From Fodinibius saliphilus (lineage in GTDB: Bacteria; Bacteroidota; Rhodothermia; Balneolales; Balneolaceae): a DNA stretch of 64,000 bases. Shown here piece after piece: positions 1-64,000 of the stretch. The stretch is taken from contig NZ_VAWF01000001.1 in NCBI RefSeq assembly GCF_005869845.1, positions 372,001 to 436,000 on the forward strand. The letters are read 5' to 3'. Both the position numbers and the translations under genes were made by a program. Numbering within the stretch: the stretch's first letter is position 1; each line of letters begins with the position of its first letter. The notes beneath the pieces were generated by a model, which made no database searches, was not told the DNA's origin, and was given only the letters and a program-made list of their open reading frames with translations.

Positions 1-1
1 T

Positions 2-1594
2 ATTGCATATGAAAAAGAAACAGAAAATGGTCAATCTATAACACGTGCTCCAGATGAGACTGGGGAGGGTATTCCACATTCGCAAGTATCAGATAGTAAT
101 GGCGAGTTGTTTTCGCCAGGAACAAAAGTAGATGGCAGTTCTTTTACTAGTGGACATGTAGTAGCACTTCGTGGAAATGAAGGGTGGCGCATGATATCAT
201 CGCCCGGTCAAGGAACTACTTTCGAAGATTTGATTGGAGATCTATGGGTGCAAGGCTTTAGTGGTTCTGATGAACTTTCGGGTACAGGAAGCATATTCTC
301 TTGGTCGGAGAAGAATGGAGGAGCATTTGCGACGCCATCCAGTATGTCATCATCGTTGGAAGTCGGTAAAGGATATATCGTATATGTTTTTGAAGATGAT
401 GAATTAAATACTTCTGGTATACAAGGAGGGTTTCCAAAATTTATCAGCTCAGATAATATTGATAATAATAGAACTGTAAATGTTCCAGTTTCAGCACATG
501 ACGCTGATGAGCAAAATGGTATCGATGGGAATGAAGGCTGGAACTTATTGGGCAATCCATTTGGGACGGATATTTCAGTAGATGCTCTTTTTTCGGCCTT
601 GGAAGCAGCTGGAATGGTAAATACAAATATTTATGTCTGGGATAATAATAAGTCTGGGGGTGCAGATTATGTTGAATTGTCAAAAGGGGATGGTGAACGA
701 TTAGCTCCATACCAAGCTTTTTGGGTTCGCTATATGCAAGATGGTATTGATACAGAAGTAATCTTGGACAAAGATAATCTTATGCCCAATGGTAGCACAA
801 ATTATTATAAAAAAGAATCTGAAGATTCATTTCAGTTTGGGCTGGAGCTACATGGAACAGAGAAATTTGATACCTATCATTTAGAATTTAATGATCTAGG
901 GGCAATTGACTCGGACCGTTTTGATGGTTATCACTTATTTTCGTTAGATCCGAGTTCTATTAATTTCTATAGTATGTTAAATAGTAATCGTCTTCAAAAA
1001 AACGTGCTTCCTCGTAGTTTAGATGCGAATCTGAATATTCCATTATATTTCGAGGCTGGTAGCAGAGAAAAGCTTATACTGCGTTGGAAAAAACTAAAAG
1101 GGGTGCCAGAAGATTGGGAGTTTATTCTGGTTGATGAAATGGAAAACCGTGAAATCAATCTTCGAACAACGAATACGTATGAGTTTACAAACTATAATGT
1201 TGGAGATGCACAAAAAATCAATCAAAAAGAGAAACTATTAAATAAAGGAAAGGTAAAATCTGAATCTGATGCTCGGTTTACACTGAAAGTTCAACCTAAT
1301 TCACAGGGGTTATCTTCAGGCGAAATGCCGAATTCTGCAAAATTGAACCCCAACTATCCCAATCCATTTAACCCCACTACTACTATATCATATGAATTGA
1401 CAAAAGATGCAGAAGTTACACTAACCGTTTGGAATATGATTGGTCAGAAAGTGGCTACCCTTATTGATGGTCCCGCAGAAGCGGGTAGAAATGAAGTAAG
1501 CTGGAATGCCAGTAGCATGCCAAGTGGTATATATATTGCCCGTTTTGAAGTTGGAGGGAAGGTTTATACCCGTAAGATGACGCTGATAAAATAA
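2..1594 (+). CDS. Secreted protein with C-terminal Por/FlgD-like sorting domain (5' end outside window)
   Basis: The reading frame is open from base 2, so the true start lies before the window; the TTG at 107 is not a convincing start. The last ~85 residues form a FlgD/Por-secretion-like beta domain: the motif NPNYPNPFNPTTTISYEL, then hydrophobic strands, and a final GKVYTRKMTLIK. In Bacteroidota, Balneolota and Rhodothermota such domains mark proteins exported by a type IX-like route and attached to the surface. Two segments further upstream resemble each other, one around GNEGWRMISSPG and one around GNEGWNLLGNPFG about 117 residues later, which suggests a repeated beta module. No catalytic motif was recognised. 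It may be a surface adhesin or structural protein. The sorting domain is clear; the function is unknown. Confidence 0.8.
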   Translation: MAYEKETENGQSITRAPDETGEGIPHSQVSDSNGELFSPGTKVDGSSFTSGHVVALRGNEGWRMISSPGQGTTFEDLIGDLWVQGFSGSDELSGTGSIFSWSEKNGGAFATPSSMSSSLEVGKGYIVYVFEDDELNTSGIQGGFPKFISSDNIDNNRTVNVPVSAHDADEQNGIDGNEGWNLLGNPFGTDISVDALFSALEAAGMVNTNIYVWDNNKSGGADYVELSKGDGERLAPYQAFWVRYMQDGIDTEVILDKDNLMPNGSTNYYKKESEDSFQFGLELHGTEKFDTYHLEFNDLGAIDSDRFDGYHLFSLDPSSINFYSMLNSNRLQKNVLPRSLDANLNIPLYFEAGSREKLILRWKKLKGVPEDWEFILVDEMENREINLRTTNTYEFTNYNVGDAQKINQKEKLLNKGKVKSESDARFTLKVQPNSQGLSSGEMPNSAKLNPNYPNPFNPTTTISYELTKDAEVTLTVWNMIGQKVATLIDGPAEAGRNEVSWNASSMPSGIYIARFEVGGKVYTRKMTLIK

Positions 1595-1924
1595 AGTGCA
1601 GTGAATATTTATAAAGTGGGAATCAAACCTATGGAAAGGTTGTTGAGCACTACGGTTTGATATTTATTTATAAAAGGTATGCATTGTTTTTGTTGTTAAT
1701 TTTTTCTTTGTTCAGCATTGCCGGATAGGTCAACGTAGATATCTATTGTTGTTTTAAAGGAATCTTTTTATAGTATCAGATGGTATATTTTGAGAATTAA
1801 AGGACATTCAGGAATAGTCTTTCAGATCCGTCTTAGTTTGTATATTTTAGTTCATCGTTAATTAATCCAATATTCGAAGCACTACTTAAATCTCAATAAA
1901 TACGGAGTATTTCTTTTAACAAAA
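1595..1924. other. Gene-free stretch between secreted protein and aldo/keto reductase
   Basis: No ORF with a plausible start was found here. An inverted repeat, ATCAAACC (1622-1629) with GGTTTGAT (1654-1661), is followed by an A/T-rich run and may end transcription of the secreted-protein gene. The rest is AT-rich and presumably holds the promoter of the next gene, but I could not assign promoter boxes with confidence. Confidence 0.4.
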
Positions 1925-2743
1925 ATGCAATATAAAAATATACAGGGACTTGAGGTTCCGGAGATCGGGCTCGGGACCTATAAGCTACACGACAGAGAGT
2001 GTTCAAAAATAGTTCGAACAGCACTCGATCTTGGTTATAGACATATTGATACTGCTCAGATGTACAAAAATGAGCGTGAAATCGGGGAGGCATTGAATGT
2101 TTCTAATGTTCCGAGAGAAGATATTTTTCTGAGTACCAAAATATGGCACACTAACCTTGACGCTGATGATGTGTTACAGTCTACTGAGGAGAGTCTCCGC
2201 CAATTGGATACCCCATATGTAGATCTTCTGATGATACACTGGCCCAATGATCAATACGATCTTCGGCCAACTATTGAGTCCATGTTGGTGCTCAGAGATC
2301 AAGGAAAGGCAATGAATATCGGAGTAAGTAATTTTCCGCTTGATTTGCTCAAAATTGCAAATGATGAAATTCGAGCTCCTATTTTTTGTAACCAGGTTGA
2401 GTTCCACCCATTTATTGACCAACTGGATCTGTTGGACTATGCCATTGAGAAAGATATTATGGTTACGGCCTACAGCCCACTAGCTCAAGGAAAGGTTACA
2501 GAAAACAAAGAAATGCAGGAAATTGCCGAAAAATACGATAAATCACCGGCACAGATTTCTTTGCGTTGGCTTATCGAGCAGGAAAATGTAGTGGCAATTC
2601 CCAAAGCATCGAATGAAGAGCATCTGAAAGAAAACTTTGAAGTTTTTGATTTTTTCCTTGAAGATGAAGATTTCGATAGGATTGACCAGCTAGAGAAAAC
2701 TACCCGTTTGGTAAATCCAAGCTTTGCTCCGAACTGGGGATAA
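1925..2743 (+). CDS. Aldo/keto reductase (2,5-diketo-gluconate reductase-like)
   Basis: This is a 272-residue NADPH-dependent carbonyl reductase of the AKR superfamily, the normal length for the family. The catalytic tetrad is visible: Asp42 (HIDTAQMY), Tyr47, Lys72 (STKIW) and His105 (MIHWP). The cofactor-binding end appears as IPKASNEEHLKEN near the C-terminus. The protein is soluble, with no signal peptide. It stands alone, with gene-free DNA before it and a strong terminator after it, so it is probably a single-gene transcript. The ATG is preceded by an A-rich leader and a weak GGAG about 20 bases upstream. The substrate cannot be read from sequence; the family reduces aldehydes, methylglyoxal and keto-sugars. 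Confidence 0.9.
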   Translation: MQYKNIQGLEVPEIGLGTYKLHDRECSKIVRTALDLGYRHIDTAQMYKNEREIGEALNVSNVPREDIFLSTKIWHTNLDADDVLQSTEESLRQLDTPYVDLLMIHWPNDQYDLRPTIESMLVLRDQGKAMNIGVSNFPLDLLKIANDEIRAPIFCNQVEFHPFIDQLDLLDYAIEKDIMVTAYSPLAQGKVTENKEMQEIAEKYDKSPAQISLRWLIEQENVVAIPKASNEEHLKENFEVFDFFLEDEDFDRIDQLEKTTRLVNPSFAPNWG

Positions 2744-2771
2744 GGTGTAATACATATCATATTATTTGAGA

Positions 2772-2802
2772 AAAGGGAACGATTTAGTCGTTCCCTTTTT
2801 TA
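2772..2802 (+). terminator. Rho-independent terminator after aldo/keto reductase
   Basis: An 11-bp perfect stem (AAAGGGAACGA, 2772-2782, with TCGTTCCCTTT, 2788-2798) encloses a 5-nt loop and runs into a T tract. It lies 29 bases after the reductase stop codon. Confidence 0.9.
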
Positions 2803-2832
2803 TATGGGTGAATTGCAAAATAAATAGGAAAT

Positions 2833-3000
2833 ATGCTACAGAAATCGGATTATTTTATTCTTGCCGCAGCACTTCTTTCACTTATTTTTTCTATAACACT
2901 TTGGTTCACCGGAAGTACTGAAAGTGCAATATTTGTAGGCTTATGGGTTCCCAGTATACTGGGGTTTGCTAACTATCTGAAAATTAAGAACAATAATTGA
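2833..3000 (+). CDS. Small membrane protein, 55 residues
   Basis: An ATG at 2833, with AGGAA just upstream, opens a 55-codon frame ending in TGA. The product begins MLQKSDYFIL and is almost entirely hydrophobic: about two membrane helices (residues ~7-26 and ~32-49) and a short basic tail. The next small ORF begins one base after its stop, so the two are probably translated together. Short inner-membrane proteins of this shape are common and unnamed in Bacteroidota-like genomes. Function unknown. Coding is supported by the ribosome site, composition and coupling only. Confidence 0.6.
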   Translation: MLQKSDYFILAAALLSLIFSITLWFTGSTESAIFVGLWVPSILGFANYLKIKNNN

Positions 3001-3001
3001 T

Positions 3002-3148
3002 ATGGAAACCTATCTACTGGGCTTTGGCGTATTTGTAACTATACTTTTCATGATTGGTGTTTTTTATACCGCAAAAGAGTTTAGGGAAATGGAATCTCAT
3101 CCCGAAGAATATCATCAGGAAAAAGATCATTTGCATACCTCTGAGTAG
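3002..3148 (+). CDS. Small single-pass membrane protein, 48 residues
   Basis: This 48-codon frame starts one base after the stop of the preceding small ORF. Residues ~4-24 form one membrane helix (LLGFGVFVTILFMIGVFY). The rest is a charged, His- and Glu-rich cytoplasmic or periplasmic tail ending HLHTSE. The pair looks like a two-gene unit of tiny membrane proteins lying convergent to the thioesterase gene, only 6 bases away. No family was recognised. Confidence 0.55.
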   Translation: METYLLGFGVFVTILFMIGVFYTAKEFREMESHPEEYHQEKDHLHTSE

Positions 3149-3154
3149 GGGATA

Positions 3155-3874
3155 CTAAATGACGGCTTCAGCCAGTATTTTGTTGGTTGGTTCTGTCACA
3201 ACTTGAAGATAGGTATGTTCATCTGTATTCATTTGGCGGGCAATAATCTTATCACCATACGTAGATTCAGCTTTGAAGACGATATCAATATTTTTTATTG
3301 GGGTAGAATCAGGTAGACATGAAAACATCCATTCCACAAAACGGACGTTATTGACGTGATTATTCAGATCAAGGTCAGATTTTCGTACGGTAAAATATTT
3401 TTTGCTTACCGGTGATTCAATAGGTTGGGAAGGAAACTCATTTTGTTGTAGTACATGATCACTATTTGTGGGTACCTTTTTTAAAATCTCTTCTGGTATG
3501 CGGGTGGGGCGGCGACTTTCAATATCTAATATCAGCCAGTAGCTTAGAGCTCGACCTATTATTGTCTCTTTGTTATCCAGTATTAAGAAATCACGATGGG
3601 CCCGAAGTCCGTCGCCGCCAGAGGGCCAGGTCTGGATACAAATGGTTTCTCTCCAGTCGGGGAGCCGTTCCATTTGAATGTGAAGTCGGTGAAGTACCCA
3701 CGTTCTGTTATTTTCTTGAAGGTCAGTAATATCAAATGAAAGCTTACGGGCATGGTTACCGGCAATCTCTTGTAACAAATTTCCTATTGCAGGGAGTGTT
3801 GCTTGGTGGTTGCTAGCAACTTCTGATGCGCGGATCTTAAAAGACTCTTTATAGCTAAGTTTTTCGGTATCCAT
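3155..3874 (-). CDS. Acyl-ACP thioesterase (FatA/FatB-like)
   Basis: The 239-residue protein is a double hot-dog acyl-[acyl-carrier-protein] thioesterase, which releases free fatty acids from the carrier at the end of fatty acid synthesis. The C-terminal hot-dog carries the plant-type catalytic signature DLDLNNHVNN, giving Asp169, Asn171 and His173 as likely catalytic residues. The N-terminal half holds the first hot-dog (LPAIGNLLQEIAGNH, TWVLHRLHIQ). There is no signal peptide, as expected for a cytosolic enzyme. It lies 109 bases downstream of the second RND gene on the same strand and could be a late gene of that operon or have its own promoter. The family call is strong; chain-length preference is unknown. 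Confidence 0.88.
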   Translation of the reverse strand: MDTEKLSYKESFKIRASEVASNHQATLPAIGNLLQEIAGNHARKLSFDITDLQENNRTWVLHRLHIQMERLPDWRETICIQTWPSGGDGLRAHRDFLILDNKETIIGRALSYWLILDIESRRPTRIPEEILKKVPTNSDHVLQQNEFPSQPIESPVSKKYFTVRKSDLDLNNHVNNVRFVEWMFSCLPDSTPIKNIDIVFKAESTYGDKIIARQMNTDEHTYLQVVTEPTNKILAEAVI

Positions 3875-3983
3875 AAAAATGTGCCTTTTTAAAAAAGTGC
3901 AAAGTAAGCTTTAAAATCTATTTTAAAAATCACCTTAAGTCAGATACCAGAGGTAAAAGAGGGGTACGTTTAATTAATTAAAT

Positions 3984-6900
3984 TTATGTTCTTTTCGTAC
4001 CAGTTTGCCATACCCGGCTACCCCATAATTTAATGTCATCCAGGATCAGGTAAATTGCCGGTAAGATAACCAACGTAACAACAGTAGAAAAGGTTAAGCC
4101 CCCAACAATAGCCCGTGCCATGGGAAAGTAGGGAGGACCGTCACCGCCAATTTGGGTAGTCCCAAAACAGAGTGGGAGTAATCCCAATACCGTAGTTGCC
4201 GCGGTCATTAAAATGGGACGCATACGATCTTTTCCTCCTTTAATGATAGCCTCAAATCGATTCATCCCTGATTCTCGAAGCTGATGAATGTGATCGATAA
4301 GTACAATACCATTATTGACCACAATCCCCATCAAGATGAGTATCCCGATCATGGCCATAAATGAAAAGGTTGTACCGGTAACAAAGAAAAACCAGAAAAC
4401 CCCAATTACGGCAAAGAAAATGGAGGTAATAATACTGGAAGGAAATAGCACAGATTCGAAAAGAGAAGCCATAACCAGGTAGATTAAGAACATAGCCAAA
4501 AGCATATTAATAAGCATCTCATCCATTGCTTCCTGATCTTGTTCAAAACTTCTTCCTTGACTCCAGCCGTAGCCGGCAGGGTAATTAATTTGGTCCAAAA
4601 TAGGGAAGATTCTTTCCTTAGCTTTATTCATAGGCAAATCATCAAGGCTGATTGTAATGCCCATTGAAGTTTGACGGTTTTCTCTGCGGATCGTGCGTGG
4701 TCCTACATCCATACGGTAATCAGCTACAGAAGCAAGGGTTACCGTTTCTTCTTGATCTCTTAAAGTAACAGGGAGTTTCATAAGATCTTGAATAGACTGG
4801 CGATCAGACTCTTGCAAAGCCAAGACAACATCAGTTTCGCCGTGTTTACCGCGAACCCGGCGTAAGTTTGTACCACGAATAGAACTGGAAACAAGATTAG
4901 CAACTTCAGACGTGGATATTCCCATACTGCGGGCCCGTTCCCGGTTAACCATAACTTGAACCTCTTCAGTACCGGTCTCAGCCTCAGATCGGACCTCAGC
5001 TATACCCGGGGTGTCTTCCAGGCGCCGGACCACTTCGTTAGCCAGGTTTACCAGTACCTCAGAAGATTCCCCAATAATAAACACCCGGAGTTGTTCTCCA
5101 CCGGTTCGGTCACGGAATTCAAAGGAAACATCTCCGATAGCAATTTTAGGCAGATTTTCTTCAATCTCCTTTTTTATAGTTTTAACATCTTTTTCTGCTT
5201 TATCATCATCGGTAAGTAAGATGGTTGAGGTCGCGTTTTCCGGTTCGAAATAAGAGTACACAGCATCAATTTCGAACTTTTTCTTGTTACTGTAGAGATA
5301 TTCTTCAATACGGCTCACCGATTGTTCTACACGTTCTACCGTATAACGATCATTAAGTTGATAACGCAAATAGATTTCTCGTGATTCTGAGGAGGGAAAC
5401 ATATCTATATTTGTCATACTCATCGGAATTGCAACACTGAGAAGCGTACCTAATATCAGAAAGCTTGAAGTATATCGGCGCTTTAAAAGCCAATTTAAAG
5501 TAGCACTGTACTTTTCTTCAAGTTTTTTAATGATGTTATTTTTCTCTTCCGTTTTTTTCGGTGCTTTAACCTTCGACGTAAATAGGGGAATAATAGTGAG
5601 TGAAATAAGCAGAGAGGCCCCTAATGCCAGAATAATGGTAATAGCTACATGATATAGCTGTATGGCAATCATGGAATCCTCGCTGATAATGTTAGGCAAA
5701 AATACAATGATTGTTGTTAAGGTACCGGCTGTAACAGCCATTGATACCTGTTTAACACCTCTTTTGGTAGCTTCGACCTTATCGTCGATTAGTTTTTGGT
5801 TACGATGGATGTTTTCTGTGACGACAACGGCATTATCAACTAGCATTCCCACAGCCAACATAAGTCCCATCATAGAAAGTATGTTAAGGGACAAATCCAT
5901 GAAATAAAGTAGTCCCAAGGTAACAATGAGTGAAAAGGGAACAGCCATGGCTACGATGAGGGTGGTGCTAAGTCGCCTCAGGAAGAGGTATAAAATGATG
6001 ATAGAGAAAAAAGCCCCCAGCAGTCCTGCTTTAAAAAGCTCTGAAAGAGAACTTATAATACCGGTAGCCTGATTATTCATCTCATAGATCTTGATGCCAT
6101 GCATTTCAGGCAGTTTATTTATTTCTTCAATTTCGGTAAGTACCTTGTCACCTATTTCCACTGTATTAGCACCCGATTCTTTAAATACATCAAGACCAAT
6201 GGCATAAGTTTGATCTAAATGACGGCCATAATCTCTATCGGGTTTACCATAGCCGACAGTAGCTATATCTTTTAGTTGCAGATTATTAGGACCAATAACA
6301 AGACGGGCAAATTCAGCAGGATTGGTCAGTTCTCCCGTTGGACGAACCATATACCGCTTGCCGGCATCTTCAACTTTGCCGGCTGTGACTGAGAAATTAC
6401 TTCTTCGCAGTTTTTGCGTGAGCTCATTGAGATTTACCTTGTGAGCTTTAAGTCGGTCAGGAATAAGTTCAATGCGAATTTGCTTCTGTTCAACACCGTA
6501 TAAATCTACTTTTGCAATACCATTAATACGCTCAATACGTTGTTTTAGATTGCGGTTAAGTAGATCATAGGCATTTGAAAGATTCCGCTTGCTGGAGATG
6601 CGAAGTTTCATCATCGGGTTATCTTGCGCAGAAAACTTATTGATGCTAAACCGCTCCATATCATCGGGTAACTGGTTGCGTATTCCATCAATTTTTTCTT
6701 TAACCTCCATCGCCTTCATGCTAATGTTGGATCCCATCTTAAACTGCACGAAAATGCCTGCCTGATTTTCACTGGAGGTAGAATTCATGCGTTCCAGCCC
6801 ACTAATTGTTGCCAGGGCTTCTTCGATGGGGCGGGTTATATTTCGTTCTACTTCTTCAGGTGTAGAATTAGGATAGGGTACCGATATATAGGCACCGGGA

Positions 6901-7025
6901 AAAGAGATATCCGGGAAGTACTCAAGGGGTACCATTCGACTGGCAATAATGCCGATAACGACAAAGCTTATAAACACCATGATGGTGGTTACCGGACGAC
7001 GAAGTGAGAGATCAGTGAAATTCAT
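3984..7025 (-). CDS. RND efflux transporter, inner-membrane subunit (second of pair)
   Basis: This is an AcrB-type proton-driven exporter of about 1013 residues. It has the usual twelve-helix layout, with two large periplasmic loops after TM1 and TM7. TM4 carries LVDNAVVVTEN and TM10 GIVVNNGIVLIDH, the variants typical of the Bacteroidota-type HAE1 branch rather than the Asp-Asp/Lys relay of AcrB. I chose the ATG at 7025 (MNFTDLSLRRPVTT), with GAGG upstream and a 10-base gap to the preceding gene. A longer frame to 7103 would overlap that gene by 68 bases and add a non-homologous leader. It is probably cotranscribed with the adaptor and the other RND subunit. Substrate unknown. Confidence 0.92.
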   Translation of the reverse strand: MNFTDLSLRRPVTTIMVFISFVVIGIIASRMVPLEYFPDISFPGAYISVPYPNSTPEEVERNITRPIEEALATISGLERMNSTSSENQAGIFVQFKMGSNISMKAMEVKEKIDGIRNQLPDDMERFSINKFSAQDNPMMKLRISSKRNLSNAYDLLNRNLKQRIERINGIAKVDLYGVEQKQIRIELIPDRLKAHKVNLNELTQKLRRSNFSVTAGKVEDAGKRYMVRPTGELTNPAEFARLVIGPNNLQLKDIATVGYGKPDRDYGRHLDQTYAIGLDVFKESGANTVEIGDKVLTEIEEINKLPEMHGIKIYEMNNQATGIISSLSELFKAGLLGAFFSIIILYLFLRRLSTTLIVAMAVPFSLIVTLGLLYFMDLSLNILSMMGLMLAVGMLVDNAVVVTENIHRNQKLIDDKVEATKRGVKQVSMAVTAGTLTTIIVFLPNIISEDSMIAIQLYHVAITIILALGASLLISLTIIPLFTSKVKAPKKTEEKNNIIKKLEEKYSATLNWLLKRRYTSSFLILGTLLSVAIPMSMTNIDMFPSSESREIYLRYQLNDRYTVERVEQSVSRIEEYLYSNKKKFEIDAVYSYFEPENATSTILLTDDDKAEKDVKTIKKEIEENLPKIAIGDVSFEFRDRTGGEQLRVFIIGESSEVLVNLANEVVRRLEDTPGIAEVRSEAETGTEEVQVMVNRERARSMGISTSEVANLVSSSIRGTNLRRVRGKHGETDVVLALQESDRQSIQDLMKLPVTLRDQEETVTLASVADYRMDVGPRTIRRENRQTSMGITISLDDLPMNKAKERIFPILDQINYPAGYGWSQGRSFEQDQEAMDEMLINMLLAMFLIYLVMASLFESVLFPSSIITSIFFAVIGVFWFFFVTGTTFSFMAMIGILILMGIVVNNGIVLIDHIHQLRESGMNRFEAIIKGGKDRMRPILMTAATTVLGLLPLCFGTTQIGGDGPPYFPMARAIVGGLTFSTVVTLVILPAIYLILDDIKLWGSRVWQTGTKRT

Positions 7026-7035
7026 AAGGTATCCC

Positions 7036-10000
7036 TCAGTTTTTAGAGGTTGATGATTCTTCTGATACAGCGATATTGTACACCTTGCGATCCATAATGG
7101 CATACATCGTTGGTATAACTACAAGTGTCAGTAGAGTAGATACTATGAGGCCGGCTATGACTGTAATAGCCATTGGGGCACGAAGCTCGGCACCATCTCC
7201 AATCCCTATTGCCAGGGGTAGCAGGCCCAGAGTTGTTGTCAGAGTTGTCATAAGAATAGGACGCAATCTCGATTTTCCTCCTTCCAAAATTGCTTGAATC
7301 TTATCTTTACCTCGTTCCCGAAGTTGGTTAATTAAGTCAATGAGTACGATCGCATTATTTACTACGATTCCTACCAGTAAGATGAGGCCGATGAAAACGA
7401 CCACGCTAATGGTTGATCCGGTAAGCCATAATCCAAGAATTGCACCAACAAGGGCAAGGGGGATAGTGAAAAGAATTATGAACGGATGCATTAATGATTC
7501 AAACTGTGAGGCCATTACCAGGTAAACCAGGAAGACAGCCAGAGAAAGGGCGAAAATAAGTGATTGAAATGAATCTGCCATCTCCTCGTTTTGACCGCTT
7601 ACGCGTGCTTGTAAGCCGGTAGGAATGGTAGTTTCATCAATCACAGATCTAATTTCTTCGGCAGCAGTAGCAAGGTCACCATAACTTAGATTCGCTGATA
7701 CGATGGCTACGCGTTGTTGGGCAACACGCCTAATCTCGCTCGGGCCTGTTGCAACCTCAATATTAGCAATACTAGACAATGGAATAGCAGCATTGCTATT
7801 GGGATTGATAATGAGGTTCCTGATATCATCAACCGTTGAGCGATCCTGCTTTTTAGCTCTGACAAGAACATCAATTTTTTGATCTCGCCAAGAGTAACGA
7901 GTGGCAATATCACCTCGCACTTTACTGACAACAAGGTCTGCTACTTCATAAACCTGCAGTCCTAATGCAGCAGCTTTGGGGCGATCAAAAGTGACCTGTA
8001 TTTCAGGACTACCTTGCTCCATGGTAGATTTAACATCGGCAAAACGGGAATTAGAACTGAGCTTTGTACGGATTCGATCACTTACTTTTTTGAGGTTGTC
8101 CAGGTCATAGCCTGAAATTTCAACTTCGACAGGAGTTTTAAAGGTAAAAAGAGCAGGACGCGAAAATTTATATTCTAGCCCTGGAATGCGTTGGAGATCC
8201 AGCCTGAGCTCATCTATTGTACTTTCTTCAAGTGAACGTCCGGCTCCACTGCTTAGGGTTACATTGAGTTCACCCCAATTTTCTCCACCTTGATTTGGAT
8301 TGGCATCCATTTGATTACCAGTACCGGCAACAGCAAAGGTGGCATCAATAGAAGAGACATCATTCGCTGCATTCTGTACCATTTGAAGAGCACGGTCAGT
8401 TTGTTCAATTGGCGTCCCCGGGGGCATCTGAAATTCTACATTAAACTCCCCTTGTGATAGGGAGGGTATTAGTTCCATGCCTAGCTGGGGAACCAGCATT
8501 AATGTTCCTAAGAGAGATAAGAATGCAAACGAGATAACGGTGAATCGGTGACGTAGAGACCATTTTAGAACATCTGGATACCAGTTTTCAATAGCTGTAT
8601 ATCCTTTATCAAAAGCATTGAGAAAAGGTTTAAGCACAAACATTATACCTTTACTTAACCAGCGTACAATTTTGCTGAATACACCAATTATAAAAGAAGG
8701 TATAGTTTCAAAGATAAAGATACGTGCTGCACGCATCCATCGTCCTACCATTGTTCGTGGTTTACGAAGTTCTGGTTTTTTCACCTTAGCTCTTTCACGA
8801 CCGGCTAATGAAGATAGCATCGGTATTAGTGTGATTGCAACAACCAGTGAAGCCAGCAATGAGAAGGTTACCGTAAGAGCTTGGTCTCTAAACAGCTGTC
8901 CGGCAATACCATGTACAAAAACAAGTGGGAAGAACACAGCTATTGTGGTAAGGGTAGAGGCGATCACAGCAGTTCCTACTTCTCCTGCACCGTCTTTGGC
9001 AGATTGTATGGGGCCTTTGCCCATTTCTTTATGTCTCGAAATATTTTCAAGTACTACAATAGAGTTATCAACCAGCAGCCCGATACCTAGGGCAATACCT
9101 CCGAGCGACATAATATTAAGAGTAATATCGTTTCCATACATTAGGTTAAAAGTGGCAATAACGGAGACAGGAATTGATAGAGAAATAATTACCGTTGTCC
9201 AGAAATTACGAAGGAAGAGAAACAAGATAACAATTGCTAAAATACCACCAATAATACCTGCATTAACGACTTCACTTACGGCCGATGAAATATAAGTCGA
9301 TTGATCATATACTTTAGTTACAGCCATATCCTTAGGCAAATGATCTGATACAGCTCCCATTTTAGACTGTACATTACTTGCTACATTTACAGTATTTGCA
9401 TCTCCCTCTTTGTAGATGGCGATTTCAACTGCTTCCTGTCCGTTCAGTCGCGATATTGCTTCCCGTTCTTTATATCCCTGCTCAATAGTGGCAACATCTT
9501 TAAGGTAAACGGGGGATCCATTTTGGGTTGTGATAACGACGTTACGAATATTATCTACAGTTTTAAACTGGTTTAGCGTTCGCACCAAATACTGTTGGTT
9601 ACCCTCTTCCAGGCGTCCGCCGGAGAGATTCACATTCTCGGCATCAAGTACCTGTGTTACTTGCGATATGGGGATATTTAAATGAGACAGCCGATCTTGA
9701 TTAATAGATACCTGTATTTCTTCTTCAAGTCCACCACTTATCTTAATAGAGGCAACCCCCTGAGAAGATTGCAGATCTTTTTTTATCTGTTCTTCTGCAA
9801 ACCGACGAAGCTTTTTAAGCTTATTGATATGAGAATTTGTAGGTTGTTTACTGTCTAAACTCGCATAATTGACATCCTGTTGCCTTTCATTACCATCCTT
9901 TATATAGAATGCATATCGCATAATTGGATCCAGGGTGGGGTCGAAACGCAGAATAACGGGACGTTCAACTTCAAGAGGTAATTGCAGGGCATCAAGCTTC

Positions 10001-10329
10001 TCGCGCACATCAATACTTGCAAAATCCATGTCGGTGCCCCAGGCAAATTCAAGGGTCACATCAGACTGTCCCGACCGGGAAATAGATCGAACTTGCTGCA
10101 CATCTTTAACAACGCCCAGTGCTTCTTCTACTGGTTTTGATACCAGGTTTTCAACTTCAGCAGGAGCAGCACCTTCAAATTCAGTACGTACCGTCAGGGT
10201 AGGGTAACTCAGTTCTGGAAGCAAGTTAATATTGAGTCGGCTTAATGAGACGAAACCGAATAAAATGATGCCAATGGTAAACATGGCAATCGTCACTTTT
10301 CGGCGGATAGAAAAATCAATCAATTTCAT
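7036..10329 (-). CDS. RND efflux transporter, inner-membrane subunit (first of pair)
   Basis: This 1097-residue AcrB-type exporter begins MKLIDFSIRRKVTIAMF, a classic RND start with a short cytoplasmic helix and TM1. TM4 reads GIGLLVDNSIVVLEN and TM10 GIVVNNAIVLIDL. A ~60-residue basic cytoplasmic insert between TM6 and TM7 (around RERAKVKKPELRKP) makes it longer than AcrB. It lies between the adaptor gene (35 bases upstream) and a second RND gene (10 bases downstream). Two different RND subunits with one adaptor recall the MdtBC heteromeric pump. No outer-membrane factor is in the operon; a TolC-like gene lies at 43509 but is not linked. Confidence 0.93.
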   Translation of the reverse strand: MKLIDFSIRRKVTIAMFTIGIILFGFVSLSRLNINLLPELSYPTLTVRTEFEGAAPAEVENLVSKPVEEALGVVKDVQQVRSISRSGQSDVTLEFAWGTDMDFASIDVREKLDALQLPLEVERPVILRFDPTLDPIMRYAFYIKDGNERQQDVNYASLDSKQPTNSHINKLKKLRRFAEEQIKKDLQSSQGVASIKISGGLEEEIQVSINQDRLSHLNIPISQVTQVLDAENVNLSGGRLEEGNQQYLVRTLNQFKTVDNIRNVVITTQNGSPVYLKDVATIEQGYKEREAISRLNGQEAVEIAIYKEGDANTVNVASNVQSKMGAVSDHLPKDMAVTKVYDQSTYISSAVSEVVNAGIIGGILAIVILFLFLRNFWTTVIISLSIPVSVIATFNLMYGNDITLNIMSLGGIALGIGLLVDNSIVVLENISRHKEMGKGPIQSAKDGAGEVGTAVIASTLTTIAVFFPLVFVHGIAGQLFRDQALTVTFSLLASLVVAITLIPMLSSLAGRERAKVKKPELRKPRTMVGRWMRAARIFIFETIPSFIIGVFSKIVRWLSKGIMFVLKPFLNAFDKGYTAIENWYPDVLKWSLRHRFTVISFAFLSLLGTLMLVPQLGMELIPSLSQGEFNVEFQMPPGTPIEQTDRALQMVQNAANDVSSIDATFAVAGTGNQMDANPNQGGENWGELNVTLSSGAGRSLEESTIDELRLDLQRIPGLEYKFSRPALFTFKTPVEVEISGYDLDNLKKVSDRIRTKLSSNSRFADVKSTMEQGSPEIQVTFDRPKAAALGLQVYEVADLVVSKVRGDIATRYSWRDQKIDVLVRAKKQDRSTVDDIRNLIINPNSNAAIPLSSIANIEVATGPSEIRRVAQQRVAIVSANLSYGDLATAAEEIRSVIDETTIPTGLQARVSGQNEEMADSFQSLIFALSLAVFLVYLVMASQFESLMHPFIILFTIPLALVGAILGLWLTGSTISVVVFIGLILLVGIVVNNAIVLIDLINQLRERGKDKIQAILEGGKSRLRPILMTTLTTTLGLLPLAIGIGDGAELRAPMAITVIAGLIVSTLLTLVVIPTMYAIMDRKVYNIAVSEESSTSKN

Positions 10330-10364
10330 TTTAGATACCCCTTTTTGTGTGAAAAATCGGCTAA

Positions 10365-11420
10365 TTAATAGGAGACAACGTCTACCAAGGCACTATCTTG
10401 AAGGCTGTTTTGGCCCACTGTTACTACGGTATCGGAAGGACTTAAGCCTTCTAATACTTCAATGTTTTCTCCATTAATGTAGCCAGTACGTACATTCCTA
10501 CGATAGGCCATATTATTATTAATGATATAGACACTACTGGTTCCGTCTTCAGTCATTACTGAGTTTTTGGGAACCATCAGCGTATTCTGATGGGTATCGT
10601 AGACAATACGGACCCGGCCAAACATCCCCGGTTTTAATTGTCGAGATTCATCTTTTATTGAAACTGTTACCTTAAATGTCCCAGTTTCAGCATTAACAAC
10701 CGGACTTATCCGCAAGACATTACCTGAGAAAATTTTGCCGGGAATAGCATCTACTTTAATATTTGCTGGTTGTCCCTTTTCAAGTTTATTCATCTCATGT
10801 TCAGGAACATTAAGTACGGCCAAGAGGGGGTCAAAATCGGTAATTTGGAATACTTCCTGATCGGTGTTTATCATATTTCCAACTTTAATCATACGATCAG
10901 AGATGATACCATCAATAGGGGCTGTTATCTTAGTGTGTTTGACTTGGAGTTGAGCCAGCTCATAGGCAGATTTTTGAGCTTGGTATTCATACTTGGCATT
11001 TTCATACTCTTGTGCACTGATAAGTTCTTTCTGGTACAGCTCTTTTTTGCGATTGAGCTCGTTCTTAAGCCGATCCATTGTTGCTTTTGCTTGTTGGGCT
11101 TCAAGTTTAAGTTGCTCATCTTCGAGTTGTACCAGTAGATCTCCGGTATTAACTACATCTCCTTCTTCGACATGAAGCGTTTCTACAATGCCTCGAACTT
11201 TTGCTACTACTGTAGCTTCTTCATCTGCCTCCAGCGTGGCAGTGCTGGAGTAATGAGCAGCGATATCGCCCTTATTAGCAATTGCTACTTCTACGGGAAT
11301 AGTTGCGGTAGAATCTTTATCAGTCACCTCTTTTGACTGGGATTCGGTACTACAAGAATAGATGAATGTTGCGGACCAAACTAATACACCTAAAGTCAAC
11401 CATTTTGCTGAATTATTCAT
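10365..11420 (-). CDS. RND periplasmic adaptor (membrane fusion) lipoprotein
   Basis: The 351-residue protein has a lipoprotein signal with lipobox FIYSC (Cys23), so it is anchored to a membrane facing the periplasm. The order is typical of the AcrA/HlyD family: a beta-barrel entry strand, a lipoyl half-motif (VVAKVRGIVETLHVEEGD), a helical hairpin (residues ~95-160, heptad-rich), the second lipoyl half (ITAPIDGIISDRMIKVG), then beta-barrel and membrane-proximal domains. It bridges the RND pump to an outer-membrane channel. It is the first gene of the minus-strand pump operon, so the promoter should lie within 11421-11600. Confidence 0.92.
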   Translation of the reverse strand: MNNSAKWLTLGVLVWSATFIYSCSTESQSKEVTDKDSTATIPVEVAIANKGDIAAHYSSTATLEADEEATVVAKVRGIVETLHVEEGDVVNTGDLLVQLEDEQLKLEAQQAKATMDRLKNELNRKKELYQKELISAQEYENAKYEYQAQKSAYELAQLQVKHTKITAPIDGIISDRMIKVGNMINTDQEVFQITDFDPLLAVLNVPEHEMNKLEKGQPANIKVDAIPGKIFSGNVLRISPVVNAETGTFKVTVSIKDESRQLKPGMFGRVRIVYDTHQNTLMVPKNSVMTEDGTSSVYIINNNMAYRRNVRTGYINGENIEVLEGLSPSDTVVTVGQNSLQDSALVDVVSY

Positions 11421-11940
11421 ACTAAAACCAGTTTGAAAAGATTTAGAATTTTTAACCTACTTGGTTTCCATTACGCACCAATTCAGAAATTTGTTACGAA
11501 AAAAAATAAGTTTAAGGGTGGCTTGGTATTGAAAGAAGGAGAGAAATGAAGCGGGAAAAGCTAACAATATGGCTTATAAAAGGTTTTAAGGGTGATTATT
11601 TGGTTTTTAACTCCATCCCCTGAATCAGGATAGAAACATAAATAGATTAATCTACTTTTTTAGTTCTGGTATAGAAGGGAAAGGAATTTATCGTTTATAA
11701 TTTTCAACAGCTAGGCAAGATTTTTACCCAGATGCCCCAGGAGGGGGGCAACAGTTATAACTAATCCCAAAATCAAAATAATATATCTCTATTCATCACT
11801 TAAAATCTTAATTATTTTACTAAATAGTATGAACCCTTACTAATTCTGGAATAGAAATTTGAGTATTTCTTTGTTGGCTTATGACTCAGAATACCGTTAT
11901 TATTATGAATCTTATAATTTTAATGTACTGATTCAATAAA
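11421..11940. other. Divergent gene-free region between pump operon and B12 riboswitch
   Basis: About 520 bases without a credible ORF. It must hold the minus-strand promoter of the efflux operon and the plus-strand promoter of the riboswitch-controlled operon. A TATAAT at 11913-11918 could be the -10 of the latter, but no matching -35 was seen. A GC-rich hairpin (TGCCCC 11733-11738 with GGGGCA 11745-11750) has no T tract and is unexplained. Confidence 0.4.
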
Positions 11941-12126
11941 GGTCTGCATTGTGATCAATGTAGTTAAAATGGGAATTCGGTGATCAACCTATTGTCTTGG
12001 TTGAAAGTCCGGAGCAGTCCCCGCTGCTGTAAGCTCCATGAACTTTGTGATGCTGAAATCCACTATCTGTCTGCGGCAGATGGGAAGGTTATCATAAAAG
12101 AGGAGTAAGCCAGAAGACCTGCCCGT
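11941..12126 (+). promoter_or_regulatory. Cobalamin (adenosylcobalamin-type) riboswitch controlling btuFCD
   Basis: The conserved aptamer blocks appear in order: GGGAATTCGGTG (11971), AAGTCCGGAGCAG (12005), the P5 hairpin with loop TCCCCG (12018-12023), GCTGTAAGC, then GATGGGAAGG (12080) and the B12 box AGCCAGAAGACCTGCC (12108-12123). It ends 44 bases before the start codon of a periplasmic binding protein gene. In this RNA class, bound cobalamin represses expression of uptake genes. Recognition is from the conserved blocks; the ligand form (adenosyl- or hydroxo-/methyl-) is not decided. Confidence 0.95.
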
Positions 12127-12142
12127 ATTGATGACGGAAAAA

Positions 12143-12160
12143 GCTCTCGGGAGAAAGAGC
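12143..12160 (+). promoter_or_regulatory. Expression-platform hairpin with CGGGAGAA loop (probable P13/L13)
   Basis: A 5-bp stem (GCTCT 12143-12147, AGAGC 12156-12160) holds the 8-nt loop CGGGAGAA. The loop's CGGG can pair with CCCG (12020-12023) in the aptamer's L5 loop, as in the known L5-L13 kissing loop of cobalamin riboswitches. The right arm (AAGAG) lies 8 bases before the ATG and is the best candidate ribosome site, so folding would hide it. The second riboswitch has the same loop core. Confidence 0.7.
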
Positions 12161-12167
12161 CGTATCC

Positions 12168-13355
12168 ATGTTTCTCAAACGTCTTTACTGTTTCTGTTTT
12201 TATATATTGCTCATCGGACTTTTTTCGGTTGGAATATCATTAACTGCCTGTCAACAAGCGAAAGAAAAGTCTAACACCACTTATTCGCCCCCTGATTCTG
12301 TTTACTTTCAGGATCAAGTGCATGCAAAATTTGCTGAGGGCTTTCAGATCCAATATCACAACAATTATAAACTCCTCGAAATTCTAAAACCTTTCCAAGA
12401 TAAGGTTGATACTTTGCGCTATGCCTTAATTCCCCGAGAATTGGAAGGCAAAGTAGAGGTGGGAGATGCTCGTAAAATTACTATCCCCGTTCAAAGTATG
12501 ATTGCAAGTTCTACGACCCATATTGGACTTATTGAGATGCTGGAAGCTAACGATATTCTTTCCGGGATGGTGGGGGCTGAATATGTGTACAGTCCCAAAG
12601 TTCGAAAGGGAATCGAGAATGGTGATATTATGAGTTTGCTGCAGGGAGAGGTCAATAAAGAAAAGGTACTGGAGCTTAACCCGGACGTTTTAATGATTTC
12701 GGGAGGACAGTCGTCACAATTTGATAATTACCGTGTTCTTATTGACTCGGGCATCAACATCTTGGTAAACTCTGAATGGCTGGAAACAACTCCACTTGGT
12801 AAAGCAGAATGGATGAAAGTAATGGCCGCTTTATTGAATAAAGAAAAGTTGGCTAACAAAAAGTTCAATGCCGTTGTTAAGCGGTATAATAAATTGAAAG
12901 CTGCTATCGATACTGTGTCTCAGAAACCATTGATTATTAATAGTATGCCGTATAAAGGAGCATGGTTTGTATCGGCTGGCGACAGTTTTGCTGCCCGTTT
13001 TTTAAAAGATGCCGGAGCTGACTACCCTTGGTTAGATACCGAAGGCACAGGAGGGTTACGCAAGAGTTTTGAGGTGGTATATGAAAAGGGATTAGAAGCA
13101 GATATTTGGTTGAATCCGGGATCAGCCCAATCCAAAGAAGATATTTTGGCAAAAGACAGTCGGTTTAAAGATTTCAAATCTTTTAAAACCGGAAAAATAT
13201 ACAACAATAATAAACGACAGCATCCCAAAGGTGGAAATGACTACTGGGAATCGGGGGTAGTTAATCCAGATATCTTGTTAGCTGATTTGATCAAGATTTT
13301 ACATCCTCAAGTAGTTCCGGATCATAAACTCTATTACTATCAGAAAATCAAGTAA
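12168..13355 (+). CDS. btuF: Cobalamin-binding ABC transporter lipoprotein (BtuF-like)
   Basis: This 395-residue protein has a lipoprotein signal with lipobox LTAC (Cys28). Its body resembles class III metal-chelate binding proteins (BtuF/FhuD family): an N-lobe with TTHIGLIEMLEANDILSGMVG, a VLELNPDVLMISGG strand-helix, a linking long helix and a C-lobe ending in DILLADLIKILHP. It would capture corrinoid in the periplasm and hand it to BtuCD. At 395 residues it is longer than E. coli BtuF, as is usual for lipid-anchored members in Bacteroidota-like bacteria. The B12 role comes mainly from the riboswitch immediately upstream and the linked BtuC and BtuD. Its TAA overlaps the next ATG (TAATG). 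Confidence 0.88.
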   Translation: MFLKRLYCFCFYILLIGLFSVGISLTACQQAKEKSNTTYSPPDSVYFQDQVHAKFAEGFQIQYHNNYKLLEILKPFQDKVDTLRYALIPRELEGKVEVGDARKITIPVQSMIASSTTHIGLIEMLEANDILSGMVGAEYVYSPKVRKGIENGDIMSLLQGEVNKEKVLELNPDVLMISGGQSSQFDNYRVLIDSGINILVNSEWLETTPLGKAEWMKVMAALLNKEKLANKKFNAVVKRYNKLKAAIDTVSQKPLIINSMPYKGAWFVSAGDSFAARFLKDAGADYPWLDTEGTGGLRKSFEVVYEKGLEADIWLNPGSAQSKEDILAKDSRFKDFKSFKTGKIYNNNKRQHPKGGNDYWESGVVNPDILLADLIKILHPQVVPDHKLYYYQKIK

Positions 13356-14431
13356 TGGGTAGATCAATAGCCGATCAAACAAAACAGTATGGAGTGGGAA
13401 TACGACCGCTTTATCTATTTTTTTTAATAGGTGGGGTTGGAGTACTATTTTTGTTGAATTTAGCCCTTGGTTCGGTGGACATTCCTCTGGAAGCAATTGT
13501 ACAAATTCTTTTGGGGGTTGATGCAGGACAAGATTCTTGGCATAAAATTGTGATTAATATTCGTCTACCGCGAGCTGTAACAGCCATTTTAGCGGGTAGT
13601 GCCCTAGCTGTTGGGGGGCTACAGATGCAAACACTTTTTCGAAACCCACTGGCGGGTCCATCAGTACTGGGCATTACTGCCGGAGCCAGCCTTGGGGTAG
13701 CAGTGGTAATGCTGGCCGCAGGCACTATTACAAGTATATTTGCCATTCAACAGTTATCAGCCATGGGAAGCTGGATTATCGTATTAGCTGCCAGTTTGGG
13801 CTCGGCAGTAGTGCTGTTATTAATTCTATTGATCTCTATCAAGGTTAGAGATAATGTAACTCTTCTTATTATTGGGTTAATGATTGGGAATGTGACGATC
13901 GCCATAGTAAGCATCTGGCAGTATTTTAGCCGACCTGAACAGATACAGGATTATCTGATTTGGACATTTGGAAGCTTGGGCGGTGTGCCACTTGACCAAC
14001 TATGGATATTAGCACTCGTTGCTATTTTGGGTAGTGGTATTGCACTGGTATTATCTAAATCTTTAAACGGCTTGTTACTCGGTGAAAACTATGCCCGAAG
14101 TATGGGGCTTTCTGTTACTAGTACACGAATATGGATTATTGTGAGTACAAGTATATTGGCGGGGGGAATCACCGCTTTTTGTGGTCCTATCGGTTTTGTG
14201 GGGATCGCTGTACCTCATTTGACTCGTTCACTTTTGGGAACCAACGATCACCGGGTATTGATACCAAGCACGCTTCTTATGGGAGCCATATTGCTGTTAG
14301 CCTGTGATATTATTGCACAGGTACCGGGGTCAACAACAACCCTGCCCATTAGTGCTGTTACTTCACTGATAGGGTCACCAGTGGTGATCTGGGTGATTAT
14401 CGAACGCAAAAACCTACAGGCCTCATTTTGA
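13355..14431 (+). CDS. btuC: Cobalamin ABC transporter permease (FecCD/BtuC family)
   Basis: The 358-residue membrane protein has about ten helices and the FecCD-family signatures: LPRAVTAILAGSALAVGGLQMQ near residue 70, RNPLAGPSVLGITAGASLG, GPIGFVGIAVPHLTR (coupling-helix region) and a C-terminal TTLPISAVTSLIGSPV. It forms the translocation channel for corrinoids together with BtuD. The start overlaps the btuF stop (TAATG) and its own stop overlaps the btuD start (TGATG), implying translational coupling of the whole transporter under the first riboswitch. Iron-siderophore permeases share the family; the B12 assignment rests on context. Confidence 0.92.
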   Translation: MGRSIADQTKQYGVGIRPLYLFFLIGGVGVLFLLNLALGSVDIPLEAIVQILLGVDAGQDSWHKIVINIRLPRAVTAILAGSALAVGGLQMQTLFRNPLAGPSVLGITAGASLGVAVVMLAAGTITSIFAIQQLSAMGSWIIVLAASLGSAVVLLLILLISIKVRDNVTLLIIGLMIGNVTIAIVSIWQYFSRPEQIQDYLIWTFGSLGGVPLDQLWILALVAILGSGIALVLSKSLNGLLLGENYARSMGLSVTSTRIWIIVSTSILAGGITAFCGPIGFVGIAVPHLTRSLLGTNDHRVLIPSTLLMGAILLLACDIIAQVPGSTTTLPISAVTSLIGSPVVIWVIIERKNLQASF

Positions 14432-15456
14432 TGGCATTTGAACAACAGATCATATCGACTAAAGGTTTAAGCATTGGTTTTCCAGCCCGCAGAGCTATGA
14501 AGTCGCCAACAGTTGTTGCATCTGGTATAAATGTAGCGTTAAATAGTGGTGAAATAGTATGCTTGCTGGGTCCCAACGGTTCGGGTAAGTCAACACTTAT
14601 CAGAACGTTGACAGGCTTACATTACCCACTTGGAGGGACAGTAGAACTGGAAAATAAAAAGTTGAAATCGTTCTCTACCAAGCAGATTGCTAGAAAAGTG
14701 AGTACAGTACTTACTGATCGGCTAACAATCGGTAATTTAAGTGTCTATGAACTGGTTTCCTTTGGAAGGTCACCTTATACCGGCTGGTTTGGCTCACTTA
14801 GCCAGCAAGATGAAGAAGTCGTGCAATGGGCTATAGAATCAACAGGAATTGGACAGTTTGTTAATCGGGATGTCTTGCGCTTGAGTGATGGGGAACGCCA
14901 AAAAGTAATGATTGCTCGCGCACTGGCACAAAATACCTCGGCCATTATGCTCGATGAACCAACTGCACATCTGGACCTACCTAATAGGGTAGAGATTATT
15001 AGACTCCTGCGGGAGTTGGCTCACGATACCCAAAAAGGGATTTTACTGTCTACTCATGAGCTGGATTTAGCCTTAAAGGCTGCCGATACCTTATGGCTTA
15101 TTGATATGAATGGGAATGTGGTAACAGGTACTCCAGAGGACCTGGTATTGGATGGTACTTTTGAGTCTGTATTTGAACGGGACAGTTTCGAATTCGATCG
15201 TAGTACAGGATCCTTTAAATTGCTTCACCCTAAAAAAGCGCCTGTTTACTTGCATGGTGATGCTGTAGGACAGTTTTGGACACGGCGAGCCCTGGAACGA
15301 TCAGGATACCAAGTCAAAGAGTCGAACGGTACTGATATTCAAGTAGAAGTGAAGCGTTTAAAAGATGATTTCAAGTGGACGCTCCGTTGTTGTGAAGATC
15401 AGTTTGAATGTGATTCAATTGAGGAGGTATTGGAGCAGTTGTTTCAATATTGCTAG
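14431..15456 (+). CDS. btuD: Cobalamin ABC transporter ATP-binding protein with C-terminal extension
   Basis: The ABC ATPase core is complete: Walker A GPNGSGKST (47-55), signature LSDGE (151-155), Walker B AIMLDE (171-176) and H-loop His209. I start at the ATG overlapping the btuC stop rather than the TTG three bases earlier. Residues ~265-341 form an extra domain absent from E. coli BtuD (VYLHGDAVGQFWTRRALE, SGYQVKES, CEDQFECDSIEEVLEQL), containing an adjacent Cys-Cys pair. Its role is unknown; it could be regulatory or ligand-sensing. The protein would power BtuC from the cytoplasmic face. Confidence 0.92.
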   Translation: MAFEQQIISTKGLSIGFPARRAMKSPTVVASGINVALNSGEIVCLLGPNGSGKSTLIRTLTGLHYPLGGTVELENKKLKSFSTKQIARKVSTVLTDRLTIGNLSVYELVSFGRSPYTGWFGSLSQQDEEVVQWAIESTGIGQFVNRDVLRLSDGERQKVMIARALAQNTSAIMLDEPTAHLDLPNRVEIIRLLRELAHDTQKGILLSTHELDLALKAADTLWLIDMNGNVVTGTPEDLVLDGTFESVFERDSFEFDRSTGSFKLLHPKKAPVYLHGDAVGQFWTRRALERSGYQVKESNGTDIQVEVKRLKDDFKWTLRCCEDQFECDSIEEVLEQLFQYC

Positions 15457-15550
15457 AAACCCTAGCTAATATTTTAAAATTATAATGGGTAATACGTTTT
15501 TATTTTCTCATTAAAGCTTATACCTTTAAGCGCTCTTTGAAATAGTGATT

Positions 15551-15727
15551 CGGTTCCCCATTAATACTGGGGTGAAAAGGGAATTTCGTGCACGAGCATA
15601 TCGCTTGGAAATCGAAAGCTGTACCCGCAACTGTAATTCCGTATAACACTGTCGCATATCTTTGTGCCACTATTAGCCATTTGGCAAATGGGAAGGCCCG
15701 ACAGTTGGAAAAGCCAGGAGACCTGCC
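15551..15727 (+). promoter_or_regulatory. Second cobalamin riboswitch, controlling btuB and the BtuG-like gene
   Basis: Aptamer blocks in order: a P2-like element GGTTCCCCATTAATACTGGGG, AAGGGAATTTCGTG (15578), GGAAATCGAAAGCTG, an L5 containing CCCG (15624-15627), CAACTGTAA, then AAATGGGAAGG (15686) and the B12 box AGCCAGGAGACCTGCC (15712-15727). It lies upstream of a TonB-dependent receptor, the classical btuB target. A short open frame that crosses it (15588-15806) is fortuitous. Together with the first riboswitch it would shut down both outer- and inner-membrane B12 uptake when cobalamin is plentiful. Confidence 0.95.
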
Positions 15728-15744
15728 AATCTATTCTATTTCGA

Positions 15745-15768
15745 GGAACTTTCGGGAGTTAAAGTTTC
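15745..15768 (+). promoter_or_regulatory. Expression-platform hairpin with CGGGAGTT loop (probable P13/L13)
   Basis: An 8-bp stem with one G-U pair (GGAACTTT 15745-15752, AAAGTTTC 15761-15768) closes the 8-nt loop CGGGAGTT. The loop core CGGGAG is identical to that of the hairpin after the first riboswitch, and its CGGG can pair with CCCG at 15624-15627 in L5. The ribosome site GAGGA (15772-15776) lies directly after the stem and 4 bases before the btuB ATG. Confidence 0.7.
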
Positions 15769-15780
15769 TACGAGGATTTT

Positions 15781-17709
15781 ATGATAAAACTATATATTCG
15801 CTATAGCACAGCTATATGTTGTTGTGCCCTTTTTCTTACACACAATCTTACGTACGGACAAACAGTAAGTGATACGCTTCAATTTGATGAGATTGAAGTG
15901 GTAGCTACCCGTATCTATCAGCCACTGAACTATCAGCCTACGAATGTTGAGGTAATAGATTCAGTACAGCTTCAGATGTTAAAGACATTATCAGTTGCTG
16001 AAGTATTAGCAGCAGAATCCTCCCTAGTGATAAAAGACTATGGACCCGGAGGTATGGCTACAGCTTCACAACGGGGGCTCTCGTCTGAGCAAATACAGGT
16101 ATTGTGGGAAGGAATTCCAATCAATAGCCCAATGCAGGGACAGACTGATCTGTCACTTTTACCGGCCAGTTTCTTTTCTAATGTGCAAGTTAGTTCTGGT
16201 ACCCCCAGTACCGCTTTTGGTGGAGGAAGTCTGTCAGGTGCATTATATCTTGGATCTGATTGGAAGCAGAAAAGCTACGTTACCATGCACCAAGGCATAG
16301 GCTCCTATGGTCAGTGGCAAACATCGCTGCAAGGTAAATATAGCTCATCAACTGGTACTTATGTGGCATATCGTGGGCTGTACGACTATGGGGAAAATGA
16401 TTTTAAGTATTTTAGTCGAGCCTACAACACGATTGAACAGCGTGAGCACAACCGAAGCAAGCGTTATAGCATGATGGCTTCGGTAGGTAGAAAAAACAAA
16501 AAAGAACGATGGAAGACGACTTTCTGGATTTCAGATAGTGAAAATCAGATTCCCGGAGATATACTTAGCACAGATCCCCAAGCTCAACAAAATGATAAGT
16601 CTATGCGATGGTTGAGCTTGTATAATGTAGATTGGGGCAAGACAGATATATCATTTAAAAATTATATGGAACGAGTAGAACTAAACTACTTTGATCCGAG
16701 TATTGGTACTCACAGTTTAAGTACTATAAAACGGTGGATGGTTAGTTCTACTGCTACTCATCCTGTAAGCAAACACCTTTTTTTAAAGGGAGAGATAAGC
16801 GGTGAGCTGACTGGCGTTGAGACGAATAACTATAACAACATACGGAATCGCCGGCAGTTTAGTGCTTTGGCTAATCCTGAATTTATATTGGCGGATGAAT
16901 ATTTGCGTGTTTATCCGGCGTTACGTTTAGATATTTATAGCGATTTTGGAACGATAGTCAGTCCTTCCTTAGGTGTTAACTATGAGCTTTTTGAAGAGCG
17001 ATTATTTATTCGCGGGCAACTTAGTAGAGACTTTAACCCTCCTTCATTTAATGCTCTTTATTGGGGAGAAGTAGGAGATCCCAACCTAAAGCCAGAGCTC
17101 AGCAATAGTGCTGAGCTGGGTCTTTCGTTAAGTGAAACCCCTTTTATAGGGATAACCACTTTCGACCTAACGGGTTATTTCAGTAAAGTTGATAATGGAA
17201 TTCGCTGGTATCCCGGTGGATCCGGGCAGTGGGCTCCCAGTAATGTTGAACAGGTTACTACAAAAGGGATAGAAGCTCATCTAAAGAATACTTTTCTGCG
17301 GGGAAATCTATGGTCTTTAAAAGTAGCTCAAAAAGGAATATTAACAGATACTGAGATTTCAGAAGCTCGGTTCCCCGGAGACCAAGGGGTGGGTAATCAA
17401 GTTCGGCTTGTGCCCAAATGGAAATATAATGCCTCTATTACAATTAAACGAGACTATGTAACTACTGTCTTGAAATACCGATGGATCAGCAGGAGATATT
17501 TAACAGAAAATGAAAATATCAATAATTCATTGGACCCTTATCAAGTGGTTGATGCTCATGTACAGTTCAAAAAAGCATATCAAAACTTTGATCTTGAGGT
17601 ACAAGCTGTTGCCAAAAATATTCTTGGAGAGGAATATGAAATCATTAGCTGGTACCCCATGCCAAAACGGAATTTTAATTTTTCAATAACTGCAACTTAT
17701 AATTTCTAA
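15781..17709 (+). CDS. btuB: TonB-dependent cobalamin outer-membrane receptor (BtuB)
   Basis: The 642-residue protein has a signal peptide (~1-26, ending LTYGQ), a TonB-box-like segment around DEIEVVATR, a plug domain (~35-165, with STAFGGGSLSGALYL near its end) and a 22-strand-type barrel ending in aromatic ATYNF. It moves cobalamin or cobinamide across the outer membrane using TonB energy. The preceding cobalamin riboswitch, the adjacent BtuG-like lipoprotein and the downstream cob genes make corrinoid the obvious substrate. GAGGA gives a good ribosome site. The length is close to E. coli BtuB (~600). Confidence 0.93.
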   Translation: MIKLYIRYSTAICCCALFLTHNLTYGQTVSDTLQFDEIEVVATRIYQPLNYQPTNVEVIDSVQLQMLKTLSVAEVLAAESSLVIKDYGPGGMATASQRGLSSEQIQVLWEGIPINSPMQGQTDLSLLPASFFSNVQVSSGTPSTAFGGGSLSGALYLGSDWKQKSYVTMHQGIGSYGQWQTSLQGKYSSSTGTYVAYRGLYDYGENDFKYFSRAYNTIEQREHNRSKRYSMMASVGRKNKKERWKTTFWISDSENQIPGDILSTDPQAQQNDKSMRWLSLYNVDWGKTDISFKNYMERVELNYFDPSIGTHSLSTIKRWMVSSTATHPVSKHLFLKGEISGELTGVETNNYNNIRNRRQFSALANPEFILADEYLRVYPALRLDIYSDFGTIVSPSLGVNYELFEERLFIRGQLSRDFNPPSFNALYWGEVGDPNLKPELSNSAELGLSLSETPFIGITTFDLTGYFSKVDNGIRWYPGGSGQWAPSNVEQVTTKGIEAHLKNTFLRGNLWSLKVAQKGILTDTEISEARFPGDQGVGNQVRLVPKWKYNASITIKRDYVTTVLKYRWISRRYLTENENINNSLDPYQVVDAHVQFKKAYQNFDLEVQAVAKNILGEEYEIISWYPMPKRNFNFSITATYNF

Positions 17710-17719
17710 CATAATAACG

Positions 17720-18787
17720 ATGAAAAAACGATACTCTTTATTTCTCTTGTCACTGGTAATTTTAATCGTATCCTGCGACAAAGATAATGATAACAACCCC
17801 GCTCCACTTGAGGATTCTGCAGCATATGTGGTTAATGAGGGTAACTTTAGTGATGCAAATGGATCAATTACAAGCTATAGTCCTGAATCCGGAAGTACCA
17901 TCTTGCAAGCCTTTGATAAGGAAAATGGCCGTCCATTGGCAGGTTATTTACAGACCTCTAAAAAGGTAGATGAACGCATTTATATTGTATCTAATAAGGC
18001 CGACAAAATCGAAATTATTGACTATAAGACCTTAGAAAGCAAAGGAACCATAGATTCTTTTGAAAAAGCACCTACTGCTATTGAAATAGTTGATGGAGTT
18101 GCATTTGTAGGAACAGCAGATTTTAAAGGCGCTACAGATTCACTTAGAATGTTTGACTTGGCATCTTTTGAGAAAAAAGAAGCAGCAATAGAAGTCGGAA
18201 ATACTCCCCGTGATATAGAAAGAGTAGGAGACAACCTTTATGTCAGTAATAATGGCTTCGGATATGGTAATACCGTTTCAGTTATCGACCTTTCATCCAA
18301 TGAGGTTATTGAGACCATTACTGTTGGTGCCGGTCCTAATGAGTTGATTGTAGATAACGAAGAACGAGTCTGGGTCGTTTGCAATGGAAGAAAATCTTAT
18401 TCTGAAGGAAGTTCTGATGTTCCTGGCAGTGTCTATATTATCGATGGGAATTCTGCAACTGTAATCGACTCTATTACCGAAGGTATTACTTTAGGTGCTC
18501 AATCTTACCAAGAGAGATTGGTTCTGAATTCCGAGAAGGCAGAAGCATATCTTCTTAACAACGGTATTAGCGTCATTGACATGAACTCTTATACTATTAA
18601 AAAGAATATTGTTAATGAGTCATTTTACGCGATCGGTTATTTCCCACTGCAACAGAGTATTTATGTAGGTAAAAGCAATGGAACTTCTCAGCCTGGAAAG
18701 GGATATGTATATGACCTGGAAGGTGCGCCCGTGGATTCTTTTAATGTAGGTATTATCCCCCATAAGTTTCACTTTACTAGCAACTGA
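17720..18787 (+). CDS. BtuG-like surface lipoprotein, YncE-type beta-propeller
   Basis: This 355-residue lipoprotein (lipobox IVSC, Cys19, followed by acidic DKDNDNN) is built from repeated propeller blades of the YncE/YVTN kind: IYIVSNKADKIEIIDYKT, VAFVGTADFKG, LYVSNNGFGYGNTVSVIDL, VWVVCNGRKSY, AYLLNNGISVIDM. It starts 10 bases after btuB. In Bacteroides, the surface propeller BtuG binds B12 very tightly and passes it to BtuB; the fold, anchoring and gene order here match. The acidic residues after the Cys resemble a lipoprotein surface-export signal. The BtuG role is inferred, not proved by ligand residues. Confidence 0.75.
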   Translation: MKKRYSLFLLSLVILIVSCDKDNDNNPAPLEDSAAYVVNEGNFSDANGSITSYSPESGSTILQAFDKENGRPLAGYLQTSKKVDERIYIVSNKADKIEIIDYKTLESKGTIDSFEKAPTAIEIVDGVAFVGTADFKGATDSLRMFDLASFEKKEAAIEVGNTPRDIERVGDNLYVSNNGFGYGNTVSVIDLSSNEVIETITVGAGPNELIVDNEERVWVVCNGRKSYSEGSSDVPGSVYIIDGNSATVIDSITEGITLGAQSYQERLVLNSEKAEAYLLNNGISVIDMNSYTIKKNIVNESFYAIGYFPLQQSIYVGKSNGTSQPGKGYVYDLEGAPVDSFNVGIIPHKFHFTSN

Positions 18788-18844
18788 TACCCTATAAAGA
18801 GAGGCGTATAATCGGACTCCCCTAAGGTCCGATTGTTGAGCCGT

Positions 18845-18884
18845 ATAATTCTGGATGGGTTCGCCTGTTCAGGATTATTTTTTA
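18845..18884 (+). terminator. Terminator after the btuB-btuG unit
   Basis: A 9-bp stem with one G-U pair (ATAATTCTG 18845-18853, CAGGATTAT 18870-18878) runs into TTTTTT. A second perfect hairpin (AATCGGAC 18810-18817, GTCCGATT 18827-18834), without a T tract, lies just upstream. Together they probably separate the riboswitch-controlled receptor unit from the cob genes. Confidence 0.7.
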
Positions 18885-18960
18885 GATAGTTGCAGTTGAA
18901 AATAATTGCTATCAGATTAAGATCTGAGTCACACAAAAAGGATAACTTAGCATATATAAC

Positions 18961-19467
18961 ATGATACACTTAATTACCGGTGGCCAGAGATCCGGGAAAA
19001 GCAGCAGGGCTCAAGAGTTTGCTCTTTCATTGACCGACAGTCCCGTTTATGTGGCTACGGCTCGTGTTTGGGACGAAGATTTTGAACAGCGCGTAGAGCG
19101 CCATAAGGATGATCGCGATGAGCGGTGGAATACCCTTGAAGTGGAAAAAGCGCTCGGAGATATCAAAGTTGAGAGAAGAGTTGTGGTTGTTGATTGTATT
19201 ACGCTCTGGCTTACTAACTTTTTTATGGATACCGACCAAGATGTCGATCGGTCTATGGAGTTGGCCAAGGATGAACTTGAAAAATTATTTGAAAAGGATT
19301 GTACCCTTATTTTGGTCACTAACGAAATTGGTATGGGTACACATGCTCACACCGAAAGTGGCCGAAAATTTGCTGACATGCAGGGCTGGATGAATCAGTT
19401 TATTGCTGAACGGGCTGACAATGTTACTCTCATGGTCTCAGGTATTCCGGTAGAAATAAAAGGATAA
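18961..19467 (+). CDS. cobU: Adenosylcobinamide kinase / adenosylcobinamide-phosphate guanylyltransferase
   Basis: A 168-residue bifunctional enzyme of nucleotide-loop assembly. It phosphorylates adenosylcobinamide and then attaches GMP to give adenosylcobinamide-GDP. The P-loop GGQRSGKSS is at 7-15. The RVERHKDDRDERW block holds His48, equivalent to the guanylylated His of CobU. The end TLMVSGIPVEIKG is typical. It is first in the cobU-cobT-cobS-cobC series. A terminator lies between it and the BtuG-like gene, and no riboswitch was seen directly before it, so control may be constitutive or separate. Confidence 0.95.
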   Translation: MIHLITGGQRSGKSSRAQEFALSLTDSPVYVATARVWDEDFEQRVERHKDDRDERWNTLEVEKALGDIKVERRVVVVDCITLWLTNFFMDTDQDVDRSMELAKDELEKLFEKDCTLILVTNEIGMGTHAHTESGRKFADMQGWMNQFIAERADNVTLMVSGIPVEIKG

Positions 19468-19543
19468 GCATATAACTGTGTGTTTTCCTATGAAAGTTAT
19501 CTTAAATGTAGGATTACTTTTTTTTAAAACTGTATTTATATAG

Positions 19544-20587
19544 ATGAAAGAATTTAATATATCAGCAGTAAACAAAAATTTAGAAGAACCCTTACAGCAT
19601 AAAATTGATAATAAGACCAAACCCGTAGGAGCACTGGGCAGCTTAGAAGATATTGCTCTTAAAATTGGACTTATACAGCAGGATCTCGAACCCCAGCTTA
19701 AAAATCCACTTTTAGCTGTATTTGCCGGTGATCACGGTATTGCTGCCGAAGGAATAGTGAATGCATATCCTCAAGAAGTAACGGCACAGATGGTGCTAAA
19801 TATGGTTGGGGGTGGGGCGGCCGTAAACGTATTTTGTGCTACACACAATATCGCTACAAAAATTATTGATGCAGGTGTGGCAGCAGAATTGCCATCCAGC
19901 GAAAAGTTAATAGATCGAAAAATTGCCGCCGGTACCCAGAATTATAGTCATACTCCCGCTATGTCTGCTAAAGAGTGTAATAATGCTATTGAAGCAGGGT
20001 CCGAACTTGTTAGCCAATGGCATAATAGAGGAACCAATATTATTGGCTTTGGCGAAATGGGTATTGGCAATACCTCTTCTGCCTCTATTATCACCAGTAT
20101 ACTAACAGGTTACTCTATTGATGCATGTACGGGTAAAGGAACGGGGCTTGATGAAGAGGAGGTAAGCCAGAAGGCCACAATACTTGCAAAGGCCATTGAA
20201 GCCCATGATATTGATGCCGATCCGTTTTCTGTGTTACAAACATTTGGTGGATTTGAAATTGCCATGATTGTCGGGGGCATACTGCAGGCTGCAGAGCACC
20301 AGATGATTATTTTAGTAGATGGTTTTATTGCTACAGCCGCTTTTATGGTAGCTTGTGAGTTGTATTCCAAAGTACGTGATTTTGCTATTTTCACTCATAC
20401 ATCCGACGAGCAGGCACATCGTATTCAGCTGGATTATCTGCAGGCAGAACCGCTGTTGCAGTTAGGAATGCGACTGGGGGAAGGTACCGGCGCGGCAATG
20501 GCATATCCCATTATAGAATCTGCTGTTAACTTCTTAAATAATATGGCATCCTTCAAAGATGCTGCCGTATCAAAAGGAGATAATTAA
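19544..20587 (+). CDS. cobT: Nicotinate-nucleotide--dimethylbenzimidazole phosphoribosyltransferase
   Basis: CobT (347 residues, normal length) activates the lower ligand base to alpha-ribazole phosphate. Recognisable blocks are LLAVFAGDHGIAAEGI, the glycine-rich NMVGGGAAVNVF, GFGEMGIGNTSSA and the catalytic-glutamate motif LGEGTGAAMA (Glu313). It is cytosolic. Its last bases overlap the cobS start by one nucleotide (TAATG). No base-making gene such as bluB is in the window, so dimethylbenzimidazole or another base may be salvaged. Confidence 0.96.
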   Translation: MKEFNISAVNKNLEEPLQHKIDNKTKPVGALGSLEDIALKIGLIQQDLEPQLKNPLLAVFAGDHGIAAEGIVNAYPQEVTAQMVLNMVGGGAAVNVFCATHNIATKIIDAGVAAELPSSEKLIDRKIAAGTQNYSHTPAMSAKECNNAIEAGSELVSQWHNRGTNIIGFGEMGIGNTSSASIITSILTGYSIDACTGKGTGLDEEEVSQKATILAKAIEAHDIDADPFSVLQTFGGFEIAMIVGGILQAAEHQMIILVDGFIATAAFMVACELYSKVRDFAIFTHTSDEQAHRIQLDYLQAEPLLQLGMRLGEGTGAAMAYPIIESAVNFLNNMASFKDAAVSKGDN

Positions 20588-21345
20588 TGAAAAGAGAACT
20601 ACAGGTATTTCTGACGGCTGTAATGTTTTTCACTAAAATTCCGTGTCCCCAATGGGTAGACCATTCTCCGGAGTTTTTGAATGAAAGTGCCCGCTATTTT
20701 TCTCTGGTGGGTATTATTGTAGGCAGCGTAGGGGCAGCAGTATTTTGGGGATTTAACTTCCTCTTTCCACAAACGATTGCCGTATTGCTAAGTATGTTGG
20801 CAACAATATGGGTGACCGGGGCTTTTCATGAAGATGGGTTGGCCGATATGTTTGATGGTTTTGGTGGAGGGTGGACCCAGGAGCAAATCCTCAGTATTAT
20901 GAAAGATTCACGCATTGGTACCTTCGGCGTTGCTGGTCTGACTGGCATTCTTGCATTGAAGTTTCTGAGCCTTAACGAATTGCCTCCTTTGGCTATCCCT
21001 TTTCTTCTTATTGCTGGACATGCTGCTAGTCGATTTTTTGCTACTACTCTTATTATGACGCATGATTATGTTCGGGGCGAACCCTCCAAAGCCAAGCCGG
21101 TAGCCCAAAAAATGTCCCCATTTTCCATAATTTTAAGCGCCGTATTTGGATTGCTGCCACTGTTTTTGATACCACACTCATGGATTTGGCTTAGCCTTAT
21201 TCCCATGATTAGTGTATTGGCTTATCTGGGTTGGTTTTTCAACAAATGGATTGGCGGTCATACCGGCGATTGCAGTGGGGCCACACAACAACTTCTTGAA
21301 GTAACTTTTTACCTTTCAGCAGTAATTATATGGACATTTATTTAA
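20587..21345 (+). CDS. cobS: Adenosylcobinamide-GDP ribazoletransferase (cobalamin synthase)
   Basis: A 252-residue polytopic membrane enzyme that joins adenosylcobinamide-GDP to alpha-ribazole (phosphate), the last assembly step. The acidic metal-binding motif FHEDGLADMFDGFGGG (around residue 80) and the C-terminal GGHTGDCSGATQQL are family hallmarks. The N-terminal FFTKIPCPQW is also typical. It overlaps cobT by one base and cobC by 16 bases, implying coupled translation. Confidence 0.96.
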   Translation: MKRELQVFLTAVMFFTKIPCPQWVDHSPEFLNESARYFSLVGIIVGSVGAAVFWGFNFLFPQTIAVLLSMLATIWVTGAFHEDGLADMFDGFGGGWTQEQILSIMKDSRIGTFGVAGLTGILALKFLSLNELPPLAIPFLLIAGHAASRFFATTLIMTHDYVRGEPSKAKPVAQKMSPFSIILSAVFGLLPLFLIPHSWIWLSLIPMISVLAYLGWFFNKWIGGHTGDCSGATQQLLEVTFYLSAVIIWTFI

Positions 21346-21896
21346 TTCGACACACGACACCGGATATCGAAGAAGGCATTTGTTACGGGCAAAAAGATAT
21401 TGGTTTAGCCGTTGATTATGCAAATGAAGTAAATATTCTAAAGAGAAAGCTTCCAAAGGGCTACCATAATTTTACTACTTATAGCAGTTCTCTTGAACGG
21501 TGTAAAAAATTAGCTGACGAACTAGCTACGAAAGAGCCTATCACAGATGATCGCCTGATGGAACTCAATTTTGGGGATTGGGAAGGTCGGAAATGGGATA
21601 ATATAAGCCAGAATGAACTGGGTGAATGGATGGAAAACTTTGTTGAGGTCGTATGCCCCGGTGGAGAATCGTATCGGCAGTTACATAACCGGGTAGAAGC
21701 ATGGTGGAAGGAGCAATTAGAGGGGAAAGACGATCAGTTGCTTGTGATAACGCATGGAGGGGTTATTCGCTGTCTCCTAAGTTTGGTGTTAGGTATTCCA
21801 TTGGGAAATAGTTTTCAACTGACCATAGATTACGGAGGCGTTTCTAAAATATCTCGTCGTCATAATAGAAACTCAGTAAGATTTATCAACAGATGA
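21330..21896 (+). CDS. cobC: Alpha-ribazole phosphatase, histidine phosphatase family (CobC)
   Basis: The 188-residue enzyme has the histidine-phosphatase core: LIRHTTP with the phospho-acceptor His8, the acid block LMELNFGDWEG, and the second His in VITHGGVIRC. It removes phosphate from alpha-ribazole phosphate or cobalamin phosphate. It starts inside the last 16 bases of cobS and ends overlapping the next gene (ATGA). Other histidine phosphatases look alike; the operon position supports CobC. Confidence 0.9.
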   Translation: MDIYLIRHTTPDIEEGICYGQKDIGLAVDYANEVNILKRKLPKGYHNFTTYSSSLERCKKLADELATKEPITDDRLMELNFGDWEGRKWDNISQNELGEWMENFVEVVCPGGESYRQLHNRVEAWWKEQLEGKDDQLLVITHGGVIRCLLSLVLGIPLGNSFQLTIDYGGVSKISRRHNRNSVRFINR

Positions 21897-22636
21897 AAAG
21901 AGCATTGTTCAATTGGAGCGGAGGAAAAGACTCCTCCTTTGCTTTACATCGTGTACTGCAGGATGGTAACTATGAAATTGCGGGATTGCTTACGAGTTTC
22001 AATAAGGCTAATAAAAGAGTGTCTATGCACGGCATTCATCAAAAGCTGGTTGAAGAACAAGCTCGGCAAATCGGCCTGCCGTTATATCCACTGATGCTAC
22101 CGCAGGATTTAGGGATGGACAAGTATAATGCATATATGGAGCAAAAACTCTTGAGTTATAAAAAGAACGGGATCAATGTCGGAGTTTTTGGGGATATCTT
22201 TTTGGAAGACCTCAAAAATTATCGAGAGAAACAGCTTAAAAGTATTGGAATGGAAGCACATTTCCCGTTATGGAAAAAATCAACTGCAGAGCTATCACAA
22301 AAGTTCATTGACGATGGATTCAAAGCAATTGTCGTGTCTGTCAGCGGAGAGAAATTAGACAAGTCTTTTGTAGGGCGGATTTATGATGAGTCTTTTATCG
22401 GGGCGTTGCCAATAGGAGTCGATCCCTGTGGAGAAAATGGAGAATTTCATACCTTTGTTTTTGATGGCCCTATCTTTAAAGATGCTGTGCCTTTTACGAT
22501 AGGGGAGACCATAAAACGATCTTATGAACTACCTAATGATGATGACTCTCACTGTTTTCAGGATGATGCTGCTCCGCCTGATGAATGCATTTACTGGTTC
22601 ATGGATTTACAAGTGCCGGAAAAGAAGACACATTAA
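21893..22636 (+). CDS. PP-loop ATPase, Dph6/COG2102-like, in the cob operon
   Basis: The 247-residue protein begins with a PP-loop, NWSGGKDSS (7-15), which binds ATP in adenylating enzymes. It continues with the Dph6-type blocks VSMHGIHQKLVEEQA, GVFGDIFLEDLKNYRE and DPCGENGEFHTFVFDGP. In archaea and eukaryotes such proteins amidate diphthine on EF-2, but bacteria lack diphthamide, so this one must do something else. It overlaps cobC by four bases (ATGA) and is the last gene of the operon. I infer a corrinoid-related ATP-dependent step, such as amidation or adenylation, but no direct sign of substrate is visible. Confidence 0.8.
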   Translation: MKRALFNWSGGKDSSFALHRVLQDGNYEIAGLLTSFNKANKRVSMHGIHQKLVEEQARQIGLPLYPLMLPQDLGMDKYNAYMEQKLLSYKKNGINVGVFGDIFLEDLKNYREKQLKSIGMEAHFPLWKKSTAELSQKFIDDGFKAIVVSVSGEKLDKSFVGRIYDESFIGALPIGVDPCGENGEFHTFVFDGPIFKDAVPFTIGETIKRSYELPNDDDSHCFQDDAAPPDECIYWFMDLQVPEKKTH

Positions 22637-23129
22637 TAGAATAGAAGCTATTAATCATTCAAAAGGCTAGTAGTAGAGTCTTCTTCAACAATGGAGTAAA
22701 AGATCTTTTTACCCTTATATTACTAGTAGTAGATAACTTATTTAATGCTTGAGTGATGAGGAGTTCTGTATTTTCTAGCACAGACCACTATTTTGATGAA
22801 AAGCTCGTTTTTATACAAATATTAAAAAATATTAATATTAATAAACGAACTTGATCCAATTAGCAGGGTATGAGGTGGGTTTTTTTATAGTTCTTAAAAA
22901 GTTATCCACAGGATGTGGATTTCTTATGACAAAATTGAGATAAAAATAGTCCGGGTTACTAAATGTATTGTGGATAACTTTAACCTTTTGTGGAAAAGTA
23001 ATTAGCTAATTTACTTGCTCCAAAAAGCTAGTCCTTTATATTTAACTGATGGAGAGTGGCGATTTTTTTTAGTGCATTTAAAGCCTTCCATACTAGTCAA
23101 AATAATTTGTAAGTAACCGGAGAATATTT
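22637..23129. other. 493-base gene-free region with AT-rich tract and DnaA boxes before nrdJ
   Basis: There is no plausible ORF. Contents from left to right: a weak inverted repeat at the end of the preceding gene (TTAATAG 22633-22639, CTATTAA 22648-22654); an exact 11-bp direct repeat CTAGTAGTAGA (22667-22677 and 22723-22733); an almost pure A/T tract (22811-22845) with repeated AATATTA; and three DnaA boxes (22902-22997). The nrdJ ribosome site is CCGGAGAA, just before 23130. It may be a regulated nrdJ promoter or a replication-origin-like element. Confidence 0.6.
22902..22997. promoter_or_regulatory. Cluster of three DnaA boxes
   Basis: A perfect TTATCCACA lies on the plus strand at 22902-22910. 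A second perfect box lies on the minus strand at 22969-22977 (reads TGTGGATAA on plus). TTTTCCACA, which fits TTWTNCACA, is on the minus strand at 22989-22997. ATCCACA (22904-22910) also forms a perfect 7-bp inverted repeat with TGTGGAT (22914-22920). They sit 133-228 bases before nrdJ. Confidence 0.7.
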
Positions 23130-26100
23130 ATGAAATTTACACGCTTTTATACTCAGGAAGAGTGGGATAGCCCTTTTGGAGATATGAAGTTTGAGAGTCG
23201 TAAATCGGAGATCAAAAATCCCGACGGCTCAATGGTCTTTTCAATGGACGAATTAATTGTACCGGCTTCTTGGTCGCAGGTGTCAACAGATGTTATTGCC
23301 CAGAAGTATTTTAGAAAAGCCGGTGTTCCTAAGAAAACGAAAAAAGTCAAAGAAAAAGGAGTGCCTAAATGGCTTCAGCGTTCTGAGGCGGATGAAGAGG
23401 CAATGAAAGATATTGATGAAGAGGAACGATATGGCGGAGAGTTTGACAGTCGCCAGGTGTTTCATCGATTGGCTGGTTGCTGGACCTACTGGGGATGGAA
23501 GCATGATTATTTCGATTCAGAAGAACAGGCTAAAGTATTTTATGATGAGCTTTGCTATATGCTGGCAAACCAGATGGCAGCTCCAAATAGTCCACAATGG
23601 TTTAATACTGGCTTGCACTGGGCTTATGGTATCAATGGCCCGTCACAAGGTCATTACTATGTTGATGGAAAAACCGGCGAACTGACACGGTCTGATGATG
23701 CCTATTCCCACCCACAACCTCACGCCTGCTTTATCCAAAGTATTGATGATAACCTTGTGAACGAAGGCGGTATCATGGACTTGTGGGTTCGTGAAGCTCG
23801 TTTGTTCAAATATGGTTCGGGTACAGGCAGTAACTTTTCAAAAGTACGTGGTGAAGGAGAGCCCCTGAGTGGAGGTGGTCGTTCTTCCGGTTTGATGAGT
23901 TTCCTTAAGATTGGTGATAAAGCAGCAGGAGCTATTAAATCCGGCGGTACCACCAGACGTGCTGCGAAGATGGTGACGCTTGATCTTGATCATCCTGATA
24001 TTGAAGAGTATGTGAATTGGAAGGTCCGGGAAGAGCAGAAGGTTGCTTCTATGGTTGCGGGCTCGAAAATTTTGGAAAGTCATCTCAAAAAGATAATTAA
24101 ACTCTGTAACAAACCGGTTGAAATTGACGGTCGTACCTTTAACGGCGCGGTAAGTCGGGATCCGGTGAAAAACAAAGAGCTTGGGAAAGCGATTAAAGAA
24201 GCCAAAGAAGATCAGGTACCATTAAATTATATCGAAAGAGTAGTTCAACTGGCGGCACAAGGCTTTACTGATCTGGAATTCGATACTTATGATACGGATT
24301 GGGATTCTGAAGCTTATCGTACGGTAAGTGGACAGAATTCAAATAACTCTGTCCGTATTCCCAACAAATTTATGAAAGCCGTAAAGGATGATGACCAGTG
24401 GGATCTCTACTGGAGAACGGAAAAACGTAAGGCGGCCGAAGAAGGGCGAGAGCCAGATCCGTGCAAGTCAATGCCGGCCCGTAAGCTTTGGGATGATATT
24501 GCGCATGCTGCTTGGTCTTGTGCCGATCCCGGTGCTCAGTATCACGATACCATTAATGAGTGGCACACATGTCCTAACGATGGGCCAATTAACGGTAGTA
24601 ATCCTTGTTCGGAGTACATGTTCCTCGACAATACGGCTTGTAACCTGGCGTCGTTGAACCTGATGAAGTATTTCAAAACGGACGAATGCAACGAGTTTGA
24701 TGTAGAGGCGCTTCGAAACGCTTCGCGTCTGTGGACGGTAGTTCTTGAAATCTCCGTATTGATGGCACAATTTCCATCCAAAGAGATTGCAGAGCTTTCT
24801 TACAAGTATCGTACGCTGGGTCTTGGTTTTGCGAACCTTGGTGCTGCATTGATGGTTCAAGGTGTTCCTTACGACAGTGATGAAGGTTGTGCTATTGCCG
24901 GTGGATTGATGAGCATCATCCACATGAATGCTTATAAAACAAGTGCCGAAATGGCGAAAGAGCTTGGTGCTTTTGAGCGTTTCGAAGCCAATAAGGAACC
25001 AATGCTGAAAGTTGTGCGAAACCACAAACGTGCGGCTTATAATGTGGATCCTGATGAATATGAGGATCTCACGGTAAAGCCAATGGGTATTGATGCTAAT
25101 GAATGCCCGGATAATCTCTTAAAGGCAGCCCGTGAAGATTCTGACGAAGCAGTAAAAATGGGTGAAGAGCACGGTTATCGAAATGCCCAGGTAACGGTAA
25201 TTGCCCCAACGGGTACCATCGGCTTGGTCATGGATTGTGATACAACCGGAATTGAGCCCGATTTCGCACTGGTGAAGTTTAAGAAACTTGCAGGTGGTGG
25301 TCACTTCAAAATTATTAACCAATGTGTACCTAAAGCACTGCAAAACCTAGGCTATAGTCCTAAAGAGCGACAAGAAATAATTAACTATGCTAAAGGTCAT
25401 GGTACATTGGATGGTTGTCCTCATATTAATGAGGAAACACTCCGCGAGAAAGGGTTTGGTGACAAGCAGCTGGATGCCATTGAAGAGGCATTGCCCAGCA
25501 GTTTCGAAATCAAGTTTGCTTTCAACCAGTGGACACTGGGAGAAGACTTCTGCAAAGAAGAGCTTGGCCTAACTGACGAGCAACTTGCCAATCCTCAGTT
25601 TGATATTCTCAAGTTTCTTGGATTTAGCAAAGAGCAAGTTCAGGAAGCTAACGATTATGTATGCGGTACTATGACCGTAGAGGGAGCACCTCATCTAAAA
25701 GATGAGCACCTGCCGGTCTTTGACTGTGCCAATCGATGTGGACGTATCGGAACCCGTTATATTGCACCGGGCGGACACATCCGCATGATGGCAGCAGCAC
25801 AGCCGTTTGTTTCCGGAGCTATTTCGAAAACAATCAACTTGCCCAACGAAGCAACGGTTGAAGACTTTAAAGATGCCTATATGGAATCTTGGGAGCTAAT
25901 GCTGAAGGCTAATGCCTTGTATCGTGATGGATCTAAGTTGAGTCAACCACTTAATAGTCTAAGTGATGTTTTCGAAGACTTGGATGAAGAGGACCTCGAT
26001 GAGGAGATTACTCAAGCTCAGGATAAGGTGGTTGAAACTGCTGAAAAGATTGTTCACAAATATGTGGCCGATCGTCAGCGTTTACCCAGCCGTCGCAATG

Positions 26101-26714
26101 GTTATACCCAGAAAGTGAAGATCGGCGGACAAAGTGTCTATTTACGAACCGGCGAATATAAAAATGGCCAACTCGGTGAGATCTTCATTGACATGCACCG
26201 TGAAGGTGCTGCTTTCCGAAGTCTCACAAACTGTTTTGCAATCGCTATTTCACTTGGGTTGCAGCATGGTGTACCGCTTGAAGAGTTTGTGGATGCCTTT
26301 ACATTCACAAAGTTTGAGCCCAGTGGTACGGTTAGTGGAAGTCCGCATGTTAAGATGACGACTTCCGTTATCGATTATATTTTCCGTGAACTTGCGGTAA
26401 CATATCTCGGTCGTGATGATCTGGCACACGTTCCTGCAGAGGATATTATGTCGCGTAAGATGCGACCTTCTGAAGAAGCGAAACAAGCAAAGAAGGCAGA
26501 TCAGGCCCAGACGGGTACCGCTGATGCGGTTGCAGAGCCAGAACCTGCTACCCAATCTGCAGATAGTGATGATGGTTATCAGAGTGATTACGAGAAAGCA
26601 AAAGAACTGGGATACACCGGTGATTCCTGCCCCGAATGTGGTAGTATGACGATGGTCCGCAATGGAACCTGTCAGAAGTGCATAACTTGTGGCTCAACTA
26701 CCGGTTGCTCGTAA
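23130..26714 (+). CDS. nrdJ: Class II vitamin B12-dependent ribonucleotide reductase (NrdJ)
   Basis: This 1194-residue enzyme uses adenosylcobalamin to make the thiyl radical that reduces ribonucleotides to deoxyribonucleotides, with or without oxygen. The active-site finger-loop motif NPCSE (Asn491, Cys493, Glu495) is present. Further core blocks are [35 protein letters not shown] and [17 protein letters not shown]. The C-terminal tail has paired cysteines ([21 protein letters not shown]), the usual redox or zinc-ribbon tail of the long NrdJ form. The length is normal and no intein is seen. Its placement right after the B12 salvage operon fits its cofactor need. DnaA boxes upstream suggest cell-cycle control. 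Confidence 0.97.
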
Positions 26715-26741
26715 CTTTAAACTAATCTTTTATAAGATTTT

Positions 26742-26780
26742 AAGCCTGGCAAGTTTTGAAAACTTGCCAGGCTTTTTTAT
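26742..26780 (+). terminator. Strong Rho-independent terminator after nrdJ
   Basis: A near-perfect inverted repeat (AAGCCTGGCAAGTTTT 26742-26757, AAAACTTGCCAGGCTT 26759-26774) is followed by TTTTTT. It is by far the longest hairpin in the window. Confidence 0.95.
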
Positions 26781-26900
26781 TAGGTAAAGCCTAATAAAAA
26801 CGTTGTTTAAAGCTTCCAGAGGGCAAAAATGGAACAATTTTGATCTCTTCGTTGTTATGTGGCCTAAGTCAAAAAACCGGAATAAAAGTTATTTATCATT

Positions 26901-27578
26901 ATGAGTGTAGAAGTAACAACACGTTCCGACGAAGACATTAAACTAGATGTAACTAAACAGCTTAAATGGGATGCTCGAATTGATGCATCTGATGTAAGTA
27001 TCACCGTAGATAACGGAAAAGTAATGATTTCAGGACAAGTACCTTCACTTACTGCTAAGTCAGCAGCTACTAATGATGCTTACTTGGTTGAAGGAGTATC
27101 TATAGTAGAAAACGAGTTGAATATTGAATTTCCTGATACTGAAACGGTACCTACCGACGAACAGATTAAAAATAATGTAGTAACGGCATTAGCTTTAGAT
27201 GGCGACCTGAAATCCTATAAGATTGATGTAGATGTTAAGCAGGGATGGGTCACTTTGGAAGGTACCGTTAATGCGTATTGGGAAAAGATCCATGCCAAAA
27301 ATGAGGTACTTGAGCTTAATGGTGTTATCGGCGTTACCAATAATCTCGGTGTAGTGCCTACCGGTGATTACATGGATGAATCGATCGCTAAAGACATTGT
27401 GAGTGCACTTGAACGTAATGTTAATATTTTTGCCGATGATGTAAATATCCGAGTAGAAAATGGCAACGTTACGCTAGAAGGTACGGTTGAAACCTCAAAG
27501 GCTAAAAATGCAGCCTTCGATTCAGCACTTTATACACCGGGTGTTGTAAGCGTCGATAATAAAATTATGGTTGTCTAA
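26901..27578 (+). CDS. Triple BON-domain protein (OsmY-like)
   Basis: The 225-residue protein consists of three BON domains, each ~65-70 residues: DEDIKLDVTKQLKWDARIDA...VMISGQV, DEQIKNNVVTALALDG...VTLEGTV, DESIAKDIVSALERN...VTLEGTV. BON domains bind phospholipid and occur in envelope-stress proteins such as OsmY. Unlike OsmY there is no signal peptide at the chosen ATG, so it may be cytoplasmic. It is flanked by terminators on both sides and seems to be monocistronic. An envelope or osmotic-stress role is inferred from the family only. Confidence 0.88.
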   Translation: MSVEVTTRSDEDIKLDVTKQLKWDARIDASDVSITVDNGKVMISGQVPSLTAKSAATNDAYLVEGVSIVENELNIEFPDTETVPTDEQIKNNVVTALALDGDLKSYKIDVDVKQGWVTLEGTVNAYWEKIHAKNEVLELNGVIGVTNNLGVVPTGDYMDESIAKDIVSALERNVNIFADDVNIRVENGNVTLEGTVETSKAKNAAFDSALYTPGVVSVDNKIMVV

Positions 27579-27603
27579 GTAGTTCTAACCATATAACTTT
27601 TCA

Positions 27604-27636
27604 GAGGCCTGTTGGGTTACAGTGGGCCTTTCATTA
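27604..27636 (+). terminator. Possible weak terminator after BON gene
   Basis: A 7-bp stem with a G-U pair (AGAGGCC 27603-27609, GGCCTTT 27625-27631) is followed by only a short T-containing run. It is weaker than the other terminators here. Confidence 0.35.
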
Positions 27637-27705
27637 TTCGCAACAATTTTTTGTGGTGTCTCGTAGGGTTGATTGATTGGTCATCAATTAATCTAACTGT
27701 GAAAT

Positions 27706-28923
27706 ATGCTTAGTAAATGCTGGATCTCTTTTAAAATTGCCTGCCAAAATATTAAATCCAACCTCTTACATACTTTTTTATCTACCCTGGGTATTGTGAT
27801 TGGAGTAGCAGCTTTGGTAACTATATTGTCGTTGATAGACGGCATGGAGAATTATGCCCGCAGCCAGATAACTCAAACAACCTCTTTACAGACGATAATT
27901 GTTGAAAGCCGCCATAGGTTACAAGTAGATGGAGTTTGGGTGGATAATAAAAACGCTCCGGTATTGATGCCTCAGAACGTTGAACGGTTAAAGCGCAAAC
28001 TGAATAATGTCTCTTCTGTAGAACTTCGCACCTCCGGATCAGCTACGATTTTTGCTTTGGCCGATACTGCAAAAACGGCCACCTATTTTTATGCTTTGAG
28101 TTCTGATTCTCTAAATACTGAAAAAATTAAAATGAAAGCAGGCAGTAATATATTTGATGGGCATAATTCTGCGATAATATCTGAGACATTGGCTAAGGTA
28201 CTGAGTTCAGAAGATGGGTGGAAATCTACGGTGGGAAGAAAATTTGAAATGCATGGTAATACGTACACGGTTAGTGGCATATTTAATAGGGACAGGGAGG
28301 CCAAACGTAGAATCGTGGTTCCATTTTTATCACTTAGTGATGAGGTGATTCGTAATAATGCACCTAAACTGATAATAGATTCCGAGAAGGTAGAGGCCGT
28401 AGAAAAGATAAAGTCAGAAGTAGAGAACTGGTTAGCTGCTAACTATGAAAATGCAGAACAGAATTTCCATATTTTTACGAATCAAATGCGTGTGGAGCAA
28501 GCCCGAAAAGGAATGTTGCTTTTTAAGTTAATAATGGGATTAATAACGGGCATTGCGGTTGTTGTAGGAGGGATCGGAGTAATGAATGTGTTACTAATTT
28601 CTGTAACCGAACGTACTGCTGAAATAGGAATTCGAAAGGCAACAGGCGCCAAAAAGTTTGATATTATTCTTCAGTTTCTTTCAGAATCGGTAACGGTTTC
28701 TATTTTTGGTAGTTTTTTAGGTTTAATTTTGGGTATGTTAGTTGCAATGGCAGCAGTACCCATTGTAAAACTTTTTATTGAGGTACCTTTTGAGGCTGGA
28801 TTTTCGGTATCAACAATGGGAATTATTGCCATACTTGCAGTTGTTATCGGTATTATTTTTGGTACCTATCCTGCCATTAGAGCCGCAAAATTAACCCCTG
28901 TAGAGGCGATAAGGAGAGAATAG
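27706..28923 (+). CDS. MacB-like ABC transporter permease (FtsX family)
   Basis: The 405-residue protein has TM1 at ~20-45 (LSTLGIVIGVAALVTILSL), a large MacB-type periplasmic domain (~50-270), then three helices in the FtsX domain. Its family motifs are GGIGVMNVLLISVTERTAEIGIRKATGA and the end YPAIRAAKLTPVEAIRRE. Such permeases work with a separate MacB/LolD-type ATPase in lipoprotein release, efflux or envelope signalling. No ATPase lies beside it, so the partner must be encoded elsewhere. The substrate is unknown. Confidence 0.9.
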   Translation: MLSKCWISFKIACQNIKSNLLHTFLSTLGIVIGVAALVTILSLIDGMENYARSQITQTTSLQTIIVESRHRLQVDGVWVDNKNAPVLMPQNVERLKRKLNNVSSVELRTSGSATIFALADTAKTATYFYALSSDSLNTEKIKMKAGSNIFDGHNSAIISETLAKVLSSEDGWKSTVGRKFEMHGNTYTVSGIFNRDREAKRRIVVPFLSLSDEVIRNNAPKLIIDSEKVEAVEKIKSEVENWLAANYENAEQNFHIFTNQMRVEQARKGMLLFKLIMGLITGIAVVVGGIGVMNVLLISVTERTAEIGIRKATGAKKFDIILQFLSESVTVSIFGSFLGLILGMLVAMAAVPIVKLFIEVPFEAGFSVSTMGIIAILAVVIGIIFGTYPAIRAAKLTPVEAIRRE

Positions 28924-29032
28924 GTGTTAGATATTTTTCATAATGGTTGTCTGATAAATCATAATAGGTTATTTAGATAGCAATGAATTGCCTATTAGTA
29001 ATCATAAAATAGTAATTAAGTCAAAGGCTATG

Positions 29033-29233
29033 ATGGGATCATTTGGTGGAATGGAAATATTTATCATACTAATTATAGGTTTACTTCCCTCTCTTATTGT
29101 AGTGGGATACTTTTTATGGCTGGCGACCAAAATAAATAAGATAGCACGAGCCCAAGAAGAACAAGTACAAGAGATGAGGAAGCTTATTCGAATTTTTAAG
29201 GATGAAAAAGAAGGGAAAAAGATTGAAAGGTAA
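29033..29233 (+). CDS. Small membrane protein with coiled-coil tail
   Basis: About 67 residues beginning MGSFGGMEIF. One membrane helix (residues ~8-30, IILIIGLLPSLIVVGYFLWLA) is followed by a charged helix with coiled-coil character (EEQVQEMRKLIRIFKDEKEGKK). Two ATGs stand in tandem at 29030 and 29033; the AAAGG at 29023-29027 suits the second better, and a longer TTG-started frame from 28988 lacks support. It is followed by a bidirectional terminator. Function unknown; similar tiny membrane proteins are common in Bacteroidota-like genomes. Confidence 0.65.
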   Translation: MGSFGGMEIFIILIIGLLPSLIVVGYFLWLATKINKIARAQEEQVQEMRKLIRIFKDEKEGKKIER

Positions 29234-29237
29234 ATAT

Positions 29238-29268
29238 CCCTGATCGACTTCAAAATCGATCAGGGTTT
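29238..29268. terminator. Bidirectional terminator between small membrane protein and menB
   Basis: A perfect 10-bp stem (CCCTGATCGA 29238-29247, TCGATCAGGG 29256-29265) has an 8-nt loop and is followed by TTTGTT on the plus strand and an AT-rich run on the minus side. It separates two converging genes. Confidence 0.8.
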
Positions 29269-29279
29269 GTTCCCATTTG

Positions 29280-30113
29280 TTATCCAATCCAAGGGTAATC
29301 ATCCCAATTGGGATCGCGTTTCTCAAGGAAAGCATCTCGTCCTTCGGTGGCTTCATCTGTCATGTAGGCCAGACGGGTAGCTTCCCCGGAGAACACTTGT
29401 TGACCAACCATGCCATCGTCAACTAAATTAAATGCATACTTGATCATACGGATGGCAGTAGGGCTTTTTTTGAGTATCTCTTGGGCCCATTGGTAGGCCG
29501 TTTCTTCGAGTTCATCATGGGGCACCACTTTATTAACCATCCCCATCTCAAACGCTTCTTGGGCTGAGTAGTTACGCCCTAGGAAAAATATTTCACGTGC
29601 CTTTTTTTGTCCCACCTGTCGGGCTAAGAGTGCTGAACCAAAACCGCCGTCAAAACTGGCAACATCAGCATCAGTTTGTTTGAATGTTGCATGTTCTTTA
29701 CTGGCAAGAGTGAGGTCACAAACAACATGCAAACTATGCCCGCCGCCCACAGCCCATCCGGGAACTACGGCAATGACAACTTTACCCATAAAGCGGATCA
29801 TTCGTTGTAGGTCCAGCACATTTAACCGTGGGGTACCGGCATCATCTTTATAGCCGGCTTTGCCACGGACATTCTGGTCTCCGCCTGAACAAAAGGCCCA
29901 TTTACCATCTTTGGGAGAAGGCCCTTCGCCGGTAAGCAGTACAACACCGATGTTAGCATCTTCACGGACATCCAGAAATGCATCCTGTAGCTCAAAGAGG
30001 GTTTTAGGGCGAAATGCATTGCGAATTTCAGGGCGATTTATGGCAATGCGGGCTACGCCATTAGATTTTTTAAAGGTGATGTCTTCGTATTCATTGACGG
30101 TTTTCCAATTCAT
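29280..30113 (-). CDS. menB: 1,4-dihydroxy-2-naphthoyl-CoA synthase
   Basis: MenB (277 residues) closes the second ring in menaquinone synthesis, converting o-succinylbenzoyl-CoA to dihydroxynaphthoyl-CoA. It is a crotonase-fold enzyme with the diagnostic blocks [29 protein letters not shown] and [19 protein letters not shown], and the C-terminal [14 protein letters not shown] that distinguishes MenB from other enoyl hydratases. It is the last gene of the minus-strand menF-menD-menH-menB cluster, 41 bases after menH. Confidence 0.96.
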
Positions 30114-30154
30114 AATAAAATATTCTGTATTTGGTAGTAAGTAATACGGTTTAT

Positions 30155-30973
30155 CTAATTAATTCTGTTGATAAAATGGGTAATCTTTTTAAGAAGCATT
30201 GAAGGGTTATCAAGGTGAACCCGGTGTCCGGCTTCGATAGATGAAAATGTAGCATTGGGAAACTGTTCAACCAAATGATTATTTATTTGCTGATATTTCT
30301 CATCTTCTGTACCGGCTAGCAGAAGTATCGGTTTATCCCATTGTTGTAATTTATCACATACGGGAGTCATTGTTCCGGTGCCAAATCCCTTTAGCGAAGC
30401 CGCAAGAGCAGAGGGATATTGCTTAGCCTGTACGTGATGATAGGTTTCTTGAAGATCGCTATCAACAACAGTTGGAGATTGAAACAGGTCGAGCTTTTGC
30501 CATTTGGCAAGAAACGAGTTAAAATTATGTTCAATTTTTTTTGCTCGCTCCATATCGATCTTCCGGCGTTTTGAGCGTTCTTTTTTATTACTGATTCCAC
30601 AGTTAGCACTTTCCAGAATCATCCCATTAAAACGGTCGGGTGAAGAAAGGGCCGTTTGGAGAGCTAGTCTTCCCCCCATACTGTATCCATAAAGTATTAA
30701 TGGCGATATGGCCAGTTTATCAATGAGTGCTAGAAGATCTGCCATTTGTTGTTCTTCGCGGTAACGATTAGGATTGGTAGGTTTGCCGGTGTCTCCATGT
30801 CCAAGCAGATCTACTGTTATGGGATTACAATATCTTTTTAGTTCCCCAATAAGATGTTCAAACACAAGTCGACTGCCCATAAAGCCGTGAAGCATAAGCA
30901 GATAAGGAATATTATCATCTTGCTGGTGAAGCTCATAAGCGTAACCTGTATTATTGATTTCAAGCACTTCCAT
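30155..30973 (-). CDS. menH: SHCHC synthase, alpha/beta hydrolase (MenH)
   Basis: An alpha/beta-hydrolase of ~272 residues that removes pyruvate from the MenD product to give SHCHC. Seen: the oxyanion-region motif [10 protein letters not shown], the nucleophile elbow [12 protein letters not shown] (Ser in GYSMGG), the acid strand [12 protein letters not shown] and the final His in [12 protein letters not shown] take the ATG at 30973, whose A is shared with the menD stop (TAATG), rather than the TTG 15 bases earlier. Position between menD and menB makes MenH the best assignment within a very broad fold family. Confidence 0.88.
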
Positions 30974-32676
30974 TAGGAGTATTTCCAAAGCTTTTTCCTG
31001 AGCTTCATAGAAGCATCAGCATCTGTTTTACACTCAATAATGGAAAGACCGTTATTATTACTATTACGCATCCATCGTTGCAAGCTGAAATCGTGGAGCT
31101 CTGAGAAGGTTTCAATACTATGAAAGGGGATATCATGGGCCTGTACCATCTGTCTGATATCAACAGACTGGGGAGTTTCAAAATAATCAGTAAAATACTT
31201 TTCGTGCTGTTCAATGGGGAGCATTCGGAAAATAGATCCTCCCGAGTTATTAATTACAATGATGACCAGTGGGAGTTTCAATTTTTGTTGATTCAGCAGG
31301 GCATTACTGTCATGCAAAAAGGCAAGATCTCCTGTTATCAAGACTCCGGCTTTATCTAAAGCCAGGGATAGACCAAATGCAGTGGAAGTAATGCCGTCAA
31401 TACCGCTGGTACCGCGATTTAAATAAAGAGGGATGCCAGTAGGTTGTTTACCAAAAAGGTTGATATCACGGGCAGGGAAAGAGTTCGATACCATTAGGAA
31501 TAGATCCCTTGTTAGTTGTGGCGTCAGATGGTCATAAACATGTCCATCGGTTAGAGGGCTTTCTTCTGTAATTTGTTTGTTGGCATATTCTTGGTAGTCA
31601 GATTTGGTCTCCTTCCATTTATTAAGCCATTGATCACTATTTTTTGAATGGATTTTATCCGTTGCAATAGGTCGACCAAACCAGGGTATAGAAGAAATTT
31701 CAGAAAGGGTTGCATTTTGCAAGGCATGCGTACTGGCAAAATGATAGTGATAGACGGGATTCCACTGTTCAAGCCCAATCTCAATTGATTTAGCAGTAGG
31801 CTGGAAACCAAACCGGAGAATAAGATCCGGGGCTAAGTTTTCAAGGTTCTGTTCATTTCGCAGAAATCCTGAAAACTGTTTGATTACATGTTTGCTGTCT
31901 ATATTGGATTCAGCAATAATAGGGGCATTTATCTTCTCAGCTATTGCCCGGATAGAATCGGTATTATCGCCCGGTGCTAACGGACCAACGATTATAAGAG
32001 GATTTTGAGCTTTCGATATTTTATTGAGGAGTCCGTCAGAAAGATGCTGTGTTTCTTTATAAGTAGTTTTATCTGAATCAGGCTGTTCTTTTTTGTCTGG
32101 TGTGGATATCGTTTGAAGATATTTAGGATCAGGCTCCAAAGGTTTTCGAAAGGGGAAATTTAGGTGGACCGGTCCACGTTTATTCTTGCTGGCCTCAAAC
32201 GCTTGTTGGCCAAGTATTTCAAGTCGTTCTAAATCTTCTTCGCTATTTCCTGCTTCCCCAACTTCATGGAAAAAAACAGGGTAATCCCCAAATATTTTGA
32301 GTTGATCTATAGCTTGGTTTGCCCCGGTAGCCCTTCGATTCGGAGGGCGATCTGCTGTAGCTAAAATTATGGGCACACCACTTTTACGCGCCTCTATAAC
32401 TGCCGGATAATAATTGGCCACAGCAGTTCCCGAGGTGCATATTAAAACTGCAGGAGTGTTTGTTGCTTTGCCGATACCAAGAGCGGTAAAAGCCGCAGAT
32501 CGTTCATCCAGGATAACATGCTTCTGAAAATGTTTATTGGTAGCTGCTGCAAGAGTAAGAGGGGTAGAGCGGGATCCAGGGGATATTATGACATGCTGTA
32601 CCCCAAGCTGTTGGAGCGTCCGAAAAAAAGTAGCGGTCCAGTTGAAGACAAGATTTCCTGGATTGGAACTAGTCAT
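30973..32676 (-). CDS. menD: SEPHCHC synthase, thiamine-diphosphate enzyme (MenD)
   Basis: MenD (567 residues) joins 2-oxoglutarate-derived succinic semialdehyde to isochorismate using thiamine diphosphate. Family blocks: HVIISPGSRSTPLTLAAA near the N-terminus, CTSGTAVANYYPAVIEA, the NRGTSGIDGITSTAFGLSLA segment and the ThDP/Mg2+-binding GDLAFLHDSNALL...INNSGGSIF region. Its start lies 8 bases inside the menF end and its stop overlaps menH, so the cluster is tightly coupled. Confidence 0.95.
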   Translation of the reverse strand: MTSSNPGNLVFNWTATFFRTLQQLGVQHVIISPGSRSTPLTLAAATNKHFQKHVILDERSAAFTALGIGKATNTPAVLICTSGTAVANYYPAVIEARKSGVPIILATADRPPNRRATGANQAIDQLKIFGDYPVFFHEVGEAGNSEEDLERLEILGQQAFEASKNKRGPVHLNFPFRKPLEPDPKYLQTISTPDKKEQPDSDKTTYKETQHLSDGLLNKISKAQNPLIIVGPLAPGDNTDSIRAIAEKINAPIIAESNIDSKHVIKQFSGFLRNEQNLENLAPDLILRFGFQPTAKSIEIGLEQWNPVYHYHFASTHALQNATLSEISSIPWFGRPIATDKIHSKNSDQWLNKWKETKSDYQEYANKQITEESPLTDGHVYDHLTPQLTRDLFLMVSNSFPARDINLFGKQPTGIPLYLNRGTSGIDGITSTAFGLSLALDKAGVLITGDLAFLHDSNALLNQQKLKLPLVIIVINNSGGSIFRMLPIEQHEKYFTDYFETPQSVDIRQMVQAHDIPFHSIETFSELHDFSLQRWMRNSNNNGLSIIECKTDADASMKLRKKLWKYS

Positions 32677-34129
32677 ATTGCAGGGCTGAAAGCATCGGCT
32701 TTAATTTAAGGTTTGTTTCATGCCATTCTGCAGATGGGTCAGAGTCCGCAACGATACCGCATCCGGCAAAAAAATGTGCTTCTTTGTCTGTCAGCAAACC
32801 ACTGCGAATACCAACAGCAAACTCGCCGATTCCTTTGCTGTTTATCCACCCAATAGGACTTGCATACCATCCTCGCGAGAAATTTTCCAGTTTATTGAGA
32901 TATGGAGCAGCATCTTTCCATGGGTATCCTCCAACAGCCGGAGTAGGATGCAACTGGCCAATAACATTTAACACCTCAGCCTCTTGCTGTAAGTGGGCCC
33001 GAATAGGGGTGTAAAGGTGCTGCACATTGGATAGTTTTTTAATTTCAGGTTTAGCACTGCGATAAAAATCGATGGTAAAAGGAATGAGACGCTCTTCAAT
33101 ATCCTTGATTACGAAATTGTGCTCATTTTGATCTTTTTTACTATCGATAAGGTGCTGCCCCAGCTGGGTATCTTCAGAAATGGTTTGTCCCCGTTGAATA
33201 CTGCCGGCCAGTGCTTCAGTAAGAAAAAGACGACTTCGAAAAGAACCAAGTCGCTCAGGGGAAGATCCTAAAAAAGTACTACCGGACCGATGTATGAGAA
33301 AGCTGGAACAGTTTTGATATCGTCTTCGTAGTTTATTCAGTACTTGCGTAGGATTCGTAGCATCGTGCCTTGGTACCGATATTTTTCGAGCTAATACGAT
33401 TTTTTCAAAATTATTCTCAGAAATTAAATCAGTTGCTTTCTCAACCGAAGAGGTCCACTCTTTATATTCTCCATTCTTTATTTCTGAGAGTGAATTATTC
33501 TGAAGAAAAGAGTTAAGTTTTTGTTGGCCATTAAGCTCATCTTTTAGATGGCAGCGTTTGCGTATGGTTTCAAACCTGTCAATTAAATAATTATGAAGCT
33601 CGCTGTCGTTCTTAAAGGAGGAAAGGTCTATTGACAGGGTAACCAAATTGAATTTTCCATCTCGAATGATACTCCATTCCGGTATAGTGAAAGAAGCAGG
33701 TTCAAAATCCTGCCACAGTCCTTCAGCAATATCATCAAAGAAGGAAAATCCTCCTAGAAACATCATGCCTGAATAGGGATGAGGAACCGAAGAATATTCT
33801 CTGCTGATGCGTTGGGTATCTTTAATTGCTTTGCTGACGGTGTTGAACCTATCGGAACCAGCAGCCGAAAGATGCTCTATGGAACCACCCGCTGCAATTG
33901 CAAGCTCATCGGTGGGCTTTTCCCAATAAAACTGGTATTCTTCGGTGTCCCAGTTCATTTCAAGATATGCTAAAGGATCTATAGCATCCAGTGTAAAACT
34001 AAATGAGGCATACTGTGCTTCTGTATCTTCAAAGAGTTGGGATATAAATGCACGCAAGTTACCCGTTTGTGGTTCTGGGGTATCTATATTTTGGTAATAA
34101 TCTGTTTTAGATAACGATGCGTTAGCCAT
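32669..34129 (-). CDS. menF: Isochorismate synthase (MenF/EntC family)
   Basis: The 486-residue chorismate-binding enzyme makes isochorismate, the entry step of the o-succinylbenzoate route. The conserved C-terminal catalytic region contains KIVLARK, SFLIHRSGSTFLGSSPERL, EALAGSIQRG, DQNEHNFVIKDIEERL, LHPTPAVGGYP and WYASPIGWINSKGIGEFAVGIRS, typical of isochorismate synthases rather than anthranilate synthase. It is the first gene of the men cluster. menC, menE and menA are not in the window, so the pathway is completed elsewhere. Confidence 0.93.
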   Translation of the reverse strand: MANASLSKTDYYQNIDTPEPQTGNLRAFISQLFEDTEAQYASFSFTLDAIDPLAYLEMNWDTEEYQFYWEKPTDELAIAAGGSIEHLSAAGSDRFNTVSKAIKDTQRISREYSSVPHPYSGMMFLGGFSFFDDIAEGLWQDFEPASFTIPEWSIIRDGKFNLVTLSIDLSSFKNDSELHNYLIDRFETIRKRCHLKDELNGQQKLNSFLQNNSLSEIKNGEYKEWTSSVEKATDLISENNFEKIVLARKISVPRHDATNPTQVLNKLRRRYQNCSSFLIHRSGSTFLGSSPERLGSFRSRLFLTEALAGSIQRGQTISEDTQLGQHLIDSKKDQNEHNFVIKDIEERLIPFTIDFYRSAKPEIKKLSNVQHLYTPIRAHLQQEAEVLNVIGQLHPTPAVGGYPWKDAAPYLNKLENFSRGWYASPIGWINSKGIGEFAVGIRSGLLTDKEAHFFAGCGIVADSDPSAEWHETNLKLKPMLSALQYD

Positions 34130-34510
34130 GAAATAATTTTATTTACTCTACCTTTCACAACTTTCAATATAAATTGAAAATTGCTTTTTCCATAATATTA
34201 CACCGTTATTATTTAGATAATGTTCTGTCAGACTCTCTAGTAGTTAATATCTACATCAGTATTAGAACAGAATTGCAATATTATCTCAAATGTTGCTTGC
34301 TGTTTACATGAATAGTATAGCACAACTCATGTATGTCAATCTTAAAGATAGAAAATGTCAGGTATCTGCTTTAAGACAAAAAAAGTGAGTTTAGTTCCTT
34401 AAGAAAGGTATACTGAAAACTTATTTTTCACTTTTGAAAAGTGACTATCAATATGTGCTAAAACATAGTAGGTACCAATTGAGCTGATATACTCCGCTTA
34501 TACTATTTGA
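34130..34510. other. Gene-free stretch upstream of the menaquinone cluster
   Basis: AT-rich DNA of ~380 bases between the menF start and the end of the DUF4290-like gene, both on the minus strand. It should contain the men promoter. Inverted repeats seen: TTTCAAT/ATTGAAA (34160-34178) and TCACTTTT/AAAGTGA (34428-34444); neither has a convincing T tract. No ORF or RNA family was recognised. Confidence 0.4.
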
Positions 34511-34765
34511 TTATTTCTCATAAGGATTGTAGATGCCGTATTCATTTGGATCATATTCAGCAAGTTCAAAGAAATGGTCCCAGGCTTCAGGGCTTTCCTC
34601 ATTATCATCAACCCAGTTTGGGTGGCTTTGTTTGATAAGGCCAACGGCACGTTCGGCATATTCAATGCGCTCATCTTCATCCTCAATACGAGGGAGGGAG
34701 GCGATCATTCGGTCTAAGTTGTAACCACAATCGAAATCTTTAGGCTTTACTTGTTTTACAAACAT
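34511..34765 (-). CDS. Small acidic protein, DUF4290-like
   Basis: An 84-residue acidic cytosolic protein. The pattern (NLDRMIASLPRIEDEDERIE, then AVGLIKQSHPNW, then AWDHFFELAEYD and a terminal NPYE) matches my memory of DUF4290, a short Bacteroidota-lineage family with an ED.EER helix and a WDHLF-like motif. Function of that family is unknown. It is a single gene transcribed divergently from the CBS/cysteine synthase-type gene. A DUF4290 profile comparison would settle the family. Confidence 0.65.
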   Translation of the reverse strand: MFVKQVKPKDFDCGYNLDRMIASLPRIEDEDERIEYAERAVGLIKQSHPNWVDDNEESPEAWDHFFELAEYDPNEYGIYNPYEK

Positions 34766-34962
34766 TGTGTTGAATTAGCTTAAATTTATGTGATATAGAA
34801 GATAACAGAGTTGGTCGTGCGAATAAAGGAGATTTTCTGAATACTATATAATAAGTAGATGAAAGCAAATCCAGATCTTTATTCGGGTAGATAGAACAAA
34901 ATTCCTATATTTCGGGTCTAATAAATTTTTAATGCTATCATAAAAGCACGATAAAGTCCTTA

Positions 34963-35952
34963 ATGTATTATAATTCAATTCTAGAAACTATCGGCAATAC
35001 TCCACTGGTAAAACTTAATAAAATAGCCGATGATATTCCCGGTACGATACTTGTAAAAGTTGAATATTTTAATCCCGGGCAGAGTGTAAAAGATCGTATT
35101 GGGATTAAGATGATTGAAGATGCAGAAGAAAAAGGACTTATTAAACCGGGAGGGACGATTATTGAGGGAACCTCCGGAAATACCGGGATGGGATTAGCCC
35201 TTGCCGCTGTTATTAAAGGGTATGATTGCATTTTCACCACTACAGATAAACAGAGTAAATCAAAAATTGATTTACTTCGAGCTTTGGGAGCAGAAGTTAA
35301 AGTTTGCCCTACAGATGTAGAACCCGACGACCCCCGGAGTTATTATTCAGTAGCTAAACGACTGAGTGAAGAAATCCCCAATTCCTATTATCCCAACCAA
35401 TACGATAATCCAAGTAATGCTCAGGCTCATTATGAGACTACCGGTCCTGAGATCTGGGAACAAACTGAAGGGAAGATAACGCACTATGTGGCTGGTATGG
35501 GTACAGGTGGAACTGTTTCTGGGACTTCTCGATATCTAAAAGAACAAAATAAAGAAATAAAGACTATTGGCGTTGATAGCGAAGGGTCGGTATATAAAAA
35601 GTTTTTTGAGACCGGTGAGTTTGATAAAGATGAAATTCATTCTTATTTGACTGAAGGTATTGGAGAAGATATCATTCCCGAGAATATGGACTTTGATCAA
35701 TTGGATGAAGTGATGCAGATCTCTGATAAAGATGCTTTCTTGACTACCCGTGCTCTTGCTGAAGATGAGGGGCTTTTTGTAGGGGGGTCTTGTGGGGCAG
35801 CTGTGCATGGAGCGCTTGAATATGCACGAAATAACGAGTTTGGAGAAGAGGATCTGATGGTTATTATTTTGCCCGACAGTGGAACTAGATATGTTTCCAA
35901 GATTTTCAATGATGAATGGATGGAAGGACATGGGTTCTTGGATGCTGAATAG
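34963..35952 (+). CDS. PLP-dependent cysteine synthase / cystathionine beta-synthase-type enzyme
   Basis: A 329-residue fold-type II PLP enzyme. PLP lysine is Lys43 (GQSVKDRIG), the phosphate loop is EGTSGNTG (68-75), and the second glycine loop is GMGTGGTVSGTSRY. The segments YYPNQYDNPSNAQAHYETTGPEIW and SEGSVYKKFFETG, plus the long acidic GIGEDIIPENMDF, resemble cystathionine beta-synthase catalytic domains more than CysK. The C-terminal CBS regulatory pair of the human enzyme is absent. It could make cystathionine from serine and homocysteine or cysteine from O-acetylserine; sequence alone does not decide. Confidence 0.88.
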   Translation: MYYNSILETIGNTPLVKLNKIADDIPGTILVKVEYFNPGQSVKDRIGIKMIEDAEEKGLIKPGGTIIEGTSGNTGMGLALAAVIKGYDCIFTTTDKQSKSKIDLLRALGAEVKVCPTDVEPDDPRSYYSVAKRLSEEIPNSYYPNQYDNPSNAQAHYETTGPEIWEQTEGKITHYVAGMGTGGTVSGTSRYLKEQNKEIKTIGVDSEGSVYKKFFETGEFDKDEIHSYLTEGIGEDIIPENMDFDQLDEVMQISDKDAFLTTRALAEDEGLFVGGSCGAAVHGALEYARNNEFGEEDLMVIILPDSGTRYVSKIFNDEWMEGHGFLDAE

Positions 35953-35994
35953 GAATAACTTTTTTAACTAATTTGAAGGAAGATTAATAGTAAT

Positions 35995-36315
35995 ATGCCA
36001 GATCAAACACAGGATCTACAACAAGGACAAATACAAATAGAACTTCCTGAAGAGGAGGCCAGTGGCACATACTCGAACTTGGTGATGATTTCACACTCAC
36101 CTTCAGAGTTTATTCTGGATTTTATTTCTGTAATGCCGGGAGCACCCAAAGCAAAGGTCGTAAAACGAATGGTGCTTACCCCCGACCATGCTAAGAGGTT
36201 GGTAAATGCCCTCTCCGAAAACATTAACCGCTACGAAAAAGAAAACGGTACTATCTCGGATGAGGAAGATATCGATGTTCCATTTAACTACAGAGGACCT
36301 ACACCTGAAGCATAA
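35995..36315 (+). CDS. DUF3467 family protein
   Basis: A 106-residue protein with the DUF3467 core: YSNLVMISHSPSEFILDFI, PGAPKAKVVKRMVLTPDHAKRLV, then a helical NALSENINRYEKENG. This family is conserved across Bacteroidota and other phyla but functionally uncharacterised. It is cytosolic, with no signal peptide. It lies 42 bases after the synthase and 14 bases before the M23 peptidase gene, so it may be cotranscribed with either. Confidence 0.88.
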   Translation: MPDQTQDLQQGQIQIELPEEEASGTYSNLVMISHSPSEFILDFISVMPGAPKAKVVKRMVLTPDHAKRLVNALSENINRYEKENGTISDEEDIDVPFNYRGPTPEA

Positions 36316-36329
36316 TTTGGTAACTTCGC

Positions 36330-37187
36330 ATGTTTGAATTCTTAAAACGGCTCTTTAACAACCAAAATCGAGAGCTTACTTTTGTCCTTTTTGACGAAGA
36401 GGAGCCCGAATCATCAACCTCTTATCACTTTAAGCCGGCCCAACTTTGGCGATTGTTTTATGGGGCATTGACAGTAGTATGTATCATCGTGTTGCTGCTG
36501 GTTATGTTTACACCACTCAGTACGCTACTTTATAATAGGGAAGATGCTCAGCTTCGGGAACGTGCTATTAAAATATCAAAGAAGGTTCAGGCGCTTCAGG
36601 ATTCATTGGACGCACGAGACACACAGCTTGCAGAGATGCAGCAAGTTATTGCCAGTGGAGCTGATACCTCTTTCAATGTTACCAAAGAATATCAGGCAAT
36701 TTCTGATCAAAAAAGATCAGAAACTTTGGAACCTGAAACCGTTTCTGATGTATCAATAGACAGAATGTTATCGCAGAACGATATCATTTTTTCAAAGATT
36801 TTTGATAGCGTACCGGAATTCCCTACTACTTATCCTATTGATGGGACCTCAACTCGGGGATACAATCCAGAAAGTGGACATTATGGTATCGATATTGCAA
36901 CTACAAAAGGTACTGAGTTTAAAGCAATTGCTGATGGGGCTATTGTAAATCAAGACTGGACGGTGAATTACGGTTTTGTATTACATATCCAACATAGCAA
37001 TGGTATAATAACGGTTTTTAAGCATGCAGCAAGTTTATCAAAATCTATTGGTGATATCGTTAAGAAAGGCGATATTTTGGGTACGGCCGGGGATGTTGGA
37101 GTGTTAAGCTCTGGTCCTCATCTGCATATTGAAATATGGAAAAATGGTGTGCCCCAAAATCCTAATGCGTATTTAATAAAGTCATAA
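36330..37187 (+). CDS. Membrane-anchored M23 peptidase (LytM-like)
   Basis: The 285-residue protein has a short cytoplasmic N-terminus, one membrane helix (~43-64), a coiled-coil segment (~70-115, SKKVQALQDSLDARDTQLAEM) and a C-terminal M23 domain with zinc ligands in GHYGIDIATT (HxGxD form) and GPHLHIEIW. It probably cuts, or through its fold regulates cutting of, peptidoglycan cross-links in the periplasm. It is 7 bases upstream of a bactofilin gene. M23 proteins next to bactofilins act together in cell-shape control in other bacteria (for example Helicobacter Csd1 with CcmA). Confidence 0.92.
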   Translation: MFEFLKRLFNNQNRELTFVLFDEEEPESSTSYHFKPAQLWRLFYGALTVVCIIVLLLVMFTPLSTLLYNREDAQLRERAIKISKKVQALQDSLDARDTQLAEMQQVIASGADTSFNVTKEYQAISDQKRSETLEPETVSDVSIDRMLSQNDIIFSKIFDSVPEFPTTYPIDGTSTRGYNPESGHYGIDIATTKGTEFKAIADGAIVNQDWTVNYGFVLHIQHSNGIITVFKHAASLSKSIGDIVKKGDILGTAGDVGVLSSGPHLHIEIWKNGVPQNPNAYLIKS

Positions 37188-37194
37188 TCATCTT

Positions 37195-37704
37195 ATGTTT
37201 AATAATAACAATAAAAAAAAGTCGGAATCTATGAGCTCGAACAAGTCCGGTAAGAACTTGCCTTCTGTTAATATGATTAGCGAAGGAACTCGTTTAGAAG
37301 GAACTCTTGATACGAAAAATGATATCCGCATTGCAGGTACATTGGATGGAGAGGCAAAGGCAAAAGGAAAAGTTATTGTCTCATCCACTGGAAAGGTAGA
37401 AGGGAATATTGGTGCAGCAGATGCTGATATTGCAGGTCACGTAGATGGAGAAGTGTGTGTATCTAATAAATTAGTATTACGGGAGTCTGCTGTAGTTGAA
37501 GGGGATATTTATACTAAAACGATGCTGGCCGAAGAAGGAGCACAGATTAATGGTTCTTTCCATATGGGAGATAATATTGAAAATGAGCTTAAGAACAGTT
37601 CTACTACTTCTAAAGTGAAATCATCTAAAAAGACTGACAAGAAGAAGGCTAAAAAGAATGTTGAAGCCGGCAGTAACTCCAAAAAAGATAAGAAAATAGG
37701 GTAA
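37195..37704 (+). CDS. Bactofilin (polymer-forming cytoskeletal protein)
   Basis: A 169-residue bactofilin. A short disordered N-terminus (NNNNKKKSES) precedes a right-handed beta-helix core (NMISEGTRLEGTLDTKNDIR, AGTLDGEAKAKGKVIVSS, GKVEGNIGAADADIAGHVDG, EGDIYTKTMLAEEGAQINGSF), followed by a Lys-rich tail. Bactofilins polymerise without nucleotide and organise envelope synthesis or morphogenesis. The basic tail may aid membrane or partner binding. It lies between the M23 peptidase and the ATP synthase genes. Confidence 0.95.
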   Translation: MFNNNNKKKSESMSSNKSGKNLPSVNMISEGTRLEGTLDTKNDIRIAGTLDGEAKAKGKVIVSSTGKVEGNIGAADADIAGHVDGEVCVSNKLVLRESAVVEGDIYTKTMLAEEGAQINGSFHMGDNIENELKNSSTTSKVKSSKKTDKKKAKKNVEAGSNSKKDKKIG

Positions 37705-37710
37705 GCGATA

Positions 37711-37923
37711 TTGGATACCCCCAAGAACCCAGGTAACTATATGCAGTACCTCTCATTAGGGGGGGAGATTGCAGCAGCACTTGCCGTACCCATTTTTTTG
37801 GGATATTGGCTGGATAGTTTTTTTGAGAGTAGTCCGTGGCTGCTTTTAGTAGGCTGCCTGGTGGGGGTTATAAATATTTTTATTCTTATCTTTAAGCTCA
37901 ACGATCGGCTAAATAAACAGTAG
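37711..37923 (+). CDS. AtpZ-like membrane protein of ATP synthase operon
   Basis: A 70-residue two-helix membrane protein: helix 1 around GGEIAAALAVPIFLGYWLD and helix 2 around WLLLVGCLVGVINIFILI. This is the AtpZ/AtpI-family hairpin found at the start of many F-ATPase operons, thought to help assembly or Mg2+/Ca2+ uptake for the enzyme. It starts with TTG, preceded by AGGG. A similar AtpI-type gene follows one base after its stop. Confidence 0.85.
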   Translation: MDTPKNPGNYMQYLSLGGEIAAALAVPIFLGYWLDSFFESSPWLLLVGCLVGVINIFILIFKLNDRLNKQ

Positions 37924-37924
37924 G

Positions 37925-38308
37925 TTGGAACGAACGTTTCAGGGAATTCTATCTCAATTTATATTACTCTCAGCAGTTGCTCTATGTTGTGTGGCTATTA
38001 GCACGATTATGCTCACAAAAGACGCTCTTTTAATGTCAATAATTGCTAACCTGCTTAGCTTTTTTTTTGTGGGCAGCAATTTTTTTGTTTTCAAAAAAAT
38101 ACGAGAAGATAGCTCCGACAGCTTTTATCGTAAGTTTTACCTCTCTTTTGGACTTCGATTTTTGTTTGTTATAGCGGCTTTGGTGGTTGCTTTAAAGGCA
38201 ATAAAAATTCATCAAATTCATTTTACAGTTAGTTTCATATTTTCTTATATTTTCCATTCTGTAATCGAGATTATTTCCATTAACAAAATACTAGAAACTG
38301 ATAATTAG
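37925..38308 (+). CDS. AtpI-like four-helix membrane protein
   Basis: A 127-residue protein with about four membrane helices and no soluble domain. It is in the place of atpI, ahead of atpB. Conservation in this family is low and the call depends on size, topology and position. The start is TTG one base after the upstream stop, giving tight coupling. It may assist assembly of the c-ring. Confidence 0.65.
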   Translation: MERTFQGILSQFILLSAVALCCVAISTIMLTKDALLMSIIANLLSFFFVGSNFFVFKKIREDSSDSFYRKFYLSFGLRFLFVIAALVVALKAIKIHQIHFTVSFIFSYIFHSVIEIISINKILETDN

Positions 38309-38314
38309 AATTAG

Positions 38315-39352
38315 ATGCTAAGGGCCTGTCGCCGACTTTTCGTAACTTTTTTATTGATTCTGTTTTTCACTCCGTTTTCGCAAGCTTCGGAAAAATCCGC
38401 ACAGGACTCCGAGGGCGCTCCTATTGATGTTATGGGTAAGGTTGTAGACCATAATAAGGTTTCAACACCGTTCGGGTATATTCATTTGCCACGTATTTTG
38501 TTGGTGGATGGAAGTTTCCATGTATTTAGTAGTACAGAGTCTGCTGTTGCTTCAGATGAGTTTGTTAAGAAGGACGGAGCGCTTCTTGCAGTAAGTGGAG
38601 CGCCTATTACGCTGGACCTGTCAATTACTTCGCATTTAGTATATGTTTGGTTGGGGCTTATCTTAACGCTGTTCATTACTATTGCAATGGCTCGTAAGTA
38701 CAAGAAGGGGGTCGGTCGAGAAACCGAACCAAAGGGATGGTTCCAAAACCTTTTTGAGATTACGTTTGTGTTTGTACGTGATGATATTGCCAAACAGAAT
38801 ATTCCCGACGAAAAATATCAAAAATTTGTTCCTTATCTTTTTGCTGTATTTGTATCAATTGCCTTTATGAATCTTTTCGGTCTATTGCCATGGGGGGCAA
38901 CAGCCACTGCAGATATTACTGTTACCGCTATATTAGCTTTTATAACATTTATAATTACACAGTGGAATGGGTCTAAAGATCACTGGGAGCATGTGTTTTG
39001 GTTTCCGGGCGTGCCACCCCTTATGCGCATTATTCTAACGCCGATTGAAATTATTGGGTTGTTTACTAAGCCATTTGCGCTTGCTGTTCGTTTGTTTGCA
39101 AATATGTTGTCAGGAAAGATTATGATTATTTGTATTCTTGGCCTCATATTTATCTTTGCTGATATATTTGGTTCTATAGCCGGGGTTGGTGTTAGTTTCT
39201 TTTCAGTACCCCTAACAGCAGTATTATATATATTGAAAGCTTTTGTGGGGCTATTGCAAGCTTATATTTTTGCGCTGCTTTCTGCAGTATTTATTGGGAT
39301 GGCAGCCGAGGAGCACGAGCATCATGAAGAAGGTATAGAAGCTCATGCATAA
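38315..39352 (+). CDS. atpB: ATP synthase F0 subunit a
   Basis: The 345-residue subunit forms the proton half-channels beside the c-ring. The essential arginine is in FALAVRLFANMLSGKI. It has an N-terminal signal-like helix (VTFLLILFFTPFSQA) and a ~70-residue periplasmic extension before the first core helix, as is usual in Bacteroidota-lineage enzymes and longer than the E. coli protein. It ends in a His/Glu-rich tail (EEHEHHEEGIEAHA). The next gene encodes subunit c. Confidence 0.95.
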   Translation: MLRACRRLFVTFLLILFFTPFSQASEKSAQDSEGAPIDVMGKVVDHNKVSTPFGYIHLPRILLVDGSFHVFSSTESAVASDEFVKKDGALLAVSGAPITLDLSITSHLVYVWLGLILTLFITIAMARKYKKGVGRETEPKGWFQNLFEITFVFVRDDIAKQNIPDEKYQKFVPYLFAVFVSIAFMNLFGLLPWGATATADITVTAILAFITFIITQWNGSKDHWEHVFWFPGVPPLMRIILTPIEIIGLFTKPFALAVRLFANMLSGKIMIICILGLIFIFADIFGSIAGVGVSFFSVPLTAVLYILKAFVGLLQAYIFALLSAVFIGMAAEEHEHHEEGIEAHA

Positions 39353-39415
39353 TTCTTTTTTTTGATTTATTACTACTTACTTAATCTAAACAACAACTAA
39401 ACATAACACAGGTAA

Positions 39416-39643
<228 letters not shown>

Positions 39644-39682
39644 GTCGATATTTAATAAAATAATCAAGACATAATATACACC

Positions 39683-40198
39683 ATGATGCTATTTTTAGCA
39701 GGCGGAGGAGGACTCCTCTCATTTAACAGTGGTTTTGCAATATGGGTTCTTATAAGTATGGTTATCTTCCTTGCAATAATGGGGAAATATGCTGTGCCAC
39801 TCATTATGGATTCTTTGCAGGAGCGTGAAAGCCGAATCAAGGATTCGTTAGAATCCGCAGAAAAGGCTCTTAAGCGTGCCGAGCAGGTTTCCAAAGATAA
39901 TGAAAAAGCATTGCGTGAAGCTGAGAAGAAAGCACAGCAGATTCGCAAAGAAGCCATTGAGGAAGCAGAGATGCTTCGTGCAGAACGCATTGAAAAATCC
40001 AAGGAAGAGGCCGAGCAGATTATTGAAAATGCCCGGAAAAGTATTGAGCAGGAAAAGAAACGTGCTATGATGGAGCTTCGTGATGAAGTCGCTCGATTAG
40101 CCGTTGAATCTGCTTCTAAGATTATTGATTCCGAACTGGATGAACAGAAAAATAATAAGCTGGTAGATAGCTTTATTAACGACCTCTCTAAAAATTAA
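39683..40198 (+). CDS. atpF: ATP synthase F0 subunit b
   Basis: A 171-residue stator subunit: one N-terminal membrane helix (~18-38, FAIWVLISMVIFLAIMGKY) followed by a long charged coiled coil (ESRIKDSLESAEKALKRAEQ and so on) ending in the delta-binding region. Length and shape are typical. It is placed between c and delta as in other F-ATPase operons. Confidence 0.94.
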   Translation: MMLFLAGGGGLLSFNSGFAIWVLISMVIFLAIMGKYAVPLIMDSLQERESRIKDSLESAEKALKRAEQVSKDNEKALREAEKKAQQIRKEAIEEAEMLRAERIEKSKEEAEQIIENARKSIEQEKKRAMMELRDEVARLAVESASKIIDSELDEQKNNKLVDSFINDLSKN

Positions 40199-40203
40199 GG
40201 TAG

Positions 40204-40752
40204 ATGCGTACAACAAAAGCAGCACGACGATATGCTACAGCACTGCTTGAACTCGCCGAGGAGCGAGATGAGGTAAAGCAGATTCTGGAGGATATCCAAT
40301 TTGTTCACAATACTCTCGAGGGATCTCGAGAATTGGTAGTATTTTTAAAGAGTCCTGTTATTAAGTTTGATGATAAGATCGGGGCTCTTGAAAAACTCTT
40401 TTTTGATGATCTTAACGAGCCAACTAAACTTTTTATGAAGCTGTTGGCTAAAAAAGATCGGATAAATTTATTGGATCAAATTGTAAAAGCCTTTATAGAG
40501 AAATATAAAGAGTATGCCGGCATTATAACTGTAGATGTGTTCGTTGCAAGGGAATTGTCAGAAGATCAGAAATCAGGTCTTCACAATGAGCTTGAAGAAA
40601 AGACACAAAAAACAGTTGATATGGATATTACCGTAGATGAAAGTCTAAAAGGTGGTATGGCCATTAGAATTGATGATACTGTTATTGACGGTACGGTTAA
40701 ACACAAGCTCGAAGAGCTTGAAGAATCGTTGTTAACGACAACTGTTGAATAG
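40204..40752 (+). CDS. atpH: ATP synthase F1 subunit delta
   Basis: A 182-residue subunit that fixes the stator stalk to the top of the alpha/beta head. N-terminal helical bundle (AARRYATALLELAEERDEVK) and C-terminal OSCP motif (ITVDESLKGGMAIRIDDTVIDGTVKHKLEEL) are clear. It begins five bases after atpF. Confidence 0.94.
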   Translation: MRTTKAARRYATALLELAEERDEVKQILEDIQFVHNTLEGSRELVVFLKSPVIKFDDKIGALEKLFFDDLNEPTKLFMKLLAKKDRINLLDQIVKAFIEKYKEYAGIITVDVFVARELSEDQKSGLHNELEEKTQKTVDMDITVDESLKGGMAIRIDDTVIDGTVKHKLEELEESLLTTTVE

Positions 40753-40786
40753 TTAATTAATACGTTTTTAAATCACATTTGAACCA

Positions 40787-42409
40787 ATGAGTCAAGTTAG
40801 ACCAGACGAAGTTTCAGCAATATTACGAAAACAACTTTCCGGCTTCGATAATGAGGCAGACACTTATGATGTGGGAACAGTCCTCGAGGTAGGGGATGGT
40901 ATTGCCCGCGTTTATGGGCTGTCAAAGGTACAGGCCGGTGAACTTGTTGATCTTCCCGATTCTAAAGATAAAGAAGGGAATTCCATTCGTGGAATGGTAC
41001 TGAACCTTGAAGAAGATAATGTTGGTGTAGTACTTTTTGGTGCTACCAGTGCTGTCGAAGAAGGTGATACCGTTCGTCGAACAAAAGATATTGCTTCTAT
41101 TAATGTAGGAGACGGTGTTTTGGGTCGTGTTATCGATCCGTTAGGCCGTCCTCTCGATGGTAAAGGTCCTATTGCAGGCGATACCATCCGGGTACCACTA
41201 GAACGAAAGGCACCTGGTGTTATTTATCGTGAACCGGTTAAAGAACCGCTCCAAACAGGTATTAAGGCTATTGACTCTCTTATTCCAATTGGACGTGGAC
41301 AGCGTGAGCTGATTATTGGTGATCGTCAAACAGGAAAAACCTCGGTTGCAGTAGATACCATTATTAACCAAAAAGAAACTCAGGATACCGACAAACCGGT
41401 ACATTGTATTTATGTGGCTGTTGGTCAAAAGGGTTCTACGGTTGCAGGTATTGCGAAAGCATTAGAAGAGAATGATGCTATAGATTATTCTACCATTGTT
41501 TCAGCACCTGCAAGTTCTACGGCTCCAATGCGTTTTATTGCTCCTTTTGCCGGGGCCGCTATTGGTGAATATTTCCGGGATACTGGTCGCCACGCTCTTG
41601 TTATTTATGATGATCTTTCCAAACAAGCTGTTGCGTATCGTGAACTTTCGCTTTTACTGAAACGGCCTCCTGGACGTGAAGCCTATCCTGGTGATGTATT
41701 CTATCTACACAGTCGCCTACTTGAGCGTGCTGCTAAGATTATTGATGATGATGACATTGCTCGGCAGATGAATAATGTGCCTGAAGAGCTCAAGCCAATG
41801 GTTAAGGGCGGTGGTTCATTAACAGCTTTACCAGTTATTGAAACTCAAGCCGGTGATGTTTCTGCCTATATCCCAACCAATGTGATTTCTATTACTGATG
41901 GTCAGATTTTCCTCGACACTGATCTGTTTAACTCAGGTGTACGTCCTGCTATTGACGTAGGTACTTCTGTATCTCGTGTGGGTGGTTCGGCACAGGTGAA
42001 ATCAATGAAAAAATTGTCGGGTACTATGAAGCTTGACTTGGCTCAGTATCGTGAGCTTGAAGCTTTTGCCAAGTTTGGTTCCGATCTTGATCCTGCTACT
42101 CAGCGCCAATTAAAACGTGGTGAGCGTACGGTTGAATTGTTGAAACAAGATATTTATCAACCTCGTCCTGTTGAAGATCAAATTGCACTGCTTAAAGTTA
42201 ACAGTGAAGGACTGCTTGAAGACTTGCGCGTAGATCAAGTTCAAGAGTTTGAACAAGAATACCTTGAAACTATTCATGCGAAGTTCGATAAGGAACTTAC
42301 GGAAGTAGGTAATAAAGGTACGCTTGAAGATGAACTTGGTGATAAACTGCTTAAGACTGCAAGTACTATCATTGAACAGATGAACGCTACAGAAGAAGAG
42401 GAAGCGTAA
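40787..42409 (+). CDS. atpA: ATP synthase F1 subunit alpha
   Basis: A 540-residue non-catalytic nucleotide-binding subunit. Walker [10 protein letters not shown], the [12 protein letters not shown] lead-in, the arginine-finger region ([16 protein letters not shown]) and the C-terminal helical domain are all present. It follows atpH by 34 bases and precedes atpG by 3 bases. Confidence 0.97.
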
Positions 42410-42412
42410 CCC

Positions 42413-43303
42413 ATGGCGAATCTTCGCGACATACGAAATCGTATTGAATCCATTAAAAATACGCAGCAGATTACACGTGCCATGAAAATGGTTGCTGCTG
42501 CTAAATTACGCAAGGCACAAGATCGCATTATAGAAACCAGACCCTACGCATCCAAGATGAAAGAAGTGGTAGGGCGTATGGTGAAAAGTTCTAATGATGA
42601 TAATGTGCTGCTGGATACACCTGAATCAACGGATAACGTCCTGTTTATCATTATTAGTTCAGATCGCGGACTTTGTGGTGGATTCAACAACAATTTGTTT
42701 AAAGTTGCTGAAAGTGAAATCAAAGAAAACTACAGTGAATATAAAGAAACAGGTAATCTGTCTTTAATATGTATTGGTAGGCAGGCAACAAAACATTTTG
42801 GTAAGCGAGATTATGAAGTAAAAGCTGAATATCCGGGCTTTTGGGACAACATAGAATTCCATAAAGCTACGGAAATAATGAAATCCGTAATTAAGGATTT
42901 TAAGTCCGGTACCTTTGATGAGGTAAAACTGGTTTATAACGAATTTAAATCTGTTATTGCACAAAACAGGTTAGTAGAAACCGTATTGCCTATACAACCG
43001 GATACGCTGACGGAAACTGACGACGAGATCGAAGAAGATAGAGAATATATCTTTGAGCCAGATGCAGATAAAATTCTTGAAAAATTATTACCTTTGCACT
43101 TGAATTTGCAACTGTGGAAGGCTATCCTTGAGTCGAATGCTGCAGAACAGGGTGCACGTATGACAGCTATGGATAATGCTACTGAGAATGCTCAGGAGAT
43201 GAAAGAAGATCTTGAGCTTGAGTATAATCGTGCACGCCAAAGTGCTATTACTACTGAAATTTCAGAAATTATTTCTGGAGCGCAGGCACTTGAAGAAGCA
43301 TAA
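42413..43303 (+). CDS. atpG: ATP synthase F1 subunit gamma
   Basis: The 296-residue central rotor shaft. N-terminal coiled-coil start (LRDIRNRIESIKNTQQITRAMKMVAAAKL, here read in parts), the central Rossmann-like domain (IISSDRGLCGGFNNNL) and the C-terminal coiled coil (MTAMDNATENAQEM) match the family. It is the last gene of this operon. The beta and epsilon genes (atpD, atpC), which follow gamma in most bacteria, are absent here and presumably lie elsewhere, as in many Bacteroidota. Confidence 0.96.
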   Translation: MANLRDIRNRIESIKNTQQITRAMKMVAAAKLRKAQDRIIETRPYASKMKEVVGRMVKSSNDDNVLLDTPESTDNVLFIIISSDRGLCGGFNNNLFKVAESEIKENYSEYKETGNLSLICIGRQATKHFGKRDYEVKAEYPGFWDNIEFHKATEIMKSVIKDFKSGTFDEVKLVYNEFKSVIAQNRLVETVLPIQPDTLTETDDEIEEDREYIFEPDADKILEKLLPLHLNLQLWKAILESNAAEQGARMTAMDNATENAQEMKEDLELEYNRARQSAITTEISEIISGAQALEEA

Positions 43304-43321
43304 TTAGTTTGTTGATATATT

Positions 43322-43408
43322 GGAGGGATGGCAGAGCGGTTGAATGCACCGGTCTTGAAAACCGGCAGGCCCTTTTGGGTCTCGGGGGTTCGAATCCCTC
43401 TCCCTCCG
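43322..43408 (+). tRNA. tRNA-Ser (anticodon UGA)
   Basis: The 7-bp acceptor stem GGAGGGA (43322-43328) pairs with TCCCTCC (43401-43407). The anticodon stem CCGGT/ACCGG encloses loop CTTGAAA with anticodon TGA (43356-43358). A long variable arm (AGGCCCTTTTGGGTCT) is as expected for serine, and the T loop is GTTCGAATC. The 3' CCA is not encoded (GCA follows). It lies 18 bases after atpG and is followed directly by a terminator. Confidence 0.97.
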
Positions 43409-43417
43409 CAAAAAAAG

Positions 43418-43450
43418 GCCTCTTCCCAAACGGAAGGGGCTATTTTTTTA
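43418..43450 (+). terminator. Terminator after tRNA-Ser (and perhaps the atp operon)
   Basis: A 9-bp stem with one G-U pair (GCCTCTTCC 43418-43426, GGAAGGGGC 43432-43440), 5-nt loop, then TATTTTTTT. It begins only 9 bases after the tRNA end. Confidence 0.9.
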
Positions 43451-43508
43451 ATAAATATTTTTTCGTTGCGTTAATAGCACGAAACATATTTTCATTAGAC
43501 ATCTTTAA

Positions 43509-44897
43509 ATGATGAAGAAGTTACTATTTACTTTTATTACCCTCCTGTTTTGTTTACCGATATTGACTTATAGTCAACAAGATACCGTAGAAGTATCAAT
43601 TAAAAGGTTTATTGATCGAGGTATCAAAAATTCTGGGGAGCTGGATTTTGAGCAACAAAAGGTAAAGCTTGCACAGAATCGTATAGATCAAGCCAAATCA
43701 AATCGTTACCTGCCTAAGTTTGAACTTAATACCCAACATGGAGTGGTGCCTGGTGTAGAGAGTGATGATCCCACACTTTCAGAGAATGAGTACTATCTTG
43801 ATCCGAATTTAGACAATGACTGGAATAATTGGGCCGTTTTTACGCGAGCAGAAGTCAATGCAATACAACCTCTTTTTTCTTGGGGAGCTCTTAAAAATAC
43901 GGTAAAAGCTGCTCAATCTGCTGCTGTGGCTGCACGAGAACAATTTAATAAAAAAGAGGCAAATTTACGTCTTAGACTTTTCGAACTGTATCAGAGTTAC
44001 TTGTTGACAAGTGAAATCATGTATCTCTTAGAAGAAGCAGAAAAAAAGATTAATAAAATTGAAGAACAGATACAGGATAAACAAAATGAAGAAGATTCAA
44101 ATATTGACGAATCTGACGTTTTTAAATTCAAAGTTTATAAAGAAGAGTTTAAAATTCGTGCAGCTGAAGTAAGAGAAGAAGCTGCTATGACACAACGTAT
44201 CTGGAACTATGTATTGCAGGCGGATGACAATACCGTGTATATGCCTGATACCTACTTCCTTGATCCTGTTCAAGAAGATTTGAGAGGAATAGACTATTAT
44301 CGTTCTAATGCGTTATCGGAAAGGGAAGAGGTAGCAGCTATCGATGCAGGTATAGAGGCTGCAGAATTTGGTGTAAAGGCGTTAAAACAAAAAAACTATC
44401 CCACGCTATTTTTGGGTTTGAGTGGGAGTTATGCCAATACCCCTAATCGTCCGCGTCAGAGTAATCCTTTCATTATTAATAATTCAAATTATGCTTCTGC
44501 TTCTTTTGGGTTAGGTATTCGCCAAAACCTTGATTTTTTCAGTATGAAAACTGATCTGGAGAAAGGGAAAATAAAAAAGAGACAAGCAAAATTTTTAAAG
44601 GACGCAGCCGTTGACGGTATAGTTCTTGAAATAAATGAAGCCTATAAAAAAGCTTCGCTTTCTAAAGTAAAGGTTGAAAGAATTGATAATGCCTTTGTAA
44701 CGAGTAAAAAATGGCTTCGACAGGAACAATTGGATTATGATCTTGATATGGGAGATACAAAGGATTTAGTGGATGCCATGAAAAAAGAATTAGAACTGCG
44801 TGTACAATTGAAGCGTGAGATTTTTGAATTCAATAAAAATATGGCTGCTTTATACCGTAAATCAGGGTTATCGGTAATGGAAATATTAAACAACTAG
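43509..44897 (+). CDS. TolC-family outer-membrane protein
   Basis: The 462-residue protein has a signal peptide (~1-23, ending TYSQQ) and the two OEP helical repeats of TolC-like channels (QQKVKLAQNRIDQAKSNRYLP, later EVAAIDAGIEAAEFGVKALKQ followed by NYPTLFLGLSG). It should form an outer-membrane/periplasmic tunnel. Two ATGs in tandem (43509, 43512) are possible starts. It is paired with an MlaC-like gene 10 bases downstream, not with an RND pump or adaptor, which suggests a lipid-related role rather than classical drug efflux. Confidence 0.85.
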   Translation: MMKKLLFTFITLLFCLPILTYSQQDTVEVSIKRFIDRGIKNSGELDFEQQKVKLAQNRIDQAKSNRYLPKFELNTQHGVVPGVESDDPTLSENEYYLDPNLDNDWNNWAVFTRAEVNAIQPLFSWGALKNTVKAAQSAAVAAREQFNKKEANLRLRLFELYQSYLLTSEIMYLLEEAEKKINKIEEQIQDKQNEEDSNIDESDVFKFKVYKEEFKIRAAEVREEAAMTQRIWNYVLQADDNTVYMPDTYFLDPVQEDLRGIDYYRSNALSEREEVAAIDAGIEAAEFGVKALKQKNYPTLFLGLSGSYANTPNRPRQSNPFIINNSNYASASFGLGIRQNLDFFSMKTDLEKGKIKKRQAKFLKDAAVDGIVLEINEAYKKASLSKVKVERIDNAFVTSKKWLRQEQLDYDLDMGDTKDLVDAMKKELELRVQLKREIFEFNKNMAALYRKSGLSVMEILNN

Positions 44898-44907
44898 TGA
44901 CAGTTTT

Positions 44908-45510
44908 ATGAAGTGTATTAAGTATAGTTTATTTATTATTACTTTTCTTTTGGGAGCACAAACTATTCAACCCCAATATGGTTTTGCTCAGAAAAATAGT
45001 TCAGCTATTAAAGACCTGCTTGAAAAGCGCAATAATGAGATAAAAGAGCTTGTTGGTCCCAAGGGCACGGAATATACAGAAGAACAACGAAACAAGTTGA
45101 AGGATATCATTAATGGTATTGTTGACTACCAAAAAATGGCTCAATACGCGTTACAGGAAACGTATAGCACTTTATCACAAGAAGAAAGAGAGGAATTCAT
45201 TAATCTTTTTTCTACAATAATTCGAGATCATTCACTAAAAAATCTTGATATTTACAGAGCTAATGTTAAATATGAACAGATCAATGTTGAGGCGGATACA
45301 GCTGTAGTTGAAACACTTGCACAACTTAAGCGTGTTCGTACGCCGGTAACTTATCATATGGAATATAAAAACAAAGAATGGGTAGTTACTGACATTATTA
45401 TTGATGATGTATCAACGGCAAACTCTTACCGCAGACAGTTCCAAAATATAATTAATAAAAAGGGGTACGCTCATCTGCTGAAAACACTTCGTAAAAAAGT
45501 ATCAGCGTAG
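44908..45510 (+). CDS. MlaC/Ttg2D-like periplasmic phospholipid-binding protein
   Basis: The 200-residue protein has a signal peptide (~1-27, ending GFAQ) and an MlaC core: a helical N-region (IINGIVDYQKMAQYALQETYSTLSQEEREEF), then a beta-sheet with VEADTAVVETLAQ, PVTYHMEYKNKEWVVTDIII and the ending SYRRQFQNIINKKGYAHLL. MlaC carries phospholipid between an outer-membrane complex and the inner-membrane MlaFEDB transporter. No MlaE, MlaF or MlaD genes are adjacent; the only partner here is the TolC-like protein. Confidence 0.85.
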   Translation: MKCIKYSLFIITFLLGAQTIQPQYGFAQKNSSAIKDLLEKRNNEIKELVGPKGTEYTEEQRNKLKDIINGIVDYQKMAQYALQETYSTLSQEEREEFINLFSTIIRDHSLKNLDIYRANVKYEQINVEADTAVVETLAQLKRVRTPVTYHMEYKNKEWVVTDIIIDDVSTANSYRRQFQNIINKKGYAHLLKTLRKKVSA

Positions 45511-45522
45511 AAACTTATTTTG

Positions 45523-46461
45523 ATGAATCCACGGGTTTCAGTTGTTGTAAGGTCAATTAACAGAGCGGAAGCTCTTTCTGAACTGTTAGAGGTTTTACTC
45601 CAACAGAAGCATGACAGCTACGAAGTAATTGTTGTGGAACAGACCCCTGAACCATCGGGGACTCATTGGGATAAAGTACTTACTTTTTGTAATGATGAGC
45701 GTGTCAATCTTGTCAAAAAAGATCCTTTGGGTGGTCCTGAAGCTCGTAATGTTGGTGTTAAATCGGCAAAAGGGGAGATTATAATTCTTATTGATGATGA
45801 TGACCTGCCACTTTCTGATATGTGGATACAGGAACATGAAAAAGCCTATGAAGATCCGAACTTAATAGGATTTACGGGACGTCATGTGAGAGCCAAAGGA
45901 GAAAAGAACCCATATATTTTGCCCAACTGGTTTATTGAGAAACGTTGTATGTCATACTCTTTTATGAGTACCCCATATACCTATGCTCGTTTTAACAAAG
46001 ATGTGGATACAGTAGATTGGCTACACGGGACAAATGCTTCTTTCAGGAGTTCTGTGTTAAATAGAGTAGAAGGGCTTTGGGATACGAGGGTTAAATCCCA
46101 GGATGAACATTCCTTTGCTTTTAAATTAGCAAATACTCTTGACGAGAATGAGTATATAGCTTTTAAAAAAGAACCTGTGGTAAAAAGGAGAGTAGAGATC
46201 CAGGGAGGGATGAACAAACGACATCATACGCTGGAGTCTGAGTTACGCAACCATTTTGATTATGTATTTAAAATTCTGGCAAAATATAGACCAGATAGCT
46301 TTGAAAGCTATTATTATCTATATTTATTTTGGATCTCTTTTAAAGTTATAGGATGGATCTGGAGCCCTTCTGTTAATATCTCTTTTCCAAAACGGATGAA
46401 ATATTTTTCACAGTTGCCATATATATTCTGGACGTACCAAAAGAATTACTTGGAAAAATAA
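45523..46461 (+). CDS. Family 2 glycosyltransferase
   Basis: A 313-residue GT-A enzyme. It starts MNPRVSVVVRSINRAEALSE (nucleotide-sugar-binding strand) and has the metal/donor motif IILIDDDDLPLSD, then GPEARNVG and an acceptor-side segment WLHGTNASFRSSV. An ATG at 45523 is preferred over the TTG three bases earlier. The C-terminus has a hydrophobic/aromatic segment that may touch the membrane. It likely adds a sugar to a surface polysaccharide. It converges with the flippase gene only 13 bases away. Sugar and linkage unknown. Confidence 0.88.
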   Translation: MNPRVSVVVRSINRAEALSELLEVLLQQKHDSYEVIVVEQTPEPSGTHWDKVLTFCNDERVNLVKKDPLGGPEARNVGVKSAKGEIIILIDDDDLPLSDMWIQEHEKAYEDPNLIGFTGRHVRAKGEKNPYILPNWFIEKRCMSYSFMSTPYTYARFNKDVDTVDWLHGTNASFRSSVLNRVEGLWDTRVKSQDEHSFAFKLANTLDENEYIAFKKEPVVKRRVEIQGGMNKRHHTLESELRNHFDYVFKILAKYRPDSFESYYYLYLFWISFKVIGWIWSPSVNISFPKRMKYFSQLPYIFWTYQKNYLEK

Positions 46462-46474
46462 GTACTATCTCCGA

Positions 46475-47965
46475 TTAATTGCTCAGCTGCTTTTTTAGGT
46501 TAGAAAAGTTGAACCTAAATCCGAATAATAAGATTCCGTAGATTAAAAGTACGACCCCGTATTGTACAAGGTGGTTAAAGAATGCTTTGTCAGAAAACTG
46601 AGACAGAGGAATGAAAACTACCAGAAGCAGGCTTACTGCAAGTCCGGCCAGGTGAGGCTTATATATCTGTTTTAAATGTAGCTTGGCTCCCACGAAATAC
46701 CGGGCTTCGGCCAGCTCCATCAAGGTTAGGGTGAAAGTAGCTAATGCCGAAGCTAAGGCAGCACCCTCCATCCCCCAAAGGGGTATTAACCAGAGATTGA
46801 GTAGAAAGTTTGAAGCGGAGACTACGACAGAATTGAAGAGAGTCAGCTTTGAATGGCCGGTCATCGTCACAATATTACCTGCTAAGCTGTAAGAGCAGTA
46901 CATATAGGGGATTGGTAACAGTATCAGCATAAAGAGAGCACTCTGTCCAAATTCAGGGTGCACAATTCGCAGCAGATCCTCTCTGAATATTGCTACACCG
47001 ATAATAATCGGGATTGTAATAGAGGCAATCCATTTAGCGGTCATGGAGAAATTCTTCGAGAGCCCTTCCAGATCATTCTTTTCGTAAAAACGTACGATAT
47101 GAGGGGCAAAAGCACTGGAGAAGATGAGTTTTACATTCCGAATTTCTCGAACAATCATTGAACCGGCCCCATAGAAGCCAACCATTGAGGCCGAAGCTCC
47201 AAAGATAGGGAGCATCAAAACATCTAATCCGGTAATGAATTTATTTAACGTCATATTTAAGTTTTGTGGCAGGGCAAAGTCAAGTAGCTCTTTATCAAAC
47301 TTAAAGGATCTAAAGGCCTGAAATAGGCCTGCCCATGACAGCTCCTTTTGATATATGAATGTTGCTACCAAGGCAACGGTGACTTGCGTGCTGATGTATC
47401 CCAATGTAAGGCCGGTGAGGGTGGGCCAGATATACCAAAAGCCAATGGAATAAAGTAGCAAGAATACGGGCCGGATACCTCCATTGACCATGGCATCGTA
47501 CTTCATGATTTTAAGTCCTTGCGTAGCTGCTGTTACAATTCGATCAAATGCCATTAATGGTAAAACAAGGCCCATAGTAAGCAGCATAAACTGCAGCTGA
47601 TTTCCGAAATCATCGGCGTATAGCATCTCAAATACCACTGGTCCGACCAAGTAGCTAAGCACAATTAAAAGAAATGATAAGCCCATACTTAGAGCAAGAG
47701 CATTGGATAACGAACGATACAGGTGGTGGTGCTGCTCCTTATGATCTGCATGGCGGGCCACAAAAATGAGGGCACCGTCTTTAAAGCCGGAGGTAAGAAA
47801 GGCCAGTGCTATTTCTATGGCAAGGTTTGCTGTAATAAATATTCCAAATAGATCAGGACCATAATATCGTGTTACCAATACCAAAAAAGAAGGGCCGGCA
47901 ATTTTGCCGAGAATGCCCAGAAAATTTACAAATGCTCCTTTTTTTAGTTCTTCTTTGATGCTCAT
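46475..47965 (-). CDS. Polysaccharide flippase (Wzx/MOP family)
   Basis: A 496-residue protein with 12-14 membrane helices and no large loops, of the MOP exporter superfamily. It starts LKKGAFVNFLGILGKIAGPS and contains GFYGAGSMIVREIRN. It flips lipid-linked oligosaccharide repeat units across the inner membrane. Its start overlaps the stop of the preceding glycosyltransferase (ATGA), so the two are cotranscribed and probably act on the same glycan. Confidence 0.9.
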   Translation of the reverse strand: MSIKEELKKGAFVNFLGILGKIAGPSFLVLVTRYYGPDLFGIFITANLAIEIALAFLTSGFKDGALIFVARHADHKEQHHHLYRSLSNALALSMGLSFLLIVLSYLVGPVVFEMLYADDFGNQLQFMLLTMGLVLPLMAFDRIVTAATQGLKIMKYDAMVNGGIRPVFLLLYSIGFWYIWPTLTGLTLGYISTQVTVALVATFIYQKELSWAGLFQAFRSFKFDKELLDFALPQNLNMTLNKFITGLDVLMLPIFGASASMVGFYGAGSMIVREIRNVKLIFSSAFAPHIVRFYEKNDLEGLSKNFSMTAKWIASITIPIIIGVAIFREDLLRIVHPEFGQSALFMLILLPIPYMYCSYSLAGNIVTMTGHSKLTLFNSVVVSASNFLLNLWLIPLWGMEGAALASALATFTLTLMELAEARYFVGAKLHLKQIYKPHLAGLAVSLLLVVFIPLSQFSDKAFFNHLVQYGVVLLIYGILLFGFRFNFSNLKKQLSN

Positions 47966-49107
47966 TTATTATTAGCCAGCCGATCATATCGAGATTCTAA
48001 TTTTTTCACCTGTGTTTTGATATTATAATCTTTTTCTATTTTTTCTCGTGCTGCAATTCCAAATTCTTTTCTTTTTTGAGGATGCTCTATTAAGTCAATC
48101 ATACGATCTGCAAGAACTCCAGTATTACGTTCGGGTACTAGAAAACCTGTTTTACCATCGTCAATAACTTCAGGTATACCACCATGATAAGTGCCTATTG
48201 CTGGAATAGCGGTTGCATTCGCTTCTTTTAAAACGATCGGTGTTCCTTCTCTGTCATGATCCTTGGCAACAATACTGGGAGCAATTAAAAAGTCGGACTT
48301 TTTAAGTATATTAGATATTCCCGACGTCTCTAATATACCATGGAAGGTGACATTTGAGTCAAGATTATGTTCTGTAACATAATTTCGGCACTTTTCTAAC
48401 AATCCTCCTTCACCTACAAAATTAAGATGGGCTGCACCGTTGGTTTCTGCAATAACTTTCTTAAAAGCTTTTAGGGCATATATGTGGCCTTTCTTTTCCG
48501 TAAAACGACCGATCATTGTAATTTGACACTGTTCATTTTCCGGGCGTTTTTCATAATCTATCGGATCAAAAGTATTAAGATTGACTCCGAGATGTAAAAC
48601 TTCTATAGCCTCGGGACGACCACTTATTTCTGCTAATATCTCAGCCATTTCATTGCTAACTGCCAACATAAGGTCTGCTTCTTCTAATATCTTCTTAGAG
48701 TATAGAATATATCTCCAATATTTGGGTTTATATTTTCCCATTCCCATGAGGGCAGCAACATCATGTCCATGAAAAGTAACTACCAAAGGGAGATCATGCC
48801 GTAGCTTATAGGGTAGAGCATAAACGGCTCCTGTACCGAAATGAGCATGGATCAGATCATAGTTTGTATTCGCGATACGGCGATCAAAAGAAGGCCAATA
48901 GGCAGTATTTTCATAGATAAATTCCGAAAATTTTCCCTTTGGTTTGTAATAAGAATCATATGGAAAGCGCTCTTCATTCAACCGTTCTTTGCAAAATACA
49001 TCTACATCATACCGTTCATGGGCCTTTAGCTCTTCATGGATAAATGTTTGAGAGTACGGTAAAAATGAGGTTGAGAATAGAGCAACTCTATGACTTTGAT
49101 CTGACAT
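47962..49107 (-). CDS. Family 4 glycosyltransferase
   Basis: A 381-residue GT-B retaining glycosyltransferase. The N-domain has the acceptor part (YDLIHAHFGTGAVYALP, VTFHGHDVAALMG). The C-domain has the donor-binding elements MIGRFTEKKGHIYALKAF, FHGILETSGISNILKKSDFLIAPS and the E-x7-E-like EGTPIVLKEANATAIPAIG. It is the first gene of a two-gene minus-strand operon with the flippase, transcribed divergently from the Wzi-like gene. Confidence 0.9.
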   Translation of the reverse strand: MSDQSHRVALFSTSFLPYSQTFIHEELKAHERYDVDVFCKERLNEERFPYDSYYKPKGKFSEFIYENTAYWPSFDRRIANTNYDLIHAHFGTGAVYALPYKLRHDLPLVVTFHGHDVAALMGMGKYKPKYWRYILYSKKILEEADLMLAVSNEMAEILAEISGRPEAIEVLHLGVNLNTFDPIDYEKRPENEQCQITMIGRFTEKKGHIYALKAFKKVIAETNGAAHLNFVGEGGLLEKCRNYVTEHNLDSNVTFHGILETSGISNILKKSDFLIAPSIVAKDHDREGTPIVLKEANATAIPAIGTYHGGIPEVIDDGKTGFLVPERNTGVLADRMIDLIEHPQKRKEFGIAAREKIEKDYNIKTQVKKLESRYDRLANNK

Positions 49108-49258
49108 TTGTAATACCGAAATGGTTTAAAGTTAATATAATCTGAATGTGCATTCGTTGGGGCAAAGGTAAGAGTACTGGCGGTTATATTAAAGATTTGT
49201 TCATAATTAAGAATATGCTTATTTACCGCACACATAAAAACATTTGAAAACGTATATA

Positions 49259-50857
49259 ATGGATAGCAATAGAGCTTTTGTTCTTGTAATCGTAATATGG
49301 ATTGTTGCCTTTACAAATTGTTTTGCCCAAAGTAAGATTTTAATTAAGTCACAACACTGGGCATATGAGTATATAGAGCGGTTACAGAACAGGGGGCATT
49401 TACGGACCTTAAACCCTACAGCTATTCCTTACAATAGAGGAGAAGTATGGGAAGCTGTTCAAGAGGTAGATCGTGAAACTTTGTCTCCGTTATCACGACA
49501 GTGGCTAAAGAAGGTTGAAAACCATGTAAAACCTGAAAAGCAAAAGGGAAGTTATAATTTGATATATGGTGGAGAGCTTACCGGACGTGCAACAAGAATT
49601 AACTCTGGGCGTACTAATGTGCTTCGACCCACCAAAGGTGGAGAGTCTGTTTATCCGCATTGGAAGTTAACGCTGTATGGAGAATGGAAAAACATTGTTT
49701 TGCAAACAGGGCTTATGCTGGATCGGTACTATATTGTCGATCCTGATGGCTATAGGACGGCAGCACGCCCTTGGTTACGTGCAGAAGACTCATATATTGG
49801 TTATGATAAAGGACACTTTTCAGCATACTTAGGGCGTTTTCGTCATCATTGGGGGCTGAATAGTAGTACAAGCGGTATAATCTCAAAAAACCCGGTACCA
49901 TTCGATAATTTTTACTTGCGTTTTGGTAAAGGCAATATTCAGTTTCGAACAATATTAGGTGAGCTGGATAGTGTTACAGAGGGGCAATTTGACAACAGGA
50001 TTGGGGCAAATACGATAAAACGTTATTTCTTTGGACATCGCTTGGACTGGTTACCTAGTAAACACTTTATGGTTTCGTTGCTTGAAGGGGAAATCGTTTC
50101 AGGTGAACATTTGAATCTTCCTTTTAGGCATTTGAATCCCCTGAATTTTTTATTCGTAGATTCTAGTACTAAACCCAAGCAGTACGAATCTTCGAATATT
50201 ATGATTGCTTTGGCTATTGATGCTTATTGGAATAATCTGCGTGTAAATAGTCAGTTTATTTTAGATGATTTAGTAGTTGAAGATAGAGAAGAGTTGGAGG
50301 AGAGTGGGGAGTTAAAACCTATGGCATATACGTTTATCAATTCCGTTAGTTATGCCTCTATAGAACCCTACGTTGATTTAGGAGTCCGGTACAATATGGT
50401 GAGCTCTATGTCTTACCGAGGCTCATCCTCAATTGCAGAAGATAGATGGATGTATGCAGGTCGTGGATTAGCAACAAATTTTAGTGATTATACAAAGCTT
50501 CAATTATATGCCCACTGGTATGCTGATAGGGTGATACCGGGGCTTAGGTTAGGGCCCTCATATACCCTTCTCAGCCAGGGAGAACTAGGATTTCGACAAC
50601 CATTTGATTATAAAATTCTCAATGATAGTATTTTACACGGAACCATTGAAAAAACACATCGTTTTGCTTTACAGCTAGAGTACCAGCCGGTAGAGCTTCT
50701 TCGGCTCATCCCATCCTGGGAATCGTTTGATACAAATGTCCGATTACGAGCAGACGTTGGCTATAATCATGTCTTGAATGAGAACCATATCGTCAATGTG
50801 TCCAATAATAAACTAGTAGGTATGTTTCAGTTGGATGTGAGATTAGCTTTTAATTAA
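49259..50857 (+). CDS. Wzi-like capsule-assembly outer-membrane beta-barrel protein
   Basis: About 532 residues. The ATG at 49259 opens a signal peptide (MDSNRAFVLVIVIWIVAF, cut after NCFAQ). An N-terminal helical part (HWAYEYIERLQNRGHL) leads to a barrel with many alternating aromatic strands (DSYIGYDKGHFSAYLGRFRH, FFGHRLDWLP, LNPLNFLF) and an aromatic-poor end FNW-type strand (FQLDVRLAFN). This matches the Wzi family, which helps attach capsule to the cell surface. A TTG five codons upstream is less likely. It fits the surrounding polysaccharide genes. Confidence 0.85.
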   Translation: MDSNRAFVLVIVIWIVAFTNCFAQSKILIKSQHWAYEYIERLQNRGHLRTLNPTAIPYNRGEVWEAVQEVDRETLSPLSRQWLKKVENHVKPEKQKGSYNLIYGGELTGRATRINSGRTNVLRPTKGGESVYPHWKLTLYGEWKNIVLQTGLMLDRYYIVDPDGYRTAARPWLRAEDSYIGYDKGHFSAYLGRFRHHWGLNSSTSGIISKNPVPFDNFYLRFGKGNIQFRTILGELDSVTEGQFDNRIGANTIKRYFFGHRLDWLPSKHFMVSLLEGEIVSGEHLNLPFRHLNPLNFLFVDSSTKPKQYESSNIMIALAIDAYWNNLRVNSQFILDDLVVEDREELEESGELKPMAYTFINSVSYASIEPYVDLGVRYNMVSSMSYRGSSSIAEDRWMYAGRGLATNFSDYTKLQLYAHWYADRVIPGLRLGPSYTLLSQGELGFRQPFDYKILNDSILHGTIEKTHRFALQLEYQPVELLRLIPSWESFDTNVRLRADVGYNHVLNENHIVNVSNNKLVGMFQLDVRLAFN

Positions 50858-51108
50858 CAGTGTTTTTGCAACAGCTGCTAAATACAAGCTCTAAGTGAGT
50901 TCTAATCCCGTTTAAAAGATAAGCTCACAATGGAAAATACCTCAGAGTAATACTTAAGTATTTGCAAAGTTCATTGAAACGGGTCAAAAGCTTACTGTTT
51001 TAAGTTATAAGTACTTTTTCGTAATTTCTCAGTTTAGATATTATTGATGAATATTTTTAGCATCAGTACTGTTAGTTGGGGCGTATATTTGATAAAAAAA
51101 AACAAAGG

Positions 51109-52326
51109 ATGAAAATACTTATTTATGCCACCACTTTTGGGGCAGATCTGTGGGCGTTCACTCATTTTTTAGACCAAAAACCAGGTGTTGAAATTCGTGT
51201 ATTATTAGATGACCCTGAGTTATTCAATGGCGAAGGAGTAGCAGATCTGTTTGAACTCGATGCTAAACTTATAGAACGTAAGTGGTACCACTCCATATTC
51301 GGATTGCGAGGCTTTGAACCTGACGTGACAATTATGGATAACCGGGTTCCTTTGTTTGCCCCTTCTCCAAAAGGAATGATTTTGTGGCATGGATTCGGAT
51401 GGAAGGGGCCCAATGATGAGCGGGAATTTCGCTGGCTTCACTTTTCTCTCAAAAATTGTTGGGGAAGTGCAAAGGTACCTAATCCCGATTTTATTTGGCA
51501 ATGTTTTGGACCGTGGGATTTTGAACATCGGACCCAGGTAAGTGGATTTGCTCCCGAAAACTGTCGTATCTTGGGATCTGCCAGTCATGACTACTTACGT
51601 AAACCGTTCGATGCTCAGAAAGCACAACCTTACTATCCTTTCGATGTGGCAAACAAACCTACAGTATTAATTGCACCTACATGGCATTACGGTGATGTGT
51701 TTTCTCATTGGGGAGAAGACAAAGTGATATTTCCAAAGCTTGTTGACCAAATTACTGAATTGGGAGCCAATATTATCTTGCGGTTGCATGATTCATTTCG
51801 GTTTGAAGATGAATATCGATCCTTTTTAGAAGGTTTGGCTGATAACCACGATAATGTATTTTTAAAATATAAAAATGAGAATCCCGATAATTTGCTAGAT
51901 TTGCAGGTTTCCGATCTGCTAATTACAAACTATAGCAGTATTGCGAATCTTTTTTATGCAACCGGTAAACCTACAATTCATGTATACCCAGTCAAAGATG
52001 CAGATGAAGAGTTCTTATGGCGAAGCCAAACTGTAGCAGGGGTTTATAAAAGAAAAGTTGATTCAGCTCGTTTTATATGGAAGCTGCCTCCGGAAGAGAA
52101 TGGTGGACTGATGGCTCATAATTTGAAAGAATTACAAGAGCAAATTGACTACGCAATTAAAAATCCAGAATGCTGTGAAGAATCAGCGAATGAGTTCTTG
52201 GATGAATATATGTTGGGAGCTGATGGTAAGAACTGTGAACGAATTTGGAGCTCTTTACAAGAGCTTGTTTATGGTAAGCATTTTGAATCCGATAAAGAGC
52301 CTGTCTTGGTTGAAAGCAATAGATAA
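51109..52326 (+). CDS. CDP-glycerol glycerophosphotransferase-like protein (TagB/SpsB family)
   Basis: A ~405-residue cytosolic GT-B-like phosphotransferase. The N-domain is MKILIYATTFGADLWAF; the core has ILWHGFGWKG, ILGSASHDYL, VLIAPTWHYGDVFSHWG, ILRLHDSF and VSDLLITNYSSIANLFYATG. In Gram-positives this family transfers glycerol-phosphate from CDP-glycerol to teichoic-acid primers; in Gram-negatives some members modify surface polysaccharides. The ATG at 51109 (AAAGG abutting it) gives a natural N-terminus; an upstream TTG at 51076 adds a charged leader. It lies 166 bases before the inositol genes, which raises the possibility of another CDP-polyol donor. Confidence 0.82.
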   Translation: MKILIYATTFGADLWAFTHFLDQKPGVEIRVLLDDPELFNGEGVADLFELDAKLIERKWYHSIFGLRGFEPDVTIMDNRVPLFAPSPKGMILWHGFGWKGPNDEREFRWLHFSLKNCWGSAKVPNPDFIWQCFGPWDFEHRTQVSGFAPENCRILGSASHDYLRKPFDAQKAQPYYPFDVANKPTVLIAPTWHYGDVFSHWGEDKVIFPKLVDQITELGANIILRLHDSFRFEDEYRSFLEGLADNHDNVFLKYKNENPDNLLDLQVSDLLITNYSSIANLFYATGKPTIHVYPVKDADEEFLWRSQTVAGVYKRKVDSARFIWKLPPEENGGLMAHNLKELQEQIDYAIKNPECCEESANEFLDEYMLGADGKNCERIWSSLQELVYGKHFESDKEPVLVESNR

Positions 52327-52492
52327 TATTTTTGATCAACCCACCTATTTTAATTAACTTCACATGCTTTTAATAAACTCGAAATAATGCCTTAAACACC
52401 TCATTTTTATTAATCGATTTCACTTATAAGTGATCAGAGGTTAAAGGAAATTAGGAATAGTTTTAGGCTCCAGAATTAACTAACTCAGATAT

Positions 52493-53812
52493 ATGCCTTC
52501 AGAAAATACGCAGACCTCTAAGGATGGAAAACTATTAGTTTTAACTCCTGGTTTAGGGGCTGTAGCTACTACTTTCATTGCCGGTGTTGAATCTATGCGC
52601 CAAGGGCTAACGAAGCCTATAGGTTCTTTGACACAAATGCAGACTATCCGGTTGGGGATGCGATCAGAGGGCCGAAATCCTTTGATTAAAGACTTTGTAG
52701 ATCTTGCTCCACTATCAGATATTGAATTTGGGGGATGGGACGTATTTGAAGATAATGCTTATGAAGCAGCAAAGCGTGCTGAGGTATTAAATAATGAAGA
52801 TTTAGAGCCAGTAGCGGATCGTTTAAAAACAATTGAGCCTATGTCTGCCGTTTTTAGTCAAGACTATGTGAAAAGGCTAGATGGACCAAATGTAAAGGAA
52901 GAGACCAATAAGATGGAATTGGCAGAGGCTTTACGTGAAGATATCCGCCGTAGAATGAAAGAGACGAATGCAAGTAGAGCTGTCATGATTTGGTGTGGGT
53001 CTACAGAAGTTTATCAACACCCCACTGATTGCCATCAGACTATAGAAGTTTTTGAAGAAGGGCTAAAGAACAATGATGAATCTATTGCTCCTTCACAGAT
53101 ATATGCCTATGCAGCTATTAAGGAGGGAGTACCTTATGCAAATGGAGCACCCAACCTCTCTGCTGATTTTCCGGCATTAGAAAAATTAGCTGTTCAAAAT
53201 GGCGTACCTATTGCTGGGAAAGATTTTAAAACGGGTCAAACGCTAATGAAAACAATGCTTGCTCCCGGATTTAAAACTCGTATGCTGGGTGTAGAAGGTT
53301 GGTTCTCTACAAATATCCTTGGTAACAGGGATGGCGAAATTTTAGATGACCCTGAAAGTTTTAAAACTAAGGAAGTCAGTAAGAAAGGGGTGCTTGATAC
53401 CATTTTACAACCAGATTTATACCCTGATCTCTATGATGATTTATATCATAAGGTGCGTATCAATTATTATCCACCCAGAGGAGATGAGAAAGAGGGATGG
53501 GACAATATTGATATTAAAGGTTGGATGGGGTACCCCATGCAGATAAAGGTCGATTTCCTTTGCCGGGATTCCATTTTGGCTGCTCCAATTGTACTGGATC
53601 TTGCACTTTTTCTTGATTTAGCAAAACGATCTGACAGGAAGGGTATTCAGGAATGGCTCTCATTCTACTTTAAGAGTCCACAAATTGTAGAAGGACACAT
53701 TCAAGAGCATGATATTTTCATACAACATTTCCGTTTAAAAAATACTCTGCGTGTATTGGGTGGGGAAGAACCCCTTACACACCTTTCTGAAAATTTTGAC
53801 GGTAAATATTAA
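52493..53812 (+). CDS. ino1: myo-Inositol-1-phosphate synthase
   Basis: A 439-residue NAD-dependent isomerase turning glucose 6-phosphate into myo-inositol 1(3)-phosphate. Seen: the NAD-binding loop TPGLGAVATT, the central MIWCGSTEVYQ, ANGAPNLSADFPAL, the catalytic-lysine region GKDFKTGQTLMKTMLAPG, and the long KVRINYYPPRGDEKEGWDNID segment. The length fits the bacterial form. One base separates its stop from the cytidylyltransferase gene, so the two steps (inositol-phosphate formation, then CDP activation) are almost certainly coupled. Confidence 0.94.
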   Translation: MPSENTQTSKDGKLLVLTPGLGAVATTFIAGVESMRQGLTKPIGSLTQMQTIRLGMRSEGRNPLIKDFVDLAPLSDIEFGGWDVFEDNAYEAAKRAEVLNNEDLEPVADRLKTIEPMSAVFSQDYVKRLDGPNVKEETNKMELAEALREDIRRRMKETNASRAVMIWCGSTEVYQHPTDCHQTIEVFEEGLKNNDESIAPSQIYAYAAIKEGVPYANGAPNLSADFPALEKLAVQNGVPIAGKDFKTGQTLMKTMLAPGFKTRMLGVEGWFSTNILGNRDGEILDDPESFKTKEVSKKGVLDTILQPDLYPDLYDDLYHKVRINYYPPRGDEKEGWDNIDIKGWMGYPMQIKVDFLCRDSILAAPIVLDLALFLDLAKRSDRKGIQEWLSFYFKSPQIVEGHIQEHDIFIQHFRLKNTLRVLGGEEPLTHLSENFDGKY

Positions 53813-53813
53813 G

Positions 53814-54566
53814 ATGGATAAAGAAAATATTGGTAATAGAACCGGTGTAGTTTTAGCAGCCGGTTTCGGTTCACGTCTGAACGGTACGGTTAAGGAAACA
53901 AGTCTTAAACCACTAACACCTGTAGCAGGTACTCCTTTAATATTTCGTGTTATTGAAAGCCTGAAAATAGCTGGTTGTAAGCGAGTAGTTATTGTCTTGG
54001 GACATGGATATGAGGAGATAAAGCAGAGTATAAAGGAGCGTTATGAAGGCCCGTTAGAACTCGTATATGCATATAACGAAAATTATGATCTTCAAAATGG
54101 GGTCTCAGTCCTTACCGCCCGTGAATATGTTGAGGATGAGTTTGTTCTAACAATGGCAGATCATATCCTTGAAAAATCATTAATGCAAAAAGCGCGTATT
54201 CATACCCCGCCTGAGGATGGTGCGACCCTATTAGTTGATTATAAGATAGGCACTATCTTTGATATGGATGATGCTACAAAAGTTTTAGCAGAGGATACAA
54301 AGCTGAAATCAATAGGGAAACAGATTGAGGAGTTCAATTGTATTGATACTGGAGTTTTTCTCGGAACTCAGGGATTGCTTAAAGCATTGGAAGATCGATA
54401 CCAAGAGTCTGGGAATGTATCTTTGAGTGATGGGATCCAAGAATTGGCACGTCGGGATAAAATGGAAGTGTTAGATATCGGTGATAGTTTTTGGCAAGAT
54501 GTAGATACCCCGGAAATGATGGCTCATGCTGAAGAACAGTTAGCCAAAAAATCGATCTCTGTCTAA
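53814..54566 (+). CDS. CTP:inositol-1-phosphate cytidylyltransferase-like nucleotidyltransferase
   Basis: About 250 residues of the sugar-nucleotidyltransferase fold. It has GVVLAAGFGSRL, Lys-containing LKPLTPVAGTPLI, the metal-binding MADHIL, the segment IGKQIEEFNCIDTGVFL and a final WQDVDTPEMMAH. These features resemble the IPCT domain of archaeal IPCT/DIPP synthases. The membrane DIPP-synthase domain fused to it in thermophiles is absent. I start at the ATG 53814; a longer frame to 53751 only overlaps ino1. It should make CDP-inositol. Other CDP- or UDP-sugar products are possible, but the ino1 pairing favours inositol. Confidence 0.85.
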   Translation: MDKENIGNRTGVVLAAGFGSRLNGTVKETSLKPLTPVAGTPLIFRVIESLKIAGCKRVVIVLGHGYEEIKQSIKERYEGPLELVYAYNENYDLQNGVSVLTAREYVEDEFVLTMADHILEKSLMQKARIHTPPEDGATLLVDYKIGTIFDMDDATKVLAEDTKLKSIGKQIEEFNCIDTGVFLGTQGLLKALEDRYQESGNVSLSDGIQELARRDKMEVLDIGDSFWQDVDTPEMMAHAEEQLAKKSISV

Positions 54567-54748
54567 TATACGATCAGTATTAAGTACTAATCTAAGTAAG
54601 GCTCATATCAAGGCAAATATTCATCAGAGAAAATTGGATTGATATCGACTAATATAATGTAGTATTGAACGTAATAACTATACAGGAAAAACGTTTAAGA
54701 ATTTTTGTATAAGATATCACCTCATAATTTATTGGCTATATCTTTCGT

Positions 54749-55519
54749 ATGAAACAGTTTATATCGTTACTAGTCTTACTTTTTATTGTAAGTTCTTCAA
54801 TTATTGCTCAGAATTTTGACAAAGAAGCTATATTTCAACCAGAAAGGTTAAAGAATGGCAATATTTTAATTGAAGATTTTGAAAATGATTCGGTTGGAAG
54901 CCTCCCTAAACGTTGGTACAATAGAGATGCTGACTTTCGTGTTGTTACCTCTTCAAAGCAGGAACAAAGTTTATACAAATATGAAATACGTCAGGAAGAG
55001 GAAAATAAGTATCTCCATTACAATGGTATGAAGGTACGTCATCTAACCTATCCGTTAAAAAACAAGGATGGAATAAATATTTATGACACACCGATTTTAA
55101 GCTGGAGATGGCGAGTTCATAAGCTACCAAAGGGAGCAAATGAAGATATAAATGGGAAAAATGATACAGCGGCAAGTCTCTATGTTGTATTTGATATGGG
55201 GCGTATTGCTTTTTTTAAGAAAGTTCCCAAATCAATACGATATACTTGGAGTTCGAGTTTAGAACCAGGGACTAATACTTCTAAATTATTTGGGAATCAG
55301 CAGATTTTGGTATTAGAATCCGGTGAGAAAAATGCTGGAAAGTGGAAAACTTTTGAACGAAATATTGTTGAAGATTATAGACGACTATTCGGTGATGATC
55401 CCCCTCAAAAGCCTCTTGCAATACTTCTGATGAGCGATGGAGATAGCATGAATGATAATTCGATTGCTGATTATGATGATATTATGCTAAAACCAGTTGA
55501 AAATAAGGAAACTCAATAA
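54749..55519 (+). CDS. DUF3047 family secreted protein
   Basis: A 256-residue protein with a signal peptide (~1-20, ending IIAQN) and the DUF3047 pattern: an early LIEDFENDSVGSLPKRWYNRD strand pair, LSWRWRVHKLPKGANED, AASLYVVFDMG, IRYTWSSSLEPGT and a final ADYDDIMLKP. The domain looks like a jelly-roll beta sandwich, so a carbohydrate or lipid-binding role is conceivable, but the family is uncharacterised. It lies upstream of the MMPL exporter by 74 bases and may be its periplasmic partner. Confidence 0.85.
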   Translation: MKQFISLLVLLFIVSSSIIAQNFDKEAIFQPERLKNGNILIEDFENDSVGSLPKRWYNRDADFRVVTSSKQEQSLYKYEIRQEEENKYLHYNGMKVRHLTYPLKNKDGINIYDTPILSWRWRVHKLPKGANEDINGKNDTAASLYVVFDMGRIAFFKKVPKSIRYTWSSSLEPGTNTSKLFGNQQILVLESGEKNAGKWKTFERNIVEDYRRLFGDDPPQKPLAILLMSDGDSMNDNSIADYDDIMLKPVENKETQ

Positions 55520-55593
55520 TTATTGACTAAATAAGTTCATTTGAAATGGTTAAGTTCTGCGCTATTCTATTGAATTATTTATATGGCGTTTAA

Positions 55594-58107
55594 ATGAAAA
55601 AAATTTTAAAAATATTTCGTCCCCTCATCGGTCTAAATTATTCCAAACCATATTGGGTTTTGGGAGTCAGTATTTTGTTGGCCGCCATATTGGGGACTTT
55701 TGCGATACAATTAAAAATTGATACCGATCTGGCCAATCTCCTTCCAGAAAAAAACCCTCACGTAAAAGCGCTTGATAAACTTCAGGCAACGGTAGGGGGC
55801 GAAACCACGATGGAAGTGGTCATCAAATCACCCAGTTTTGAAGACAACAAGTCCTTTGCTCGCGCTCTTATTCGTAAGAGCTTAAAACTTTATGACGATA
55901 AAAAAGATAACTATTTCCTGGAGCGTGCTGAATTCCGGAAAAATACTGAGTTTCTTGAAAATAATGCGCTCTATTTTGCTACTTCAGATGAACTGTCTGA
56001 TATAAAAGAATATCTACACAAAGAAATTACAAAAGCTAAAGAGGAAGCAAATCCCTTTTTAGTCAGCTTTGAGGATGAAGAGGAGACAGATGCTGATAGC
56101 GAAATGACTGATTTCGAAGAAAGTTATGATGCTCTTATTCCTTCAGAATATCCTATTAGCCCTGACAGTACGGTTATGAAAGTTACTTTTTATCCCACGG
56201 GATCCAAGAGTGACTTAAGTTACCTCCGACGTATGTTTAGTTCTTATGATTCGTTGCTGGCGGAGATGAAACCAGCTTCTTACAATAAGGATATGGAAGT
56301 GAGGTATGGCGGACGATTGAAGCGGCATATGGCCGAGATAAATTCTATCATGGGAGATGTCTTTAGCAGTTTTGCAACCGGTATTTCATCGGTCATTATT
56401 TTAGTGATGGTATACTTTTCTTTTAAAAAGTATCTCAATTATCGATGGGGTAATAGCGAGGAGAAAGAACTTGGTTTCTGGAAGCACCTACTAAGGCTGC
56501 CCGTTCCAGCTCTTGTGATTGGTGTTCCATTACTGGTTAGTCTCTGTTGGACCTTTGGGGTAACCTACTTTATTCTTGGATCCCTCAATACCATGACTTC
56601 GGTCTTGTTTGTGATTCTTTTTGGGATGGGGATCGATTACGGGATTCACTACTATGCACGTTATATTGAGTTTCGAGCTGAAGGCACTCCCATTCTTGAA
56701 GCGCTTCACAAAACCTATGACAATACGGGTTCTGCCATTGTGGTAAGTGGATTAACAACCGCTTTTTCGCTTTTTGTACTAATACTAGCCCAGTTTAGAG
56801 GGTTTTCTGAGTTTGGTTTTATTGCCGGTTCTGGTATCATTCTGGCCCTTGCCTGTATGCTATTTGTGATGCCTGCATTACTGGTGATTTTTGAACGGTA
56901 TAATTGGATTGTATTCAATGAACGTATAGTGGATGAAAGTACCGCCGAGCAAAAGGAATCATTATTTACACGATTCCCGATGTCGCGTTCTATTGTTGTA
57001 ATGGGACTATTGATTTCTGTAATAGTTGGCATGAATTTTCAACAGCTGGGATTTCAGTATGATTTTGGTGAGTTGGAACCGGAGTTTCCTGAATATGAAG
57101 AGTATAAAAAAGTTGCAGGACAAATCTCTTCATCTGATAAGCGAAATCCGGCTTATATTCTTGCTGATAACCAAAAGCAGGTGTTGGAGATTATGGATAA
57201 ACTGCGCCATAAAATGAAGAGAGATTCAACAAGTCCCACGATATTGGATGTAGAAGCTTTGCCAGAGCGTTTCCCACCCTCAGAAAGTATGGCCCATGAA
57301 AAACTCAAAGAAATTGCCAGAGTACGGGAACTGCTGGATGATCCATTCCTGCGTGACCAAGAAGATGATCAGCTGGATCGATTACGTAAAGCAGCTCAGA
57401 CGAATGAGCAGCTGCAAATAAGCCAAATGCCTGATTATTTTAAGAGCCGATTTTTAACAAAAGAAGGTGAAATTGGAAACTTTGTGATTGCTTATCCCAG
57501 TGTAGGGCTGGCAGATGGTGAGAAATCTATAGCCTTTAAAAATGATGTGGGTAAAGTGACTCTTGATAACGGCAAGACTTTTTATGCAGCCAGTACATCA
57601 ATTATTGCAGCAGAAATGTTGGAGCTAATGCGTAAAGAAAGCCCATGGATGGTAGGGGCTACCTTCTTAATGGTGTTTATATTGATGTATTTTGCTTTCC
57701 GTTCGCTGCGATGGACCCTGATAGCAATGTTACCCCTAACCGTAGGTTTGTTGTGGCTGTTTGGGATTATGATGTTATCAGGTATGATGTTTAATTTTTA
57801 CAACTTAGTGGTTCTTCCAGCAATTCTCGGGATTGGTGAAGATAATGGGGTTCACTTGGCACACCGCTATCGCGAAGAAGGGAAAAGCAGTATGTGGGAT
57901 GTACTGTCAAGTACAGGTCAGCATGTGACCATTGGTTCCATTACAACTATGCTTGGTTTTGCGGGGTTATTGCTAACTAATCATCCGGGGTTACGGTCGA
58001 TTGGAACAATGGCTGTTATCGGAATCGGGATGACTCTGGTTACCGCATTAACCTTTTTGCCGGCTCTGATACAATGGCTCGAAGATCGAAATTGGATTCG
58101 GTTTTAA
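55594..58107 (+). CDS. MMPL-family (RND superfamily) exporter
   Basis: An 837-residue transporter with two repeats, each of one helix, a periplasmic domain and five clustered helices. First repeat cluster near residues 255-430 (FGMGIDYGIHYYARYIEF), second near 685-835 (GIGEDNGVHLAHRYREEG, ITTMLGFAGLLLTNHPGL). The GMGIDY and GIGEDN motifs in TM4 and TM10 hold the acidic residues used for proton coupling in the MMPL/HpnN branch. Such proteins export lipids, hopanoids or lipid-linked molecules. The neighbouring DUF3047 and CDP-inositol genes suggest a lipid cargo; this is inference. Confidence 0.9.
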   Translation: MKKILKIFRPLIGLNYSKPYWVLGVSILLAAILGTFAIQLKIDTDLANLLPEKNPHVKALDKLQATVGGETTMEVVIKSPSFEDNKSFARALIRKSLKLYDDKKDNYFLERAEFRKNTEFLENNALYFATSDELSDIKEYLHKEITKAKEEANPFLVSFEDEEETDADSEMTDFEESYDALIPSEYPISPDSTVMKVTFYPTGSKSDLSYLRRMFSSYDSLLAEMKPASYNKDMEVRYGGRLKRHMAEINSIMGDVFSSFATGISSVIILVMVYFSFKKYLNYRWGNSEEKELGFWKHLLRLPVPALVIGVPLLVSLCWTFGVTYFILGSLNTMTSVLFVILFGMGIDYGIHYYARYIEFRAEGTPILEALHKTYDNTGSAIVVSGLTTAFSLFVLILAQFRGFSEFGFIAGSGIILALACMLFVMPALLVIFERYNWIVFNERIVDESTAEQKESLFTRFPMSRSIVVMGLLISVIVGMNFQQLGFQYDFGELEPEFPEYEEYKKVAGQISSSDKRNPAYILADNQKQVLEIMDKLRHKMKRDSTSPTILDVEALPERFPPSESMAHEKLKEIARVRELLDDPFLRDQEDDQLDRLRKAAQTNEQLQISQMPDYFKSRFLTKEGEIGNFVIAYPSVGLADGEKSIAFKNDVGKVTLDNGKTFYAASTSIIAAEMLELMRKESPWMVGATFLMVFILMYFAFRSLRWTLIAMLPLTVGLLWLFGIMMLSGMMFNFYNLVVLPAILGIGEDNGVHLAHRYREEGKSSMWDVLSSTGQHVTIGSITTMLGFAGLLLTNHPGLRSIGTMAVIGIGMTLVTALTFLPALIQWLEDRNWIRF

Positions 58108-58153
58108 CAGCTATTAAAATTTAACTGTAGATTTAACGCTGGATCTTCTCAAA

Positions 58154-59668
58154 TTACTGACGCCAGAAGGTAGGCGAAAAGATCAGAAGAACAGTAAAGA
58201 TTTCCAGACGCCCAATCATCATAAACAAGATTAGAACCCATTTACCGATGTATGGTATTTGGGCAAAATTATCAGTAGGTCCAAATTCTCCCCATCCCGG
58301 ACCAATATTACCTAAGCAAGCGATACTTGCCCCAATAGCTGACTGCATGCCGTATCCCATAGCTGACATAATGAGCGCTCCTACACCAAATACCACAAGA
58401 TATAGTACAAAAAAGCTGAGTACTGTCCGTTGGATATTAGGATCTACTGTTTTTTCTCCAATACGAATTGGGAGTATGGCTTTTGGGTGAACAATCTGTT
58501 TTATTTCCCGAAATGAGTTACGGATAATAATCATCCACCGTACCATTTTAACCCCACCACCGGTAGACCCGGCACAGCCCCCCGTAAAAAAGAGCAGAAA
58601 CAGGAAGAATGCCCCCAAAGTATGCCATACTTCATAATTATCGGTACCAAAGCCAGTAGTGGTAATTATAGATACCACCTGGAAGGAACCATACCGAATG
58701 GCACTGCCAATGGGATAGTAATCAAAAAGCCACAACGAAGCGCTTACTACGACTATACTTATTAAAGTAATTAGGGCATAGAAACGGGTCTCCCGGTTGT
58801 CAAAAAAAGATTTTATATCTCCCCTCAACAGCCGAAAGTGCATGGCAAAGTTAATACCGGCAATAAACATAAAAATGGTTATAACAGTATCGATATAGAT
58901 TGAGTCAAAGGCTTCAATACTGGCATTCTTGGTAGAAAACCCACCGGTCGCCATTGTTGCAAATGCATGATTTATGGCATCAAACCAGTCCATGCTGGGG
59001 TGTGCCCAGAGTAGCAGGAATTCAACTCCTGTGAAGGCTACGTATACGCCCCACAACAGTTTGGCTGTTTCTTGTACCCGTGGTGTTAGTTTATCAGTAG
59101 TAGGACCGGGCGATTCTGCTTGGAAAAGCTGCATTCCCCCAACTCCTAAAAGGGGAAGGATAGCTAATGTTAATACAATGATTCCCATACCCCCGAGCCA
59201 GTGAGCAAGAGAGCGCCAAAATAAAATACTATACGGCAGACTTTCGATTTGTGGATTTGTAAAACCATCACTGGTTGTACCATTAAAAATTGTAGCTCCT
59301 GTTGTGGTAAGCCCACTCATTGTTTCAAAAACTGCATCGGTATAACTGGGAAGGATTCCGGAAATAACGAAGGGGAGGGCCCCAACCAGGGATAGAAATA
59401 ACCAAGTGAGGCTCACGACTAAGAACCCTTCTCTCACACGAAGTTCATGTTGGGGTTTAAATGAGTAATACAGCGCACCACCTACTACAAATGCAATGGT
59501 AGCCGAATACAGAAAGGTATGCCAAACCCCTTCATCGTATATAAAAGAGATGAACATAGGGATAAGCAGTGCAAATCCCAGGAAAAAAACAAACGAACCT
59601 AATATGCCAAGAACAGTACCAAAATTAAATTGGCCACGATTGGCGTTGTTAAGAGCTGATTTCCGCAT
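58154..59668 (-). CDS. trkH: Trk potassium uptake, membrane subunit TrkH
   Basis: A 504-residue K+ translocating subunit built of four M1-P-M2 repeats. Selectivity-filter regions include SGLTTTGATIF, ATMATGGFSTKNASI, STTGFGTDNYEVW and ACLGNIGPGWGEFGP. LAHWLGGMGIIVLTLAILPLLGVGG is a TrkH signature. Its ATG shares the A of the trkA stop (TAATG), so the two are translated together. Confidence 0.96.
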   Translation of the reverse strand: MRKSALNNANRGQFNFGTVLGILGSFVFFLGFALLIPMFISFIYDEGVWHTFLYSATIAFVVGGALYYSFKPQHELRVREGFLVVSLTWLFLSLVGALPFVISGILPSYTDAVFETMSGLTTTGATIFNGTTSDGFTNPQIESLPYSILFWRSLAHWLGGMGIIVLTLAILPLLGVGGMQLFQAESPGPTTDKLTPRVQETAKLLWGVYVAFTGVEFLLLWAHPSMDWFDAINHAFATMATGGFSTKNASIEAFDSIYIDTVITIFMFIAGINFAMHFRLLRGDIKSFFDNRETRFYALITLISIVVVSASLWLFDYYPIGSAIRYGSFQVVSIITTTGFGTDNYEVWHTLGAFFLFLLFFTGGCAGSTGGGVKMVRWMIIIRNSFREIKQIVHPKAILPIRIGEKTVDPNIQRTVLSFFVLYLVVFGVGALIMSAMGYGMQSAIGASIACLGNIGPGWGEFGPTDNFAQIPYIGKWVLILFMMIGRLEIFTVLLIFSPTFWRQ

Positions 59669-61017
59669 TATTTAAATAATGAGGTTACTTTTTCAATGGC
59701 TTTTGGAAGACAGAAAATGATAACGCGGTCGTTGGCTTGTATTTGAGATTGCCCGGTTGCAATATCAGTAGATCCGTTGCTTAGAATTCCACCAACTACA
59801 CAGCCTTCAGGGAATGTTATTTTTCGGATAGGTTTTTTAGTGATCTTTGATTTGGGGGCAGCTTGTAATTCAATAACTTCTGCTTTGGTGCCTTGTAATG
59901 CCGTTACCGAAATAACGCGTCCGCCACGAACGTGACGGTGAATTTCATTCGAGGCTGCAGACTTCTTATTTATGGCAGCATCAAGGCCAATAGTTTGGCT
60001 AAGTGGTATATAATCAGATTTAGATACCAAGGCTACGGTTTTTTGTACTTCCAGGTGCTTGGCCATCAGGCAGGAAATAATATTCGACTCCTCATCATCG
60101 GTTACCGAGATAAAGGCATCGGTATCGGTAATCCCTTCTGTTGCAAGTAGATCAGGATCAGTAGGGTTGCCATTTAGAACTAAAACATCTTTCAATTCGT
60201 GGGCCAAGTCAACTGCAGTATCGTGGTCCGGTTCAATAAGTTTGATATTCCAGTTTTTTTCTTCTTGGCATAAAATGCGAGCTATCATAGATCCGATAGG
60301 AGTACCGCCGGCAATCATGATACGATTAATCTCGACATTTGGCTTGCCCGAAGTTTTAACAATATCCGGAATTTCTTCGGTTTTGGCTAATACAAATATT
60401 TGATCTAGAGCTTGTATGTTAACGGAGCCGCTGGGAATAATGGTAAGTCCTTTACGCGAAATGGCAACAACACGAAAGGTAAGCTCGGGATAGGCTTCGG
60501 CATAGTCGATAAGTGATTTGCCGACAAGAGGCGAATCTTTACCGATGCGAAGGCCAATCATCTGCATTTTGCCGTCTGCCAAATTTATCAGATCACTGGC
60601 TGAGGCTCGTTTGATTAGACGGACAATCTCTTGAGCCGCACTTTGTTCGGGATGGATAAGAACATCAATACCCAGATCTGTAGATTTGAGTGGAGCGTTG
60701 GGCCGTGAGAGCTCATCGCTGCGAACACGGGCAATGACCATTTTAGCACCGAGTCTTTTACTCATCATCGAAGCAATCATATTAACTTCATCGATGCTGG
60801 TAACGGCAATCATGATGTCGGCATCTTTAACACCGGTATCAACCAGGTCTTTTGCGGAGGTCGCATTCCCTTCATGGCATAAGACGTCTAGATTTTCTGA
60901 AACTTTGTCTAAACAATCTTTATCACGGTCAAGTACAATTACATCATGTTTTTCTTGAGAAAGTACACTGGCCAAGTCGTATCCAATTTCGCCTGCCCCT
61001 ATAATTACTATTTTCAA
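59668..61017 (-). CDS. trkA: Trk potassium uptake, regulatory subunit TrkA
   Basis: A 449-residue cytosolic NAD(H)/ATP-binding regulator with duplicated RCK units. First Rossmann loop IIGAGEIGYDLA with acidic partner VLDRDKDC; second IAGGTPIGSMIA with LIEPDHDT. Each is followed by a TrkA-C domain (SPLVGKSLIDYAEAYPELTF and the C-terminal KPIRKITFPEGCVVGG). It gates TrkH. As the first gene of the minus-strand trkA-trkH operon, its promoter is in the intergenic region after 61017. Confidence 0.96.
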   Translation of the reverse strand: MKIVIIGAGEIGYDLASVLSQEKHDVIVLDRDKDCLDKVSENLDVLCHEGNATSAKDLVDTGVKDADIMIAVTSIDEVNMIASMMSKRLGAKMVIARVRSDELSRPNAPLKSTDLGIDVLIHPEQSAAQEIVRLIKRASASDLINLADGKMQMIGLRIGKDSPLVGKSLIDYAEAYPELTFRVVAISRKGLTIIPSGSVNIQALDQIFVLAKTEEIPDIVKTSGKPNVEINRIMIAGGTPIGSMIARILCQEEKNWNIKLIEPDHDTAVDLAHELKDVLVLNGNPTDPDLLATEGITDTDAFISVTDDEESNIISCLMAKHLEVQKTVALVSKSDYIPLSQTIGLDAAINKKSAASNEIHRHVRGGRVISVTALQGTKAEVIELQAAPKSKITKKPIRKITFPEGCVVGGILSNGSTDIATGQSQIQANDRVIIFCLPKAIEKVTSLFK

Positions 61018-61328
61018 ATCTGAAATCCTGTTTTGTTGAAAAGTATGCTAAAAGTCCCAAAGTGCAGCGAAAATCGCAACACTAACTGCATAATTCGATC
61101 AGTATTACTGGTAACAGATAAATCATGAAGTATACTCTTTTTTAAGCTAACACCAATGGAATAAAAATTCATGGCGCTGTTTTTAAGCAGGCTATTAAAT
61201 TGCTATTATCGTTTAATTCAAGTCTGGTCTTTTTTTGTGAAATTCTGCCAGCTATTTGTACATTCCGAACAATAAATGTCAGAGTTCTAACTATTTGCTA
61301 ATACGTTAATTGGTAAGGCATCATTCCA
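61018..61328. other. Divergent intergenic region between trkA and mgtE
   Basis: About 311 bases with no ORF of note. It must contain the divergent promoters of trkA and mgtE. I looked for an M-box (Mg2+) riboswitch before mgtE and did not recognise one. No strong hairpin was seen. Confidence 0.4.
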
Positions 61329-62711
61329 ATGATTGTTCACCTGCTAAAACCTGAATTTGAGGAGCTCATAGAAGCAAAAGACTGGGTTACCCTTAAAGAT
61401 ATTCTCAACGATGTTCCAGCTGTAGATGTGGCTGAGCTACTTGAAGAATTTGATGCTGAGATATCGATTGTAATTTTTCGACTACTCAAGAAACAGAAAG
61501 CAGCAGATGTGTTCAGCTATTTGAGTTCAGGGAAAGGGCTGGAGTTGTTGAATATGTTTACAGCTCAGCAGCTTAGTGAAGTGATGTCGAATTTGGAACC
61601 TGATGAACGAGTAGCATTGATGGAAGAATTGCCCGGGCACTTGACCCAAAGGGTAATGAGCTCAATGAAAACTGCCGACAGAAAGTTAGTGCAGCAGCTA
61701 CTGGGGTATCCCGATGAGAGTGTCGGACGTCTGATGACCCCGCGCTATGTTAAGGTCAAAAAGCACTGGACCATCCAAAAGGCAATGGAGCATATCCGAA
61801 ATTTCGGACATAGTGTAGAAACGGTGAATGTAATTTATGTGGTTGATGAAAATGAACATCTTATTGATGATCTACGGTTAAACCAGCTTATTCTGGCTGA
61901 TCCTGAGGCTCAAATCGAAACATTAATGGATGAAAGTTTTGAAGCATTAAGTGCTTTTGATGACCAGGAAGATGCGGTAAAAATGTTAAGTAAATACGAC
62001 CGGGTTGCAATGCCTGTGGTAGATTCTGATGGTATCTTGGTAGGTATTGTTACAGTAGATGATGTTATTGATGTTGCCGAGGAAGAAACCACTGAGGACA
62101 TGCAACTTATGGCCGGTATGGATGCGCTGGATGATTACTATTCTCAGACTTCTGTTTTTGAGATGGTCAAGAAACGCATTGGATGGCTTGCCTTTTTATT
62201 TATTGGTCAGCTGTTTACCACTACAGCTATGGGAGCGTATGAAAGTGTAATTGCAAATGCCGTATTTTTATCTCTTTTTATTCCGATGATTATTTCCAGT
62301 GGGGGGAACTCTGGTTCGCAGGCTGCTACGCTTATTATTCGTGCACTTTCTACCGATGATATTGATATGAACGAATGGCTAAAGGTATTGGGTCGCGAAC
62401 TATTATCGGGTTTGATGTTGGGGGGGATTATGGCTGTCATTGGATTTTTTGTAATTCTCGGCTGGGGCTATATGATTAATGATGCTTTTACCCAAGAGCT
62501 GGTACTCAGTGCCATGGTGGTAGGCCTAAGTCTTATAGGAGTGGTGTTGTGGGGTAATCTTAGTGGTTCAATGTTACCTTTTGTATTGTCAAAGATGGGG
62601 TTGGACCCAGCGGTAACCTCGGCACCTTTTGTCTCAACACTTAGTGATGTCACAGGAATTATTATTTATTTTTCTATTGCGATTGCCTTACTTGAAGGCG
62701 TAGTACTTTAA
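61329..62711 (+). CDS. mgtE: Magnesium transporter MgtE
   Basis: A 460-residue Mg2+ channel/transporter. Order: N-terminal helical superhelix (~1-125, LEPDERVALMEELPGHL), a CBS-domain pair (~130-255, GRLMTPRYVKVKKHWTI, VAMPVVDSDGILVGIVTVDD), a plug helix and five membrane helices (~285-460) with SSGGNSGSQAATLIIRAL, the ion-pathway motif. Mg2+ binding to the cytosolic domains closes the pore. No Mg2+ riboswitch was found upstream. It is followed after 30 bases by thyA. Confidence 0.96.
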   Translation: MIVHLLKPEFEELIEAKDWVTLKDILNDVPAVDVAELLEEFDAEISIVIFRLLKKQKAADVFSYLSSGKGLELLNMFTAQQLSEVMSNLEPDERVALMEELPGHLTQRVMSSMKTADRKLVQQLLGYPDESVGRLMTPRYVKVKKHWTIQKAMEHIRNFGHSVETVNVIYVVDENEHLIDDLRLNQLILADPEAQIETLMDESFEALSAFDDQEDAVKMLSKYDRVAMPVVDSDGILVGIVTVDDVIDVAEEETTEDMQLMAGMDALDDYYSQTSVFEMVKKRIGWLAFLFIGQLFTTTAMGAYESVIANAVFLSLFIPMIISSGGNSGSQAATLIIRALSTDDIDMNEWLKVLGRELLSGLMLGGIMAVIGFFVILGWGYMINDAFTQELVLSAMVVGLSLIGVVLWGNLSGSMLPFVLSKMGLDPAVTSAPFVSTLSDVTGIIIYFSIAIALLEGVVL

Positions 62712-62741
62712 CAAAAAGATAAAACGTTAGAGAGCATACTC

Positions 62742-63590
62742 ATGAAACAGTATCTGGATTTAGTCAGCAATGTATTGGAACATGGCACAAAGAAGGAAAA
62801 TCGTACAGGTATTGATACGATATCTAAGTTTTCTGAATTCTATAAAGTAGATCTTTCGGAAGGTTTTCCACTGTTAACTACAAAAAAAGTATATTTTAGA
62901 TCGGTTATTCTCGAAATGTTATGGTATCTACGGGGCGAAGATCATATTCGTTGGTTACGGGATGAGAATGATTGCCATATTTGGGACGATTGGGCTAGTG
63001 ATGATGGGCATGTAGGCCCAATTTACCCAGTGTTGTGGCGACGTTTTCCCTATTATGAAGAAGAGGAAATTCGTTTTGAAGGAGATGCCTCACATATTTG
63101 CAAAACTATGTGTGTGAAGAAAGAGTTTGACCAGGTAGAGCGTGCTATCAAAATGCTTAAAGAAAACCCCCATAGCCGTCGTATTGTAGTGAGTGCATGG
63201 CATCCGGGTTTACTTAAGCAGATGGCATTGCCACCTTGCCATATCATGTATGTTTTCAATGTTACCAATGGTAAGTTAAACTGTCATCTGACACAGCGTT
63301 CTGGTGATATTGCGTTGGGAATTCCTTTTAACCTGGCCTGCTATTCTGCACTTACCATGGCTATTGCTAACGAGGTGGGGCTTGAATATGGAGAGTTTGC
63401 CCATACCATTGTTGATGCTCATATCTATGAAAATCACGTGGATGGATTAAAGGAGCAGCTCAAGCGCGAACCGCGTCCGCTACCTACCTTGGAAATTGCC
63501 GATAAACCGGTGGATGAACTCGAATTTGATGACTTTATACTAAAGGGATATGATCCCCATCCCGGAATTAAATTTGAGGTAGCAGTATGA
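62742..63590 (+). CDS. thyA: Thymidylate synthase with an atypical insertion
   Basis: A 282-residue ThyA, converting dUMP to dTMP with methylene-tetrahydrofolate. Catalytic Cys lies in LPPCHIMY. dUMP contacts are NRTGIDT, HSRRIVVSAW, TQRSGDIALGIPFN and DAHIYENH. The normal GPVYGKQWR is here GPIYPVLWRRFPYY, followed by about 18 extra residues (EEEEIRFEGDASHICKTMCV) with two additional cysteines; the protein is therefore longer than the usual ~264. Its stop overlaps the folA start (ATGA), so synthase and dihydrofolate reductase are coupled. Confidence 0.94.
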   Translation: MKQYLDLVSNVLEHGTKKENRTGIDTISKFSEFYKVDLSEGFPLLTTKKVYFRSVILEMLWYLRGEDHIRWLRDENDCHIWDDWASDDGHVGPIYPVLWRRFPYYEEEEIRFEGDASHICKTMCVKKEFDQVERAIKMLKENPHSRRIVVSAWHPGLLKQMALPPCHIMYVFNVTNGKLNCHLTQRSGDIALGIPFNLACYSALTMAIANEVGLEYGEFAHTIVDAHIYENHVDGLKEQLKREPRPLPTLEIADKPVDELEFDDFILKGYDPHPGIKFEVAV

Positions 63591-64000
63591 CACTTGCTGC
63601 AATAGTAGCTCACGATCCAAACTTAGTAATTGGTAAAGATGGTGACCTTCCATGGCACTATTCTGAGGATCTAAAATATTTTAAACGCACTACGATGGGA
63701 CATCCCATGATCATGGGGCGGGTAGTTTTTGAAGAACTCGATGAAAAACCCTTACCGGGCCGTGAGAATATAATACTAAGTCGCTCAAGCGATTATGATC
63801 ATGTACCTACTTTTTCTTCGATAGAGGAGGCCTTGCAATATGTAAAAGATGAAGAGATAACATTTATCATAGGAGGGGGGAAGGTATATCGTCAGTTTAT
63901 GGATCGCATAGATAAACTGTTTGTCACTGAAATAAAGGAAACTTTTGAGGGTGATACCTATTTTCCGGAATATCGGGATGATATTGGTAGCACTTGGAAA
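63587..64000 (+). CDS. folA: Dihydrofolate reductase (3' end outside window)
   Basis: The first 138 codons are present and open to the window edge. The start reads MTLAAIVAHDPNLVIGKDG; the catalytic-site DLPWHYSEDLKYFKRTTMG follows with its acidic Asp/Glu positions, then HPMIMGRVVFEEL and the NADPH-binding IIGGGKVYRQF. FolA regenerates tetrahydrofolate used up by ThyA. The ATG overlaps the thyA stop. Confidence 0.95.
   Translation, partial: MTLAAIVAHDPNLVIGKDGDLPWHYSEDLKYFKRTTMGHPMIMGRVVFEELDEKPLPGRENIILSRSSDYDHVPTFSSIEEALQYVKDEEITFIIGGGKVYRQFMDRIDKLFVTEIKETFEGDTYFPEYRDDIGSTWK

Follow-up and report, generated by a model that had tools for sequence, protein, structure and literature searches.

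The window (the whole 64,000-nt stretch analysed here) contains nrdJ, which encodes a class II adenosylcobalamin-dependent ribonucleotide reductase, downstream of a run of cobalamin-linked genes. The gap between nrdJ and the last gene of this run, which ends at position 22636, holds three DnaA-box-like 9-mers. Two perfect copies of TTATCCACA and one copy of TTTTCCACA are confined to 96 bp and stand 133-228 bp upstream of the gene; an earlier note on this DNA had described these boxes, together with the shared direction of the flanking genes, an A/T stretch, and an 11-bp direct repeat, and all of these were found in the sequence. The window also carries two cobalamin riboswitches (11923-12140 and 15534-15744), on the same strand as the B12-related genes downstream of them. 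The features of the locus are as follows:

21893-22636, + strand: last gene of the upstream cobalamin-linked run, 247 aa, codirectional with nrdJ
22667-22677 and 22723-22733, no strand assigned: two copies of the 11-bp repeat CTAGTAGTAGA
about 22817-22845, no strand assigned: A/T-only stretch
22902-22910, + strand: DnaA box A, TTATCCACA, facing boxes B and C and starting 67 bp from the start of box B
22969-22977, - strand: DnaA box B, TTATCCACA, part of the core module and kept through the family
22989-22997, - strand: DnaA box C, TTTTCCACA, at a distance of exactly 20 bp from box B, roughly two helical turns
22969-22997, + strand: core module TGTGGATAA-N11-TGTGGAAAA, 29 bp
23014-23020, + strand: conserved putative -35-like element CTTGCTC, 16 bp (15 bp in some relatives) past the TTTGTGGAAAA of box C
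23037-23042, + strand: conserved putative -10-like element TATATT, with a 16-bp spacer from TTGCTC
23130-26714, + strand: nrdJ, 1194 aa (PF08471, PF02867)

The number of boxes in the 64 kb was ordinary, with 3 observed and 2.35 expected from shuffling. None of 15,800 windows of 250 bp, drawn from 800 kb of the same genome, held two or more matches to TTWTCCACA. The 3.6-Mb assembly contains 47 perfect copies of TTATCCACA, and at least two of them fall within 200 bp at only three places: a candidate oriC on contig C2, the dnaA promoter, and nrdJ. The near-consensus boxes before nrdJ are clustered beyond chance. The genome encodes a single DnaA with all three domains present, including the box-binding domain.

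The closest named relatives of this genome are Balneolaceae, and it is accordingly assigned to that family. Conservation of the boxes was assessed at nrdJ loci within and beyond the order, with boxes sought within 400 bp of the gene. At least two boxes were present upstream of nrdJ at 35 of 36 loci of the order, compared with 3 of 76 outside it. The single exception within the order, G033, had one box by the strict rule. One of the three outside loci (L093), from a Nitrospinaceae bin, carried the same two boxes 21 bp apart, 198 and 177 bp before nrdJ.

Within the genus, the distance from box B to box C was 20 bp in all 12 members, and their starts lie 158-169 bp (box B) and 138-149 bp (box C) upstream of the start codon. 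Column identity was 97% in box B and 100% in box C, falling to 58% in the 9 bp between them and 35% in the DNA just upstream, showing that the boxes are conserved beyond the neighbouring DNA at the same gene. Box A faced the B and C pair from 67 bp upstream of box B in 9 of the 12 members, the distance in the others being 65, 68, and 98 bp; in G010 it reads TTATCAACA. The 98-bp distance belongs to G005 (locus L009), where an apparent 31-bp duplication lies between boxes A and B; as this adds nearly three helical turns, the helical phasing would be preserved.

Other members of the family retained boxes B and C, with the third box at a different place. In the other families of the order, the boxes become TTATCAACA, TTATTCACA, or TTTTCAACA, and they stand either in a register of 10-11 bp or as inverted pairs 50-72 bp apart. 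Spacings of tandem boxes across the loci were limited to 10-11 or 19-21 bp, and the variants among relatives (TTATCCACA, TTATCAACA, and TTATTCACA) vary as DnaA boxes do.

Of 92 family genomes, 75 contain the core module formed by boxes B and C (61 of 66 among those of high quality), and the reversed control pattern gave no matches. Among 30 copies checked, 29 lay upstream of nrdJ in the right orientation; an extra copy in G094, which had no promoter context, was set aside. In the aligned loci of family f1, box C is followed by TTTnCTTG (or TTTG) and then by TATATT, at nearly constant distances of 15-16 and 38-39 bp from TTTGTGGAAAA, so that the boxes hold a fixed position relative to this predicted promoter motif. 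A generic sigma-70 promoter scan did not list the CTTGC...TATATT pair. From the position of the motif, the nrdJ transcript would be expected to start near 23049. A search of IMG/VR returned 32 matches to the bare 29-bp pattern, none in a CTTG...TATATT context, and these were taken as chance or unrelated.

Taken as a whole, the region before nrdJ is best read as an nrdJ control region recognised by DnaA (probability about 0.8), namely a putative DnaA-controlled promoter analogous to that of E. coli nrdAB and serving a class II enzyme. Promoter control of nrdJ was also the reading preferred in the earlier note, and it survives because the boxes are kept before the gene throughout the order. DnaA would occupy boxes B and C, which form a direct, helically phased pair immediately before the nrdJ promoter and, in the genus, would also bind box A about 67 bp further up, which may permit a second, facing DnaA array. 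Outside the genus box A is not conserved at this place, which leaves its function less secure than that of the B and C pair. DnaA bound at B and C, upstream of the -35 element, would help RNA polymerase, and the level or nucleotide state of DnaA would set nrdJ transcription and so match dNTP supply to replication. As the boxes lie upstream of the -35 element without overlapping it, activation at low or moderate DnaA is the most likely sign; at high ATP-DnaA, nrdJ may perhaps be repressed, as is E. coli nrdAB. That DnaA is the binding protein, where the promoter starts transcription, whether control is positive or negative, and how it ties to the cell cycle are all inferred here.

Another transcription factor could read the same 9-mers. 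In the aligned family loci box C is invariably TTTTCCACA, and because this sequence is both fixed and off the strict consensus, the binder or its affinity may differ from the canonical case. However, the only clusters of the same 9-mer are those at the three places named above, and the variants in other families stay near the degeneracy of DnaA boxes, which makes a factor other than DnaA unlikely. Somewhat less probable still is a site that titrates DnaA or exchanges its nucleotide and merely lies beside nrdJ. Sites of the datA and DARS types exist in E. coli, and direct and inverted boxes lie within about 100 bp here. Against this, the module keeps a fixed distance from the promoter motif and tracks nrdJ in nearly all genomes examined, the remaining region is unconserved, and the spacings of 67 and 20 bp appear wider than those of the DARS core.

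The earlier note had also raised the possibility that the cluster is the chromosomal replication origin or part of it, given three boxes next to an A/T-rich stretch. GC skew, sampled from stretches along the contigs, was positive along C1 to about 720 kb, on both sides of the nrdJ cluster and across the window, and negative throughout C4. It changed sign at C2:388.5 kb, from -0.084 on the left to +0.045 on the right in two 8.5-kb halves. This switch coincides with a larger and denser cluster at C2:388361-388717, with four perfect boxes and several one-mismatch boxes, flanked by divergent genes: a DinB-family gene running leftward and, running rightward, a gene for a product that resembles D-aminoacyl-tRNA deacylase. 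The relative G005 has three of these boxes at identical spacings of 51 and 160 bp. On these sequence features, the chromosomal origin most likely lies at C2:388 kb, detached from dnaA, and a skew switch on C1 between 720 and 800 kb marks a candidate terminus. The third multi-box place, C4:35463-35732, lies just before dnaA and has three perfect boxes, all on one strand, and is likely to serve autoregulation.

Neither the A/T stretch nor the repeat near the nrdJ cluster is conserved. CTAGTAGTAGA was absent from all other upstream regions among 30 scanned, including that of the closest relative, whose NrdJ is 97% identical and with which the A/T tract is only partly common; both elements are therefore probably incidental. 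The role as DnaA-trios that had been proposed for the TAG repeats beside the A/T tract is thus unsupported, and no conserved A/T-rich unwinding element was found at the cluster. With the skew switch and the larger box cluster both on C2, the origin reading of the nrdJ cluster fails and is highly improbable.

Equally improbable is that the 13-nt inverted repeat (AAAGTTATCCACA...TGTGGATAACTTT) acts as an RNA or DNA hairpin and not as protein sites: the strand is able to fold (z -2.0), but the repeat lies upstream of the predicted transcript, one arm is broken in relatives (TTATCAACA in G010), some relatives lack box A altogether yet keep B and C, and no compensatory changes preserving the pairing were seen. 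As the gap had no Rfam match and the arms are unconserved, a hairpin or riboswitch reading was rejected. A separate short inverted repeat at 22904-22920, ATCCACAGGATGTGGAT, consists of box A and a degenerate facing half-box; it was seen in G004 and was missing from the other relatives aligned.

Control of a reductase gene by DnaA is best known from one E. coli class I operon. There, nrdAB is both activated and repressed, depending on the level and nucleotide state of DnaA (PMC8203912), and this source cites Tuggle and Fuchs 1986, Augustin 1994, and Olliver 2010 for the DnaA boxes at the promoter. As at nrdJ, the boxes stand at a reductase promoter, and there are three of them, not all alike. 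The nrdJ case differs in that the enzyme is class II and B12-dependent instead of class Ia, the box layout is different, NrdR is undetected, the boxes are conserved across the order, and DnaA binding is predicted. A DnaA-regulated nrdAB has also been proposed in Caulobacter crescentus (PMC8203912), which is alike in linking DnaA to a reductase, although the gene is class I and the phylum another. Double DnaA boxes with 2-3 bp gaps are described in E. coli (PMC11317965); families f4 and f5 of the order are similar, with direct boxes 11 bp apart (a 2-bp gap), whereas the family of the window uses a 20-bp register (an 11-bp gap).

The arrangement of paired sites upstream of the gene, separated by helical turns, also recalls control by NrdR through NrdR boxes (PMC4009431, PMC12051234). 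NrdR is nearly universal in bacteria according to a 2014 review (PMC4009431), but a profile search (TIGR00244) did not find it in this genome, and the NrdR box bears no relation to the motif seen here; with no nrdR gene detected, the NrdR-box reading was rejected. Across 38 genomes of the order, the search gave only five hits, all below the cut-off, four of which lie in nrdA-sized frames and are probably ATP-cones. The DnaA circuit seems to take the place of NrdR, for which the order yields no detectable gene.

The genome also has a class I nrdBA (L190), preceded by a cobalamin riboswitch (L190:360-550; G000:C1 at about 1626860). Because of this riboswitch, B12 would be expected to turn nrdBA off and leave nrdJ as the main enzyme, so that the choice between the two reductases is probably set by B12. 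In G005, G009, and G010, the NrdJ-homology search returned nrdJ alone, and the boxes were kept.

Extra copies of the module or of its promoter form were found in sister genomes at four loci: G004:C16:77500 (L194), G004:C32:359 (L193), G007:C1:169071 (L192), and G002:C1:1297812 (L239). Downstream of each copy come a leader with hairpins and a tiny ORF of 33-56 aa, joined in at least three cases by a terminator-like hairpin. In G004:C16 the copy immediately precedes PycTM and PycC (Pycsar), and in G007 it immediately precedes genes for MazG_C, ThsB-TIR, Nmad2, and SLATT proteins; a Pfam search of the genes beside the G002 and G004:C32 copies gave no defence family. G002 and G007 have tiny ORFs that look similar. 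The leaders of G002 and G004:C16 share GGAACTTAGGTGCCC and a distal GCACCT, a motif that may form a pseudoknot.

The leaders of the extra copies had no Rfam match. A search for GGAACTTAGGTGCCC across the order gave two hits, both of them copies already known, and three hits in viral contigs, of which two or more fall within coding sequence, were judged unrelated. Relatives of the 56-aa leader ORF of L194 (...KPFKGVRKEK) occur on 61 plasmid records spanning several phyla; the one on a Phocaeicola vulgatus plasmid sits amid TIR, SIR2, RloB, and retron HNH genes. We regard the extra promoter copies near antiphage-type genes, at four loci, as a lead and not a result. A tentative and rather doubtful scenario is that the order lost or never had NrdR and made DnaA the dedicated regulator of its main reductase, and that the promoter was copied in sister genomes before short transcripts with tiny ORFs, two of them directly upstream of antiphage-type genes, making defence loci responsive to replication state.

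Given the deeply conserved DnaA boxes before nrdJ, replication control is probably coupled to the supply of DNA precursors in this order. The putative DnaA control of nrdJ extends across the order and concerns a class II enzyme, in genomes where NrdR was not detected. It suggests that coupling of dNTP supply to the replication initiator is an alternative general solution to reductase control, and gives it a precise site. Reuse of the promoter near defence genes, if true, would link phage defence to replication control.
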